A DNA stretch of 64,000 nt from Desulfobacteraceae bacterium (GTDB taxonomy: Bacteria > Desulfobacterota > Desulfobacteria > Desulfobacterales > RPRI01): assembly GCA_011391695.1 (NCBI GenBank), contig JAABQB010000006.1, positions 1-64,000 on the forward strand, read 5' to 3'. The notes under the pieces were generated by a model, which was given only the letters and a program-made list of their open reading frames with translations, searched no databases and was not told the DNA's origin. The position numbers and the translations under genes are program-made. How positions within the stretch are numbered: position 1 is the stretch's first letter; each line of letters starts with the position of its first letter. This document shows positions 1 through 64,000 of the stretch, piece by piece.

Positions 1-1
1 G

Positions 2-1477
2 GTTGCAGCGCTAATGGAAGAGTATGGTTACGATCCTTCGGAAGGGCTTATAATAAGAAGAATCATATCAAGAAGCGACAGGCACAGAATATATATTAAC
101 GGGAAACTTTCAACTATTCAGATTTTAGAATCCGTCACCGAAAATCTTGCCAGTATTTCAGGGCAGCATGTGCACCAGGGATTGCTTAGGGATGAGCAGC
201 ATCTTTTAATCCTGGATCAGTTCGGGGGATTGATGCCTTTGCGGAATGAAGCCGGGAAGCTTTTCAATGAGATAGTTCCCCTGGTAAAAAGACTGAAAGA
301 GCTGAATTCGACAAAAGACCGGCAGGCCGAACAGATCGACTTTCTTTCATTCCAGAAAAAAGAGATATCGGAAGCATCGGTCATATCAGGAGAGGATGCC
401 GAGCTCGAAAGGTTGAGGACAAGGCTTAAGAATACAGAGGCCATTTACGAGGCTGTGGGAAACAGCATCGAAGAACTTTACAGCGCGCAGGATTCTATTG
501 TTGAAAGACTGGGAATTGTCCGGAAAAATCTTACCAAAGCAGGCCAGATAGATGCCGAGCTTTCTTCCCGGGCAGAAGCTGTTTCGGTGGCCGCCTATCA
601 TATCGAAGATATAACGAATGAATTAAGAACCTACCTTTTAAAAATAGAAACCGATGAAAAAGAACTTGAAGCTGTTGAAGCGCGCCTTGATTTACTGAAC
701 AAGCTTAAGCGAAAACACGGAGGTTCAATTGAAGCGATTTTGGAAAAACTGGAATCGATTGAGAATGAACTTTCCGGCATCGAAAATCTTTCAGAAACAA
801 TAGCCGGGACACAAAAACAACTCGGCAGCCTCCATAAAAAACTTGCCTTCGTTGCAAACGAGCTTTCTTTAAAAAGAAAAGAATGCGCGAAACAGCTTGC
901 TGTAAAAGTGGAAGAAGAGCTGGCGACACTTAAAATGTCCAGCACAATATTTGAAGTTTCCATGCAGACTGTCCCGGCTCCCGGAGATGCTGATCCCTTC
1001 CTTGTTGTTGACGGTAATGCGGCAGGTGAAACAGGTATTGACAGGGCGGAATTTTTAATTGCCCCGAACGTCGGGGAGGCTCTTAAACCTCTGTCTGCAA
1101 TCGCCTCAGGAGGTGAGCTTTCAAGGGTTGTTCTGTCATTGAAAGCCCTTCTTGCCGGTTCCGGATCGGTTGAGACTATAGTTTTTGACGAGGTTGACGC
1201 CGGTATAGGAGGAGGGGTGGCTGAAGTTGTCGGCAGAAAAATGGCTTCCCTTTCCCGGCATCACCAGATAATATGTATTACGCATCTTCCCCAGATTGCC
1301 AGATTCGGTGATCATCATTTCAGAATTTCGAAACAAGTATCAGGGGGAAGGACAAAAACAATTATTGCCCCATTGGCCGAAAATGAACGAATAGAAGAAA
1401 TAGCAAGAATGCTCGGGGGCGAGGAAATCACCCGGGCAACAATCGCTCACGCACGTGAGATGCTTGAAAGCAGATGA
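2..1477 (+). CDS. recN: DNA repair protein RecN (5'-truncated by window edge)
   Basis: Reading frame open to window start; coiled-coil region, then 'ASGGELSRVVLSLKALL' and 'IVFDEVDAGIGGGVAEVVGRKM' and 'QIICITHLPQIARFGDHHF', typical of the RecN C-terminal ATPase half. Confidence 0.95.
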   Translation, partial: VAALMEEYGYDPSEGLIIRRIISRSDRHRIYINGKLSTIQILESVTENLASISGQHVHQGLLRDEQHLLILDQFGGLMPLRNEAGKLFNEIVPLVKRLKELNSTKDRQAEQIDFLSFQKKEISEASVISGEDAELERLRTRLKNTEAIYEAVGNSIEELYSAQDSIVERLGIVRKNLTKAGQIDAELSSRAEAVSVAAYHIEDITNELRTYLLKIETDEKELEAVEARLDLLNKLKRKHGGSIEAILEKLESIENELSGIENLSETIAGTQKQLGSLHKKLAFVANELSLKRKECAKQLAVKVEEELATLKMSSTIFEVSMQTVPAPGDADPFLVVDGNAAGETGIDRAEFLIAPNVGEALKPLSAIASGGELSRVVLSLKALLAGSGSVETIVFDEVDAGIGGGVAEVVGRKMASLSRHHQIICITHLPQIARFGDHHFRISKQVSGGRTKTIIAPLAENERIEEIARMLGGEEITRATIAHAREMLESR

Positions 1478-3657
1478 TAAATCCTTATAGCATTCCACCT
1501 TTGTTGACCTTGTGCTGTTTTCTCGGTTTAGCCGCCTTGACCGTTATACGCGGCAGGAAAACAGAGGCCAATTTTCTTTTCTTCATTCTCTGCTTTTTAG
1601 GATCACTCCTTTATATAGATATATTCCTTGTTCTGAATGTAGAATCAGAAGCAACCGCGCTTTTTATCAGCCGCGCCGATCATTTTCTGATAGTTTACCT
1701 TTTCCCCGTGTACATTCATTTTTTCCATTCGTATCTGAACATCAATAACCGCAGATGGCTTACAGTTTTTGCCTATGCCGGCGCTTTCGTTCTCATGTGC
1801 ATAACTCCAACGCCATTATATATAGAATCAATGCACAGCTATTATTTCGGCTACTTTGCGAAAGGCGGGAAGCTCTACCCGTTATTCGGCCTGGGGAGCC
1901 TGCTTGTGAACATATACGTACTAATAATACTGTATGCCGCGATTATGAAAGAAAAAAGCAGTATCAGGAAAAATAAGCTGAAATATGTTTTTACCGGATT
2001 TGGATTTATGGGTCTAATGAACGGGCTGAATGCCCTGCCCATACTAGGTTATCCTGTTTATCCGCCTGGCAATTTAAGTTTTATCCCTCTTATTTTATTT
2101 GCTATCGGGCTTTTTAAATACGATCTTCTTTATATGGGAACCATCGTAGAAAAGGGCCTCGTTTATTCTCTCCTGACAGCTTCTCTCACCGGAATTTACG
2201 CTCTGATTGTCATATTGGCAGACAAGATTTTTAAAGGTTTCTATATTACCGGTTCGGTTTATCTGCCTGTAATCTTTTTCTTTATAATCACCTTTATTTT
2301 CGGACCGTTGAAAACGCAGATTCAGAAGGTGGTCGACAGGCTCTTTTTTAAAGAGAAGTACAATTATCAACAGACAATTAAACATGTGAGCCTGATGATA
2401 GCCTCTGTGCTTGATTTTAAGGAAATTGGCAGACTGATTACAGATACCGTCATGAATTCCATCAGGGTAGATAGCTGCGCCCTGTATCTGCAAAACCCGG
2501 AAGGTTCAGGGTTTACTATTTCATCAGCCAAAGGGAGCCATATATTTTCAGAAAAGGAGTCTTTTATTGCAAATGATTCACCCTTTGTCGAGCTCATGGC
2601 AAAATGCCGGAGGCCTCTTATCAGAAAAAAGCTCATGGAACGATCCGGGGATGAAGAAATACAAAAAGTGCTTTCTTTAATGGATGCTATGAATATTGAA
2701 ATAGCATTACCGATGATTTTCAAGGAATCTTTAAATGGTTTTATTATTCTTGGAGAGAAGCTCTCCGGAGGACTTTACCTCAGTGAAGATATAGATCTGC
2801 TGGAAACCCTTTCCATGCAAAGCGCACTTGCTGTTCAGAACACCATATCTTACAAGGTCATTGACGATTTTAATAAAAATCTTGAAGAAAAAATTGAAGA
2901 AAGAACACGCGATCTGAAAAACGCCCTTTTTGAAAAAGAAAGGGCTCAGGAACAATTAATAAGGGCTCAGAGCCTTGCGGCTATTGGCCAGCTTGTTGCT
3001 GGTGTTGCACATGAAATTAACAATCCTCTTTCAAGCAGTACAAGCCTTGTTCAGTCCACAGTAGAAGATCTTGAAAAATGGGACAGGGAAACTCCTCCTG
3101 ACCAGAATCTAATTGACGACATGAAATTTGCAATAAAGGAGCTCGGAAGAGCAAAGGGGGTTGTTGCGAGCCTTCTTGGCCTTTCGAGGCAAAGCCAGAG
3201 CCAGTTTGAGACAATCAACATGAACAATGCTGTTAAGGATGCTTTAAGAATTCTCAACAGCAAAATAAAGCAGAGCAATGTTGAAATTGACGGAAATTAT
3301 GATCAAAACCTTCCGGAGATCAAGGGAAATTTCGCAAATTTAGGCCAGGTGTTTCTTAATATAATATTGAATGCCTTTCAGGCAGTTGGCGAAGAAAGAG
3401 GCAGGATTATTATTACAACATATTACGACAAGATGCGAAAACAGGCTGTTTTTGAATGCAAAGATAACGGTCCCGGAGTTCCCGACTCAATTCGTCAGGA
3501 TATTTTCAAACCTTTTTTTACGACAAAGGATGTCGGAAAAGGAACAGGGCTCGGTCTTTTTTTATGCCATGAGATAGTAAGCAGGCATGGCGGGAATATA
3601 GATATTGAAAATCAGGAAGACGGAGGCGCGAAGTTTATTGTAAAGCTTCCAATATGA
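1474..3657 (+). CDS. Membrane sensor histidine kinase (multi-TM N-terminus, GAF-like, HisKA/HATPase)
   Basis: Hydrophobic N-terminus; 'AGVAHEINNPLSSS' H-box; 'CKDNGPGVP', 'FFTTKDVGKGTGLGLFLCHEIV' ATPase boxes. Start overlaps recN stop (ATGA). Confidence 0.9.
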   Translation: MINPYSIPPLLTLCCFLGLAALTVIRGRKTEANFLFFILCFLGSLLYIDIFLVLNVESEATALFISRADHFLIVYLFPVYIHFFHSYLNINNRRWLTVFAYAGAFVLMCITPTPLYIESMHSYYFGYFAKGGKLYPLFGLGSLLVNIYVLIILYAAIMKEKSSIRKNKLKYVFTGFGFMGLMNGLNALPILGYPVYPPGNLSFIPLILFAIGLFKYDLLYMGTIVEKGLVYSLLTASLTGIYALIVILADKIFKGFYITGSVYLPVIFFFIITFIFGPLKTQIQKVVDRLFFKEKYNYQQTIKHVSLMIASVLDFKEIGRLITDTVMNSIRVDSCALYLQNPEGSGFTISSAKGSHIFSEKESFIANDSPFVELMAKCRRPLIRKKLMERSGDEEIQKVLSLMDAMNIEIALPMIFKESLNGFIILGEKLSGGLYLSEDIDLLETLSMQSALAVQNTISYKVIDDFNKNLEEKIEERTRDLKNALFEKERAQEQLIRAQSLAAIGQLVAGVAHEINNPLSSSTSLVQSTVEDLEKWDRETPPDQNLIDDMKFAIKELGRAKGVVASLLGLSRQSQSQFETINMNNAVKDALRILNSKIKQSNVEIDGNYDQNLPEIKGNFANLGQVFLNIILNAFQAVGEERGRIIITTYYDKMRKQAVFECKDNGPGVPDSIRQDIFKPFFTTKDVGKGTGLGLFLCHEIVSRHGGNIDIENQEDGGAKFIVKLPI

Positions 3658-5036
3658 AAATAGAAACATTTATAAAAAAGGCGCATATAAAAGCTCCTGT
3701 TGAGGAGGTATTCAAATGGCACGCAAGGCCGGGGGCTCTCGAAAGGCTGAGCCCGCCCTGGGATCCCGTCCTTGTTATTGAAAGAAAAGGAGGAATTGAA
3801 AACGGCGCGAGAGTAGTGCTTGGAATGAAGGCAGGACCTTTTCCCTTCAGATGGATCGCCGAGCACAAGGACTACGAAGAAAATCGTATTTTCAGAGACA
3901 GGCAGGTAAGAGGCCCTTTTTCCCACTGGGAGCATACCCACAGTTTTGAGCCTGACGGTAATGAAGGCTCTTTCTTTGAAGACCGCATCGATTATGCGCT
4001 CCCTTTTTACCCGTTCGGGAAACTGCTCGGAGGCGCGTCTGTTGAGGCAAAACTCGAAAGAATATTCAAATACCGCCATGCAATAACAACAGAAGATATA
4101 ATTATTCATCTTTCAAGAAAAGACATAAAGAGACCGATGAAGATACTTATAACCGGTGCAAGCGGTCTCCTGGGCTCCGCGCTGATCCCTTTTTTTACGA
4201 CCGGCGGTCACATTGTACATATCCTTGTGAGGAGAACCCCTGTTCCGGAAAAAGGTGAGGCTTTCTGGGATCCTGAGAAAAATGAGATCGATACTTCGGT
4301 TTTTGACGGAGCAGACGCGGTCATTCATCTTGCAGGCGAGCATATTGGCGAAGGCCGGTGGACTGATGAGAAGAAGAGAAGAATAATCGAAAGCCGCACA
4401 AAAGGAACGACGCTCATAGCAGAAGCAATATCCCGGCTTTCATCCCCTCCTCCAGTGCTGATATGCGCTTCAGCTATAGGATACTATGGAAACCGTGGAG
4501 ATAAAATTCTTTCAGAAGATGATTCACCCGGAGATGATTTTATTTCAAAAGTATGCAGCGAGTGGGAAAAATCGGCGCAGGCTGCAGTTGATAAAGGGAT
4601 AAGAACGGTGTTCATGCGGATTGGAATTGCCTTAAGTCCTGCCGGAGGGGCTCTTTCGAGACTGCTTCTTCCTTTCACGGCGGGTCTCGGCGGCAAAATT
4701 GCGTCCGGGTCTCAATATATGAGCTGGGTCGGGATAGATGATGTTATCGGCTCTTTTTTTCATGTGCTTGCGGATAATAAAATTGCGGGGCCTGTAAATG
4801 TCGTATCTCCAAATTCGGCAACAAACCTTGAGTTCACAAAGGCTCTCGGAAAGGTTCTTTCGAGACCTGTCATATTTTCAATTCCCGCTGCGGCAATAAA
4901 TCTTGCTTTCGGAGAGATGGGAAGAGAAGTCCTTCTTTCAAGCACAAGGGTTGTGCCGCAAAAGCTGGTCAACTCAGGATACATATTCCGCAATCCCGAT
5001 CTGTCCGGTGCGCTCTCTCATTTACTTGGAAAATAG
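3654..5036 (+). CDS. TIGR01777-type protein: SRPBCC domain fused to NAD-dependent epimerase
   Basis: N-terminal SRPBCC-like domain; 'MKILITGASGLLGSALIPFF' Rossmann motif, 'ICASAIGYYGNRGD', 'MRIGIALSPAGGAL' typical of the YfcH/TIGR01777 family. Confidence 0.9.
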   Translation: MKIETFIKKAHIKAPVEEVFKWHARPGALERLSPPWDPVLVIERKGGIENGARVVLGMKAGPFPFRWIAEHKDYEENRIFRDRQVRGPFSHWEHTHSFEPDGNEGSFFEDRIDYALPFYPFGKLLGGASVEAKLERIFKYRHAITTEDIIIHLSRKDIKRPMKILITGASGLLGSALIPFFTTGGHIVHILVRRTPVPEKGEAFWDPEKNEIDTSVFDGADAVIHLAGEHIGEGRWTDEKKRRIIESRTKGTTLIAEAISRLSSPPPVLICASAIGYYGNRGDKILSEDDSPGDDFISKVCSEWEKSAQAAVDKGIRTVFMRIGIALSPAGGALSRLLLPFTAGLGGKIASGSQYMSWVGIDDVIGSFFHVLADNKIAGPVNVVSPNSATNLEFTKALGKVLSRPVIFSIPAAAINLAFGEMGREVLLSSTRVVPQKLVNSGYIFRNPDLSGALSHLLGK

Positions 5037-5057
5037 AAGGGAAGAATCGAAAAGAAA

Positions 5058-6218
5058 ATGACGGGCAAATTGAAAGCAAACCTTATTTTTTTAATGACGC
5101 TTGCACTTTTCTTCGGTTTTCTGCACCTTTTTACCCCGGACGAAAAAGCTTTCAACTTTGAGAGGCTGCATATTTTCCTGTTTAATCTGTGCAGCGGCGG
5201 GACAGTAATCCTTTATTATACCGAGAAAAGTGAGCATCTTACAAAAAAGGCATTAATCTTTTCCCTGCTTGCGATGTGTTATGCATTATGCGCTTTTTTA
5301 AAGTTTTTTTTTGTTTCGATGTTTATCGCCCTTCTTCTTGCAGGCATCGTGGAGTCTGTCAGGATCAGCAGATTTTCTGTGTTTCCATACGATTTTTTCA
5401 GGCCGGCGCCTGTTTCCGAAAAGTTTCACCATGCATCACTTTTATGTCTTTCAATGGGGCTTGTAATATCTGCAATAGTGATTGCCAACAATGAATATTT
5501 CAGGATAGTCTCGTTTCCGAAGCTCAAACTCGACACGTTTTTTCTCGGTTTTTCATTTCCTCTTTCCCTTATCACGATGTCCGTCATGTTTTCACTGATG
5601 AAGGAAGATTTTAGAAATGTTATACGGATTCTTAAAGATGCCGGATTCTGGACCATAAATCTCGGCGTTATAATCTTTTTTCTGTTTATCATGTTTGAAC
5701 GGCTGGATTTTCAGCTTATTATAACATCCATCCTTTTTTGTTCGGTTGTTATGATTTTTATTCTTTTTGAAAAGCTTGGAATAAAGACGCAGCAGAAAAA
5801 CTTTCTGACATCAGGAATGGTTTTTCTTCTTTTTACAGCTGTGACAGGGATACTCTATATTATTCTGGAATTTCATCCTGATTACAACCCTGAGAAATTG
5901 AAACTTCTTTTGAGGGTTCATGCGTTTGCGTCTCTTTATGGATGGAATTTAAGCGGGCTTGCGGTCATATGCAGGTATGATGATTTTCCGATAATGCTCG
6001 ACTCAAAATGGATTATAACCATTCACTGGATTACTGTAGTAATTCTTGCGCCATTGGGGTACTACTTCAAGCCTTTCGCCGTGTCTGCCGTAGTCATTTA
6101 CATGTTGATGCTCTACATGATCCTTTTTAGTAAAGGCTCCTCCGGCGCAAGTATGTTAAATCACGGACGACCGGATGCCAAGGGGGTAAGGCGTCCGGTC
6201 GAAACATTAAATCCGTGA
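5058..6218 (+). CDS. Hypothetical multi-pass membrane protein
   Basis: 386 aa, about 10 hydrophobic segments; no confident family. Confidence 0.7.
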   Translation: MTGKLKANLIFLMTLALFFGFLHLFTPDEKAFNFERLHIFLFNLCSGGTVILYYTEKSEHLTKKALIFSLLAMCYALCAFLKFFFVSMFIALLLAGIVESVRISRFSVFPYDFFRPAPVSEKFHHASLLCLSMGLVISAIVIANNEYFRIVSFPKLKLDTFFLGFSFPLSLITMSVMFSLMKEDFRNVIRILKDAGFWTINLGVIIFFLFIMFERLDFQLIITSILFCSVVMIFILFEKLGIKTQQKNFLTSGMVFLLFTAVTGILYIILEFHPDYNPEKLKLLLRVHAFASLYGWNLSGLAVICRYDDFPIMLDSKWIITIHWITVVILAPLGYYFKPFAVSAVVIYMLMLYMILFSKGSSGASMLNHGRPDAKGVRRPVETLNP

Positions 6219-6263
6219 TGGAGGGGTTTCTCTTTAGAAATTCGATGTCCGATATTCGATATA

Positions 6264-6734
6264 TTACCGGCCGCAGGGTCCACCCTGGCATCCCCCGCCC
6301 ATTCCGCCGCGCATCCCGAAGCCTCTTGCCAGATTCGGGTTAATCTTTTTCATCTTTATCATGTGATCAAGCCGTTTCTGATCAAATTTTGATTCGAGTT
6401 CGGAAATCTCCTTCTGAAGATTTGCGGCTTTTCCCGCATCGATATTCTTTTTGGCAAGCTCGCTGTTTAATTCGAGCTCTTTGGCGTAAATATCCTGCCT
6501 CAGCTCTTCGGTTGCCTTAAAAAATTCTTCACGCTGGTCGTTTATTTTCTTTGCTTCATCTTCTGACAGATTTCCCATCATGTGTCCGGAACCGGCGCCA
6601 TATCCGCCGCCTCTGACACCCGGGCACTCTCCTCCTCCCGGTCCGTATCCCATCATTCCTCTGCCTGCATAAGCCGTAACGCTTAAAGCAACAACTGCCG
6701 CTATTGCCAATATTACCAAAATTCCTTTTTTCAT
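6264..6734 (-). CDS. Spy/CpxP/ZraP-like periplasmic metal-sensor-type protein
   Basis: Signal peptide; central helical 'EEFFKATEELRQDIYAKELELNSELAKKNIDAGKAANLQKEISELESKFDQKRLDHMIKMKKINP'; Gly/Met/Cys-rich tail. Confidence 0.8.
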   Translation of the reverse strand: MKKGILVILAIAAVVALSVTAYAGRGMMGYGPGGGECPGVRGGGYGAGSGHMMGNLSEDEAKKINDQREEFFKATEELRQDIYAKELELNSELAKKNIDAGKAANLQKEISELESKFDQKRLDHMIKMKKINPNLARGFGMRGGMGGGCQGGPCGR

Positions 6735-7188
6735 AATGCCTCCTTAGTTATTTGTTATTAATTATTTATTGAGATTGTCGTTAATCATTTTAATCTCATC
6801 CTCTATTGCTGTTCTGTTAATGCAACTGGTATGCCAAAACTTGTAAAACACCTGATAATGAAGCATAACACACTTAATATACATGATATATTTAGTTTTT
6901 CTATTTGATGCTTAATATTCAGAAAGAGTCTGTGGTGGATATATTGTATTCAGTCTGGACAGAGGAAAAAGCATCAACCGGATATAAAATACTCGTTTCA
7001 TAACCTTTCAATTCCATCTTATTTCCGGGTTTCGGTTGCTTGAAAAATAAAAGGTTATCTGGTATCAACAAAATCGGACAATCCAAAATACCATCGTTCG
7101 GACATCGGACATAGTATTTTTAAATTCGATATACTATATTCGATATTCTTTATTATATTTTCCATACTCTGTCGGGAGGAGTAAAAGA

Positions 7189-8889
7189 ATGAGTGTTGAT
7201 ATAAGTGTTAAGATAGGTGGAGAAGCGGGACAGGGCATCCAGACGGTCGGTGATATTCTGGCGCGCGTATGCTTGAAATGCGGCCTGTATCTTATGGCAA
7301 TAAATGATTTTGAATCGAGAATAAGAGGCGGCCATAGTTTTTTCCAGATACGGATAAGCGATAAACCGGTCAATGCCCCTAATCACGGGATCAATCTTCT
7401 TTTGGCGCTTGATAAAAAAAGCTTCGATCTGCACGAGAAAGAGCTGGTTAAGGGCGGTATTTCTCTGATGGAAGGAGTTGACACTCCTGCAAAAAAAAAT
7501 GTTATAGCAATTCCGTTTCTTGAGCTTGCAAAAGAAAGCGGCGGAAAAATCACTTCAAATATTGTTGCGGCAGGAGCATGCCTTGCCCTCCTTGGCGCCC
7601 CTTTCGGGGTTATCCGTGAAGTTATTACGGAAGGCTTTGCTTCAAAAGGAAAAGACATTGTTGAAAAAAATCTTAATGCCGCAAATGCCGGATATGAAGC
7701 TGCCGGGAAAATTTCATATAAATTCGCGTTCAAGTGGAAAGTTTCCAGGCCAAGAGGTATCCTTATTGATGGATCCAGGGCCATAGCTCTTGGCGCACTT
7801 GCCGCAGATTGCCGTTTTGCTTCCTTTTATCCCATGTCTCCGGCAACCGGCATAATGGCTCATCTCGCATCCGCTGCAAATGAGTTTCCTCTCGTGGTTG
7901 AACAGGCTGAGGATGAGATTTCGGCAGTAAACATGATTATCGGAGCGTCATTTGCCGGAGCAAGGGCGATGACCGCCACATCGGGCGGCGGATTTTGCCT
8001 TATGACAGAAGGGCTTGGTTTATCAGGCATTACTGAAACTCCGATTGTAATAGTGAATGCGCAGAGGCCCGGGCCTGCTACAGGCATGGCGACCAGAACC
8101 GCCCAGGCTGATCTTCTGTTTATAATCAACGCCTCACAGGATGAATTCCCAAGATTTGTTTTTGCCCCCGGATCGCCGGCTGAAGCTTTTGAAACAACCT
8201 CAAGGGCTTTTCATCTTTCAGATAAATACCAGGTTCCGGCAATCATACTTGTAGACCAGTACCTGAATGATTCTCTCTTTATCGCCGAAAAGGCTTTAAA
8301 AGCGCCGGGGAAAGTAAAAAGATTTATTGTCAGTGATAATGATCTGAAAAAACCTGCGGAATATAAAAGATATGCCTTAACAAATTCAGGAATTTCTCCG
8401 AGAGCCATTCCCTGCAACGGCAGAGCAATAGTAATGGTATCCGGAAATGAGCACAAAGAGGACGGACATTCGAGCGAGTCGGCACAGACCAGGATTGAGA
8501 TGGTGAATAAAAGAAATGCCAAAGTTGTTAAAATGCTTTTCGAAATTAATCCGCCTGAAACATATTTTCCCGGATCAAAAATTCTTCTTGCGGGCTGGGG
8601 ATCTGCAAAGGGAGCTATAAGAGAGGCTGTTGATATGCTGAGGAAAGATGGGATTGATGCCGGATGTGTCAATTTTAACGATTTATGGCCTTTCCCTGCG
8701 GCTGCGACAGAGAAGGCATTTCTGACATGTGAAAAATTTTACATGGTGGAGCAGAACAGCACGGTACAGCTTGGCAGGCTGATTAAGGAGCAGACAGCCC
8801 TGTCGTATTCAGGCGCTGTTTTAAAATATGACGGAAGGCCCTTTTATCCGGTAGAGATAGCAGACGGAATAAAAAAATATATGAGGTAA
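7189..8889 (+). CDS. korA: 2-oxoacid:acceptor oxidoreductase, fused gamma-alpha subunit
   Basis: N-terminal 'GGEAGQGIQTVGDILARV' gamma domain, then 'FYPMSPATGIMAHLA', 'EDEISAVNMIIGASFAGARAMTATSGGGFCLMTEGLGLSG'. Confidence 0.92.
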   Translation: MSVDISVKIGGEAGQGIQTVGDILARVCLKCGLYLMAINDFESRIRGGHSFFQIRISDKPVNAPNHGINLLLALDKKSFDLHEKELVKGGISLMEGVDTPAKKNVIAIPFLELAKESGGKITSNIVAAGACLALLGAPFGVIREVITEGFASKGKDIVEKNLNAANAGYEAAGKISYKFAFKWKVSRPRGILIDGSRAIALGALAADCRFASFYPMSPATGIMAHLASAANEFPLVVEQAEDEISAVNMIIGASFAGARAMTATSGGGFCLMTEGLGLSGITETPIVIVNAQRPGPATGMATRTAQADLLFIINASQDEFPRFVFAPGSPAEAFETTSRAFHLSDKYQVPAIILVDQYLNDSLFIAEKALKAPGKVKRFIVSDNDLKKPAEYKRYALTNSGISPRAIPCNGRAIVMVSGNEHKEDGHSSESAQTRIEMVNKRNAKVVKMLFEINPPETYFPGSKILLAGWGSAKGAIREAVDMLRKDGIDAGCVNFNDLWPFPAAATEKAFLTCEKFYMVEQNSTVQLGRLIKEQTALSYSGAVLKYDGRPFYPVEIADGIKKYMR

Positions 8890-8891
8890 CT

Positions 8892-9746
8892 ATGGTCAGC
8901 ATAAAAGATTACGATTCGGATATTGAGAACACTTGGTGCCCTGGGTGCGGCAATTTTGGAATTCTTGCTGCCATGAAGGATGCCCTTGCAGCACAGGGGA
9001 TTCCTCCTGAAAAAATTCTGATAATTTCAGGGATAGGACAGGCGGCCAAGACACCCCATTACCTTAAATGCAATCTTTTTCATGCTCTGCATGGAAGAGC
9101 GCTTCCCCTTGCGACAGGAGCCAAGATTGCAAATCACGAACTTACCATACTCGTCAATTCCGGCGATGGTGACTGTTACGGGGAAGGCGGAAATCATTTC
9201 ATGCACGCAGTCAGGCGCAACATCGACCTCACTGTTCTGGTGCATGACAACAAAGTTTATGGGCTTACAAAAGGCCAGGCTTCCCCTACTTCAGATGAAG
9301 GGATGATCACCAAAATACAGAGCGACGGTGTTTTAAGCGAAACATTTAATCCGCTTTCAGTTGCTCTTGCGCTTGGGGCCGGATTTGTGGCAAGGGGCTT
9401 TTCGGGGAAAGCCGAACACCTAAGCAAAATTATTCAGGAAGGAATAAAGCACAAAGGATTCAGTCTTGTCGATATACTTCAACCCTGCGTATCTTTTAAC
9501 AATATCAATACGTTCGACTGGTACAGAAAGCGGGTTTATGCTCTGTCTGAAGAAGGATATATCCCTAATGATTTCAACAAGGCAATGGATCTTTCAAAGA
9601 TGTGGGGAGATAAAATCCCCATAGGTATTCTTTATCAGAAAGAAAAGCCGTCTTATACGGATAAGATCAAAAAACTTAAAGAAAGCACACTCATATCTGG
9701 AGAATATTCGCAGAAAAAGGTTCAGAACGCGATTCATAGCCTTTAA
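8892..9746 (+). CDS. korB: 2-oxoacid:acceptor oxidoreductase subunit beta (TPP-binding)
   Basis: 'TWCPGCGNFGI', 'GIGQAAKTPHYLKCNLFHALHGRALPLATGAKIAN', 'GDGDCYGEGGNHF'. Confidence 0.93.
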   Translation: MVSIKDYDSDIENTWCPGCGNFGILAAMKDALAAQGIPPEKILIISGIGQAAKTPHYLKCNLFHALHGRALPLATGAKIANHELTILVNSGDGDCYGEGGNHFMHAVRRNIDLTVLVHDNKVYGLTKGQASPTSDEGMITKIQSDGVLSETFNPLSVALALGAGFVARGFSGKAEHLSKIIQEGIKHKGFSLVDILQPCVSFNNINTFDWYRKRVYALSEEGYIPNDFNKAMDLSKMWGDKIPIGILYQKEKPSYTDKIKKLKESTLISGEYSQKKVQNAIHSL

Positions 9747-9750
9747 AACA

Positions 9751-9840
9751 GGATCACCTCCAAAAGAGTTGGTGATCCAGGATTCAAGGAGTTCTGCCAT
9801 ACTGATTGGCGGACCTTCGGCAGGGTTCAAGGATTCCAGT
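9751..9840. repeat. Repeat family D copy 1 (GGATCACC...GGTGATCC hairpin plus GGCGGACCTTCGGCAGGGTTCAAG)
   Basis: Shared with 47454-47545 and in part 63407-63448. Confidence 0.7.
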
Positions 9841-9881
9841 GACCGAAAAAGCTAATGCATTCTCCTAAATAAAATGATATA

Positions 9882-9910
9882 TTGACACGGCGCCAAAGAG
9901 CTGTTATCTT
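9882..9910 (+). promoter_or_regulatory. Candidate sigma70-type promoter for the rhlE leader (TTGACA-17 nt-TATCTT)
   Basis: -35 TTGACA at 9882-9887, exact 17-nt spacer, -10-like TATCTT at 9905-9910. Confidence 0.55.
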
Positions 9911-9972
9911 ACGAACCAATAAACGCTGTTCCCGGATTAAAACGATTAAAAATTATAATGATTAAATTGTAA

Positions 9973-10000
9973 GCCCCGGAATACATCCGGGGCTTTTTTT
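9973..10000 (+). terminator. Intrinsic terminator/attenuator-like hairpin in the rhlE leader
   Basis: gCCCCGGAatacaTCCGGGGCTTTTTTT: GC-rich stem followed by a T-run, upstream of the rhlE start at 10032. Confidence 0.8.
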
Positions 10001-10031
10001 ATTTTCAGGAACACACAACGAAAGGAATACA

Positions 10032-11255
10032 ATGAGTTTCAATAAATTTAATTTTCATCCGCATGTTGCGGCAGGCGCCAGGGCGGCAGGTTATGTTGCG
10101 CCGACACCGATACAGGAGCAGGCGATTCCGCCTGTAATGTCGGGGTGCGATGTAATGGGTCTGGCCCAGACCGGTACAGGCAAAACAGCCGTATATGCGT
10201 TACCTATTCTTCACAGGCTTATTTCCGGCGGGCGCGGAAAAGTCCGGGCGCTTGTAATCGCCCCTACCCGTGAACTTGCGGAACAGATAAACGAGGCCAT
10301 CAATACCCTGGGACGTCAGACAGGCATCCGCAGTATCAGCATATATGGAGGAGTCGGGATTAACCCGCAAATGCAAAAGCTTAAGAAGGGCGTCGAAATT
10401 GTGGTTGCCTGCCCGGGAAGACTTCTTGACCACATAGACCGGAGGACAATTAATCTTTCCGGGCTTGAAGTCCTGGTCATAGACGAAGCAGACCAGATGT
10501 TCGATATGGGATTTATGCCGTCAATCAGACAGATAATCAAACATGTTCCGCGCAAGCGGCAGACCCTTCTTTTTTCGGCTACAATGCCGGATGAGATAAA
10601 GAAGCTGGCCCGCGAGTTGCTGCATGATCCGGTCACGATTAAAGTGGGTAAAACCGCTCCGCCGGTTATGATAAGCCACGCTCTCTATCCGGTGGAACAG
10701 CATCTCAAAACGGCAATGCTGCTCGAATTGCTTCACCGCACAGATACGAAGTCAGTGCTCGTGTTCACACGGACAAAACATCGCGCAAAGCGGCTTGGAG
10801 AACAACTGGTAAAAGCCGGTTTCAGAACCGCTTCATTGCAGGGGAATCTATCCCAGAACAAGCGGCAGGCTGCCATGGAAGGTTTCCGTGACGGTACCTA
10901 TCAGATTCTGGTGGCAACTGATATTGCCGCACGCGGAATCGACGTGAACCGGATATCACATGTCATAAACTACGATATCTCCGACACACCGGAGGCGTAT
11001 ATCCACCGTATAGGCAGAACAGGCCGGGCCGAGAAAAGCGGAGACGCGTTCACTCTTGTTACAAGAGATGATACGGCGACTGTGCGGGCAATCGAGAAGA
11101 TTCTCGGAAGCCCGCTTAAGCGCAATACAATAGACGGCTTCAACTACAGCCTTCCGGCTCCCCGGAAAGACGCTGAGTATGCGCGCATGCCGGCATATGC
11201 GCCACGAAACAGAAGATCATGCCGCACCCGTTCCTCCCGACTTTCCAATTCTTAA
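10032..11255 (+). CDS. DEAD-box RNA helicase, RhlE-like
   Basis: 'AQTGTGKTAVYALPIL', 'PTRELAEQI', 'VIDEADQMFDMGF', 'FSATMPDEI', 'HRIGRTGRAE'. Confidence 0.96.
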   Translation: MSFNKFNFHPHVAAGARAAGYVAPTPIQEQAIPPVMSGCDVMGLAQTGTGKTAVYALPILHRLISGGRGKVRALVIAPTRELAEQINEAINTLGRQTGIRSISIYGGVGINPQMQKLKKGVEIVVACPGRLLDHIDRRTINLSGLEVLVIDEADQMFDMGFMPSIRQIIKHVPRKRQTLLFSATMPDEIKKLARELLHDPVTIKVGKTAPPVMISHALYPVEQHLKTAMLLELLHRTDTKSVLVFTRTKHRAKRLGEQLVKAGFRTASLQGNLSQNKRQAAMEGFRDGTYQILVATDIAARGIDVNRISHVINYDISDTPEAYIHRIGRTGRAEKSGDAFTLVTRDDTATVRAIEKILGSPLKRNTIDGFNYSLPAPRKDAEYARMPAYAPRNRRSCRTRSSRLSNS

Positions 11256-11268
11256 ATTCTGAATGAGT

Positions 11269-11300
11269 GAATTGCCCCGCCGACATCTGCGGGGCAATTC
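11269..11300 (+). terminator. Hairpin after the helicase gene (GAATTGCCCCGC/GCGGGGCAATTC)
   Basis: Perfect 12-bp stem with 8-nt loop; weak downstream T-run. Confidence 0.6.
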
Positions 11301-11403
11301 ATTATCTTGACAAATTAGCATGTTATGCTATTCATGCCTTATCCGTCATTTTGATGACCTTCAAAAACTCATATTGAGGCCTTCTCTAAAATCAAAGAAG
11401 AGG

Positions 11404-13740
11404 ATGTTTATGGCCAAAGAAAGTTCGCAGAGCCTTGAAAATCGCCTGTTGGCAAGCGAAAGCAGACTCAGGAGTATTTTCCTGGCTGCGCCGGTCGGAA
11501 TCGGTGTGGTAGTTGATCGCATAATAAAAGATGCCAACGACCGTCTCTGCGATATGACCGGCTACAGCCGTGAGGAGCTTGTGGGACAAAGCGCCAGGAT
11601 GCTTTACCCTACCGATGAGGAATACAACTATGTCGGGAGTGAAAAATACCGACAGATTACGGAAAAAGGCACCGGTTCTGTGGAGACCCGCTGGACCCGT
11701 AAAGACGGTACAATTATTGACGTACTGCTAAGTTCCACGCCCTTTAATCCTGTTGATCTTTCAGCCGGAGTCACTTTCACAGCACTCGATATCACCGAGC
11801 GCAAACGAGCAGAAAAAAATCTGCGCGAGAGCGAGGGCAGATACCGGCTCATTGCGGAAAAGATGAGCGATATCATATGGACAATGGATCTTGCCTTGCG
11901 TACAACGTATGTCAGTCCGTCGGTAGAAAAAGTACTCGGTTTCACGCCGGAAGAAAGAATGTCTCAGAACCCGGCAGACCAGGTAACTCCGGAATCGTTT
12001 GTTCGCGCGACCGAAATCCTCGCAAAAGAGCTCGGCTATGATCCTGAGCCCGGCATATATCCAGACAGAACCGTAAAAATGGATATCGAATATTATCATA
12101 AAAACGGATCCACAATATGGTGTGAAAATATCGTCGGGGCGCTCATGGATGATAAAGGAATAATAACAGGTATTCATGGCGTATCACGGGACATCACGGA
12201 AAGAAAACGTGTGGAAGAAGCTCTGCAGCGTGAAAAAGAGCGGTTTCATAATCTCATTCATAATGCGCCCTTCGGAATGATAGTTATTGATAAAAATGGA
12301 AATTTTACTTATGCGAACCCCAAGTTTACGGAAATCTTCGGCTATGACCTTTTGGATGTTCCCGACGGGAAAAGATGGTTTGAGCTGGCATATCCTGATT
12401 CGAAATACAGAAATCAGGTCTTATCAGCCTGGATTGAGGATTTAAAGGAATACAAACCGGGCGAAAAAAGACCTCGGATCTTTGAGGTCACCTGCAAAGA
12501 CAGTTCCCGGAAGATCATTCATTTCATTCCGGTAAGTCTGAAAACCGGCGAAAATCTTGTTGCCTGCGAGGATATCACAGATAGAATAGCACTGGAAGAT
12601 CAGCTTCGCCAGGCTCAGAAGATGGAGTCTGTGGGTCGTCTCGCAGGAGGAGTAGCACATGATTTCAACAATATGCTTCAGGCGATCATGGGATATGCGG
12701 AACTGGCCATGATGAAGATTCAGGAGGGCGGAGCTCCCGGTGCAGACCTGGTCCAGATAAGTCAGGCCGCACAGCGCGCCGCTGACTTGACCAGGCAATT
12801 GCTGGCTTTTGCACGCAGGCAGCCGGTGAGCCCCAGAGTGATGGACTTGAATAAAACGGTGGCAAGTATGCTTGGAATACTTAACCGGATTATCGGCGAG
12901 GACATCGAACTGGTATGGAAGCCGGGGTTTAACCCATGGCCGGTAAAGATAGACCCGGCTCAGATCGACCAGATCCTGGCCAATCTTCTGGTTAATTCCA
13001 GGGATGCCATCTCAGGGGTGGGGAGGGTTACCATTGAAACGGGAAACGCGGTGCTCGATGAATCTTATTGCCGGGTTAATCCGGGCTTTGTGCCCGGAGA
13101 ATATGCCCTGCTGGCTGTCAGCGATACAGGATCCGGAATGGACAAGGAGACTGTTTCACACATCTTCGAGCCGTTTTTCACAACCAAGGAGATCGGCAAA
13201 GGCACCGGCTTAGGGCTGGCCATGGTCTATGGCATCGTAAAACAAAACAGAGGCTTTATTAATGTTCACAGCGAGCCACGCAACGGCACGACTTTTAAAA
13301 TATATCTGCCCTGGTGTTGTGAGGCTGAGGCGGAAACTGAAAATATTGTGCAGGAAGAGATAACTCCCGGTGGTACCGAGACCGTAATGGTAGTTGAGGA
13401 TGAAAAAATGCTCCTTGAATTTGTTGGTACAATCCTGGAAGAGCAAGGCTACAAGGTTCTATCGGCGGAAACTCCGGCAGATGCGCTGAAAATTGCGCGT
13501 GAATATAAAAATCCGATTCATCTGCTGATTACAGACGTAGTGATGCCCGAAATGAACGGCCGGGAGGTCAAAGAGGCGGTTACGCATCTATGTCCGAATA
13601 TCAAGACAATTTACATGTCCGGATACACGGCTGATGTTATCGCCCTCAAGGGGATAATCGAAGAAGGCACGGCATTCCTGCAAAAACCGTTTACGATCAA
13701 TTCGTTGGCCTTAAAAGTCAGAGAGGTGCTCGATGGGTGA
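11404..13740 (+). CDS. PAS-containing hybrid histidine kinase with C-terminal receiver
   Basis: Three PAS-type segments, 'GGVAHDFNNMLQAIMGYAEL', 'FEPFFTTKEIGKGTGLGLAMVYGIVKQ', receiver 'VMVVEDEKMLLEFV...LLITDVVMPEMNG...QKPFT'. Start moved from ORF-track 11320 to MFMAKESS. Confidence 0.93.
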   Translation: MFMAKESSQSLENRLLASESRLRSIFLAAPVGIGVVVDRIIKDANDRLCDMTGYSREELVGQSARMLYPTDEEYNYVGSEKYRQITEKGTGSVETRWTRKDGTIIDVLLSSTPFNPVDLSAGVTFTALDITERKRAEKNLRESEGRYRLIAEKMSDIIWTMDLALRTTYVSPSVEKVLGFTPEERMSQNPADQVTPESFVRATEILAKELGYDPEPGIYPDRTVKMDIEYYHKNGSTIWCENIVGALMDDKGIITGIHGVSRDITERKRVEEALQREKERFHNLIHNAPFGMIVIDKNGNFTYANPKFTEIFGYDLLDVPDGKRWFELAYPDSKYRNQVLSAWIEDLKEYKPGEKRPRIFEVTCKDSSRKIIHFIPVSLKTGENLVACEDITDRIALEDQLRQAQKMESVGRLAGGVAHDFNNMLQAIMGYAELAMMKIQEGGAPGADLVQISQAAQRAADLTRQLLAFARRQPVSPRVMDLNKTVASMLGILNRIIGEDIELVWKPGFNPWPVKIDPAQIDQILANLLVNSRDAISGVGRVTIETGNAVLDESYCRVNPGFVPGEYALLAVSDTGSGMDKETVSHIFEPFFTTKEIGKGTGLGLAMVYGIVKQNRGFINVHSEPRNGTTFKIYLPWCCEAEAETENIVQEEITPGGTETVMVVEDEKMLLEFVGTILEEQGYKVLSAETPADALKIAREYKNPIHLLITDVVMPEMNGREVKEAVTHLCPNIKTIYMSGYTADVIALKGIIEEGTAFLQKPFTINSLALKVREVLDG

Positions 13741-13852
13741 ATCAACCGCATAGGGGTTTGCAGACGCTGGAATACCTTCTGCCACAGACTTTCCCATTCC
13801 TATCAGGATCTTGCCATGCAGGAAGCTGAGAAATAATACAGAAAGTTTCGTT

Positions 13853-14635
13853 ATGAAACATATTGATGTCGATAATATTGAAAGCATGCCTTCCGGTATG
13901 CTTAAAGAAGGAAAAGTTTTTTCTTTCAAGTGCCACAGCGGGCTTGCCTGCTTCAACAAATGCTGCCGGAACTTAAATCTTTTTCTGTATCCCTACGATG
14001 TATTGAGGCTAAGAAAAAAACTGGAAATATCTTCAGATGATTTTCTGGATAAATATACGGATGTCATTATGCGTCCTTCCGGATTTTTCCCGGAAGTGCT
14101 GCTTCGCATGTCTGATAATCCTGAAAAAACATGCCCTTTTTTGACTGAAACAGGGTGTTCTGTTTATTCGGACCGCCCTGACACATGCAGGACATTCCCT
14201 GTTGAACAGGGTATTTATTATGATGTTAAAAAGGGATCCGCCTCTCCTGTATATTTTTTCAGACCCCCTGATTTTTGTCTTGGTCAGAACGAAAGCAGGC
14301 AATGGACAACAGAATCATGGGCAAAAGATCAGGATGCGACATTACATAATAAAATGACAGCCATGTGGGCCGGGATTGTAAACCTGTTTCAAAACAATCC
14401 CTGGGGAGATGAAGGACAGGAAGGACCAAAGGCAAAAATGGCTTTTATGGCGGCATATAACCTCGACAGGTTCCGTGATTTTATATTTGCGAGTACTTTT
14501 TTGAAGCGTTACAAAATAAAACAGGAAATAATGACAAAGATAAGACATAATGACGCGGAACTGCTGAAGTTCGGCTTTGCCTGGATCAAATATTTCCTGT
14601 GGGGTATAGAGACGAATAACTTCCGTCCAAGATAA
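13853..14635 (+). CDS. YkgJ-family cysteine cluster protein
   Basis: 'FSFKCHSGLACFNKCCRNLNLFLYPYDVLRLRKKLEI', 'CPFLTETGCSVYSDRPDTCRTFP'. Confidence 0.85.
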   Translation: MKHIDVDNIESMPSGMLKEGKVFSFKCHSGLACFNKCCRNLNLFLYPYDVLRLRKKLEISSDDFLDKYTDVIMRPSGFFPEVLLRMSDNPEKTCPFLTETGCSVYSDRPDTCRTFPVEQGIYYDVKKGSASPVYFFRPPDFCLGQNESRQWTTESWAKDQDATLHNKMTAMWAGIVNLFQNNPWGDEGQEGPKAKMAFMAAYNLDRFRDFIFASTFLKRYKIKQEIMTKIRHNDAELLKFGFAWIKYFLWGIETNNFRPR

Positions 14636-14653
14636 GGCTTCGCATTAAAGTCA

Positions 14654-14986
14654 TCAAAAAATCATTCTTGAAGCCGGCCTTCTTTCCGGGATATATTCAT
14701 GAGAAATCTTCCCATCGTTCCATTCTTTTGAAACATACAGATTGCAGTAACAGCTCCCGTATTCCTGTACATCCTGAATTCTGTAAATGCAGGGACAGAT
14801 CATATCTTCGTCGTTTTTTCTTTTTCCGGATGCCAGCCTGCACGGACATGCCATATAACCATATCGCTCCTTGTTATAACAAAGAGCTTCAAGCAGTTCC
14901 ATTACTCTTTCTTTTTCATTGTTGAAATAATAGCCCTTCGGTTCCTGAACTTTTCTCAATATTTCATAAAGTGCTTTGGCCTCCAT
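14654..14986 (-). CDS. Ferredoxin-thioredoxin reductase catalytic-subunit-like protein
   Basis: 'YMACPCRLASGKRKNDEDMICPCIYRIQDVQEYGSCYCNLYVSKEW': CPC, CPC and CYC motifs typical of the FTR catalytic chain. Confidence 0.88.
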   Translation of the reverse strand: MEAKALYEILRKVQEPKGYYFNNEKERVMELLEALCYNKERYGYMACPCRLASGKRKNDEDMICPCIYRIQDVQEYGSCYCNLYVSKEWNDGKISHEYIPERRPASRMIF

Positions 14987-15234
14987 TATATACCCAGCGC
15001 CTCCTTGATCTCTTTTTCTTTATAACCGACGATTACCTTATCGCCTATTATGACTGTAGGAAAGGAGCAGTTAGGATTAAACTTCTTCACTTCCTCAAGG
15101 ATTGCAGCCCTTTCTTCTCCCTGCAAAAGATCTACATCAACAAAATCGTATTGCACTGTGCACTCGTTGAGGAGTTTCTTTGTGGATTTGCAGTGACTGC
15201 ATGTGCTGAGTGAAAATATCTTGACCGGTGCCAT
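14986..15234 (-). CDS. Glutaredoxin-like protein
   Basis: 'IFSLSTCSHCKSTKKLLNE...DLLQGEERAAILEEVKKFNPNCSFPTVIIGDKVIVGY'. Confidence 0.88.
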   Translation of the reverse strand: MAPVKIFSLSTCSHCKSTKKLLNECTVQYDFVDVDLLQGEERAAILEEVKKFNPNCSFPTVIIGDKVIVGYKEKEIKEALGI

Positions 15235-15343
15235 GTTAGTATCCTTTCATAAAGTTTGACGGCTTCAAAGATGTTAAATATTATATTCCTTGCATTTATT
15301 CAACCGAAATTTTACGCTTATATCTTTAATCCCTCTTCCCTCG

Positions 15344-15378
15344 TGCCTCACGCCTTATGCCTCATGCCTCACGCCTCA
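15344..15378. repeat. Tandem heptamer (RYGCCTY)5
   Basis: gtgcctc-acgcctt-atgcctc-atgcctc-acgcctc; overlaps the 3' end of the 15369-17279 CDS. Confidence 0.8.
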
Positions 15379-17279
15379 ATATCACAAAGCACAGCAAGCA
15401 TATTTGGAAAAGAAGCGGGATGAAAAGTGTCTCCAGATAAAATCGCTTCAATGTTTTTTTCCGCGACTTTTGCAAAATCGATCCTGCCCGTTATTCCTGA
15501 CAGACGCAAAAGATTCCGGATTGCAACAGAGCCGGGGGATGGGATTACGCTGTCCGAATCATCTTTTATCCTCAATATAAGGTTTTTATCATGTTCAGGA
15601 CTTGTCATGTAAAAGCCACCGTTTTCTGCATCATAGAATAATCTCAAATGCTCTTCCGAAAGTAAAACGGCAGCTTCAAGCCATTTTGATCCGGAATCGG
15701 AAACATAAAGGTCGATAAGCCCTGAAATAAAAAATGCGTAATCGCTTCCCATTCCAAAAATATTTTTTTCCCCGTCCCGCCATCTTCTGAAGAGTCTTCC
15801 AGTCTTTTTGTCATATAGATCAGACAATATGAATTCTGCCGCGTTTTTTGCCGCTTCGAGATACTTCTTGTCGCCAAGAACCTGATATGCCTTGCAAAGG
15901 GCCGATATCATAAGACCGTTCCAGGATGTGAGTATCTTGTCGTCAAGATGCGGCCTTATTCTTTTTCTTCGTGCATGATACAATCTGTTTGTTGATTCAT
16001 TTATGATTTGGGAGATTTTTTCTTTTGAAAGGTTAAATTTTGCTGCCGTCTCTTCAATGGTGTGTCTCGCATAAAGAATGTTTTTCCCTTCAAAATATCC
16101 GTGTGGGTCGTGTTCTGCGTTTCCTCCGAGTAACACACCAAAATGGAATGAAAATATTTCTGCCGCGTCAACTCCCAGAATGTCATCCAACTCTTTTCGG
16201 CTCCAGACATAAAAAGCCCCTTCAATCTTTTCCTGTTCTTCTCCAGGGCTTATTTGAACCGGTTTACCAGGAAGACTGTCCGCATCTTCAGCCGAATAGA
16301 AGCCTCCCATCGGGTTTGTCATGTCACGAAGAACATAATCTGCTGTTTCTCCGGCAATTTTTATAAAATAATTATCGGATGTTATTTGATAAGCCTCAAG
16401 ATATGTCGTGATTAGCTGGGCATTGTCATACAACATTTTTTCAAAATGCGGAATATGCCATTTTTCATCGGTTGAATATCTGTGGAATCCCCCGCCGATT
16501 TGGTCATAAATACCGCCTCTTGCCATTGCCTTCAAAGTAAAGTCTGCCATTTGAAGAGCCTTTTTGGCGGAAGCCGCGTTTCCTGCTTTTTTGCCGTATG
16601 AATAATAAGCAAGAAGAAAATTCAATATTGAGGGGGATGGAAACTTCGGAGCCTTCCCAAATCCGCCTGACTTTCCATCAAATACTGACGCATAATATTC
16701 GAAGGCTTTCTCCAGATGAACATTCCTGTTTTGAGTTGAAGCAGTAATGTTATGTCCGGGTGAAAGATTATTTCTCACTGCCTCGGTAATCGAATCGGCG
16801 GAGCTGATTATTTTCCCATAAGTAACTGGGTCATTCCATGCAATTGTGATTTTATTCAGAAGGTCGGCCCAGGAGGTAATACCGAACTTTGATCTGCCCG
16901 GAAAATAAGTACCTCCGAAAAAAGGTTTTAGTTTCGGTGTTAAAAATAGATTCAGGGGCCATCCGGCTGAACCTGTAAGCGCTGTTACGGCGCTTATATA
17001 AATCCGATCAATATCCGGCCTTTCTTCCCTGTCAACTTTTATACAGATGAAGTTTTTATTCATTATTAATGCAACTGCAGGATCCGTGAAGGATTCCTTT
17101 TCCATTACATGGCACCAGTGACATGTTGAATAACCTATTGATAATAAAACCGGTTTATTTTCTTTTTCCGCCCTGGCAAACGCCTCTTCGCCCCATGGGT
17201 ACCAGTCAACCGGATTATACGCATGCTGCATAAGATATGGACTCTTCTCATTAATCAGATGGTTGGGAATTATATTCAT
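15369..17279 (-). CDS. Thioredoxin domain-containing protein, YyaL/SPATA20-like
   Basis: '[59 protein letters not shown]' is the family signature. Confidence 0.96.
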
Positions 17280-17359
17280 ATCAATATCCTCAAGGCGCTA
17301 TTCATTTTCATAGTTTCGGGTTTGACAATAATAATGCTGTGCTTACTTTAATTGATAAT

Positions 17360-17377
17360 AATTCCTATTTAGGAATT
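17360..17377. promoter_or_regulatory. Perfect dyad AATTCCTA-TT-TAGGAATT upstream of cooS
   Basis: 8-bp arms with 2-nt centre, 53 nt upstream of the cooS ATG. Confidence 0.5.
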
Positions 17378-17430
17378 GTCCAATTATCTGTTCGAATAAA
17401 TATCAATCTTTCCACGAAGGGAGGAACTAA

Positions 17431-19404
17431 ATGGAAAAAGAAGAATCAAGTTCTAAAAAATCAATAAATCCCAAGGATGTTACAATTTGTGAAGCCACGG
17501 CAAGAATGCTTGAAAAAGCTAAAAAAGACGGCGTTGAAACGGCTTTCGACAGGGCTTTAAACATGAAGGCATGCCCTATAGGCGCCGACTCTGCTTGCTG
17601 CAAGCATTGCGCAATGGGGCCATGCAGGCTTAACTCAAAAGATCCGTACGGGAAAGTAGGAGTATGCGGAGCAACGATAGATACAATCATGGCGAGAAAT
17701 TTCGCCCGCATGGTTGCTTCTGGAGCCGCATGCCATAATGACCACGGAATGGCGATGCTCGCTCTTTTCAGAGAAGTCGCAAACGGAACCAACGAAGATT
17801 ATAAAATCAAGGATCCGCATAAGCTTGCAGAGGTTGCCCGCTCGGTTGGCATTGAAGTTGAAGGACGAAGCACACAAGAGATAGCATTGGATTTGTATAA
17901 GGAACTCGAAAGGACATATACACAGGTTGAAGGCGAGATTCCTTTTGCGAAAAGGGTGCCCGAAAAAACTCTTGAGACATGGCGCAAGCACGGAATAGTC
18001 CCGAGAGGAGCCATGCGTGAAATTATGGAGCTTATGAACAGGACACACATGGGGGTTGATCAGCATTATGAAAACCTCACAAAGCAGTGCAGCAGGACTG
18101 CGCTTGCGGACGGCTGGGGCGGATCGATGGTTGCAACCGAAATCTGCGACATCCTGTTTGGAACGCCAACTCCGGTGAGCGCTGAAGTAAACATGGGCGT
18201 TTTGAAGGAGAACGAGGTCAATATTATTGTTCACGGTCACGAACCTAATCTTTTTGAGTCGATGCTGGTCTCGGTCAACGAACCGTCTCTTGTAACAGCT
18301 GCGAAAGATGCGGGCGCTAAGGGCATTAATCTTGTCGGAATGTGCTGTTCCGGAGCTGAAATGCTTTCCCGTCACGGAATTCCTCATGCAGGAAACTTCA
18401 TGTCAACGGAAGCTATCCTTGTAACGGGAGCTGTTGACGCAATGGCCGTTGATATCCAGTGCATCAAGCAGGGCCTTGTCAAAGTCGCCGAATGCTATGA
18501 TACGTATCTTTTTACAACCAATCCGCGATGCCATATCGAAGGCGCACCGCATATCGAATTTAATGAACATGATCCGAGAGCCTGCACAGATGAAATCGTT
18601 ATAAAGGCGATTACAAGGTTTAAAAACCGTAAGGCTCCCATTGATATTCCGAAGATAAAGAATATCGGAATTCACGGTTTTTCGCATGAGTACATCAATT
18701 ACATGCTGGGAGGCACTTTCAGGGGAAGCTATACTCCTTTGAATGACAATATAATAAACGGACGAATACGCGGAGTCGCCGGTGTAGTCGGCTGCACCAA
18801 TCCGAGGGTACGGCAGGACTGGGTGCACGTCGAACTTGTTAAAGAACTGATTAAAAACGATGTCCTGGTGCTTCAGACCGGATGTTCCCAGATTTCGCTG
18901 GCAAAAGCCGGACTCTATACTCCTGAAGCTGCCTGTTTTGCAGGACCCGGTTTAAGGGAAGTCTGCGAAACTGTCGGCATGCCTCCAGTCCTTGGAATGG
19001 GATCATGTGTGGACAACAGCCGGATTCTGGTTGCCGCATCCCAGATGGTCAAGGAAGGCGGCCTTGGAAACAGCATAGCGGACCTTCCTGTGGCAGGAGC
19101 TGCACCCGAATGGATGAGCGAAAAGGCGATTTGTATCGGGCAATACTTTGTCGCTTCGGGCGTTTATACGGTCTTTGGAGTGACCTTCCCGATAATAGAA
19201 AACACAAAGTTTCATAAGCTTCTGTTTGAGGGACTTGAACAGCAGGGATTCGGGAAATGGGGATTTACTCCTGATCCTTACGAAATGGCAAAAATGATGA
19301 TTGCCCATATCGACAAGAAAAGAAGCGCTCTCGGCCTTGACAAGGGAAAAGAGAGGGTGCTTGTGGATATGGCCGCCCGGAGAGAGATGTCCGCCGCGGC
19401 ATAA
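17431..19404 (+). CDS. cooS: Anaerobic carbon-monoxide dehydrogenase catalytic subunit
   Basis: 'KACPIGADSACCKHCAMGPCRLN', 'VGMCCSGAEMLSRHGIPHAGNFMSTEAILVTGAVDAMAVDIQCI', 'GSCVDNSRILVAASQM'. RBS gggagg. Confidence 0.96.
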   Translation: MEKEESSSKKSINPKDVTICEATARMLEKAKKDGVETAFDRALNMKACPIGADSACCKHCAMGPCRLNSKDPYGKVGVCGATIDTIMARNFARMVASGAACHNDHGMAMLALFREVANGTNEDYKIKDPHKLAEVARSVGIEVEGRSTQEIALDLYKELERTYTQVEGEIPFAKRVPEKTLETWRKHGIVPRGAMREIMELMNRTHMGVDQHYENLTKQCSRTALADGWGGSMVATEICDILFGTPTPVSAEVNMGVLKENEVNIIVHGHEPNLFESMLVSVNEPSLVTAAKDAGAKGINLVGMCCSGAEMLSRHGIPHAGNFMSTEAILVTGAVDAMAVDIQCIKQGLVKVAECYDTYLFTTNPRCHIEGAPHIEFNEHDPRACTDEIVIKAITRFKNRKAPIDIPKIKNIGIHGFSHEYINYMLGGTFRGSYTPLNDNIINGRIRGVAGVVGCTNPRVRQDWVHVELVKELIKNDVLVLQTGCSQISLAKAGLYTPEAACFAGPGLREVCETVGMPPVLGMGSCVDNSRILVAASQMVKEGGLGNSIADLPVAGAAPEWMSEKAICIGQYFVASGVYTVFGVTFPIIENTKFHKLLFEGLEQQGFGKWGFTPDPYEMAKMMIAHIDKKRSALGLDKGKERVLVDMAARREMSAAA

Positions 19405-19462
19405 AAAAAAGGGTTCAAAGGGCCAAGGATTCGATGATTCAGGTGATCGGGCCAAAACAGCA

Positions 19463-19498
19463 TTTGCTAACTCCGTTCTTTACTGCGGAGTTAGCAAA
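19463..19498. terminator. Hairpin downstream of cooS (TTTGCTAACTCCG/CGGAGTTAGCAAA)
   Basis: Perfect 13-bp stem between convergent cooS and nitroreductase-like ORF. Confidence 0.65.
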
Positions 19499-19509
19499 CA
19501 ATATTATTT

Positions 19510-19995
19510 TTATCCCACAATCAATTCATCCAGCGAACGCTTGGGAACGTGATGCACGCCGTTTTCATCCCTCCAGTACTTTATGTCGCCGTTTGGGCCA
19601 AGAGGTTTAATAACGACAATCTCTTTCGGTTTCCCTATCGCAACAACAAGCAGTATTTCATATTGATCAGGTATGTTAAGATCCCTTCTGAGAGAATCCT
19701 TGCTTATGGAGCCTATTATGCATCCGCCAAGTTCTTTCTCTGCGGCTCCGAGAAGAATGCTCTGTACGGCGATACCCGGATCATATCCGAAAGCGTCTTT
19801 CAGCCGTTTGTCTCCCAGCACAATGATATAAGCCGCAGGTCTTTCTCCTTCAACCGGCCCCGGCCAGTTTTTCAGATACGCGGCCCATGCCAGATTCCGG
19901 AATATCAGTTCATTCTTTTCAGGCTCGGATGAAAGAATATATTTCAAAGGCTGGATATTTGCTCCGGAAGCAGAGAGCCTTGCCATGCGTCTCAA
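19510..19995 (-). CDS. Nitroreductase-family protein, N-terminus apparently missing
   Basis: 'ARLSASGANIQPLKYILSSEPEKNELIF', 'GYDPGIAVQSILLGAAEKELGGCIIGSI'; starts at a TTG with an in-frame stop 5 codons upstream. Confidence 0.75.
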   Translation of the reverse strand: MRRMARLSASGANIQPLKYILSSEPEKNELIFRNLAWAAYLKNWPGPVEGERPAAYIIVLGDKRLKDAFGYDPGIAVQSILLGAAEKELGGCIIGSISKDSLRRDLNIPDQYEILLVVAIGKPKEIVVIKPLGPNGDIKYWRDENGVHHVPKRSLDELIVG

Positions 19996-20079
19996 ACTGT
20001 GATAGCTGTTTCACCTCAAAAAATTGAACCGTTATGTATTTCGTGTCGTTTATGTTTAAGAAGTTGAACAAGGAGCAAC

Positions 20080-20958
20080 TTGAAAACAAAACACTGGATC
20101 GCCTTCATCACACTTGGCCTTATCTGGAGTTCGTCTTTTCTCTGGATCAAAATAGGCGTTCAGGAGATCGGTCCCACATCGCTGGTTGCATTTAGGGTGT
20201 TATTTGGTGCACTTACGGCAGGTGCTATTGCACTCTATCTAAAATCGGAATGGCCGACTGATTTAAAGACCCTGGCCAACTTTGCCATAATCGGACCCAC
20301 CAGCCTTGCCATTCCCATCTTCCTCATCTCTTGGGGCGAGCAAACCATCGATTCAGCAGTAGCGTCTGTTCTGAATGCCACAGTCCCGCTGTTCACAATA
20401 GTCATTTCACACTTATGGCTTCAGGATGACAAAATGACTCCTCAAAAAGTGACCGGCCTGCTCATCGGCTTCGCAGGCATCCTGATCCTTTTCAGCAGGG
20501 ACCTGCTCGCCAGCAGACACACCAATGTTCTCGGTCAGCTTGCAGTCGTACTCGCATCTCTTTTCTATGCGGGCAGCGCGGTCTTCACACGCAAGGTAAC
20601 CGCGCATGTGCAAGGCATGTCACGCAATGCGCTTCCACTCATCACTGCCACCTTCTTCGTGTGGATCATCGGCCCAATCTCAGGAAAACCAATTTTGATT
20701 CCAGCCCTTCCGATTACGTGGGTCGCCGTCTTTTGGCTCGGCGTATTCGGCTCAGGCTTTGCCATGCTCATGTTTTATTATCTACTGCATGAGATCGGTC
20801 CAACGCGAACATCACTCGTCACATATATATTTCCCGTTGGAGGCGTCATCCTCGGCGTACTCTTTCTCGGTGAACAACTTTACTGGCAGCTGCTCGCTGG
20901 CTCTGCGCTTATCCTCGCAAGTCTTTTCGTGGTAAATTACAAACCTAAAAAGTTATGA
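20080..20958 (+). CDS. EamA/DMT-family transporter
   Basis: Ten hydrophobic segments; 'LGLIWSSSFLWIKIGVQEIGPTSLVAFRVLFGAL'; TTG start after AAGGAG. Confidence 0.88.
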   Translation: MKTKHWIAFITLGLIWSSSFLWIKIGVQEIGPTSLVAFRVLFGALTAGAIALYLKSEWPTDLKTLANFAIIGPTSLAIPIFLISWGEQTIDSAVASVLNATVPLFTIVISHLWLQDDKMTPQKVTGLLIGFAGILILFSRDLLASRHTNVLGQLAVVLASLFYAGSAVFTRKVTAHVQGMSRNALPLITATFFVWIIGPISGKPILIPALPITWVAVFWLGVFGSGFAMLMFYYLLHEIGPTRTSLVTYIFPVGGVILGVLFLGEQLYWQLLAGSALILASLFVVNYKPKKL

Positions 20959-20964
20959 ACCACA

Positions 20965-23900
20965 TCATTTCAAGCCGGAATTATCCAAACCACCTTCATT
21001 CTCTTTCTTGGTATGATCCGATTCCCAGCGTTTATCGAGATAATACAAAACAGGAACAGTCATTCTGGAAAAGAGCAGCGACGCCACTTCCCCGGCCATA
21101 AGAGAGATGGCAAGACCCTGGAAAATCGGATCAAAGAGTATGACGGAAGCTCCTACCACCACGGCAGCGGCAGTAAGCATCATGGGCCTGAAGCGCACGG
21201 CACCTGCGTCAATCACGGCGAGATCAAGAGGCATTCCCTGTGCAACTCGGAGTTCAATAAAATCGACAAGTATAATCGAATTTCTCACAACGATCCCGGC
21301 TCCCGCTATAAAGCCTATCATCGATGTCGCGGTAAAAAAGGCGCCCATCAGCCAGTGAGCAGGGAGTATTCCTATAAGGGAAAAAGGGATTGCCGCCATT
21401 ATCACAAGCGGGGTTGAAAAGGAATGGAACCAGCCTACGACGAGCACGAATATCAGAACAAGAACCACTCCGAATGCTATTCCAAGATCCCTGAAGACCT
21501 CGTAGGTTATATGCCATTCACCGTCCCATTTTATTGAAAACCTGCGCTCTGTTTCAGGAACTGCCGAAGTGTGCTGGATAATTTTATAGCCTTCGGGGAT
21601 GGTTATTGAATCAATTTTTTTTCTCATCTCAAGAATGGCATAAACAGGGCTTTCCTTTTCTCCGGCAACATCGCCGGTAACATAAACAACCGGCATGAGG
21701 TTTTTGTGGTATATGCTCCTGTCCATATCGGTTCTGCCTGCTTTTACCAGGCTGGAAAGAGGTATGAGGCTGCCGTCTTTCCGGGAAATCTTTATTGCTT
21801 CAAGTTTTTCAATTCCAGCGCGCTCTGAAAGAGGCATTTTCAAAAAGATAGGGACATCCTCTTTTTCGCGAGGCTGATGAAGCAGCCCGGCCTGTCTCCC
21901 CGATAGTGCGAGTTCCAGAGTACCTGTTATCTGAGTAAGGCTTATACCGTGAAGGGCCGCCTTCTCCTTATCAACAGCCAGGTTATATCTCGGCTGATTT
22001 TCTTCCATGTACCAGTCAACATCCACCACGCCGGGAGTCTCTTCGAATATTTTCTTTACATTTTCGGCAAGTTGTCGCTGGCGGCTGTAATCGGGACCGT
22101 ATATTTCTGCAATAAGAGTTGAAAGAACAGGCGGACCGGGAGGCACTTCAGCAACTTTTATCCTGGCATTATACTTTTCGGCAATTTTTTGCAACGGCGG
22201 ACGTACGCGCTTTGCTATTTCATGACTCTGGTCTTTTCGCCGCCCCTTTCCCGCAAGATTCACCTGGATGTCAGCCACGTTAGGCCCCCTGCGTAAAAAA
22301 TAATGGCGCACGAGGCCGTTGAAATTGAAGGGACCGGCAGTTCCCGCGTAGATTTCATAATCGACAACTTCATTCACTGTTTTAATGTAATCTCCCATTT
22401 CAACGGCTGCCGACAGAGTCGTTTCAAGAGTTGAATATTCGGGCATGTCTATTATTATCTGGAATTCACTCTTGTTGTCGAACGGAAGCATCTTGACGTG
22501 AACTTTTTCTATCAATACGAGAGCGCAGGAAGCTAATAGCAGAGCAGCAACTATAATTATAAAAGCCGTACGCCAGAATGGTTTTGTAATCAGGGGGGTC
22601 ATGACCCGGCGATAAAGTTGCGTGCTCCAACCCTCTTTTTCATGGCCTTCCTCTTTATTCTCCGTATGTTTGATAAGCCTGACGGATGCCCATGGGGTCA
22701 CAATAAACGCCACAAGAAGCGAAAAAATCATCGCGGCAGAAGCACCAACCGGGATCGGGCGCATATAGGGTCCCATGAGGCCGCCCACAAAGGCCATTGG
22801 AAGTATCGCTGCTATAACGGTAAAAGTTGCAAGTATGGTCGGATTCCCGACTTCATCGACAGCTTCTATTGCAACTTTATGCTTCGGGCGACCCTTATTT
22901 TCAGGAAGCCTGTAGTGGCGGACTATGTTTTCAACAATAACTATGGCGTCATCAACGAGAATTCCGATTGAAAATATGAGGGCGAAAAGAGTTATCCGGT
23001 TTAAGGTATAGCCGTAAAGGAAGAATACGGACAGAGTCAAGGCCAGAGTAACAGGAATGGCAAGGGCAACGATACCTGATTCCCGCCGGCCGAGAGTAAA
23101 CCAGATGAGTATTGACACTGAAACGATGGCAATAAGCATGTGCAAAAGGAGTTCATCCGATTTTTCTTTTGACGTCTCACCATAGTGCCTTGTTATGGCC
23201 ATGTTTATGTTGTCGGGGATAATCGTTCCCTTTGCATCTTCTATTCTTGCAAGGACCCTGTTTGCGACTGTTATGGCATTTGTACCTTTCCTTTTTGCCA
23301 GAGTAAGGGTGACGGCCGGCCTTATGCCTTCGGGCAGGGCACCGCCTGAAATCTTTTTTTCTTGTGCGGCGGGACCCGTTCCAAAAAAGACGTACTGGTC
23401 GGGTTCAACCGGTCCGTCCGAAACAGAAGCTACATCCTGGAGAAATACCGGTCTTCCATCATGAACAGATACCACGATCCTTTTTACATCTTCAGCGTCT
23501 TTAAGGAATCCGCCGGTATGAACAATAACCTGACCTTCCTGTGACGGGTAAGATCCCGGATCAGATTCCTTGTTGGCGGCGCATACCATGGAGTAAACAA
23601 GTTCAGGATCAAGACCGAAAGCTGAAAGCCTTACAGGATCGATACTTACTTGAACCTGACGGCGTTCTCCACCGATCATGGTCGTTATGGATACGTTATC
23701 TTCGCGTTTTGCAATGTTTTCAACTTCTGCGGCAACACGCCTTAACGTATAATGATCAGCATCTTTTCCCCAGAAAGTCAAAGCAAGAATAGGCACATCG
23801 TCTATGTAACGGGGTTTGACAAGCGGAGGAGAGACGGAGCACGGGATTCTGTCCATGTTTGCCATTAGCTTTGACTGAAGCCGGACAATAGCCCCTTCTT

Positions 23901-24222
23901 CGTCCTGCCCGACAAAAAAACGGACAATAGCCATAGACATGCCTGGACTTGATGTTGAGTATATGTATTCTACACCGGGAATTTCCCATAAAAGCTTTTC
24001 CATGGGGGAGGTAACGCGCTCTTCCACCTCTTTTGCGCTTGCACCCGGCATGGCAACGAAGATATCAATCATGGGAACTATGATCTGGGGCTCTTCTTCC
24101 CTCGGCAGCGCAATAACAGATGCTATTCCCAGAAGGATAGACGCGATAATTATTAGAGGGGTCAGCTTTGATTCAATGAAAAAATCGGCAATTTTTCCTG
24201 CCACGCCGGTTTTAAGATTCAT
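20965..24222 (-). CDS. RND-family efflux permease (AcrB/HAE1-like)
   Basis: '[55 protein letters not shown]', '[14 protein letters not shown]', '[18 protein letters not shown]'. Confidence 0.95.
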
Positions 24223-25385
24223 GGTGACATCTCCACGCTCATTCCGTCAGCCGTATTCGGCGGCGGATCCGGCAAGTAGAGGTCTCCAGGCTTTAAGCCG
24301 GAAAGAATTTCCACTGATTTGTCAAATGACTTGCCGGTGCGGATAATCCTGTAACGGGCTTTTTTGTCATCATCAATAACATATATTCCTGTTAACTGGC
24401 CCTGGTTTACCAAAGCTGAAGAAGGAATCAAAAGCATTCTAACTTCTTCTGAAGGAATCTGAACCCTGGCATACATTCCGGTGTGAATATCGTCTTGCAT
24501 TTTAAAATTAATCTTGACTAAAAAAGAACGGGTTTTGCTGTCAGCTGCCGTTACTAAAGCGCTGATCACTCCTTCAAGAGCAAGATCATTAGCGGCCTGG
24601 ATGATGATATTAACTTTTTTACCGGTACCGGCATTTTGCACGTGCCTTTCCGGAACAACCAGTTCAATGTAATATCCTTCTCTTCCTTCAATGCCGAGCA
24701 AGGGGCTTCCCGGGGAAGCAAGATCTCCGGCTTCGATCATTTTGGCAGTGACCAGAGCGTCGTAGGGCGCAGTAATTATAGAATCCTTATTGAATGACTT
24801 CGCTGACGCGAGGTTGGCTTCGGCCTGTTTTATTCTGTGGCTTGCAGCCTGAACCATTGCTTCAGCCTGCGAGAGGGCGGCATCAGCCTGATTGTTCCGT
24901 GCTTCTACTTCTTCAAATTCCTGCCTGCTGATCGATTCATCTTTTAAAAGGTTTTGATAACGCCGGTATGTTGCGCCCGCAAGTTTTGCTGAGGCTCTGG
25001 CCGAATCGGCTCCTGCGAGAGCCGCTGTGTGCGCTCTGACTGCTTCCGCAGCAGCCTCTTCAGCCTGCTGCAATTGCGCCTCCACCTGGCTGTTATCGAG
25101 AAGAATGAGTATATCGCCCTTCTTCACGAAATCGCCTTCTTTTACATTTATCGCTTTTACTGCGGCCATCAGCTTGCTTGACAGGGTGCTTGAATCTGTC
25201 GCACGGACTGTTCCAATTGCTTCGTAGATAAGCGTCTGCTTTTCAATCCGCGCCTCCGAAATCAGGGTCTTTATATATCCGGGTATTTCCTCTTTTGAGT
25301 TGCCGGGTTCTATCTTCTCGCTGCAGCCTGAAAAAGCGATAATCAATAAATATATTATTAAAATTGACGCTGTTCTTTGAAGCAT
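24219..25385 (-). CDS. RND efflux periplasmic adaptor (MFP), lipoprotein
   Basis: Lipobox-like 'FSGCSEK'; '[39 protein letters not shown]'. Overlaps permease start by 4 nt. Confidence 0.93.
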
Positions 25386-25444
25386 ATCGTATTCCCCTCG
25401 GTTTTTTAACTTACATGTGTCCAGCTTTGGTTTCCGGACGGATA

Positions 25445-28108
25445 CTAATTGAAATTTCTGAATATTGTAAGCATATTCGGGTGATGAATCTCCTCTTTCA
25501 TATCAACCGTGTGGCAAATACTGCAGTTTTTATTTGCTCCTATGGGATAGCGGTTTTTCTGATACATGAGAGGCTGAAAATTAGCTCTTTCATCTCCGAA
25601 TATGTTTGTAGCCGGATACTCTGCATGTGTTATTCCATGGCATGCCGGACACATGATTCCGGCCTCGTCTGAACGCATTTTGTATAGAGATTTAGTATCC
25701 CTGGTCCACATGTTTTGAGGCGACTGGTCCGTATCCGGAGGATTAAAACCGATATGACAGTTTAAACAGTCGGGCTGGTTTGCCCATGGCTTTCTTGGTT
25801 CAATCTGTGTAACAGAATCCGCCAGTCTTGGATAAAGATGTTTCATTAGCTTTTCAGCACTTTTTACACCCTTATTTTTTTCATATACCAGAAGACTTAA
25901 GGCATGATCTTCCATTTTCCCATGGCAGTTTGAGCACTCAAGACCGACATTGCTGTGAATGCCTCTGTAACTTTTTGAGAATCCGGATGAAGGATGGCAG
26001 TTGCTGCAGGGATCCGGATCATTTTTGGAGATATAATTGGCATGGAATCCATGTATGGATGCTGAAAGGTTTAGATGTTTTGCACTGGTGTCAGGGCTTG
26101 CCTGATCTTCGGAATGACATTTTGAGCACATTTGAGGATTCCCTGCCTGTGCAAGCTTTTCAAGATCAGTCCGGTTGGATCGGTCATGCGCCCTTACTAT
26201 ATCAAGGGCCGTTTCATCTGAAAGCCCGGTTACGCCGTTTTTTGCCCAGTTTCCGCCGTGGCATTTGCGGCATCCCATTTCGGTTGATGCCGGGACGGAA
26301 ATTCCGGTTGAGCAGAGTATTCGCCCATATTGAACATCTTTTGCCTCGATGTATATAACAGGGAAAGGAATATATGCCCCGTCTTTTCTGTAGGGAACTA
26401 CGGGGATATCGGCAGCTGAATATGCCATAATGTTTTCGTCATAATCCATTTTGCCTTCCGTTTTATTTCCCGACAAGCCCTCATTTTCTTTTATCTGGCG
26501 GCCGTAAAGAGCCTTTGAATGTTTCCAGAAATCGGTCTGCGAAGAGGGTGTGTCAAACCCATCCTCGATTCTGTAAGTCAATTCAATGTTGGCTGTAACA
26601 ATTTCAGGTGATTTCCCCCTTTTTATGAGCTGGGCGTATATGGTTGTTCCCGGGTTGGATAAACCGAAAAAGCGGTTGTTGTCTAAAATAGAGTGCATTC
26701 CCTGACCTGTCCAGCCGAGTAAAACATATTGGTCTTTCGATGGATCAAAAGGAAATGTTTTTGTTTTAAGGGAGGGAATTGAATGCTCGGAAGGGATTTC
26801 ATCCTTTCTGCCGTTTAGCTCCTTAACAATGTAGGCTGCAAGGGCCTTTACCTCTTTGCCGCTTCCCGGGAAAGGAGGCATATATTCATTTATCTTTCCC
26901 ATGCCGGTCAACATTGACTCCATACCGTAAAGTGAATATTTTTTGGCCGCTTTACGTATGTCATTTACAGGGCCTCCGACTGAGTGGCAGGAGATGCACA
27001 TAAACATGAAGATTTCCTTTCCTGCCATGAGTTGATTCTTGTCATCGATCTCTTTATTCATGGCCCATCGCGAATTTTTTAATATCCCGTTATTGCGTAT
27101 GAAATCAATTTCTTTTACCGGAATAGAGTTGGAATAAATATCTCCGTATATTACATACGGTCTTCTTCCGGCTTCCCTGATCCATTCGAAAGAGCCCATA
27201 TATAAAAGGCCCATTACAACAAGGCTGGAGGTTACAATAATTTTTAACGGAGAGGAAATGCGTACTGCCATCAGAACACCGCCTGCAAAGATAAGAGGCG
27301 AAAGAAATAAAAAGGCTTTTATAAATGGCGGGATTTCCGGTGAACTTTGCAGAATCATCAGTTTTTGGGGTTCGGGGAGGGAATTGATATACCATGATGC
27401 TGAAGCAATGAGAAAAATAAAAGGAATAATCAGCCATCTGGCGCAGTAGCTCTGTATTTTATTCCTCAAATCATTTTCCTTAATGACAGAAGAAGTAATA
27501 AAGCCGAAAAGCCCCGCAAGCATGAAAGCCATGAATGTCCTGAAAAAAAGAGACGGCCAGAAAGAGGGATTAAAAAAACCGTCCCAGAAGCTTTTGGTCG
27601 AAAGCCACTCCCCCGGAGTCAGCATGAATGTGACAATGCCATTGATTACAAAAAGCGAAAGCCATCCGAATACAAAATAAAGCCAGCCTACGGCAAGATG
27701 TTGCCTCCTGTTCATCTTCCCAAAGGTATAGTAATACACGAAAAGCGCAACAATCTCTCCAAGGAAAAAAACCCATTCCGTAGCGAAGCCGAAAACAAAA
27801 TTATGTATCAGAATAGATGTGGCGGCAGGGTTTAAAAGAGAGATGGTAAACCATATGCCAACACCTGTAATTGCTCCGAAGACCATGGAGACAAGAAGAA
27901 AAAATCTGGTATGCTTTCTGGTATATTCGAGAATACCGAAAGAGTTTTCCCTGTAGCCTTTCATTTCAGTCAGGACAAGGAACAGTCCGCCGCCGACAGC
28001 GAAATGAGCAACATAAACATGAATAACCGCGATGAAGGCGATAAGAAAACCGCCCCCAAGGAAATCAAGCTCCCAGACAGGATAGTTGATTATATAATTG
28101 TACGGCAT
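25445..28108 (-). CDS. Cytochrome bd-like (CydA-type) membrane protein fused to a C-terminal octaheme c-type region
   Basis: N-terminal multi-TM with 'HVYVAHFAVGGGLFLVLTEMKG' and Q-loop-region-like 'EAGRRPYVIYG'; eight CxxCH motifs (CISCH, CRKCH, CSKCH, CSNCH, CSNCH, CLNCH, CPACH, CSICH). Start set at MPYNYIIN; ORF-track extension is repeat C. Confidence 0.88.
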   Translation of the reverse strand: MPYNYIINYPVWELDFLGGGFLIAFIAVIHVYVAHFAVGGGLFLVLTEMKGYRENSFGILEYTRKHTRFFLLVSMVFGAITGVGIWFTISLLNPAATSILIHNFVFGFATEWVFFLGEIVALFVYYYTFGKMNRRQHLAVGWLYFVFGWLSLFVINGIVTFMLTPGEWLSTKSFWDGFFNPSFWPSLFFRTFMAFMLAGLFGFITSSVIKENDLRNKIQSYCARWLIIPFIFLIASASWYINSLPEPQKLMILQSSPEIPPFIKAFLFLSPLIFAGGVLMAVRISSPLKIIVTSSLVVMGLLYMGSFEWIREAGRRPYVIYGDIYSNSIPVKEIDFIRNNGILKNSRWAMNKEIDDKNQLMAGKEIFMFMCISCHSVGGPVNDIRKAAKKYSLYGMESMLTGMGKINEYMPPFPGSGKEVKALAAYIVKELNGRKDEIPSEHSIPSLKTKTFPFDPSKDQYVLLGWTGQGMHSILDNNRFFGLSNPGTTIYAQLIKRGKSPEIVTANIELTYRIEDGFDTPSSQTDFWKHSKALYGRQIKENEGLSGNKTEGKMDYDENIMAYSAADIPVVPYRKDGAYIPFPVIYIEAKDVQYGRILCSTGISVPASTEMGCRKCHGGNWAKNGVTGLSDETALDIVRAHDRSNRTDLEKLAQAGNPQMCSKCHSEDQASPDTSAKHLNLSASIHGFHANYISKNDPDPCSNCHPSSGFSKSYRGIHSNVGLECSNCHGKMEDHALSLLVYEKNKGVKSAEKLMKHLYPRLADSVTQIEPRKPWANQPDCLNCHIGFNPPDTDQSPQNMWTRDTKSLYKMRSDEAGIMCPACHGITHAEYPATNIFGDERANFQPLMYQKNRYPIGANKNCSICHTVDMKEEIHHPNMLTIFRNFN

Positions 28109-28129
28109 TGTTCTAAACTCACTAAAACG

Positions 28130-28246
28130 GCTTTGTAAAAAGTCATTCTCACACAAAGACCACGGAGGACACAAAGAAAAACCTGAATGTTTTCAATAGA
28201 TTCTTCTTCGTGCCTTTGTGTCTTCGTGTGAACAATTGCTTTTTAC
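28130..28246. repeat. Repeat family C copy 1
   Basis: Near-identical reverse complement of 59854-59972; contains CACACAAAGACCACGGAGGACACAAAG...CTTTGTGTCTTCGTGTG. Confidence 0.85.
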
Positions 28247-28253
28247 CAGTTCA

Positions 28254-29324
28254 TTAAGACGGCTTTACCTGCAGTGCACACCTGATAATATAAATGATAA
28301 CAACTGTGCTGACAATCGTGGCCACCAAAAACATTATCATGGGAGAATACTGATAAATTGTTTTAAGTTTTTCGACGGCAAAGTAAGGTTTAAGATAAGC
28401 TGTTCTGACCATATCCCTTACGAGTACCATAAAAATTATACTGATTATTGTAGCCCAGGCCGCAGGCCACACTTTTTTTATAAAGCCGAAAACAAGCGCT
28501 GTAATACCGGCAAATAGACCTGCAAGGAAAACAGCAGAATGAACCATCTCTCTGCCAAGGAAAAGAAGCATTATGTCTCTTGGCAAACTGATTAAAAACC
28601 ATATTCCGACACAAAACTGGACTATGGTAGCGTATATAAAATATTTCATGCCTCTGGTAATATTTATATCTGAATGACTGACGCCGTTTTTCTTTTTTCG
28701 TTGCCATGTAATTGCAGTAAAAAGACCGCTTACTGCAATGGATGCAATTACAAAGTGAAAAAACCGCGGGAAAAAAGTTGGTTCTGAAAGATTGAGAATT
28801 GTTCCTGACGGATTGGCAAAATATCGGACCCATGAGCCCGGGACAAGCATTAACGTCATGTTATTTGTAAAGAAAAAAGCTGTAACCAGTAGAAGCAAGG
28901 CCGATAACCCTGCGGCATACTTTCTGTTCAGGGCGAGGCGGTCGAAATTGAATTTATATATATATGCTGCATAATAGGCTGTTATAAGCAGAAAAATAAC
29001 AGACAACCAGTAAACGGCCATAAGAATTGAGCTTGTATAAAAGAAGTTTCCATAAAGAACCTGCAAAAAGAGCAGAGGCGCCACACCGAAGTTAATTGTA
29101 AAGGCTATTATAAAAGTATTTTTTTGAGAAATCTCTTTTTCAAGACTAATAAGACTGCTCTCGGATTGGCGGTTAATCGCGCTGATAAATGCTATTATTG
29201 CAGACCCCAGCATGATATTCATCAGAAGTATATGGGCTGTAAAGGTTGTAATCAGCAGGACCTTGAACCATGCCCAGTGAACGGGTATTATGTCAGGGGC
29301 AGGGATAAGAGACGCGGTATTCAT
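28254..29324 (-). CDS. Multi-TM CydA'-like membrane partner of the bd-like octaheme protein
   Basis: 'PDIIPVHWAWFKVLLITTFTAHILLMNIMLGSAII'; about 9 TM segments; no CxxCH. Confidence 0.75.
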   Translation of the reverse strand: MNTASLIPAPDIIPVHWAWFKVLLITTFTAHILLMNIMLGSAIIAFISAINRQSESSLISLEKEISQKNTFIIAFTINFGVAPLLFLQVLYGNFFYTSSILMAVYWLSVIFLLITAYYAAYIYKFNFDRLALNRKYAAGLSALLLLVTAFFFTNNMTLMLVPGSWVRYFANPSGTILNLSEPTFFPRFFHFVIASIAVSGLFTAITWQRKKKNGVSHSDINITRGMKYFIYATIVQFCVGIWFLISLPRDIMLLFLGREMVHSAVFLAGLFAGITALVFGFIKKVWPAAWATIISIIFMVLVRDMVRTAYLKPYFAVEKLKTIYQYSPMIMFLVATIVSTVVIIYIIRCALQVKPS

Positions 29325-30030
29325 ATAAACCAGTTCCTGTTATGATATCTTTTATGGAAAATTCGGTTAATTTGCCTTCAGCAAATATCTTTAACTTTGA
29401 GTCATCGTTTTTGATTGACGACAGCATGCTTTCTGCCTGAACAGGATCTATAGCACATATGGCCCAAGCTGCAAGACCGCGCAACATTGTATCCCGTGAA
29501 CTGATAAAGGGGATGAGAAACGGCATGGAATCCTTAACAAGCTCAGGCCTTAAGCGGGCAATCCGACCGATACCCCATACAACTCCCTGCTGGAGAACTT
29601 CATTTTCAAGATAGTTTCCATTTTCATTGATAAAGGAGATTAAAATACGTGCATATTCATCTCCAAGTTTTTTGTTTCGTGCGATTATTTCGCCCATGGC
29701 TTCGGGTGAACCCCAGCCGATTCCTCCGGATTCGTCGTTTAAATTCCACATGAGGCGGCGCATTACAACACGTGCGGATTCGATATCTGCATCCGCAATA
29801 GAAGAAACCGTTTCCCCCATAGCGGTGACAGCCCGCCATTTAACCAGTTCATCGGTATTATAGAGACAGGAAAAAAGACAATTTACAACCTGTCTTCCGG
29901 GAAATTTAAGGATTCCCGAAAGCTGTTCATTAAAATCATTTCCGGACAGAATTTCAAAAACTCTTTTTTTTAAACTCCTTCCTCCGATTCGGTTGGTATC
30001 CATGCTTTTTCCGTCGTTCGTATATCGCAC
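29293..30030 (-). CDS. HEAT-repeat protein, DVU0298-like
   Basis: 'LVKWRAVTAMGETVSSIADADIESARVVMRRLMWNLNDESGGIGWGSPEAMGEIIARN'. Confidence 0.8.
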   Translation of the reverse strand: MRYTNDGKSMDTNRIGGRSLKKRVFEILSGNDFNEQLSGILKFPGRQVVNCLFSCLYNTDELVKWRAVTAMGETVSSIADADIESARVVMRRLMWNLNDESGGIGWGSPEAMGEIIARNKKLGDEYARILISFINENGNYLENEVLQQGVVWGIGRIARLRPELVKDSMPFLIPFISSRDTMLRGLAAWAICAIDPVQAESMLSSIKNDDSKLKIFAEGKLTEFSIKDIITGTGLYEYRVSYPCP

Positions 30031-30056
30031 ATCGAATTTCGCGATATTCGATATTG

Positions 30057-30212
30057 ATACCTTCGTAAAAAGTCAGAAAATGACTTTTTACTTGGCGGGA
30101 AAGGGATTACCCTCTCCCGCCGCTTGAAGTAAATTCAAGCGGTTCCACCCACACCCCAGGCCGGGGCTTACTCGCCCTCGGCCTGATGATGGACTTTTTA
30201 CGAGTCCATCAA
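30057..30212. repeat. Repeat family B copy 1 (about 155 bp)
   Basis: Reverse-complement copy at 58561-58718, including CGCTTGAAgtaaaTTCAAGCG palindrome and GATGGACTTTTTACGAGTCCATC end. Confidence 0.85.
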
Positions 30213-30219
30213 TATTGGA

Positions 30220-30405
30220 TCATGCCCAGGAAATACAATCTGCAGGGCAGTTTTTAATGGCTTCATCTACATCCGTTTCGGAATAAGAGGGAAGCTCTGA
30301 AACTTCAATATACCCCGCACTGCTTAATTTGAAAACAGAAGGAGCAACCTCTATGCAGATGCCGCAAAGTATGCAGTCGCCAAGTTCAACAACCGGTGTT
30401 TTCAT
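30220..30405 (-). CDS. Ferredoxin, single [4Fe-4S]
   Basis: 'LGDCILCGICIEVAPSVFKLS...IKNCPADCISW'. Confidence 0.9.
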   Translation of the reverse strand: MKTPVVELGDCILCGICIEVAPSVFKLSSAGYIEVSELPSYSETDVDEAIKNCPADCISWA

Positions 30406-30414
30406 TCGCAGTTT

Positions 30415-31599
30415 TTATCCTGTTATTGCTTTTCCTATCCTCTTTCCCAGTTCGATACATGCTTCAATGGATTGATTATCCGGCACATATTGAACCTTCA
30501 AGCCGGGGTCGATGATTTCGATATTCATTGATTCAAGTTCATTTTTTATAAGATTCACCGATTCTCCGCTCCACCCGTATGAACCGAAAGCAGCCCCGAT
30601 TTTATTTTTCGGCTTAAGTCCCTTCATGTATGTCAAAAAATCGCTGACTGTCGGAAACAGGCCGTTATTTAATGTGGGGGAGCCGACTATTATTGCCTTT
30701 GCATCCAGAACCTCGGTCATTATATCGCTGCGGTTACATTTTCTAAGATGCATCGGTCTTGCTTCTACTCCCTGCTCGCTTAATCCCGTAACAATTGCTT
30801 CAGCCATCTTTTCGGTGCTGTGCCACATGGTATCATATATGACCACGGCTTTATTCTTTGTCTCCTGTCTGCTCCACCTGATATACGCGTTAATGATTTT
30901 TCCTGGATCTTTGCGCCATAATATACCGTGATCGGGGCATATCATGTTGAATTCAAGTTTGAGATTCGTTACCTGTTCAATCAATTTTAAAATGAGCGGA
31001 GAATAGAGCAGAAGAATATTGGCAAAATATTTTTTTGCATGGGGCATGATGGCATCCCCGATTACGTCATCGAACTTTTCATGCCCTGCATAATGCTGCC
31101 CGAAAGCGTCGCTTGAAAAAAGAATCTTGTCTTCCTTAAGATATGAGAACATGCTGTCCGGCCAGTGAAGCATCCTTGTTTCCATAAAAGTGATCGTTCT
31201 GCTTCCTATAGAAAGCTCTTCACCGTTTTCAACCGGATGATAATTCCACTTCTGCCTGAAATGGCGCGAAAGGTTTTTCTGCCCCATTTTGGAGCAGAAG
31301 AGAGGCTTCTCTTCTCCCACTTTGTGCATTATTCGGGGCAGGCTCCCGGAATGATCCATCTCAGTGTGATTGCTGATGACATAATCAATTTTTTTGGGAT
31401 CAATTATTTTCGATATATTATCGATGAGCTGATCGGCGAATTCGGCTTTAACAGTATCTATGAGAACTGTTTTTTTATCCAGAATCAGAAAAGCGTTGTA
31501 GCTTGTCCCCATGTCGACTGAATATCCATGAAAATCTCTTATATTCCAGTCATTAACACCAACATCAAAAATATTTTTTGCTATCTGTATAGGTTTCAT
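30415..31599 (-). CDS. Flavodiiron protein (FprA/ROO-type A flavoprotein)
   Basis: 'DYVISNHTEMDHSGSLPRIM' metallo-lactamase-like diiron ligands; 'ICPDHGILWR'; flavodoxin domain 'VVIYDTMWHSTEKMAEAI'. Confidence 0.96.
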   Translation of the reverse strand: MKPIQIAKNIFDVGVNDWNIRDFHGYSVDMGTSYNAFLILDKKTVLIDTVKAEFADQLIDNISKIIDPKKIDYVISNHTEMDHSGSLPRIMHKVGEEKPLFCSKMGQKNLSRHFRQKWNYHPVENGEELSIGSRTITFMETRMLHWPDSMFSYLKEDKILFSSDAFGQHYAGHEKFDDVIGDAIMPHAKKYFANILLLYSPLILKLIEQVTNLKLEFNMICPDHGILWRKDPGKIINAYIRWSRQETKNKAVVIYDTMWHSTEKMAEAIVTGLSEQGVEARPMHLRKCNRSDIMTEVLDAKAIIVGSPTLNNGLFPTVSDFLTYMKGLKPKNKIGAAFGSYGWSGESVNLIKNELESMNIEIIDPGLKVQYVPDNQSIEACIELGKRIGKAITG

Positions 31600-31716
31600 A
31601 TTCTTTCCCTGAAATCATTTTTGTTGATGATTCCGGACTCCCGTTCCCTGATTGCAGTCTGGAAAAAAACTTGACGGAAGTTCCGGAAATCATGATTTAT
31701 TGCTTTTTTCCAGAGT

Positions 31717-31878
31717 TTATTCTTTTTCAAAATCATCTTTTGAAGCGCCGCAAACCGGGCATTCCCATGTGTCCGGAAGGTCTTCAAATTTTGTGCCGGG
31801 TTTTACGCCGTTATCGGGATCGCCTGCCTCGGGATCGTAGACGTAGCCGCATACTTTGCATATGTATCTGTCCATCAT
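31717..31878 (-). CDS. Rubredoxin (53 aa; absent from ORF track)
   Basis: Manual translation: [63 protein letters not shown]. Confidence 0.97.
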
Positions 31879-31905
31879 AACCTCCTTGTTCAGCTTTTTA
31901 TTAGT

Positions 31906-32871
31906 TTAGAGTTGGTCGTTCAGTTCGATTACCTTCTTTTCTATTTCATCACGTACATTTCTCATGAATTCAATTGATTTGCCTGCAGGATCGGGAATGT
32001 CCCAGTTTTCGATTCTGGCTCCCGGTACAAAGGGGCATTCTTCCCCGCAACCCATGGTGATAATGATATCCGGTTTTTCCTTTGAAATTGCCTGCTCTAT
32101 CGTTTTTGGCGTGCGGAAAGCCATGTCTATCCCCTTTTCATGCATGACCTCAATCATAAGAGGATTGATTGCATCAACAGGCGTGCTGCCGCCATTAAAG
32201 GCATCAATTCTGTCTCCGGCAATATAGCCTGCAAAAGCACTTGACATCTGGCTGCGGCAGGCGTTTTCCCTGCAGGCAAACAGGATTTTCTTCCTGGTGA
32301 GATAAGGCCTTAAGATATTACCGGCCGCTTCTCTGACCTCAACTGCTGCTGTGGGATGTGCTTCCATATCACCCCGCTTTTCTATCCTGCGGTACGTCAA
32401 ACTTCCTTCGAAACCTGCGCCAACAGCATCGAAAAAATATTTTGCGGTAAGCTTCATGCCTTCAAACAGATTGGCTCCTTTTGTTGCCCCGAGTGCAAGA
32501 AGAAAGCCGCGCCTGTTTTTACGGCCAGGATCAGTAAGGTTCAGCCTGTATTTGCGCGCCCATAATGTCTGACTACGGTCTATCAGGGCTTTAGTCTGGG
32601 CCGGGGTATTGTAAAAAAAGATGGGGGTGGCAAGAACAATAATGTCAGCCTCGCGCAAAAGAGGGTAAATTTCATTCATATCGTCTTCTATAGGGCAGGT
32701 TCCTTTCTTTTCACACACGCTGTATTCCATGCAGGGCATGATATTTTTTTTTGCAACCTCAATAATGTGTGTCCTGACACCTGCTTTTTCAACTTCATTC
32801 ATGAAAGATGAAAGAAGAAAATCAGTATTCCCTTTTTTTCTGGGGCTCCCCATTATTCCAAGCGCTAACAT
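31906..32871 (-). CDS. NADPH-dependent FMN reductase domain fused to ArsC/LMW-PTP domain
   Basis: N-terminal 'GIMGSPRKKGNTDFLLSSF'; C-terminal 'KKILFACRENACRSQMSSAFAGY' (CX5R P-loop) and 'PDIIITMGCGEECPFVPG'. Confidence 0.93.
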   Translation of the reverse strand: MLALGIMGSPRKKGNTDFLLSSFMNEVEKAGVRTHIIEVAKKNIMPCMEYSVCEKKGTCPIEDDMNEIYPLLREADIIVLATPIFFYNTPAQTKALIDRSQTLWARKYRLNLTDPGRKNRRGFLLALGATKGANLFEGMKLTAKYFFDAVGAGFEGSLTYRRIEKRGDMEAHPTAAVEVREAAGNILRPYLTRKKILFACRENACRSQMSSAFAGYIAGDRIDAFNGGSTPVDAINPLMIEVMHEKGIDMAFRTPKTIEQAISKEKPDIIITMGCGEECPFVPGARIENWDIPDPAGKSIEFMRNVRDEIEKKVIELNDQL

Positions 32872-32883
32872 TATCAGATCTCC

Positions 32884-33222
32884 CTATTTAACATGACAAC
32901 CCTTGCAGGTCACAGGGCCGGTCTTTAATCCGGCATTGGTTTTTTCGCGGTGGCACTTCTGACACTGGTTCATCACTTTTTTATTTTCAAGCTTTCCCTC
33001 GTCTTTAAGCTTTTGGACTATGCCCGGTGTTTGAGGAAACAGGTTATGACACAGGTTGCAGTCGCCAAGAGAATCCTGGTGCAACTTATGCTTAAAGGTT
33101 ACATTGCCTGTGGTGCCGCCGGAAAGAATTATCTGTCCGGCTCCTTTGTTTTGTGCCCAAAGAAGAGTTGAAACAAGGATAAAGCCTGCCACCAATATAA
33201 CAGTTTTTGCTTGCCTTTTCAT
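32884..33222 (-). CDS. Triheme c-type cytochrome (c7/c3-like), exported
   Basis: Signal peptide; three CxxCH (CNLCH, CQKCH, CKGCH). Confidence 0.88.
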   Translation of the reverse strand: MKRQAKTVILVAGFILVSTLLWAQNKGAGQIILSGGTTGNVTFKHKLHQDSLGDCNLCHNLFPQTPGIVQKLKDEGKLENKKVMNQCQKCHREKTNAGLKTGPVTCKGCHVK

Positions 33223-33241
33223 AATCGGATTCCTTTATCAA

Positions 33242-34276
33242 CTAGTATGATTCTTCGTAAGAAAGATCTTCTTTTGTAACTTTTCCCCTGAAAATATAAT
33301 AAGCCCATGCCTGGTAGGCAATAACGGCAGGGATGAACATAATGACTACAACCAGCATGATCTTTAAGGTTAGTGGACTGGATGCGGCGTTATATGCAGT
33401 AACGCTGAAATCGGTATTTATGCTTGATGGAAGCATATTGGGATAGAGCCCTATTATTCCGAAAAAAACAGATCCAAGAATAACGATTGCGGATGAAAAC
33501 CACGCTTTGAAAAAGTCATCATTCTTAATAAAAAACCTTGCGGCAAAGAGGGCTGCGACAGTTAACAGGATATCAAAAAACAGGATGGGGTTTGCCAGGT
33601 AATTATCATACAGCTTCGTAAAAAACCAGCTTGCGCCTAAAAAGCAGAGTGCGATTATCAAAAGAAACGGCCAGAGCACAAGAGCGGTTGATTTTGATCT
33701 TTCATGAAGTTCACCATCTGTTTTAATGGCCAGCCAGACGGAGCCGTGAAAGAGAAAAAGAAGTAAAAACAACAATCCCCCAATAATTCCGTAAAAATTC
33801 AAAAGGTCAAAAAACGAGCCACTGGATACACCGGACTGCTCGATCGGGAGTCCCTTGAAAATATTTGCAAATGTAATTCCAAACAAAACAGCCGGAACCA
33901 GGCTGCCGGCAAAGATAGAAATGTCCCAGAAATTCCGCCAGATTTTTTTATCAATCTTACCCCTGAATTCAAAAGCGACTCCGCGAAGGATAAGAGCAAA
34001 AAGAATGAGCATAAGTCCCGAATAAAGAGAAGAAAACATGATGGCATAGGCAAGCGGAAAAGCAGCAAAAGTGACTCCGCCCGCGGTAATGAGCCAGACC
34101 TCATTGCCATTCCAGAGGGGGCCGACGGAATTTATCATTATTCGTTTTTCGAAGTCATTTTTTCCAAGAAAAGGGTACAGTATTCCAATTCCGAAATCAA
34201 AACCATCGGTCATAAAGAAAAGAGCCCAGAGTAAACCCCAAAGAAAAAACCATATTCCCTGCAGATCCATTGTCAC
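33242..34276 (-). CDS. cydB: Cytochrome bd ubiquinol oxidase subunit II
   Basis: 'FFMTDGFDFGIGILYPFLGKNDFEKRIMINSVGPLWNGNEVWLITAGGVTFAAFPLAYA'. Confidence 0.96.
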   Translation of the reverse strand: MTMDLQGIWFFLWGLLWALFFMTDGFDFGIGILYPFLGKNDFEKRIMINSVGPLWNGNEVWLITAGGVTFAAFPLAYAIMFSSLYSGLMLILFALILRGVAFEFRGKIDKKIWRNFWDISIFAGSLVPAVLFGITFANIFKGLPIEQSGVSSGSFFDLLNFYGIIGGLLFLLLFLFHGSVWLAIKTDGELHERSKSTALVLWPFLLIIALCFLGASWFFTKLYDNYLANPILFFDILLTVAALFAARFFIKNDDFFKAWFSSAIVILGSVFFGIIGLYPNMLPSSINTDFSVTAYNAASSPLTLKIMLVVVIMFIPAVIAYQAWAYYIFRGKVTKEDLSYEESY

Positions 34277-35577
34277 CCCCGCGCGGGATTCTTTACAGCA
34301 TTTTTAATTATCAGATAAAAACCTGTAATTCCCAACAGTCCGTAAATAAGGATAAAAGCTATAAGAGAAACAAGAACCTGTGAAGAAGCAATCGGTGATA
34401 CCGCATCGGAGGTTTTCATAAGTCCATAGACGATCCATGGCTGCCTTCCCACCTCCGCCAACACCCACCCCGCTTCGATGGCGACATAGGGCAGCGGAAT
34501 AGACAATACCATCGCTTTTAAATATAAAGGACTTTCAAGGAGTCTGTTACGTCTTAACCATCCTATAATAGTAAGAAGGATGAAGAGAGTTCCAAGTCCC
34601 ACCATTGTTCTGAAGGAAAAAAGAGAAATAAGAACCGGGGGTCTTTCTTCCCTGGGGAAGTCCTTAAGCCCCTTCACTTCGGCGTTAAAATCGTGATAAC
34701 CGAGAAAGCTCAAAAGTCCGGGGATAGCCCCGAATTCAACAAAATTTCTTTCATTTTTTTCATCAGGAATAGCAAAAAGAGTAAGCGGCGCTCTCCTGGC
34801 GGTTTCCCAATGCGCCTCCATTGCCGCCAGTTTTGCGGGCTGAACTTCCGACACGTGAACCCCGTGCATATCTCCTTCGATGGCCGTGAAAATAGAAAAA
34901 ATAAGCCCGAAGATTAAACCTATTTTAAAAGATCTTGTAAAAAACGTTATGGATTGTTTCTTCAGCAGATGATATGCGCTAACACCCATTACAAAAAAAG
35001 CACTTACAATGTAAGCTGCGCTGATTGTATGAAGAAACTGGAGAACGGCAAATTTCTGAAAAACGACAGCGGAAAAATCGGACAGTTCAGCCCTCCCGTT
35101 CCGCAGGACATAACCCACGGGATGCTGCATCCAGGAATTTGCGATGATTATCCAGACAGCGGAAAGGGTTGAAGCACCTGCAATAAGCCACATTACGGCA
35201 GCGTGGGCTTTCGGGGAAAGCTTTCTCCAGCCAAAGATCCAGATGCCAATAAGAGTTGACTCAAGAAAAAAGGCGGCTGTAGCTTCAATGGCAAGCAGAG
35301 ATCCGAAAATATCCCCCACGAATGCTGAATAGCGCGACCAGTTGGTCCCGAACTGGAATTCGAGAGTAATCCCGGTTACTATTCCAAGGCCAAAATTTAT
35401 CAGGAAGATCTTGCCCCAGAATTTGGTCATGGAAAGATATATCTTGTCACCGGTTACGGCATATCTGGTTTCCATTATAGCAATCATAATGGAAAGCCCG
35501 AGCGTGAGCGGAACAAACAGAAAATGAAACATGGTCGCTGTTGCAAACTGCAGGCGCGACAGCAAAACAATATCCAT
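34273..35577 (-). CDS. cydA: Cytochrome bd ubiquinol oxidase subunit I
   Basis: 'LSRLQFATATMFHFLFVPLTLGLSIMIAIMETRY', 'EVGRQPWIVYG'; overlaps cydB start by 4 nt. Confidence 0.97.
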   Translation of the reverse strand: MDIVLLSRLQFATATMFHFLFVPLTLGLSIMIAIMETRYAVTGDKIYLSMTKFWGKIFLINFGLGIVTGITLEFQFGTNWSRYSAFVGDIFGSLLAIEATAAFFLESTLIGIWIFGWRKLSPKAHAAVMWLIAGASTLSAVWIIIANSWMQHPVGYVLRNGRAELSDFSAVVFQKFAVLQFLHTISAAYIVSAFFVMGVSAYHLLKKQSITFFTRSFKIGLIFGLIFSIFTAIEGDMHGVHVSEVQPAKLAAMEAHWETARRAPLTLFAIPDEKNERNFVEFGAIPGLLSFLGYHDFNAEVKGLKDFPREERPPVLISLFSFRTMVGLGTLFILLTIIGWLRRNRLLESPLYLKAMVLSIPLPYVAIEAGWVLAEVGRQPWIVYGLMKTSDAVSPIASSQVLVSLIAFILIYGLLGITGFYLIIKNAVKNPARG

Positions 35578-35680
35578 GAACGCCTCCTGGCGAACTGTTT
35601 AGAATACGCTTAAAGAGAGCTGAAGCAGCAGAGCTTTGAATATAGATAACATGCTGTTATCAGCTAATTTAAATCATAAA

Positions 35681-35766
35681 GAGCCAATTGCAAAAGTCTC
35701 AAAAATTCCCTCTCCCCTTGCGGGAGAGGCTTAGGGTGAGGGGAAACATACTTTTGCAATAGGCTC
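35681..35766. mobile_element. MITE-like element A copy 1 (86 bp)
   Basis: Terminal inverted repeats GAGCCAATTGCAAAAG ... CTTTTGCAATAGGCTC; internal CCCTCTCCCC-type arms. Confidence 0.75.
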
Positions 35767-35773
35767 GGATAAT

Positions 35774-35971
35774 TTATGCTTTGCCATCAAGAGTGCATTG
35801 TGTAAAATCGATATCTTTTCCGCAGGCGTTACACTTGTGTTTTTTTTCAAATTCATCTGAAAATATTTCGACCTTTTTCCCGCATGAAGGACATTTGCAC
35901 ATAAAAGACTCAAGGTGTTTGAATTGCTGATATCCTGGGCAGTGCTGGGGTGTTGACATAGCAGCCTCCAT
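35774..35971 (-). CDS. Small zinc-ribbon-like protein
   Basis: 'MCKCPSCGKKVEIFSDEFEKKHKCNACGKDID'; two CxxC pairs. Confidence 0.75.
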   Translation of the reverse strand: MEAAMSTPQHCPGYQQFKHLESFMCKCPSCGKKVEIFSDEFEKKHKCNACGKDIDFTQCTLDGKA

Positions 35972-35992
35972 AAAATGAAATGGTTAAAATTT

Positions 35993-36430
35993 TTAAAGAC
36001 CGAGCTTTTTTGCTATTTCCCGGCCATAATCCTGGGCCATTGTTACACCTCCCCCAAGGGAACTGGATTTTAACCTGAGGGAACCGCTGACCATATCCAT
36101 ATTAAAAATATTCTTCATTGTGTTAAAAATACGATCCGGCGCTTCGCCACTCCAGCCGAAAGCGCCAAAAGAGCCGCCTTTTTTCCCTGCAAGATTTGCT
36201 TTTTCTGCAAGGAATAAAAAAGTCTTCATACCCTGCATCATATCCCCGTGATATGTGGCTGATCCGAACAGATAGGCATCATATCCGTTAAGAGCGGTTT
36301 CATTTTTGATCTCGTTTACATTGACAACAGAAACATCAGCTCCGGAAAAGCGAAGGCCTTCTCCAATGAGCTCTGCTATCTTACTGGTTTCACCTGTTCT
36401 TGTTGCATATATAATTAAAGCTTTTGGCAT
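35993..36430 (-). CDS. Flavodoxin
   Basis: 'ALIIYATRTGETSKIAELIGEGLRFSGADVSVVNVNEI...YLFGSATYHGD...GAFGWSGEAP'. Confidence 0.93.
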   Translation of the reverse strand: MPKALIIYATRTGETSKIAELIGEGLRFSGADVSVVNVNEIKNETALNGYDAYLFGSATYHGDMMQGMKTFLFLAEKANLAGKKGGSFGAFGWSGEAPDRIFNTMKNIFNMDMVSGSLRLKSSSLGGGVTMAQDYGREIAKKLGL

Positions 36431-36448
36431 GATATCATAACTCCATTC

Positions 36449-36604
36449 CTATTTTATTCTCGGATCAACACCTTCTATTTTGCAATCCGGAGTATAGCAC
36501 GTGTTATCTAGAAATTCACATTTTTCCCTGCATGACGGACATTCGTTTGGCGGTGCGTCAGATTCAAGAGTGTACCCGCAGTTTTTACATTTCCAACTTG
36601 GCAT
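36449..36604 (-). CDS. Rubredoxin-like Cys-rich protein (51 aa; absent from ORF track)
   Basis: Manual translation: MPSWKCKNCGYTLESDAPPNECPSCREKCEFLDNTCYTPDCKIEGVDPRIK*; RBS-like GGGGGAGGTG upstream. Confidence 0.9.
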   Translation of the reverse strand: MPSWKCKNCGYTLESDAPPNECPSCREKCEFLDNTCYTPDCKIEGVDPRIK

Positions 36605-36619
36605 AATATCACCTCCCCC

Positions 36620-36994
36620 TTATGCTTTCCATAGGCCGTGAACGTTGCAGTATTCACGCGCAGTAACTTCTTTGGCATCTATTGTAAAAAAGGCTTCAGG
36701 AGCCTGCCCTGGATCCAGAAACTGCCTGTATATTTTCCCGTCCGCTATAATTTCAATAAATTCTATAAAGTGTTTTTCTTCCATGGGATGTGCTACGTTT
36801 CCGACCTTTACTTTTATACCGCCGGAAGTTTTTTCTATAACGGGCACATGTTTTTCCTTTGAAGCATCAACTGTGTTTTCAATCATCAGCTTCATCGGTT
36901 GACCGCAACATACGAGCTCCCCAACACTGCCGTGCAAAACTTCAACTACATTGCCACAAACCAAACATTTATAAACTTCAAGTCTTTTTGCCAT
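36620..36994 (-). CDS. dfx: Desulfoferrodoxin / superoxide reductase
   Basis: '[30 protein letters not shown]', '[34 protein letters not shown]', '[10 protein letters not shown]'. Confidence 0.97.
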
Positions 36995-37066
36995 GTTAGC
37001 TCCTTTCCTGATAGGTTTAAATTGTTGTTAAGGCGTGTTTTTAATTATGTTTACGCCGCGTTTATA

Positions 37067-37642
37067 TTAATAATTTTCTCCAAGCAGTTCAAAATGCGCT
37101 TTCGGATGCGCACATGCCGGACAAAGATCCGGGGCTTCATTTCCTTCATGCAGATAACCGCAGTTCCTGCAACGCCAGACCGTCTTTTCCTTTCTTTTAA
37201 AAACCAGGCCTGTTTCAATATTGGCAGCAAGATCCCTGTACCTTTTTTCATGCTGCTTTTCTGCAACGGATATTTTTTCAAATACAACTGCTATTGCTTC
37301 AAATCCTTCTTCCCTAGCGGTTTTAGCAAAAGAAGGATAAAGGTTGGTATGTTCATGATTTTCACCGGCAGCGGCAGTCTTCAAATTTTCAAGAGTTGTT
37401 CCAACAACTCCGGCCGGAAAGAATGACGATACTTCTACTTCTCCGCCTTCCAGGAAATTAAAAAATTTCTTGGCATGCTCTTTTTCCTGATTAGCGGTTT
37501 CTTCAAAAATGAAAGCAATCTGTTCAAATCCTTCTTTTTTTGCCTTGCTTGCGAAATATGTATAACGGTTGCGGGCCTGAGATTCACCGGCAAATGCTGC
37601 AAGAAGATTTTTTTCAGTCTTTGTGCCTTTTACTGTAGTCAT
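37067..37642 (-). CDS. rbr: Rubrerythrin
   Basis: Diiron ferritin-like domain 'AGESQARNRYTYFASKAKKEGFEQIAFIFEETANQEKEHAKKFF' plus C-terminal rubredoxin 'WRCRNCGYLHEGNEAPDLCPACAHPKAHFE'. Confidence 0.97.
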   Translation of the reverse strand: MTTVKGTKTEKNLLAAFAGESQARNRYTYFASKAKKEGFEQIAFIFEETANQEKEHAKKFFNFLEGGEVEVSSFFPAGVVGTTLENLKTAAAGENHEHTNLYPSFAKTAREEGFEAIAVVFEKISVAEKQHEKRYRDLAANIETGLVFKRKEKTVWRCRNCGYLHEGNEAPDLCPACAHPKAHFELLGENY

Positions 37643-37669
37643 TTATTAACCCCCATAAATTATTTTATT

Positions 37670-37693
37670 AATTATCATCTTAATAATAATAAT
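37670..37693. promoter_or_regulatory. Candidate Fur/PerR-like hexamer array upstream of rbr
   Basis: AATTAT-CATCTT-AATAAT-AATAAT; three of four hexamers fit NATWAT. Confidence 0.3.
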
Positions 37694-37932
37694 TCCTAAT
37701 AATTTCTTTGCAAGCAGTTTTTTAAAAAAATGTGCTATATAAACAAAAAACCGACCGGAAGATGAAGCCAAACGTAATCAAATAATAAACAGTAATTATT
37801 TCTGGGAGTAAAATTTTTACGATTTTCCTTTGCTTTATATCATGCAGGTAATTATATTGCAATAACTTGGTGGTTTGGTAAACAAATGCGATTTGTTATG
37901 ACAACCAGGAAAAATATTAAAAGGAGGATATC

Positions 37933-38394
37933 ATGAGTTTTGGATCTTTTGAGGAAGTTGTAAAATACGCAATTGAAAAAGAAAAAGAGGCCGCTGAATT
38001 TTATGATGAAATAAGCAGTCAGGAGAAATTTTCCGGCGCCAAAGAGATGTTTGCCGGTTTTGCCAACGAGGAAAGAAAACACCAGAAAATGCTTGAAGCT
38101 ATATTGTATAACAAGGAGAAGATATCCGAATATAAGTTTGAATGGATTCCGGATTTAAAGCGAAGCAATTATCTGGTTGATACTGAATATGAAAAAGGTA
38201 TGCATTACAAGGATATATTGCGAATTGCCATGAAGCGTGAAGAAAAAGCCCTTAAATTTTATAATGATGTTGCCAGCGAAAACAGGAACGAAGAGCAAGT
38301 TAAGATGTTCAAAATCCTTGCCCAGGAAGAGGCCAAACACAAGCTCGGGCTTGAAAAATTGTATGATAGTTATATGGCTGAACAGGGTGATTAA
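37933..38394 (+). CDS. Ferritin-like/rubrerythrin-family protein without rubredoxin domain
   Basis: Two ExxxE...ExxKHxxxLE-type repeats: 'EKEAAEFYDEIS...NEERKHQKMLEA' and 'EEKALKFYNDVA...QEEAKHKLGLEK'. Confidence 0.9.
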   Translation: MSFGSFEEVVKYAIEKEKEAAEFYDEISSQEKFSGAKEMFAGFANEERKHQKMLEAILYNKEKISEYKFEWIPDLKRSNYLVDTEYEKGMHYKDILRIAMKREEKALKFYNDVASENRNEEQVKMFKILAQEEAKHKLGLEKLYDSYMAEQGD

Positions 38395-38435
38395 GTTAGA
38401 CTGCTTGGCATAAGTGAATCGGTGTCTCTTCCGCC

Positions 38436-39359
38436 TCAGCCGGCCACTAACTGATTGCCTCCTTGATTTTTGGCGTTATACATTGCCATATCAGCGCGTT
38501 TGACCAGGGCATCACCAGAGATTTCTTCTTTCCTCTCTATAACACCGATGCTTAATGTAACCCGAAGATTTGAACCGCCTTTCTCATTCTCAAAAGGCCA
38601 GCTGTCATTGAACATCTGGCGTATTTTTTCGGCGGTGATCGTTGCCTGGTTCAGCTTTGTTTCCGGCAGCAGAACGAAGAATTCATCTCCCCCATATCGG
38701 AAGGCCTTGTCCGAACGCCTGGTCACAGTATTGAGGAAAGTGCCTACCCGCCGCAGGACATTGTCACCCTCCAAGTGTCCATACCGATCGTTGCAGTCCT
38801 TGAATCGGTCCAGGTCAATGCAGATAAGGCTCAATGGACTGCTATACCGTTTGGCTCGGTCGATTTCATCGGCCAGAGAGGAATGAAAATAACGCTGGTT
38901 GAACAGGCTGGTCAGGCCATCGGTAATGGAAAGGTTGCTGAGTCTTTCCTCCAGGGCTTTCTGGTCTGTCATGTCATGGAAAAACCCTACGCTTCCAACC
39001 TCGATGTCATTATCCATGATCAGCACAGCGGAAAGACGAATCGGAATAGTCTTGCCGGCACTATTCACAATACTGGTTTCGAACCCCTCCAGCCGGCCGG
39101 CGCCGCCATGCTCTTTAGAATAGATGGCTGCCTTGATCCGGCGAGCCTGTTCCCGCTCCCCGTAAATTTGACCGATATCAAGTCTGTCGAGGACATCTTC
39201 GGCTTTGCGCCGGGTCAACAACGCAGCTTTTTCATTGAAAATCAGCACAGTGCCATGGATGTCCACACCAATGATCCCATCCGGACAGACAGCAATTAAA
39301 TTTGTGATGATTTTTTCTCTGGCCATTATCGCAGCAAAAGCCGTCTGAATCATTTCCAT
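38436..39359 (-). CDS. PAS-GGDEF diguanylate cyclase
   Basis: 'SITDGLTSLFNQRYFHSSLADEI', 'FRYGGDEFFVLLPET', 'LSIGVIE'. Confidence 0.93.
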   Translation of the reverse strand: MEMIQTAFAAIMAREKIITNLIAVCPDGIIGVDIHGTVLIFNEKAALLTRRKAEDVLDRLDIGQIYGEREQARRIKAAIYSKEHGGAGRLEGFETSIVNSAGKTIPIRLSAVLIMDNDIEVGSVGFFHDMTDQKALEERLSNLSITDGLTSLFNQRYFHSSLADEIDRAKRYSSPLSLICIDLDRFKDCNDRYGHLEGDNVLRRVGTFLNTVTRRSDKAFRYGGDEFFVLLPETKLNQATITAEKIRQMFNDSWPFENEKGGSNLRVTLSIGVIERKEEISGDALVKRADMAMYNAKNQGGNQLVAG

Positions 39360-39557
39360 TACCTCCCGCTTTGGGCAGTTTCCACCTGCACGCCCGATAG
39401 CAGAGCATCAAAAGCCGGCCGTTACGGCTTAATTATTCTATCCTGAATTACGCCACCATTTGAAAACGTTCTATAATAAACGGTATTTATGTCGCCTTAA
39501 AACCGGGCCACATAAAATCTATCCGATGAAGCGGCAACAACTTAATAATATAGAAAA

Positions 39558-39962
39558 TCAGTTGGATCTCCGTATGATTTCTCCGTCACTGTTTATGGAA
39601 AAATATTCATATTCATCTTCTTCAATATTAAATACGGATGATATGTCTCTTGCTTCTTCCGCGTTGTCCTCGTGGATGGTGATGTAGAATTCGCCATCGT
39701 AATCATTGAAATCATCACACTGATCATTTGCGTCATACCATTCCTCCAGGTTGAACTGATCTACAACCGTTCCATCAGAGGCTTTGCGGAGCTTGACTGT
39801 ATACTCATCATTGTCCCGGTTGCATACGGTAATGACGGAATCATAGTCATTATCGTCATCATCGTCATCATCACCCCAGCACCCCACAATTCCGATCAAT
39901 GTAATAAGCAGAGAGATACCGATAAGCATGCGAACCGTTTTGTTCCAAACTGTGTTCCTCAT
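39558..39962 (-). CDS. Asp-rich putative lipoprotein
   Basis: N-terminal hydrophobic segment with lipobox-like IVGC followed by WGDDDDDDDNDYD; acidic throughout. Confidence 0.65.
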   Translation of the reverse strand: MRNTVWNKTVRMLIGISLLITLIGIVGCWGDDDDDDDNDYDSVITVCNRDNDEYTVKLRKASDGTVVDQFNLEEWYDANDQCDDFNDYDGEFYITIHEDNAEEARDISSVFNIEEDEYEYFSINSDGEIIRRSN

Positions 39963-39983
39963 TTTTTACCTCCTTTGAATTAA

Positions 39984-40008
39984 TGATGGACTCGCAAAAA
40001 GTCCATCA
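39984..40008. repeat. Partial repeat B terminus (TGATGGACTcgcaaaAAGTCCATCA)
   Basis: Matches the hairpin end of repeat B copies. Confidence 0.6.
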
Positions 40009-40024
40009 GCTTTGTATGTCTGTT

Positions 40025-40177
40025 GAGCCTATTGCAAAAGTATGTTTCCCCTCTCTTGGTGGGAGGGGATTAAGGGGAGGGTGAGATAAAACTCGTTGAT
40101 AATTATTGTTTTTCTCCTTCACCCTAACCCTCTCCCGCAAAGGGAGAGGGGATTTTTGGGACTTTTGCAATTGGCTC
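40025..40177. mobile_element. MITE-like element A copy 2 (153 bp)
   Basis: GAGCCTATTGCAAAAG ... CTTTTGCAATTGGCTC termini; inverted orientation relative to copy 1, with longer interior. Confidence 0.75.
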
Positions 40178-40474
40178 TGTAGGATGATAAAACGTGGTTG
40201 CAAACAGTTTGAGTATAAGTGAGGATATTTTGGTTTGTCAATTAATATTCATTAATATTCATAGTCTCTTAAACCCGCTTGACACCTATACTTTCTCTTC
40301 ATATACTGCTTCAGTTAGAAAAAATTCTTATCCGAAAAACTAATAATAACAGGCCCTGTGAGAGGTTGATTGCTGACCCTGTTAAATCCCGGAAGCGAAC
40401 CATCACAATCCAGTTTCCTTTTGTCAACATCGGGTTGATTGAAAAGAAGAAAAACAAAAAAAAGGAGAATTCCC

Positions 40475-41338
40475 ATGCGCTGGAGAGGCGAAAGACAAAG
40501 TGATAATGTTGAAGATCGCAGAGGGATGTCGATGTCTCGCGGTGCAAAGGTCGGTGGAATAGGCGGCCTTGGCCTGTTAGCCCTTGTGGTGATCGGCCTG
40601 TTTATGGGCATCGATCCGAGCACACTTTTGCAGCTCGGTGAAAACCTGCCGTCTTCCTCCGTCAGCACCGAGCAGGGCGTGCGTCCTGCCGTCAATGATG
40701 ACATGCGCAATTTTGTGGCCGTGGTTCTGGCCGAGACCGAAGACGTCTGGAACGATACGTTTCAAAAAGCTGGACGGACGTATCAAGAACCGAAGCTGGT
40801 TCTTTTTTCCGGGGCTGTTGAATCGGCTTGCGGCATGGCCGAATCGGCCGTGGGACCATTTTATTGTCCGGCCGATCGTAAAGTATATCTCGATCTCGTG
40901 TTTTTCGATGAGCTTCATTCCCGGTTCGGCGCGTCCGGTGATTTCGCGCAGGCCTACGTGATTGCACATGAGGTAGGCCATCATGTGCAGACGCTGCTGG
41001 GTATTACCCAAAAAGTTGCCGAACTCCAGTCTCGAGCAAACACCGCCGATAGAAACAAGTTATCCGTCATGGTGGAATTACAGGCGGATTGTCTGGCGGG
41101 AATGTGGGCCAATAATGCCGAGAAGAAGCGTAATATTTTAGAAGCCGGTGATATTGAGGAAGGTCTGAATGCCGCCAGCGCGGTAGGTGATGACCGCATC
41201 CAGAAGAGGACACGGGGTTATGTGGTGCCCGACGGTTTTACTCACGGCAGTTCAGCGCAGCGTGTCAGATGGTTTAAACGGGGGTATGAGCAGGGCAGCT
41301 TCCAGGCATGCAATGCCTTCGACGCGGATCGCCCTTAG
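40475..41338 (+). CDS. Neutral zinc metallopeptidase (YpfJ-like)
   Basis: 'MRWRGERQSDNVEDRRG', 'ACGMAESAVGPFYCPADRKVYLDLVFFDEL', 'YVIAHEVGHHVQTLLG'. Start after AAGGAG. Confidence 0.95.
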   Translation: MRWRGERQSDNVEDRRGMSMSRGAKVGGIGGLGLLALVVIGLFMGIDPSTLLQLGENLPSSSVSTEQGVRPAVNDDMRNFVAVVLAETEDVWNDTFQKAGRTYQEPKLVLFSGAVESACGMAESAVGPFYCPADRKVYLDLVFFDELHSRFGASGDFAQAYVIAHEVGHHVQTLLGITQKVAELQSRANTADRNKLSVMVELQADCLAGMWANNAEKKRNILEAGDIEEGLNAASAVGDDRIQKRTRGYVVPDGFTHGSSAQRVRWFKRGYEQGSFQACNAFDADRP

Positions 41339-41375
41339 GCGCGTTTTTTTGCAGACTTCTTTCATATGATTTCTA

Positions 41376-42035
41376 TCAGGACTTCAAAGGGTTAGAACTG
41401 GAATCAAGACCGCATTGTCTGATGAGGGTGCCCGCATCCCAGCCGGATACACGCGCCCAATGTTCCATCGTGAGGTACTGCGATCCATCATGGAGGAGTT
41501 TGCCGAACAGATACTTTCGGCCGTTCAATCGCTTTGCCTGGATCAGATAAGTATAGGCCCCGTGACCGATAACGGCCAGTGCGGTATAAGGGTCATTGCC
41601 GTATTGCCGTATTGCCGCTTCGAGCCTTTCCAGCGCAATCCCCTTGGGTCTGGGGATAGGCACGATCAAATACGGATCCACAGTGATCCTGCCATGTCCC
41701 TCAAAATAAGCGGTTTTTTCTTTTTCCGGATAGTAATATCCCCCTATCGGATCACTCTTTTCCGCAGGAAGGCTAATAATGTCATCCTTTTGTACCCAAA
41801 TGGATTTGAGACGCCTGTTGAGTCGCGCCGCAAGGATCGCATCGGTAAATGCACGGTGGGAAGCTCCGGTCGCCCCTTTTTGGTATGCGGTGATGATGTC
41901 TGCCGGCACCAGATCCAAAATACCCGAAAGATCGGCTGCCGGGATCGTGATCCGCCGGCCGGTATGCGGATGCTCAATGCGGTTGATCTCACCGTCCTTA
42001 ACGGCCACGGTTTCAAAAAGCGTTAATGGTTCCAT
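41376..42035 (-). CDS. Hypothetical protein
   Basis: 219 aa ORF with plausible composition; no recognised family. Confidence 0.55.
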   Translation of the reverse strand: MEPLTLFETVAVKDGEINRIEHPHTGRRITIPAADLSGILDLVPADIITAYQKGATGASHRAFTDAILAARLNRRLKSIWVQKDDIISLPAEKSDPIGGYYYPEKEKTAYFEGHGRITVDPYLIVPIPRPKGIALERLEAAIRQYGNDPYTALAVIGHGAYTYLIQAKRLNGRKYLFGKLLHDGSQYLTMEHWARVSGWDAGTLIRQCGLDSSSNPLKS

Positions 42036-42072
42036 GAAGCCCCTTATCCTTGCCTGAATTTTTTATCATAAA

Positions 42073-44520
42073 CTATTGTATTCTTGCTCGCTGAAGGCGC
42101 AGGCTGTTTCCGACAACGGAAATACTGCTGAATGCCATTGCTCCTGCCGCAAATATAGGATGAAGCTGTCTTAAGGAGTCTGGGAAAAACTCAAACGGCT
42201 GCAGGATGCCTGCTGCAACAGGGATAAGTATTATATTGTAAAAAAAAGCCCAGAAGAGATTCTGTTTTATAGTATTCATTGTCGCCTTGCTGAGTTTTAT
42301 GGCTTTGGCTGCACCAAGCAGGTTTCCGCTTGAAAGTATAATATCGGCTGTTTCAATGGCTACATCAGTACCTGTCCCTATGGCGATTCCAATATCGGCC
42401 TGGGCAAGTGCAGGCGCATCATTTATTCCGTCACCGACCATTCCGACCTTTTTGTTGTTTTGCTGCAGATCTTTAACTCTTAAAGATTTTTCATCGGGTT
42501 TTACTTCAGCAAAAACATTCGAAATATTAACCTTTGATGCTATTGTCCGGGCTGTCATGAGATTGTCGCCTGTCAACATGAATATTTGCAGGCCCTGCTT
42601 TTGCAGTTGACTGATCGCCTCGGCAGCTTCCGGTTTAACCTGGTCTGCAACAGAGATAAGACCGTATAAATCCTTTTCCTGCGCAACAATCATTACCGTT
42701 TTGCCCTCTGACTGGAGAGAGAGAATTCTTTTTTCGGATTCTTCAATATTTAACCCGAGAGTTTTAAACCACCCCGGTTTCCCTATGATTGTAAATCTGT
42801 CCCGAATATATGCCTGAACTCCGAGGCCGCCATTTGCCTTAAAACCTTTCAGCTCAAACAGGGTAATATCTCTTTGTTTTGCCTCTTCAACAATTGCCTT
42901 TCCGATAGGATGTTCCGATCCTTTTTCAACCGATGCTGCAATTTGAAGAAGCTCATTGTCGTTATTGCAAAAGGGTGCAAAAGGAATGATATCAAAAACG
43001 GCAGGTTTCCCTGTTGTGATAGTTCCGGTCTTATCCAGTACAATAATATCAAGCTTTGATGCCATTTCGAGGGATTCGCTGTTTTTAAAAAGAATCCCGT
43101 TTTCGGCTCCCTTGCCGGTTCCGGCCATTATAGCTGTGGGTGTTGCAAGTCCGAGTGCGCATGGGCAGGCAATTACGAGAACTGCAACAAACCGTATCAT
43201 GGCCGGAACAAATTCTCCTCCAAACCACCACCAGATAAAAAAAGTTATGAATGCAGTTATCAGAACAAAGGGAACAAAAACTGATGCAACACGGTCTGCT
43301 ACAGCCTGGATAGGCGCCTTGCTGCCCTGTGCCTCCTGAACAAGCTTGATTATCTGAGCAAGAGCGGTCTCTTTGCCTATGCGGGTTGTTCTGAACTTTA
43401 AGAGGCCTTCCACGTTTATTGTCCCTCCGATAACGGTATCATTTTCATGTTTATCCACGGGCAATGGTTCGCCGCTTAACATTGATTCGTCAACCGAGGA
43501 TTCTCCTTCTATCACAACTCCGTCAACCGGAATTTTTTCGCCCGGCCTGACAAGAATAATATCATCTTTCTTTACAAGGGAGAGGGGGGTTACTTTTTCT
43601 TTTTCGCCTTCAAGTATTGTTGCCGTTTTTGGTGAAAGCCCAATCAATTTACGGATTGCCCCGCCGGTTTTTCCCTTTGTGCGGGATTCGAGCATTTTGC
43701 CAAGTTTAATCAGGGTTATGATTACAGCAGATGTTTCGAAATATACATGCTCTCCAAGAACAGGAAAAAGAAGGGTGGCAATGGAGTAAAAATATGCCAC
43801 GGATGATCCCATGGCTACCAGAACATCCATGTTTGCGCCTTTGTTTCTTAAACTTTTATACCCGCCGATATAATAGTCCCAGCCTGTATAAAACTGAACC
43901 GGAGTGGCAAGCGCAAAAAAGAGCCAGTTTACCCAGGATGCATGGCTCCACATTCCTGTAAAATGAAAATCGCGCGCCATACTTAATAGAAAGAGAGGAA
44001 TGGTTAAGACAAGTCCTGTAAAAAACTTCCTTGTCTGGTTTTTAATTTCGGCATTGCGTGCTTCAAGTTCGTAGTCTTTTTCATCTGATGATGTATCCGG
44101 CAGTATTGCCCCGTAACCAGCTTTCCGAATAGCCGAGATAATATCTTCAACCGAAGCTGCGGCGGGGAGATATTCAACAGAGACCCGTTCCGTTGCGAAA
44201 TTTACAGAGGCTTTCAGTATTCCCGGTACTTTCCGGTTTAAGACTCTTTCGATATTCATGGCGCAATTGGCGCATGTCATTCCTGTGACAGGAAGCTCTA
44301 TTTTACTTGTAATAACCTTATAGCCGAGGCTGTTTATCTTTTCAGAAATATCGCTTAATGGGATCTCTCCGGGTTCAAATGTAACTGATGCCTGTTCCGA
44401 AGCAAAGCTTACAGATGTGGCTTTTATGCCGTTTAGTTTTTTAAGCCCTCTTTCTATGTTGGCGGCACAGTTTGCGCATGTCATCCCGGAAACAGGTATT
44501 GAAACCTTCTGTTCAGCCAT
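42073..44520 (-). CDS. copA: Copper-translocating P1B-type ATPase with two HMA domains
   Basis: Two 'GMTCANCA' motifs, '[29 protein letters not shown]', '[11 protein letters not shown]', '[24 protein letters not shown]'. Start set at [10 protein letters not shown]. Confidence 0.96.
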
Positions 44521-44534
44521 AATTTTTGTCCTTA

Positions 44535-44620
44535 GAGCCAATTGCAAAAGTCTCAAAAATCCCCTCTCCCCTTAATCCCCTCCCATCAAGGGAGGGGAAA
44601 CATGCTTTTGCAATAGGCTC
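44535..44620. mobile_element. MITE-like element A copy 3 (86 bp)
   Basis: GAGCCAATTGCAAAAG ... CTTTTGCAATAGGCTC; possible 4-bp CTTA flanking duplication. Confidence 0.8.
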
Positions 44621-44765
44621 CTTATTTAATTTATAAAAGAAGCGGGGATCGGGAGCTTTGCATTACCGGTTATTGGCATTTTGGAGTAAGGTTAATAAAA
44701 CAACGAATATCAAAGACCGTGGATCGAATATCGAACGACGAATCACGAACAACGGTTTTTATGTG

Positions 44766-44975
44766 TCATTGCGCAGGATAGTTGATCTGCTTCAAGGTGT
44801 TCAATATTTTATCGAGGGTTGCGGGGAGCTCCCATTCCACGCTTATGCTTTTACTCTGAGGGTCTCCTTCAACCTTTTTAACGCCGGCAATTTCCGATAA
44901 TTCATTCTTGATAGACATGACGCAATGGCCGCAAGATATTGCAGGTATTACGAAAGTTTTATTTTCCATCTCCAT
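44766..44975 (-). CDS. Heavy-metal-associated domain protein (CopZ-like)
   Basis: 'KTFVIPAISCGHCVMSIKNELSEIAGVKKVEGDPQSKSISVEWE'. Confidence 0.9.
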   Translation of the reverse strand: MEMENKTFVIPAISCGHCVMSIKNELSEIAGVKKVEGDPQSKSISVEWELPATLDKILNTLKQINYPAQ

Positions 44976-45130
44976 CCTCCGGGATAATTTTCAATATTTT
45001 AAGCTAATTTCATAACAATAACTTATAGGCGTATAATAATTCTGAATTTATACTTTTCAAGAAGCCGCCAATATTGCTATGAGTGGAATAGAACAGGTAA
45101 CGGATAGATTAAATGTAGTTTAGCGCGAAG

Positions 45131-45295
45131 CTATTTTCCGATTTTGCAATCTCCGCAACCGCAGACAGGGCATTCCGGAACTTGATTTTTACTGTTCGTA
45201 TCGTCGGTGTGCAGCAACCTGTCTATATAAGTTTTAAAAGCATGCCCGCATTCAGGACACAGGGCATCAGCTTCATCCTGTTTCTTGTTTTCCAT
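45131..45295 (-). CDS. Small Cys-rich zinc-ribbon-like protein (54 aa; absent from ORF track)
   Basis: Manual translation: MENKKQDEADALCPECGHAFKTYIDRLLHTDDTNSKNQVPECPVCGCGDCKIGK*; RBS-like AAGGAG upstream. Confidence 0.75.
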   Translation of the reverse strand: MENKKQDEADALCPECGHAFKTYIDRLLHTDDTNSKNQVPECPVCGCGDCKIGK

Positions 45296-45316
45296 TCTTT
45301 TCTCCTTTCCGTATAA

Positions 45317-45718
45317 TTATTTCCTGCTTGGTGTGCATTCATTACAAATCCCTATAAACTCAAGCCTATGGCCAATAACGGTAAAGCTGGTCAAGGGCCT
45401 TATTTTTTTTTCAAGGCCTGTTTCAAGGCTAAAAGGCGCATCATCAAGACGATCGCATTTAATGCATCTGATATGGTAATGATTTTCAGGTGTTCCGTCA
45501 AAACGTTTAAGCGTGCCAAAGGATTCAAGTTTTTGTATCTCTTTTAACTCGGATAGAACCTCAAGATTCCGGTAAACAGTAGCAAGGCTGATGTGCGGAA
45601 GCCGTTTACGAACCATTTTATATATTTCATCCGCTCTGGGGTGTGTTTTGACCTTTTTCAGCTCTTCAAGTATTATCTTCCGCTGATTTGTCATTCTGTG
45701 GTTTTGTTTTTTTGGCAA
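45317..45718 (-). CDS. Fur-family transcriptional regulator (PerR-like)
   Basis: 'HRMTNQRKIILEELKKVKTHPRADEIYKMVRKRLPHISLATVYRNLEVLSE', 'HYHIRCIKCDRLDD', 'FIGICNECTPSRK'. Confidence 0.92.
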   Translation of the reverse strand: MPKKQNHRMTNQRKIILEELKKVKTHPRADEIYKMVRKRLPHISLATVYRNLEVLSELKEIQKLESFGTLKRFDGTPENHYHIRCIKCDRLDDAPFSLETGLEKKIRPLTSFTVIGHRLEFIGICNECTPSRK

Positions 45719-45756
45719 ATTTTATTCTCCGGTTTTAATTATCCCTGGTAAACCCC

Positions 45757-45853
45757 CCGGCTCTGCCGGTGGACTCCCGGAGTTTGACAATTCCGGGAAT
45801 ATAAAGGGAACCTCCTGTTCGCGAACCGCTCAAAGTTTACGGGAAAGGAGGTT
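45757..45853. repeat. Cluster of three consecutive hairpins
   Basis: CCGGCtctGCCGG; CCCGGA...TCCGGG; AACCTCC...GGAGGTT. Confidence 0.6.
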
Positions 45854-46022
45854 TAAGTCAAACGACAGCAGAAGTTTAAGTCATACATTATGGGAATGCA
45901 AGTATCATGTTATATAAAAAACCCTCATCCTAAGTCATCAACTCTCTCAACCAGCTCAAATATTCATGTTCCCATTATAGATTGACACCCCTAATGGCCG
46001 GTGGTATAGGTTCAGAAAAGTC

Positions 46023-46493
46023 TTGTCTTGGCTTTTGGCCGGACAGAATTATTGTGAAATCGGCCCGGAAATTAAGAGGTGCTTAGTGGCTGACGTAATA
46101 TCATTGAATAAAAAAATTCAGCTTTCAAAAGAAAAAACGGCCGAGATGATGCTCAGGCGCAAAGTACTGGCCGTTCAGAAACTATTTCAGTGTTCTCACT
46201 GTGCCATAAAATGTGAAAAGTGCGGAATCCAGATCGGAACTCAAACCTGCCCCGCGGAAACAAACAGGCAACAAGCCGATATGAACCTGAGGATTCCATA
46301 CAGGTTTTGTGAAAGCTGCTCGGAAGAATATATCGATTATATAGAAAGGCTGAAGGGCAGCGGAGACAAAGATTGTTACTGGCGCAACGATGACTGGCTT
46401 GAATCGTGGGGAAAGTGGGCAGATTACAGAAGCTCTATAGACCGCTACACAAAATCAAAGGAGTTTTTGCAGCTTCTGCATGAACTAAAATAA
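46023..46493 (+). CDS. Hypothetical Cys-rich protein (start uncertain)
   Basis: 'CSHCAIKCEKCGIQIGTQTCPAETN...FCESCSEEY'; immediately upstream of tatA. Confidence 0.6.
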   Translation: MSWLLAGQNYCEIGPEIKRCLVADVISLNKKIQLSKEKTAEMMLRRKVLAVQKLFQCSHCAIKCEKCGIQIGTQTCPAETNRQQADMNLRIPYRFCESCSEEYIDYIERLKGSGDKDCYWRNDDWLESWGKWADYRSSIDRYTKSKEFLQLLHELK

Positions 46494-46519
46494 AAAGAGT
46501 ATTAAAATAGGAGGTTTGT

Positions 46520-46702
46520 ATGTTTGGAATAGGAATGCAGGAACTTATAGTAATACTTATCATCGTTCTGATTATTTTTGGAGCCGGCAAACTTCCTGAA
46601 ATAGGATCGGGTCTGGGCAAGGCAATAAAAAATTTCAAAGGTGCAACTACAGAGCCTGAAAAAAAAGAGCCTGAAAAAATAGATGATGTAAAAAAATCCT
46701 GA
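46520..46702 (+). CDS. tatA: Sec-independent translocase subunit TatA/E
   Basis: '[52 protein letters not shown]'. Confidence 0.96.
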
Positions 46703-46744
46703 TAACAGGATTTTTTCAATTCATTCCTGCAAAACACCATATAT

Positions 46745-46782
46745 AGACGGGCGGTTTAACAGAAAACTGCCCGTCTCTTTTC
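46745..46782 (+). terminator. Intrinsic terminator after tatA
   Basis: AGACGGGC...GCCCGTCTcttttc. Confidence 0.75.
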
Positions 46783-46882
46783 ATTGCCTAAATCAGCCTT
46801 TTTTTAATTAAATCCGAATGTCGCCGGTTCTTCCTGTCATTCATAGTCCGAAATTCGATGTCTGACATTCGATATTCGGTTT

Positions 46883-47323
46883 TTAAAAGGGAATGTCATC
46901 ATCTTTCGAATCATGGTATGCCGGGCCGCCTGCACCACGTTCCGGCTTATCATCCTGTCCTTTTTTGGGATAATCTCCTGAACCGGAATCTTTTTTATCC
47001 AAAAACTGAACATCGGATGCAACAATTTCGGTCGTGTATTTTTTGTTCCCTTCTTTATCTTCCCAGGATCTAGTCTGAATTCGGCCTTCGATATAAACCT
47101 GTTTCCCCTTGGACAGGTATTCACCGCATATTTCACCCAGTTTTCCGAAAGCTACTATGCGATGCCATTCCGTGCGCTCCTTTTTCTCGTTGCTCTCCTT
47201 GTCTTTCCATTCTTCAGATGTTGCTACACTGAAATTAGCGACAGCCACTCCGCCCGGAGTGTAACGAATTTCAGGATCCCTTCCCAGTCTTCCTACAATC
47301 ATTGCCTTGTTTACACCTGACAT
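46883..47323 (-). CDS. ssb: Single-stranded DNA-binding protein
   Basis: '[42 protein letters not shown]', acidic C-terminal tip 'DDDIPF'. Confidence 0.97.
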
Positions 47324-47453
47324 TTCCCCCTCCTTATTTTATGTGTGATTATCTTAATACATAAAAGACCATTACCATGTCAACCCGGATAAAAAATGAC
47401 TCGCTGCCATGTATGTTGATTTCTTTGTGCCTGTCTGACATATCAATATATCC

Positions 47454-47545
47454 GGATCATCTCCAAATTAGTTGGTGATCCTATGAGGATTCGAGGGGTC
47501 CCACCATAAAGATTGGCGGGCCTTCGGCAGGGTTCAAGTGACACG
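47454..47545. repeat. Repeat family D copy 2
   Basis: GGATCATCTCCAAATTAGTTGGTGATCC...GATTGGCGGGCCTTCGGCAGGGTTCAAG. Confidence 0.7.
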
Positions 47546-47639
47546 GAGTGAAGCGTAAGCGCTAACCATAGGCGCTCAATGCTGAAAAATGATAAAGATT
47601 TTGGAGATGGTCCATTCTTATATATACAGGTATTCGTCT

Positions 47640-49031
47640 CTATTGTTCCTGTTTTTCACTTTTTGAAACGGGACTTTCAACGTTTAATTTTTCCCACCTG
47701 TACCAGAATGTCTTATAGCTCATGCCGAGAAGCTTTGCTGCCTTGGCCATAACGCCATTGGCGCGTATCATCGATTTTTTCAGAAGATCTTTTTCCAGCT
47801 CCTCGAAATTGATTCCGCCTTCCGGAAGATCTAAATCGAACGAGCAGGCCGACTCCGAATATCTGAGTTCGCTCTTTATATCCCTTAATGTTATGGTTTC
47901 GGTATCGCACATTATTACCGCCCTTTCAATAACCGATTCGAGCTGCCTTATATTGCCCGGCCAGTTATAGTCAACGAGGGCATTTATCGCGGTGGGGTCG
48001 ATTCCTTTTATCCTTTTCCCGAATTCCCGGCTGTAACGTGTCATAAAGAACTGGGACAGTTCGGGTATGTCGCTTTTCCTGTCCCTGAGAGCAGGAAGCT
48101 CTATGGTGACAACTTTCAGCCTGTAGTAAAGCTCTTCCCTGAATTTACCTTTTGCAAGCTCCTTTTCGATATCCTTGTTGGTTGCGGTTATGATTCGGAC
48201 ATCGACCTTTATCGGGTCTTTTCCCCCGAGTCTTCTTATCTCTTTATCCTGAAGGACTCTCAGAAGTTTTGACTGCATCATGAGGGGAAGATCGCCTATC
48301 TCGTCAAGGAATAACGTGCCGCTGTTTGTCGCCTCGAACAGCCCTATTTTCCGCGACTGTGCCCCCGTGAAGGCGCCGGGTTCATAGCCAAAGAGTTCGC
48401 TCTCAAAAAGATTCTCAGGAATGCAGGCGCAGTTCAGAGCTGTAAATGGCCTGGACCGCCTGGGACTGTTATAATGAATTGCTCTTGCGGCAAGTTCCTT
48501 GCCCGTGCCGCTTTCACCTCTAATAAAGATTGTTGCAGAACTATGTGATACCTTTTTCATGATATCAAAGGCTTCCCGCATCCCGGGGGATTTGCCGATT
48601 ATCCCTTCGATCCTGAACCTGTCATACAGTTCCTTCTGCAGCTGAAGATTCTCTTTAAGAAGCCCGGTACGCTCAACAGCCCTTGCAACAGTCATCAGCA
48701 TGGAGTCCTTGTTCAGGGGTTTGGTAAGATAATCAAACGCACCTTTTTTCATAGCTTCAACGGCGGAAAATATTGTTCCGTGGGCGGTCATGATAATCAT
48801 GGTCGTGCATGATAAAAGGGAGTCCTTCTGAACTGCATCAAGCAGCTCTATGCCGTCCATCCCTTCCATTTTGAGATCTGTAAGTATGACGTCGGGATTA
48901 TATTTATTCACTGTTATCAAGGCTTCGTCTCCCGAAGAGGCCGTATAAGTTTCATATCCTTCATCATCGAGTATAGTCTTTACTATGTCTCTCTGAAGCT
49001 GTTCGTCGTCAACAACAAGAATAACCGCCAT
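47640..49031 (-). CDS. Sigma54-dependent response regulator (NtrC family)
   Basis: Receiver '[18 protein letters not shown]', AAA+ '[20 protein letters not shown]', 'GAFTGA', C-terminal Fis-type HTH. Start set at MAVILVVDD. Confidence 0.96.
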
Positions 49032-49032
49032 T

Positions 49033-50481
49033 TTATTGCCCCTTATCCAAAGGCAGAAATATTGTAACCGTACTTCCTTTGCCTTCAATGCTCTTAATTT
49101 CAATCCTTCCTTTATGTTCTTCAACAATCCTTTTTGTGAGAGCAAGTCCGAGCCCGAGCCCGTCCTGTTTCGTTGTATAAAAAGGATCGAAGATCTTTGA
49201 AAGCTTTTCTGCTGATATACCCATGCCTGTATCTTCGACGGCTATGCTTAAGTTTTCATCCGTCCGGCCAGTTCTTATAGTGATCGTCCCGCCATCAGGC
49301 ATAGATTGGAAAGAATTCAGTATTATATTGTAGAGGCAGGTTTTTATAAATCCGGAGTCCACGTAAAGCTCCGGTACTGCCACTAATTCCCTGATTATTG
49401 AGATCTTTTCATTTTCGGCCTTGGCCTTGACAAGCTCCAGAACCTCTTCTATGAGCTTCCCGACATCCATCTGCTGCAGATTAAGCTCAAAAGGCCTGCT
49501 CTGCTCGAGAAAACTTTCGGCAAACCTGCTGACGCGCTGAATCTCATTTTTAATGTTAAGAATCAGTGAGTCGAAGCGCTCTTTTTCGCCTTCATCATCC
49601 GGTTCATATTTTTTCCGCATGTGGTCGATGGAAAGGCTTATAAAATTGAGCGGGTTCCTGATCTCGTGCGCGATACTCATAGAAAATTGTCCTATGCCCG
49701 CGAGGTGCTCGGCCTTTCGCAGCCTTTCCTCCAGAACACGTTCTTCCTTAAGTTTGCCGACCATGTAATTGAAACTCTTTGCGAGTTCTCCTATTTCATC
49801 TTTCCTTTCAGTGCGTATTTCATGATCGAGATTGCCGAGTGCGACGCTTTTGGCAGCCTGTACGACATCCTCTATTGGTTTTGTATAACGCTTTGCAAGG
49901 ATAATGCTCAGGATCAGCCCTACCCCGAAGATGATTGCAGTTGCCGTAATTCTTCTGATGTTTTTTTTCTGCATCTGGGACGAAAAGTCATCCGTATTCA
50001 CGGTAAGGTGTATGTACCCATAATTTTTTTTGTCAACAACGACAGGAACAATCACATTGTAAAATTGCCCCTCGCCTATCACAGGCTCCCCGAGTTCCGC
50101 CTTGAATATGAGTTCTTTTTTTGCTTTCGTGATCCATTTTCCAACATTTTCCGGGTCTGTGCTCGATATAATCCTGTCGGAATTGCTGATGATCGAGATC
50201 TCCTTTACGCCTTTTGTCTTCAGTTTATTAAGATAGTTATGCAACCGCTTATCCTCAGGGATGCCGCTGCTGGTGACTTCTTCCACACCCATCTGTACGC
50301 CTCTTGAAATATCGGCGATCTGTTTTTCGAACTCGTTATAGATCGATGTTTCAGTCTGGTAATAGAGCAGGATGAGAATGGAGATGAGGCTGAAGCTTAA
50401 GAAAAGCATCAGGGCAACAAGTTTTTTGTTGAGGGAGAGTCTGGGAAAATAGTCTTTTATTATATTCGTGTTTAAAGGCAT
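49033..50481 (-). CDS. Sensor histidine kinase (HAMP-HisKA-HATPase)
   Basis: 'AKRYTKPIEDVVQAAKSVALGNLDHEI' HAMP, 'SMSIAHEIRNPLNFISLSIDHM', 'FDPFYTTKQDGLGLGLALTKRIVEEHKG'. Adjacent to its likely cognate regulator. Confidence 0.95.
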   Translation of the reverse strand: MPLNTNIIKDYFPRLSLNKKLVALMLFLSFSLISILILLYYQTETSIYNEFEKQIADISRGVQMGVEEVTSSGIPEDKRLHNYLNKLKTKGVKEISIISNSDRIISSTDPENVGKWITKAKKELIFKAELGEPVIGEGQFYNVIVPVVVDKKNYGYIHLTVNTDDFSSQMQKKNIRRITATAIIFGVGLILSIILAKRYTKPIEDVVQAAKSVALGNLDHEIRTERKDEIGELAKSFNYMVGKLKEERVLEERLRKAEHLAGIGQFSMSIAHEIRNPLNFISLSIDHMRKKYEPDDEGEKERFDSLILNIKNEIQRVSRFAESFLEQSRPFELNLQQMDVGKLIEEVLELVKAKAENEKISIIRELVAVPELYVDSGFIKTCLYNIILNSFQSMPDGGTITIRTGRTDENLSIAVEDTGMGISAEKLSKIFDPFYTTKQDGLGLGLALTKRIVEEHKGRIEIKSIEGKGSTVTIFLPLDKGQ

Positions 50482-50714
50482 ATATGTATTGTATATCGGT
50501 TTCTTATAAGTAGTCAATCAGAGAAACCTTTGCATAACACCCCCTTTTGCCCGATTTATTTAAAGACTTGGTTTCTGGTTGTTTCTTTTAACCAGGTACC
50601 TAATCCTTTATTTTCACCTTCCTTGTACTTGGACAAAACTGGATGTTCTTCAAGGGTTTCTGGGGAAAGATCGGGGAAGGCTATATAAAGCAATTTCGAG
50701 ACTGCATCTGTAAA

Positions 50715-51341
50715 TTACGGGGTATCTATTATAGTTTTCGAATTATCGGAGAGTGACCAGTAAAAAGCCCTGGCATCATTTTTTTCCAGCACAATATCTA
50801 TGGCTGAATATGGTTTACCTTTAAACACATTCCAGAGCATTAATATTGGGCGTGTAATAAATCTCACTGATGAATAGGAAAAGTTGCTTATTCCTGAAAC
50901 TATTCCTTCCGTTAAAGGTTTTATATATATCGATATGCCGCCGTCAAGAACAACGGTATATCTTGAAGGCATGTCAGTCAGTTCAAAGGCGCCTGTCTTG
51001 TAGTTCTCATTTTTCTTGCTTTCCCCGGGTTTTATCTCTTCCCTCTCGGGCTCAATGAGAGAGCTTTTTTCTTTCACCTGGTATGTGTTTACAGAAACAG
51101 GGGTGCCCCAGCAATTAAAGTCCTTTATCTGCAGTTCCTTCAGGGAAATCCCTCTCGACTTGAAATGGATTATTTTTTCCTTCATATTGAAAACAAAGTA
51201 TATATCTGGGTTGCGTGACAGCTTCAGTTCTTCTTCGAGAAGCCGGCGTTCTCTTATGTATATCTCTTTGTCGTCACCGGCAAATGTCGGAAAGGCAGTG
51301 AAAGCGATGAAAAAAAATATGAACCTGAAAATGTTAATCAA
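50715..51341 (-). CDS. Hypothetical exported protein adjacent to L,D-transpeptidases
   Basis: Signal peptide; overlaps the upstream LDT gene by 4 nt. Confidence 0.7.
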   Translation of the reverse strand: MINIFRFIFFFIAFTAFPTFAGDDKEIYIRERRLLEEELKLSRNPDIYFVFNMKEKIIHFKSRGISLKELQIKDFNCWGTPVSVNTYQVKEKSSLIEPEREEIKPGESKKNENYKTGAFELTDMPSRYTVVLDGGISIYIKPLTEGIVSGISNFSYSSVRFITRPILMLWNVFKGKPYSAIDIVLEKNDARAFYWSLSDNSKTIIDTP

Positions 51342-51982
51342 AAGATATATATCCTCGTGCCAATGCCGGCTGTGGTAAAAACAGTTTTAAGGTCCTTGTC
51401 GCCGACACGGATGCAGCCGTGTGAAACGTTTCTTCCGAGCATTCTTGTATAAAGAGTCCCATGGATAAAATATCCGTTGCCGAAACCCAGCGCGTATTCC
51501 CCAAGAACACCTTTCTCTATTCTTTTCCTGGGATCTTTGGGTATCTCCTCACCATCTTCAATAAAAGCCCAGTCAGGCTTTGTCCATGCAGGTGCTATGC
51601 TCTTTGATTTTACTGTGTACTCACCTGTCGGGGTATCAAATACCCATTGCCGATTGCCCGATGGATCTTTCAATACATTGCCGCTTCCGCTTGAGACCAC
51701 AGCTTCATGGATCACCGCGCTTCCTTTTTTCAGGTATAGCTTGTTCATGCCGGTGTCTATCACGATATAAACTTTGTCAGGAGTCAGGTTTTCTAACCTT
51801 TGCCTGAGCGCTGAATTTCTCTTCTTCAGGGTATCCATGCTTGTTTTTTCGTATTTAGTTTCCTCCGCATTATCGATGTTCGGCATGTTTCTGCTCCCCA
51901 GATAATATCCGGCAGCCTCGAGAGTCAGAAACATGACAAATAAAATTATAAATATTTTAAGAAATATTCCTGCTTTGAACAT
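51338..51982 (-). CDS. L,D-transpeptidase (YkuD domain)
   Basis: 'YIVIDTGMNKLYLKKG', 'YFIHGTLYTRMLGRNVSHGCIRVGDKDLK'. Confidence 0.93.
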   Translation of the reverse strand: MFKAGIFLKIFIILFVMFLTLEAAGYYLGSRNMPNIDNAEETKYEKTSMDTLKKRNSALRQRLENLTPDKVYIVIDTGMNKLYLKKGSAVIHEAVVSSGSGNVLKDPSGNRQWVFDTPTGEYTVKSKSIAPAWTKPDWAFIEDGEEIPKDPRKRIEKGVLGEYALGFGNGYFIHGTLYTRMLGRNVSHGCIRVGDKDLKTVFTTAGIGTRIYIF

Positions 51983-53107
51983 TTAGAGGCCTTCCATGGC
52001 GGAAGAGAGTGTGTTATTGTGATCAACAGCTCCGACAATGGTAACGGGTGTCCCGACATTAACGAGACTGAAGAGGGAATCGATCATAACGTTGTCCATC
52101 GAAATACATCCATAAGTCATGCTGTTCTTTCCGCCGCCGTGTATTTCTATGAGTCCGCCTATCCTGGAATTTGAAGGAATAAGGCCTTTTTTCTTTGCGC
52201 TGATGAAATTCCTCATATCTTCTTCGTTAGGGTAGTTTATCAATAATGCCTTGTGAAAGCGGCTTGCAGATAGTTTCTTTGTTATCCGGTATTTCCCTTC
52301 GGGGGTTTTCTGATCCCCGGCATAGCTTTTATCGAGAGAACCGTTACGTCCGAGACCGACGTTATATGTCCTGAAAGGAACGCCATTTTTATAAAGAATA
52401 AGAGTGCGCTCGCTTTTATTTACGATAACCACCTGAATGTTATTGTTTTTTGATTCAGCTATTGTCTCATCCGCCATTTGCTGCCATTTATTTATATGAC
52501 TGCGATCAGCATACCGGTCAAGAATTGGACGCAACGTATTTTCAGCCGCCTTAATGAATCCCGATATATTCTTTAATTTCGCATCGGTTGCCTCGTAATC
52601 ACTGTTGTCATAAGAGATAGTTGCCTCGGACAGGAGCAGTTCAGCCTTTATGAGGTCTTTCCTTGCAAGCCTCCCTTCATTGATCATTTCAGTCAACCCT
52701 TTAAGGGTCTCAATCCTGCTTTTCAAAAAGGATATCTTATCTGAAACGCTCGCTTTTTTTGTATCCTTTGTTTCTGAAATCTTCTTCTGTAAATTATGGC
52801 CGGATTCGAGCAGTATTGTCAATTCCGACTGAATTGACTTATAATCCTGAAACCATGCTAATCTTGATTTTTCTTTTATCAGGTCATCTTTTATTTTACG
52901 TAATGATATCCTGTAATTCTTAAACCCATCCGGAGCATATATTTCAGCACCTGAGAGCCAGAGGCTGTGTTCCTGTTTTTCAGCCATTTGTATTTCCGGG
53001 GGGAGCTGAGGAGCTGAACAACCTAATGCCATCATCATTATGAAAAAAATAAACGCCTTTTTAAAAATATTTCGTACCATTCGGATTCTTATCTCTATAG
53101 TTGACAT
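51983..53107 (-). CDS. L,D-transpeptidase (YkuD domain), lipoprotein-like
   Basis: 'ALGCSAPQLPP' lipobox; 'IEIHGGGKNSMTYGCISMDNVMID'. Confidence 0.9.
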   Translation of the reverse strand: MSTIEIRIRMVRNIFKKAFIFFIMMMALGCSAPQLPPEIQMAEKQEHSLWLSGAEIYAPDGFKNYRISLRKIKDDLIKEKSRLAWFQDYKSIQSELTILLESGHNLQKKISETKDTKKASVSDKISFLKSRIETLKGLTEMINEGRLARKDLIKAELLLSEATISYDNSDYEATDAKLKNISGFIKAAENTLRPILDRYADRSHINKWQQMADETIAESKNNNIQVVIVNKSERTLILYKNGVPFRTYNVGLGRNGSLDKSYAGDQKTPEGKYRITKKLSASRFHKALLINYPNEEDMRNFISAKKKGLIPSNSRIGGLIEIHGGGKNSMTYGCISMDNVMIDSLFSLVNVGTPVTIVGAVDHNNTLSSAMEGL

Positions 53108-53255
53108 AACTATTTAAATTGCTTAATAATTGCCCGCTTTATTCATGCACCTGTTCTTGCTGTACAGCATGGATCATAATTACAATTACCAGGTTCTGTT
53201 GTCAATCTTCTGGCATGTTTGAAGTCTAAAATAATGGTTCCTGGAGATAAATAAA

Positions 53256-53289
53256 GCACGGGCGATTTTGAATTCAAAATCGCCCGTGC
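53256..53289. terminator. Perfect 34-bp palindrome terminator
   Basis: GCACGGGCGATTTTGAATTCAAAATCGCCCGTGC followed by CATTTTT. Confidence 0.8.
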
Positions 53290-53373
53290 CATTTTTACTT
53301 TGAACCCTGCAATCCGTCACCGATCGACAGGGACGGTGTTAGCCTTTGCGGTTCAATTATTCATATTTATCAA

Positions 53374-53970
53374 CTATTTTTTTGCTCCGACTTTTTCCAT
53401 GGCCGCTTTTACCTGATCAGAAATTGCAGTGGCCTTGTCTTTGATCGCATTAGCTTTTTCAATCGCTGCATTAAAATCTTCTGAATCAACGGCTGTCTTT
53501 ACTTCGGCTAAAGAATCTTCGATGCCTTTCAGGTCGGCCTTGAATGCCTCTATATCAGCCTGTGAGCCTTTTCCTTTAGGAGCTTTGTCCAGAAGAGCCT
53601 TTGCTTCTGCTACCGCAGCTATTGCAGTCTCTTGTCCAGCAAGTGCATTTTTCTTTGCCTCTTCCTTCTTTGCCGCTAATTCTGTCTTGAGTTTATCTGC
53701 GTCAGCCTTTGCCTTTACTAAAAGCTCTTTTGCCTTTTTATAATCCTTGAAAAACTTGGCGTCCTGAACCTTAATTTCATCCTGAGCTGCCTGCATTGCA
53801 TCATTTAAGCCCTTTGCTCCTGCGGCATCATATTTTTCTGCGCCGTCTGCTATGAATGCATCGATCGATGTTTTTGCTGCATTCATCTCTTCGGTCGGCT
53901 GTTTTCCGCATCCTGCAAGCACGAAGACCACGACCATGGCTAATGCCATAAACTTTAAAACATTTTTCAT
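53374..53970 (-). CDS. Helical Ala/Lys-rich lipoprotein
   Basis: Signal with lipobox 'VLAGCGKQ', then long alpha-helical repeats. Confidence 0.8.
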   Translation of the reverse strand: MKNVLKFMALAMVVVFVLAGCGKQPTEEMNAAKTSIDAFIADGAEKYDAAGAKGLNDAMQAAQDEIKVQDAKFFKDYKKAKELLVKAKADADKLKTELAAKKEEAKKNALAGQETAIAAVAEAKALLDKAPKGKGSQADIEAFKADLKGIEDSLAEVKTAVDSEDFNAAIEKANAIKDKATAISDQVKAAMEKVGAKK

Positions 53971-54462
53971 AATAATTCCTCCCTTTGATAATAATGATAA
54001 TAAGTTTAATAAATTATATCAGTTTACATACTGACAATGAATATCCCAAGAGGCATGTTAGGCCCCGATTGATATTCGTAACATAAAGGCTCTATACAAG
54101 CAATCACCGTGCCAACTTAATTTATCCCTATTTCAGCCATTTGAATAAAAACAGCTTCCTTATTTGGGGAATTCCATCCTTATTTGGGAATATAAATTAT
54201 CAATTGCTTCAAGATGCTTCAAGATGCTTGGAAAATTCAAGATTTAATGTTAATGTAGTATCTATCCGGAAACAAAGCTCGGACACAATTGAGTTTCCAA
54301 TTTGAAAACAGGCAATTTTGGGCAAGCTCAAGGGAATCAAGGGATTGTGAGGAGATGGAAGAACTGACTGCTTCCCCTCCCTTGATGGGAGGGGACTAAG
54401 GGGAGGGTGGTTTATGTTAACTTGTTTAATCCGTTCGCTATAACTTATAGGGAGGAATATCC

Positions 54463-54843
54463 ATGACTCTTAAAGCAATAAAAACTGATAAAGCGCCTGC
54501 GGCAATCGGACCCTATTCCCAGGGAATTATTTCCGGTCAGTATCTCTTTGTAAGCGGCCAGATTGGAATGAAACCCGAAACAGGTGAACTTGCAGGACCT
54601 GATTTTACTTCTCAGGCAAAACAGTCATTGACGAACCTGTCGCAAATCGTAATTGAAGCAGGATCAGATCTTTCCAGGGTGGTCTCCGTTGATGTTTTTC
54701 TGACCTCCATGGGTAATTTTTCGGAATTCAATAAAATCTACCAGTCGTTTTTCCCGGGCATAAAGCCTGCGCGTGCAGTCATTGAAGTGAGCGGTCTGCC
54801 AAAAGGTGCCTGCATCGAAATTAAATGCATTGCAATGCTTTGA
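54463..54843 (+). CDS. ridA: RidA-family deaminase (YjgF/YER057c/UK114)
   Basis: 'KAPAAIGPYSQGIISGQYLFVSGQIGMKPETGEL', 'RAVIEVSGLPKGACIEIKCIAML'. Confidence 0.97.
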   Translation: MTLKAIKTDKAPAAIGPYSQGIISGQYLFVSGQIGMKPETGELAGPDFTSQAKQSLTNLSQIVIEAGSDLSRVVSVDVFLTSMGNFSEFNKIYQSFFPGIKPARAVIEVSGLPKGACIEIKCIAML

Positions 54844-54875
54844 TATAATAGTAAAATAAAAAAGAGGTTGTTCCA

Positions 54876-57800
54876 ATGGAACCGCAAAATGGTATTGTTA
54901 ACCAGTCTGTGCGGCTCGCCGCTTACTGGCAGGAAATGGCCAATGAACTGTTGACATCGGAGGAAAAGGATATTCAGGAACAGATGATGCGGCTCCTGAC
55001 ACATCCTCTTGACAAGGTTATTCTCACCAGAATAATCGACCAGAGCTTCCGCTCCGACAATGCGGCAAGGGTTGCCGACCAGGTCAACAGCATTCTCAGG
55101 GAATACGGAGTTCCTGATTTTTTCTCTTCAGTCGAAAAGCTTCTGATACAGATGTTTTTAGGGCTGGGCAGACATTTTCCGCATTTTTCAGTTCCCAGAG
55201 TTATTGAAAAAATGCGTCATAACAGCAGCCGGGCAATTATTCCCGGGGAGCCCGAAGCTTTGCATGCGCATCTGCAAAAGAGAAAAAACCAGGGCGTCCG
55301 CATGAACATCAACCACCTTGGGGAAGCAGTCCTCGGAGAGGAAGAATCCGGTTACAGGCTGAAAACTTACACCGAAGATCTTCAAAATCCTGAAATAGAA
55401 TATATATCGGTTAAAATATCAACCATCTATTCCCAGATACATTCGCTTGCCTTCGAACATTCCGTAAAGATTTTAAAGGACCGGCTCTCAAAACTTTACA
55501 GGGCCGCCAGGGATAACCGCTTTGTGCGCAAAAATGGAACGGTGGTTCCCAAATTCGTAAATCTTGACATGGAAGAATACAGAGATCTTGAAATAACAAC
55601 CGCCGCCTTCATAAGAACTCTTGAAGAAGAAGAGTTTAAGAATCACACCGCCGGCATTGTGCTCCAGTCATATCTTCCGGACTCTTTTCCTATACAGAAA
55701 GATTTAACCGCGTGGGCTGTGGAAAGGGTTTCAAAGGGCGGAAATCCGATTAAAATCAGAATCGTCAAAGGGGCCAACATGGAGATGGAACTATTCGATG
55801 CTGCCGTTCACAACTGGCCTCTTGCCCTTTATGATAATAAGCTTGACGTTGACGCAAATTTCAAGCGCATGGTCGATTACGGCATGGACACGGACAGGAT
55901 TAAGGCGGTAAATCTCGGAATTGCCTCCCATAATCTTTTTGAACTGGCGTATGCCTTCAATATTGCAAAGCAAAACAATGTATTTGAATATTTTTCTTTT
56001 GAAATGCTTGAGGGCATGGCGGATCACATAAGGCGGGCTATCCAGAAAACAACCGGTGATATACTCCTTTACGCGCCTGTTGCAACCAGAGACCAGTTTA
56101 TAAACGCCATAGCTTACCTTATCCGCAGGCTTGATGAAAACACGGCTAAAGATAATTTTCTGCGTTATTCATGCAATCTTAAGACCGGCTCAAAGGAATG
56201 GTCTTTTCTGATGGACCAGTTTGTTGCCTCCTATAACCACAGAGACAAGGCCGGAGAATCTCCAAAACGCATTCAAAACAGAATGGCGGAAACTTTTCCT
56301 GAAAAAAGAGGCGCCTTTTACGGGGACGAATTCGACAACGACCCTGACACCGACTGGGCTCTTTCCGCAAACAGGAAATGGGCTGAAGGGATCAGGGACA
56401 AGTGGGAAAAAAGAAAAGATGATAAACCTTTTGAAATTCCGATAGTCATAGCAGGAGAAGAAATATATTCCGGGAGGCGGACAAAAAAGTGTTTCGATCC
56501 TTCAGCGCCCGGTATCTGCACGGCAATATCTGCCATGGCATCAGATGAAGACGCGGCTAAAGCCGTCTCGATTGCCAAATCAGACCCGGATGGCTGGAGA
56601 AAAAAAACCCTGAAGCAACGGCATGAAATTCTTTCGAAGGTGGCAGGAGAATTGAGGCTTGCCAGGGGAGATCTTATAGGAGCATCAGCCGCCAACACCG
56701 GCAAGATATTTGCCGAAGCCGATCCTGAAGTTTCCGAAGCCGTTGACTTTGCGGAATATTATCCCTATGCAGCCGGAACTTTCGCCGGCATCGAAAATAT
56801 CAGGTGCTCGGGGAAAGGGGTAGGTCTCGTAATTTCTCCGTGGAATTTTCCTGTAGCAATACCATGTGGCGGGATCGTCTCTGCCCTTGCTGCCGGCAAT
56901 ACGGTAATATTCAAGCCTTCATCGGAAGCAGTGCTTGCCGCATGGGTTCTCTGCCGGTGCTTCTGGAAAGCCGGTATATCAAAAAATGTTCTTCAGTTCA
57001 TCCCGTGCCATGGATCAGGCGCAGGGTCAAAGCTTGCCAACCACCCGGATGTGGATTTCATAATCTTAACCGGCGGGACGGAAACCGGTCTTAATATACT
57101 AAAGGAAAGACCCGGAGTATTCCTTGCCGCCGAAACGGGAGGCAAGAACGCGACCATAGTAACAGCCATGTCAGACAGGGATCAGGCTATAAAGAATGTG
57201 CTTCTCTCGGCATTCGGCAACAGCGGCCAGAAATGCTCGGCAACGTCTCTTCTGATTCTTGAAAAAGAGGTATATGAAGACAAAAACTTCATAAAGCAGC
57301 TTATTGATGCGGCAAAAAGCCTAATGGTCGGATCGGCATGGAATTTTGAAAACAAAATGGGACCTCTTATTCATTCCCCCGACGGAGATCTCAAAAGTGC
57401 AATGGAGAAGCTTGAGCCCGGAGAATCATGGGCTCTTGCACCGGAAAATATTGACGGCAATCCCCTTATGTGGACTCCCGGAATAAAATGGGGGGTTACT
57501 CCTGGATCTTATACCCATATGACCGAATTTTTTGGCCCGATACTCGGTGTTATGTGCGCTGATGATCTTGACCATGCCATTCAACTTGTTAACCAGACAG
57601 GTTATGGCCTCACTTCAGGTCTCGAAAGCCTTGACAAGCGGGAGCAAAAACTATGGAAGGAAGGGATAAAAGCCGGCAACCTTTATATCAACAGGGGTAC
57701 AACAGGCGCTATCGTTCTCCGTCAACCTTTCGGCGGAATGGGAAAATCTGCAATCGGAGCAGGCATCAAGGCGGGCGGTCCCAATTATGTTGCCCAGTTT

Positions 57801-58466
57801 ATGAATTTCGAAGACATATCATACCCGAAAACCGGAGCCATACATACCGACCATGCCCTGTTGAGACTTGCCCGGGAATGGAACCTGAAATTACAATGGG
57901 GGGAATTCAATCCGTTTAAGGACGATATATATAAAACAATACGCGCGATAAAAAGCTACCTTTTCAATGCAGAACAGGAGTTTTTCGCTGAAAAAGATTA
58001 TTTCCATCTGCGCGGGCAGGATAACATTGTGCGCTACCTGCCTGTGGGGAGAGTTTTGGTACGGCTGCATAAAGATGATTCTCTTTTTGATGTCCTTGCG
58101 CGAATAGCCGCCGTAAAGATTGCAAAATGCGGGCTTATCGTCAGTATCCCCGCTGAAATGAATAATATGGCGACGTCCTTCCTGGCAGGCATGGAAGGGA
58201 AATCCTTCCTGCAGGAAGCGCCGGTTATCCGTCAGACAGATCGGGATCTTGCCGGTATGACAGGAGATGTTCAGCGCATCCGCTATGCAGCGCCTGACCG
58301 TGTTCCTTTTGAAATTTTTCAGGAGGCCGCTAAAACAGGCTTTTATATTTCAAGGACAAAAGTGGTTATGGAGGGAAGGATCGAACTTATGCACTATTTC
58401 CATGAGCAGAGCATCTGCGACAGTTATCACAGGTACGGCAACCTTGGAGAACGAAGTATTCTTTAG
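54876..58466 (+). CDS. Bifunctional proline dehydrogenase / L-glutamate gamma-semialdehyde dehydrogenase
   Basis: ProDH motifs 'RIVKGANMEMELFDA', 'GIASHNLFELAYAF'; ALDH motifs 'ISPWNFPVAIPCGG', 'LTGGTETGLNIL', 'FGNSGQKCSATS'. Confidence 0.95.
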   Translation: MEPQNGIVNQSVRLAAYWQEMANELLTSEEKDIQEQMMRLLTHPLDKVILTRIIDQSFRSDNAARVADQVNSILREYGVPDFFSSVEKLLIQMFLGLGRHFPHFSVPRVIEKMRHNSSRAIIPGEPEALHAHLQKRKNQGVRMNINHLGEAVLGEEESGYRLKTYTEDLQNPEIEYISVKISTIYSQIHSLAFEHSVKILKDRLSKLYRAARDNRFVRKNGTVVPKFVNLDMEEYRDLEITTAAFIRTLEEEEFKNHTAGIVLQSYLPDSFPIQKDLTAWAVERVSKGGNPIKIRIVKGANMEMELFDAAVHNWPLALYDNKLDVDANFKRMVDYGMDTDRIKAVNLGIASHNLFELAYAFNIAKQNNVFEYFSFEMLEGMADHIRRAIQKTTGDILLYAPVATRDQFINAIAYLIRRLDENTAKDNFLRYSCNLKTGSKEWSFLMDQFVASYNHRDKAGESPKRIQNRMAETFPEKRGAFYGDEFDNDPDTDWALSANRKWAEGIRDKWEKRKDDKPFEIPIVIAGEEIYSGRRTKKCFDPSAPGICTAISAMASDEDAAKAVSIAKSDPDGWRKKTLKQRHEILSKVAGELRLARGDLIGASAANTGKIFAEADPEVSEAVDFAEYYPYAAGTFAGIENIRCSGKGVGLVISPWNFPVAIPCGGIVSALAAGNTVIFKPSSEAVLAAWVLCRCFWKAGISKNVLQFIPCHGSGAGSKLANHPDVDFIILTGGTETGLNILKERPGVFLAAETGGKNATIVTAMSDRDQAIKNVLLSAFGNSGQKCSATSLLILEKEVYEDKNFIKQLIDAAKSLMVGSAWNFENKMGPLIHSPDGDLKSAMEKLEPGESWALAPENIDGNPLMWTPGIKWGVTPGSYTHMTEFFGPILGVMCADDLDHAIQLVNQTGYGLTSGLESLDKREQKLWKEGIKAGNLYINRGTTGAIVLRQPFGGMGKSAIGAGIKAGGPNYVAQFMNFEDISYPKTGAIHTDHALLRLAREWNLKLQWGEFNPFKDDIYKTIRAIKSYLFNAEQEFFAEKDYFHLRGQDNIVRYLPVGRVLVRLHKDDSLFDVLARIAAVKIAKCGLIVSIPAEMNNMATSFLAGMEGKSFLQEAPVIRQTDRDLAGMTGDVQRIRYAAPDRVPFEIFQEAAKTGFYISRTKVVMEGRIELMHYFHEQSICDSYHRYGNLGERSIL

Positions 58467-58560
58467 TTTCCATACGGAAATAAATTAACAGATTACTCTC
58501 TGCAAAAAAAGCTCCCGGTTGTGGAATTAAGTTGATTATGATAAATCAGCGCTAATAAAC

Positions 58561-58718
58561 TTGATGGACTTGTACAAAGTCCATCAACAGGCCGAGGGCG
58601 ATTCAGGCCCGGCCTGGGGTGAGAGTGGAACCGCTTGAATTTATTTCAAGCGGCGGGAGAGGGGAATCCCTTTCCCGCCAAGTAAAAAGTCATTTTTGAC
58701 TTTTTACGAAGGTATCAA
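58561..58718. repeat. Repeat family B copy 2 (inverted relative to copy 1)
   Basis: See 30057-30212. Confidence 0.85.
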
Positions 58719-58898
58719 ACTTGAAAAAGGTCGGAATTTTGCCCTTTTTGTCATTCCTGCGAAAGAACGCCTCGGCGGATCTTTTCAAGCAGTTCTGGAC
58801 TCCCGTTTTCAAGGTAGTGACGGGATTCCCGACTTTTTACAAAGCCATTAATTATTGCATAATCTTAATTTGATACAGAATTTAACGGAAGGAAGACA

Positions 58899-59846
58899 TT
58901 GAATTATAACAATAAAATTACAGGCCGGATACTCTGCAACTTATTCAGCATCCTTGTCTTTGTAATGTTGTTTATTTCTCTTATTTGCGGATATTCAAAC
59001 GCCGGGACATTAATGCCTGAAGGAATTGTCATTAAAGATAAATTTCTCCCCGGCAAGGGCCTTCCAATCGGAAAAGTTCTCTCCGTTCAGGAAAGCGTCA
59101 TTATAATTCATTTAAATAATAAATCAGGATACAAGGCAAGGAAAGAACTTCCTGTTTACGAACGTGACACTGTTATCACACAAAAAAATGGACGCATTGA
59201 GATCCTCTTGAATGACGAAAGCAAATTAATTCTTGCTTCAGAAACAAAAATGGAACTTACAAAAAGCGTTTATGATCCAAAAAAGAAAACAAGAAATGCT
59301 CTTATAAACATGAGCATTGGGAAAGCCCGTTTCCTGGTGACGAAACTGTCAAATTACAACTCATCCGAGTTTAAAGTAAAAACAAATACAGCCGTAGCAG
59401 GAGTCAGGGGATCCGATTTTGTCGTAACGGCCAAACCCGTCGTTACAGAAATATCAGCCCTTGCAAAAACAAGCCTTGAAGTTACAAATATATTATGGCC
59501 GGATAAAATCACGCTCCTTTCCGATTATGAAAAAACAATTGTCAAGCGTGATGCTCTTCCGTCCCCTGCTGAAAAAATCCCGGCGGATGAAATCAATCAG
59601 ATTCAAAATGAACTGGGTGGGTCTATAGGTTCAGATATATCGGGCGTAGTCATTAACAAGTTTTCCGGAAGTAACCTGACAAATGTCGCAATAGGAAAAG
59701 GAAGCGAAGCGAATCTTGGTGCTGTAAATATAAAAGGATCCAAAATAAAAGGCGTGATTGTAAACGAGGGTTCGGCCTCAAATGTGACAAATGTGGCAAT
59801 AGGTGAAGATGCCAATGCGAACACAAGCTCCATAATAATAAAATAG
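58899..59846 (+). CDS. FecR-domain exported protein with C-terminal repeats
   Basis: 'KELPVYERDTVITQKNGRIEILLNDESKLILASETKMEL', 'TAVAGVRGSDFVV'; two 'SNxTNVAIGxxxxAN' units at C-terminus. Confidence 0.85.
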   Translation: MNYNNKITGRILCNLFSILVFVMLFISLICGYSNAGTLMPEGIVIKDKFLPGKGLPIGKVLSVQESVIIIHLNNKSGYKARKELPVYERDTVITQKNGRIEILLNDESKLILASETKMELTKSVYDPKKKTRNALINMSIGKARFLVTKLSNYNSSEFKVKTNTAVAGVRGSDFVVTAKPVVTEISALAKTSLEVTNILWPDKITLLSDYEKTIVKRDALPSPAEKIPADEINQIQNELGGSIGSDISGVVINKFSGSNLTNVAIGKGSEANLGAVNIKGSKIKGVIVNEGSASNVTNVAIGEDANANTSSIIIK

Positions 59847-59853
59847 TCATGTG

Positions 59854-59972
59854 ACGGCTTCATAAAAAGCAATATTTCACACGAAGGCACAAAGACGCGA
59901 AGAAAGGCCTATTGAAAACATTCAGGTTTTTCTTTGTGTCCTCCGTGCTCTTTGTGTGAGAACGATTTTTTA
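59854..59972. repeat. Repeat family C copy 2 (inverted relative to copy 1)
   Basis: See 28130-28246. Confidence 0.85.
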
Positions 59973-60032
59973 TTAAGATATCATGATTGGTCCCTGAAAT
60001 CAGTTGAGTCATGTTTATAAAGAAATTTCATA

Positions 60033-61574
60033 TTGCAGAAAATTGACAAGAACAAAATAATATTAGCCGTAACAAGTGGTTTACTCCTCACAGGTTCTTT
60101 CCCTCAAACCGGTCTTTCATGGCTTGCCTGGTTTGCCCTTACCCCCCTTTTAATTGCCGCGAAAGACCTGCGATTCAAAGACGGCTTCAAGATAGGCCTG
60201 CTGACCGGTCTTGTTCATAATCTTACGCTCTTCTACTGGCTTTCCTACACCATGGAAACCTACGGCCATCTTCCGATTTACCTTGCCATACCGATACTGT
60301 TTCTCTTATCCTTCTACCTGTCTCTCTATATCGCTTTATTTTCCGGCGCATTAACCAGGATAACAGTAAAGCCTTTGATGCTTTTTTTTATGATCCCCGC
60401 CATATGGGTTTCGCTTGAATACATCAGATCCTTTCTGTTTACAGGTTTTCCGTGGGAACTGACCGCATATTCCCAGTATAAGTCATTGCATGTAATACAG
60501 GTTTCAGATATATTAGGTCCGTATGGAGTATCTTTCCTGCTCGTGTTATCCAATGCAGCGATTTTTATTGGTTTTCTATACCTGACTGAATCAGGTTGGA
60601 GGAGGAAAAGGGTTTCGGGAGTCCATTTTGCGTCATCAGCACTCATATTTCTCTTTGCGCTGACAATTGTATGGTTTTATGGTAAAATCCGGATAGAAAC
60701 AACGGATAAAATTGTTTTGGCTTCTTACAAGGCGAGAGTTTCAGTAATACAGGGAAACATAGGCCAAGCAGAAAAATGGGACCCGGCATTACAGTATTCG
60801 GCTACAAAAAAATATCTGGATTTATCCGCTTCTGTTGCCGCAGAAAAACCGGAGCTTGTTGTATGGCCAGAAACAGCAGCCCCTTTTTATTTTCTGTATG
60901 ATACAGGTCTGACTGAAATGGTTCAGATGGGCATTGCTGAAACCGGGGTAAATTTTTTGATAGGCAGCCCCTCATTTGTGCAGACCAAAGGCAGCATTGA
61001 GTACTACAACAGCGCATATCTGGTCGGCCCGGATGGGAAAGTTTCCGGAAAATATGATAAGGTCCATCTTGTCCCTTTTGGCGAATATGTGCCTTTAAAA
61101 AAATGGCTTCCTTTTCTTGGAAAAATAGTTGAACATGTGGGCGATTTCTGTCCGGGCAAAAAAGGCGCCACCATCAGTTTAAACGGTCAAAGTCTGGGCG
61201 TGCTGATATGCTACGAGCTGATATTTCCTTACCTGTCAAGGGCGGAAGTTAAAAACGGAGCCGGCCTGCTTGTAAATATTACAAATGATGCCTGGTATGG
61301 AAAGACAAGCGCCCCATATCAGCATTTTTCAATGGCTGTTTTCAGGGCTGTTGAAAACAGGCGGGCATTGGTAAGGGCCGCAAATACAGGGATCAGCGGA
61401 TTTATAGATCCTTCGGGAAGGATTATAGCATCCACTCCCATTTTTGAAGATGCGGCCATGACAAGAACTATTCCGATATTAAAGGAAATAACTCTTTACA
61501 CGCGGTTCGGCGATTTTTTCGCATTTATATGCCTTGCCGCTGCAGCAATAACTTTACTGATAAAAACAAAATGA
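60033..61574 (+). CDS. lnt: Apolipoprotein N-acyltransferase
   Basis: 'SVIQGNIGQAEKWDPALQ', 'VVWPETAAPFYFL', 'HLVPFGEYVPLKKWLPFLGKI', 'GVLICYELIFPYLSR', 'LVNITNDAWYGKTSAPYQHFSMAVFRAVENRRALVRAANTGISGFIDPSGRI'. Confidence 0.96.
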   Translation: MQKIDKNKIILAVTSGLLLTGSFPQTGLSWLAWFALTPLLIAAKDLRFKDGFKIGLLTGLVHNLTLFYWLSYTMETYGHLPIYLAIPILFLLSFYLSLYIALFSGALTRITVKPLMLFFMIPAIWVSLEYIRSFLFTGFPWELTAYSQYKSLHVIQVSDILGPYGVSFLLVLSNAAIFIGFLYLTESGWRRKRVSGVHFASSALIFLFALTIVWFYGKIRIETTDKIVLASYKARVSVIQGNIGQAEKWDPALQYSATKKYLDLSASVAAEKPELVVWPETAAPFYFLYDTGLTEMVQMGIAETGVNFLIGSPSFVQTKGSIEYYNSAYLVGPDGKVSGKYDKVHLVPFGEYVPLKKWLPFLGKIVEHVGDFCPGKKGATISLNGQSLGVLICYELIFPYLSRAEVKNGAGLLVNITNDAWYGKTSAPYQHFSMAVFRAVENRRALVRAANTGISGFIDPSGRIIASTPIFEDAAMTRTIPILKEITLYTRFGDFFAFICLAAAAITLLIKTK

Positions 61575-61601
61575 GAGATTTGAACTTGAGGAGGTAGTGA
61601 T

Positions 61602-62700
61602 ATGTCTATAGATCTTAAGCAGAACATAAAGGATATAAACCAGAAAATAATTGAGCTGAAAGGCTATCTTTGACTTAGATAACAAAGAAAAAAGATTAAA
61701 AGAGATCGAATTCCTTATCTCAAAAGATAATTTCTGGGAAAGCCATGATAAAGCGACGCCCCTTCTGAAAGAGAGAAGGCTTCTTTCAAGCAAGATAGAG
61801 AGTTTCAATAAGCTTGCCACAGATTTTGAAGAAAGCGAAATCATGTTTAATCTGGCCATGGAAGAATCCGACTCGTCGGTCATTGAAGAAGTCTCCCGCC
61901 AGCTCCAGGGTATAAGAGACAAAATTAAAAAAACCTCCCTCGATCTCATGCTTGACGGAGAGGATGACCAGAATAATGCAATTGTTTCGATAAATGCAGG
62001 CGCCGGCGGAACAGAGGCACAGGACTGGGCCGAAATACTGTTCAGAATGTATGCAAGATGGGTCGAAAGAAAAGGTTTCAAATTCAACCTCGTCGATTTT
62101 CAGCCGGGTGACGAGGCCGGAATCAAAAGTGTAACCTTCATGGCCGAAGGTGAATACGCTTTCGGATATTTAAAAACCGAAAAAGGGGTCCATCGCCTTG
62201 TAAGAATTTCGCCTTTTAATGCAAACGGGAAAAGGCATACCTCCTTTGCTTCCGTTTTTGTATATCCTGAACTGGACAACGAGATAGCCATCGATGTTGA
62301 TGAAAAGGATTTAAGGGTTGATGTATTCAGGGCGAGCGGTGCGGGGGGGCAGCATGTCAACAAAACAAGCAGCGCGGTCAGGATTACCCACATGCCCACA
62401 GGCATAGTCGTTCAGTGCCAGCAGGAAAGATCCCAGCACCGGAATAAGGAAATGGCAATGACTGTCTTGAAATCGCGCCTCTACCAGGCAGAGAAACAGA
62501 AGCAGGATGACAAACTGCAGGAGATGCATGACGGCAAAGAAGAAATAGCCTGGGGCAGCCAGATCAGGTCATACGTTCTGCATCCATACCAGATGATCAA
62601 GGATCACAGAATAAATCTTGAAACGGGAAATGTAAGCAGCGTTCTTGACGGGGCGATTGATCCTTTCATAGAGGGCGTTCTTCTCGCCAGAAAGGCGTAA
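61602..62700 (+). CDS. prfB: Peptide chain release factor 2 with programmed +1 frameshift at CTT-TGA-C (61668-61674)
   Basis: ATG 61602 opens MSIDLKQNIKDINQKIIELKGYL then in-frame TGA; +1 frame continues DLDNKEKRLKEIEFLISKDNFWES to 'GAGGQHVNKTSSAVRITHMPTGIVV' and end 62700. Confidence 0.95.
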
Positions 62701-62723
62701 ACGAAAGATAATGGATATTTTAC

Positions 62724-63308
62724 ATGCTGCAGAAACATTCAATCAACCCGGTTGATATAATTTGTGAATACTATGATCCCGGATCAAGGACATATGAAAT
62801 CCTTTTACGGCATGGAATGCTTGTTGCGCAAAAAGCTATGGATGCCGCAAGGAAAGTGCCTCATCTTAAACCTGATATGGAATTTATTGAAGAGGCGGCG
62901 CTGCTGCATGATATAGGAATTTTCCAGACAGACACACCGCAACTTGGCTGTTCCGGAAAATATCCATATATCTGCCACGGATACCTTGGCCGCGAGATAC
63001 TGGAAAAGGCGGGGCTCCCGAAACATGCTCTTGTTTGCGAAAGACATCTGGGTGTTGGAATATCGGCTCAAGAGATCATAAAAATCGGGCTCCCTGTTCC
63101 TGAGCGGGATATGATTCCCCTCTCGGTTGAAGAACAGGTTGTCTGCTATGCCGATAAGTTCTTTTCAAAAAACTGGAATCTCATAGCAAAAAATAATTCG
63201 GAAGAAGACATTCTCCGAGTCCTTGAGTCTTACGGGAACGGCTCTGCTGAAAAATTCAAATCGTGGCAAATGATGTTTGAACCGCAACAGCGAACGCATT
63301 CCCCGTAG
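62724..63308 (+). CDS. HD-domain phosphohydrolase-like protein
   Basis: 'EEAALLHDIGIFQTD', 'CHGYLGREILEKAGLPKHALVCERHLGVGIS'. Confidence 0.85.
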   Translation: MLQKHSINPVDIICEYYDPGSRTYEILLRHGMLVAQKAMDAARKVPHLKPDMEFIEEAALLHDIGIFQTDTPQLGCSGKYPYICHGYLGREILEKAGLPKHALVCERHLGVGISAQEIIKIGLPVPERDMIPLSVEEQVVCYADKFFSKNWNLIAKNNSEEDILRVLESYGNGSAEKFKSWQMMFEPQQRTHSP

Positions 63309-63406
63309 CTTGCTGCGGGGTTAGTGAGCGAATTATAAAAAGACAAAAAGTCCTTACGGTCGAAGATTCTCCGTAGCTTGCTACGGAGAGCTTCAATAAC
63401 ATTTTG

Positions 63407-63448
63407 GGATCACCTCCAAAAAATCGGTGTTCCAGGATTTAAAGGATC
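63407..63448. repeat. Repeat family D partial copy 3
   Basis: GGATCACCTCCAAAAAATCGGTGTTCCAGGATTTAAAGGATC. Confidence 0.55.
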
Positions 63449-63503
63449 AGGAGAAAAGAAAGCTTGTCAGAAGTTAAAAAGAAACATAGGGGAGGTTGAG
63501 AGA

Positions 63504-64000
63504 ATGCTGAAACAAGACCTTAAAAAAGCCCTTCGTTTTTATTTCATAACAGACGATAAAGCGCCTGCGATCGAGCCCTTTGATCAGGCGAAGATCGCCA
63601 TCAGGGCAGGGGCGACGATCATCCAGTACAGGAACAAGTCCTTCTCTTCAGGTTGTTACAGGGAGGCTGAAGAAATCAGAGATTTCTGCAAATGCAACGG
63701 CGTACCGTTTATCGTAAACGACAACGTCCTTCTCGCCAAAGCTTTGAATGCAGACGGAGTTCACCTGGGTCAGGATGACGAATCTCCTGCTGTCGCGAGA
63801 AAAATTCTGGGCGCTGAAGCCATAATAGGCATCTCTGTCTCAAATCTTGACGAGCTTGGGAAAACCGTTCTTTCAGACTGCGATTATATCGGAGCAGGCC
63901 CGGTTTTCGCCACCGGCACCAAGGAAGACGCAAATAAGGAAATGGGGCTTGAAGGACTACAGTCGATTGCCGAAAAGGCATCCCTGCCTGTTGTTGCGAT
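63504..64000 (+). CDS. thiE: Thiamine-phosphate synthase (3'-truncated by window edge; absent from ORF track)
   Basis: Manual translation: MLKQDLKKALRFYFITDDKAPA...AGATIIQYRNKSFSSG...VPFIVNDNVLLAKALNADGVHLGQDDES...CDYIGAGPVFATGTKEDA. Confidence 0.93.
   Translation, partial: MLKQDLKKALRFYFITDDKAPAIEPFDQAKIAIRAGATIIQYRNKSFSSGCYREAEEIRDFCKCNGVPFIVNDNVLLAKALNADGVHLGQDDESPAVARKILGAEAIIGISVSNLDELGKTVLSDCDYIGAGPVFATGTKEDANKEMGLEGLQSIAEKASLPVVA

Follow-up and report, generated by a model that had tools for sequence, protein, structure and literature searches.

The window analysed here, a 64,000-nucleotide stretch of a Desulfobacteraceae bacterium contig (JAABQB010000006.1), encodes two adjacent membrane proteins, CydAc and P2, which, judging from their sequences, probably form a two-subunit, quinol-independent O2 reductase of the cytochrome bd superfamily, supplied with electrons by periplasmic cytochromes c. 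Their genes and those that surround them are as follows:

25445..28108, minus strand: CydAc, with a CydA core (aa 21-313, 8 TM), a His/Met monohaem cytochrome c (aa ~355-430), and a beta domain and heptahaem domain (aa ~440-887)
28254..29324, minus strand: P2, a CydA' paralogue; 9 TM, bd fold, no CxxCH or haem c
29293..30003, minus strand: DVU0298-family HEAT-repeat protein (NF045662 DVU0298_fam, 4.4e-72); a neighbour in Desulfobacterales only
30415..31599, minus strand: flavodiiron protein (ROO/flavorubredoxin-type), oxygen-defence island
31906..32871, minus strand: FMN reductase - LMW phosphatase/ArsC-like fusion, island gene
32884..33222, minus strand: periplasmic trihaem cytochrome c7/c3-type, candidate electron donor, island gene
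33242..34276, minus strand: canonical CydB
34273..35577, minus strand: canonical CydA; H18, E98, E106, H183, M325 and E375 all present
35993..36430, minus strand: flavodoxin
36620..36994, minus strand: desulfoferrodoxin (superoxide reductase)
37067..37642, minus strand: rubrerythrin (peroxide reductase)

The CydAc protein

CydAc is encoded within an ORF at 25445-28174 (minus strand). Because its relatives start at the residue corresponding to the ATG at 28108, we took that codon as the probable start of an 887-residue protein and rejected the TTG at 28174 as an over-extension. The N-terminal core matches Pfam Cyt_bd_oxida_I above the cut-off (5.9e-10), and hhalign comparison of CydAc with CydA gave 96.9% (E 1.6e-10). 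A Foldseek search with the AF2 model (pLDDT 89.6) returned only bd-oxidase subunits among the best 20 matches, and the nearest PDB entries are all bd oxidases. By these comparisons, CydAc is a CydA homologue of the cytochrome bd superfamily with a predicted CydA fold. The first-pass annotation had described a single ORF joining a CydA-like multi-TM domain to eight CxxCH motifs and had called for a check of the fold; the Pfam match, the Foldseek results and the motif count bear out both the architecture and the fold. The motif EAGRRPYVIYG, which had been likened to the GRQPW motif, does pair with EVGRQPWIVYG in our alignment. The charge pattern is mostly consistent with an N-out topology with eight TM segments and a periplasmic C-terminal haem domain, although some positive charge on the last periplasmic-side segments counts against it.

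The partner protein P2

The product of the next gene had been presented as a second multi-TM protein, CydA'-like and without haem c motifs, and this description holds. In profile comparisons, P2 matched CydAc at 96.2% (E 2.6e-9), CydA weakly (E 5e-4) and CydB at 0.2%; hence, its identification as CydB was rejected. With a predicted CydA paralogue as its co-encoded second subunit, the CydAc-P2 pair is of the CydAA' type. The invariant residues of P2 are H31, H190, M299, R303 and R307. Of these, H190 is the equivalent of H186, a residue lost from CydAc, and P2 is devoid of the CydA Glu pair.

The P2 gene adjoins that of CydAc in 69 of the 74 named loci. Loss of P2, considered for five named loci with room for it (those of Desulfonema magnum and others), was rejected: P2 is present in all eight further genomes checked, either at another site or as a fragment at a contig end, and the pair is thus unlinked rather than lost. 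P2 is a near-obligate partner of CydAc. The anticipated co-occurrence of partner genes was therefore upheld for P2 but not for the HEAT gene, which is merely a lineage-limited neighbour. A DVU0298-like HEAT gene does follow P2, as had been noted, and comparison with relatives puts its probable start at an ATG near 30003. However, of 79 genomes of the phylum, 41 encode a member of its family, most of them having no P2, and its linkage is restricted to Desulfobacterales, so we rejected it as a conserved component.

Eight haem c sites

The CxxCH motifs of CydAc are located at residues 371, 613, 661, 701, 725, 781, 820 and 862, whereas 0.02 are expected from shuffled sequences. All eight motifs previously reported in the C-terminal region are thus present, but they do not form one block, as the first (371) sits in a class-I cytochrome c domain of its own (PF13442), which has a single haem site. 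The invariant M410 is a candidate distal ligand of this haem 1 (His/Met). Among the additional His residues, H641, H686, H689, H718 and H828 are invariant, and H875 and H876 are conserved at 98%. These seven match the seven haems of the heptahaem domain and are candidate distal ligands.

The sister group of octahaem CydAc represents a minimal form, with CydA, one His/Met haem c and P2. As it has just one such haem, electrons are likely to enter basically through the monohaem domain, to which the heptahaem part has been added. Several phyla share the eight-haem CydA fusion, which is conserved in 80 named loci, and exactly eight CxxCH motifs are present in 68 of the 70 CydAc copies counted as complete; a chance origin of the fusion is thereby excluded. 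Relatives of CydAc at about 40% identity retain all eight haem sites.

Residues of the di-haem site are kept and those of the quinol side are lost

Alignment to 5doq identified the counterparts of the O2-site residues of canonical CydA in CydAc: H30 (H19), E111 and E118 (E99 and E107), E312 (E445) and R315 (R448), all of them invariant. Equivalents of H19, E99, E107, E445 and R448 are present in 32 of 32 aligned haem-c-type CydA rows. Across the same rows, the b558 ligands H186 and M393 are lost. The H186 column contains F or L in the octahaem group and other non-His residues in the single-haem group, and the M393 column contains I, L or V in the octahaem group. The Q-loop between TM6 and TM7 is absent from CydAc, where the loop comprises residues 244-259 only; P2 has no Q-loop either, and neither protein has an M393 equivalent. 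Glu107, which lies 7.8 A from the haem d iron, has been proposed to act as the terminal donor of protons (PMC13189123). Devoid of H186, M393, the Q-loop and CydB, CydAc is predicted not to be a canonical quinol oxidase (qOR), nor, with its b558/quinol half apparently gone, an ordinary oxidase.

The first-pass annotation had suggested that the protein may be a quinol:cytochrome or outward electron conduit rather than an O2 reductase. In such a quinol:cytochrome c oxidoreductase or conduit, quinol would be oxidised at P2 (with a b-type haem at H190, perhaps with M299), and the eight haems c would pass the electrons on to acceptors in the periplasm or outside the cell. In favour of this proposal, P2 retains H31, H190 and Met299, conduits typically have long multihaem domains, and the heptahaem module has free-standing relatives among exported multihaem cytochromes. 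However, intact O2 ligands had been named beforehand as the result that would count against a conduit, and the alignment shows the di-haem O2-site residues intact and the b558 ligands gone. In addition, a conduit would leave the invariant E111, E118 and E312 without evident purpose and would have to operate without a Q-loop or M393 equivalent in either subunit. No recurrent porin-cytochrome gene family was found linked to CydAc loci, and the island genes are those of oxygen defence. We thus consider a conduit unlikely.

The ligands could instead be divided in a split bd oxidase, with the O2 di-haem site in CydAc and a relocated b-type haem in P2 (H190 with H31 or M299). The two membrane subunits and the eight haems c would then act as a junction for electron exchange among quinol, periplasmic cytochromes and O2. 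We give this arrangement a small chance, slightly better than that of a conduit. If true, it would be a bd enzyme drawing on either electron pool; the literature surveyed describes no such layout.

It is very improbable that CydAc-P2 is non-catalytic, i.e. a haem-based sensor, a protein for storage or assembly, or a CydA duplicate in decay. Such a role would fit the loss of the Glu pair from P2, and the literature yielded no tested family member and no biochemical study, activity or haem data for any member. Nevertheless, divergent phyla share invariant active-site residues, all eight haem sites persist at about 40% identity, and CydAc and P2 are near-obligate partners.

Genetic context and proposed function

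A canonical CydAB is indeed encoded nearby (33242-35577), and CydAc-P2 is distinct from it, in agreement with the earlier view of a separate, divergent bd-superfamily complex. The order of the oxygen-defence genes around CydAc recurs in relatives. Outside Desulfobacterales, no consistent oxygen-related neighbours were found at CydAc loci, where only P2 recurs. The genome encodes cytochrome c3-type proteins and dsrA, and no match to a haem-copper oxidase was found in it. A prismane/hybrid-cluster-family protein is encoded ~6 kb beyond CydAc.

The same architecture and electron path might serve another small molecule, e.g. NO or H2O2. The flavodiiron protein of the locus is related by profile to the anaerobic NO reductase flavorubredoxin, and both rubrerythrin and the prismane/hybrid-cluster-family protein could be read in the same sense. 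Bd-type haems interact with NO and peroxide, which lends weight to this hypothesis. In contrast, CydAc has kept the residues to which O2 reduction and the delivery of protons are attributed in bd oxidases, and nitrite or NO respiration genes were not seen among the annotated neighbours; such a substrate is as doubtful as the conduit.

For the quinol-independent O2 reductase that we favour, and provided that the predicted sites are occupied by haem, low-potential periplasmic cytochromes (e.g. the cytochrome c7 encoded upstream) would deliver electrons to the heptahaem domain of CydAc. These would pass via the His/Met monohaem c to the di-haem site near the periplasmic face and on to O2, the presumed substrate, with protons reaching that site past the conserved Glu pair. 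In this sulfate reducer, the role would most likely be detoxification by oxygen removal, which it would share with CydAB and the flavodiiron protein.

Sulfate reducers and other strict anaerobes are able to consume O2, and part of this activity has been attributed to the periplasm, although no clear catalyst is known for it. CydAc-P2 is widespread and is found here beside superoxide reductase, rubrerythrin and a flavodiiron protein, which makes it a concrete, testable candidate. If confirmed, it would bring to the superfamily, whose biochemistry is almost confined to quinol oxidases, a bd oxidase driven by cytochrome c through a covalently bound haem wire.

Comparison with known systems

The CydA-multi-c fusion itself is already known. 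Degli Esposti et al. (2015) reported >50 'chimaeric' cydA-multi-c genes and then discarded them, judging that the fusions were not proper bd oxidases, CydB being absent (PMC5322542). Like CydAc, these delta-proteobacterial genes combine CydA with several haem c sites and have no CydB, and they almost certainly belong to the CydAc family. In contrast with the 2015 verdict, CydAc has its own bd-fold partner and intact O2-site residues, and this residue and partner analysis argues that CydAc-P2 deserves an assay. New here are the ligand split between CydAc and P2, the CydA' partner, the origin of the module and the oxygen-defence island.

As outlined in secondary sources, the OR-C family (Murali, Gennis and Hemp 2021) comprises members of the bd superfamily without a quinol-binding site (PMC13189123, PMC10839748, PMC11707229). 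CydAc likewise is a bd-superfamily CydA without a quinol site and may well belong to OR-C as those sources define it. In OR-C, haem c is presumably carried on CydA; CydAc has eight CxxCH motifs and its sister group one. Our tree, which covered haem-c CydA cores, quinol oxidases and the bd-like (OR-N-like) no-haem proteins of Nitrospirota, unites the haem-c cores in a single 100/100 clade that excludes the other two groups; unlike CydAc, the sampled Nitrospirota proteins have no CxxCH and lie on a separate branch. A published CydA core with periplasmic haem c has also been proposed as a possible O2 reductase using periplasmic electrons. It differs from CydAc in having a cytochrome c domain only, and is probably of the short single-haem type.

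CydAA' oxidases (archaeal, and the proposed OR-N1/OR-N2 pairs of Nitrospirota/Nitrospinota) resemble CydAc-P2 in pairing two CydA paralogues rather than CydA with CydB. Finally, canonical CydAB (33242-35577 in the window; PDB 6rko, 5doq) shares with CydAc the fold and H19, E99, E107, E445 and R448. In contrast, CydAc is devoid of H186, M393, the Q-loop and TM9, adds eight haems c and has P2, a CydA paralogue, in place of CydB.

Composition of the locus

The minus strand of the window carries, in order, genes for rubrerythrin, desulfoferrodoxin, flavodoxin, CydA, CydB, a trihaem cytochrome c7, an FMN-reductase/ArsC-like fusion, a flavodiiron protein, a HEAT-repeat protein, P2 and CydAc. The main features are the following.

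17431-19404, opposite strand: Prismane/hybrid-cluster-family protein, a few kb past the oxygen-defence genes
20965-25385, minus strand: genes for an RND efflux pump and its adaptor, next downstream of CydAc
25445-28108, minus strand: CydAc, 887 residues counted from the ATG at 28108
28254-29324, minus strand: P2, 356 residues
29293-30003, minus strand: DVU0298-family HEAT-repeat protein
31906-32871, minus strand: NADPH-dependent FMN-reductase-like domain fused to a low-molecular-weight phosphatase/arsenate-reductase-like domain
33242-35577, minus strand: canonical CydAB

The HEAT and P2 genes overlap in the window, and the P2 and CydAc genes of most relatives either overlap or are at most 9 nt apart, which supports co-transcription. 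The RND genes are common to the near relatives L061-L064, and the reductase-phosphatase fusion is kept beside the flavodiiron gene in relatives.

Architecture of CydAc

In CydAc, a CydA core is followed by two cytochrome modules. Pfam matches Cyt_bd_oxida_I (5.9e-10), then a cbb3-III-type cytochrome c at residues 359-427, followed by cytochrome c7-like haem stretches. The AF2 model, built from a 65-sequence alignment, has eight TM helices with the haem domains after them (pLDDT 89.6, pTM 0.86), and its best 20 PDB matches are all bd-oxidase subunits. With eight CxxCH motifs against 0.02 expected and 80 named loci fetched, the CydA-like octahaem fusion proposed in the first-pass annotation is real and well conserved. 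Attachment of c haems is periplasmic, and a charge pattern that mostly follows the positive-inside rule places both termini of CydAc in the periplasm.

For haem 1, the invariant Met410 is the candidate sixth ligand. Seven conserved histidines lie outside the CxxCH motifs, five of them invariant (H641, H686, H689, H718, H828) and two conserved at 98% (H875, H876); seven extra histidines for seven haems suggest that the multihaem part consists of bis-His electron-transfer haems, probably without an open catalytic site. Other genomes in the phylum encode the region from residue ~440 onward as free-standing, exported cytochromes with 7-9 haems, so the heptahaem chain looks like a recruited module. 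Six such proteins (L216-L221; 7-9 CxxCH) have the CydAc beta-domain (PPYNT..AQV...) with the haem module, and that of L218 carries repeated FG-GAP-like units N-terminal to it. At L139:10004-12603, CydAc is divided over two overlapping ORFs (1 + 7 CxxCH), the break falling after haem 1 and before the heptahaem part; it would stem from a frameshift, a sequencing error or a natural split.

Ligand residues and predicted activity

Ligand columns were read from an alignment of 68 bd-superfamily proteins, with E. coli numbers transferred via the window's canonical CydA. The residues of the H19, E99, E107, E445 and R448 columns are kept in 32/32 haem-c-type CydA proteins; in CydAc they are H30, E111, E118, E312 and R315. 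Octahaem proteins have F/L in the H186 column and I/L/V in the M393 column; in single-haem proteins the H186 column has other non-His residues. This pattern in CydAc is borne out by alignment to the sequence of the Geobacillus CydA structure. CydAc also has no Q-loop, because its TM6-TM7 loop has only ~16 residues. Which residues ligate which haem in bd oxidases is well established. The haem d ligand is H19 or E99 (PMC8509429), and Glu107 is the proposed proton donor (PMC13189123). CydAc keeps the O2-reducing half of CydA, its quinol-oxidising half being gone.

The first-pass annotation suggested that the protein may be a quinol:cytochrome or outward electron conduit rather than an O2 reductase. 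Loss of the quinol half argues against an ordinary quinol oxidase; the conserved O2-site columns in every haem-c-type protein make a conduit improbable. Because of these conserved residues, we consider that CydAc and P2 probably form a cytochrome-c-fed O2 reductase.

The partner protein P2

The suggested CydA'-like partner also held up. P2 is predicted to adopt a nine-TM bd fold (pLDDT 93.7), and the top 16 Foldseek matches are all bd subunits. Profile comparison ruled out CydB and matched the CydAc profile (96%, E 2.6e-9), identifying P2 as a CydA paralogue. It retains H31 (H19 column) and H190 (H186 column), has M299, R303 and R307 as further invariant residues, and is devoid of the Glu pair of CydA.

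P2 adjoins CydAc in 69 of the 74 named loci with room for it (65 by ORF calls, four after start-site correction), and CydAc adjoins P2 in 28 of the 29 P2 loci fetched in a phylum sample. In all eight genomes checked in which P2 is not adjacent or is unlinked, it occurs elsewhere or as a contig-end fragment. P2 is a near-obligate partner, as judged from gene linkage. More than 1 Mb separates the two genes in L036 (genome G161) and L066 (Desulfonema magnum); in G161, P2 remains beside HEAT inside the oxygen-defence island.

Distribution and gene neighbourhood

The named loci are mainly from Desulfobacterota; others belong to Nitrospirota, Ignavibacteriota/Bacteroidota, Verrucomicrobiota, Gemmatimonadota, KSB1, Krumholzibacteriota and Zixibacteria. 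All haem-c-bearing CydA proteins form one clade (100/100), separate from quinol oxidases (100/100) and from Nitrospirota no-haem bd-like proteins (98/95), with the eight-haem group inside it at weaker support (83/93). A sister group (L018-L031, L205, L206) has the same CydA core, a single His/Met haem c and P2. Thus, the haem-1 cytochrome c is what all of these proteins share, and the heptahaem domain is an extension. A small group (L037, L041) has three haems c; L041:7010-11435 encodes CydA with three CxxCH, P2 and a separate 501-residue cytochrome with eight CxxCH, weakly like the fused heptahaem module.

Conservation of the HEAT neighbour proved lineage-bound. The order FMN reductase-flavodiiron-HEAT-P2-CydAc is kept in five relatives (L061, L064, L078, L104, L107), several also with CydAB, desulfoferrodoxin, rubrerythrin or c7. 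L070 has a rearranged island, and L036 has the same island with CydAc elsewhere in the genome. Outside Desulfobacterales, P2 alone is constantly linked to CydAc, so we argue for an oxygen-defence role in the Desulfobacterales lineage alone. A gene that on visual inspection resembles type III pantothenate kinase is a frequent neighbour of P2-CydAc, as in L084, L120, L122, L126, L131 and L133 (mostly Desulfovibrionaceae).

The window's genome has dsrA and several cytochrome c3-type proteins, and a search of it gave no match to haem-copper oxidases. The source organism is a sulfate reducer in which CydAB and CydAc-P2 appear to serve as the membrane O2 reductases.

Relation to known systems

We found no biochemistry of the CydAc family in the literature, and the function of CydAc-P2 is directly testable. 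The fusion and the family are both already in print: Degli Esposti et al. 2015 (PMC5322542) listed more than 50 chimaeric cydA-multi-c genes and discarded them, judging that without CydB they were not proper bd oxidases. New here are the reading of the ligand residues, a CydA' partner that is near-obligate, the minimal form common to these proteins, a likely source for the heptahaem module, and the defence island. The cytochrome bd superfamily has been divided into qOR, OR-C and OR-N (PMC13189123, PMC10839748), and the CydAc family would fit OR-C as secondary sources describe that group. A cable-bacterium CydA homologue, proposed as a possible O2 reductase, likewise carries a periplasmic cytochrome c domain on CydA (PMC13047784).
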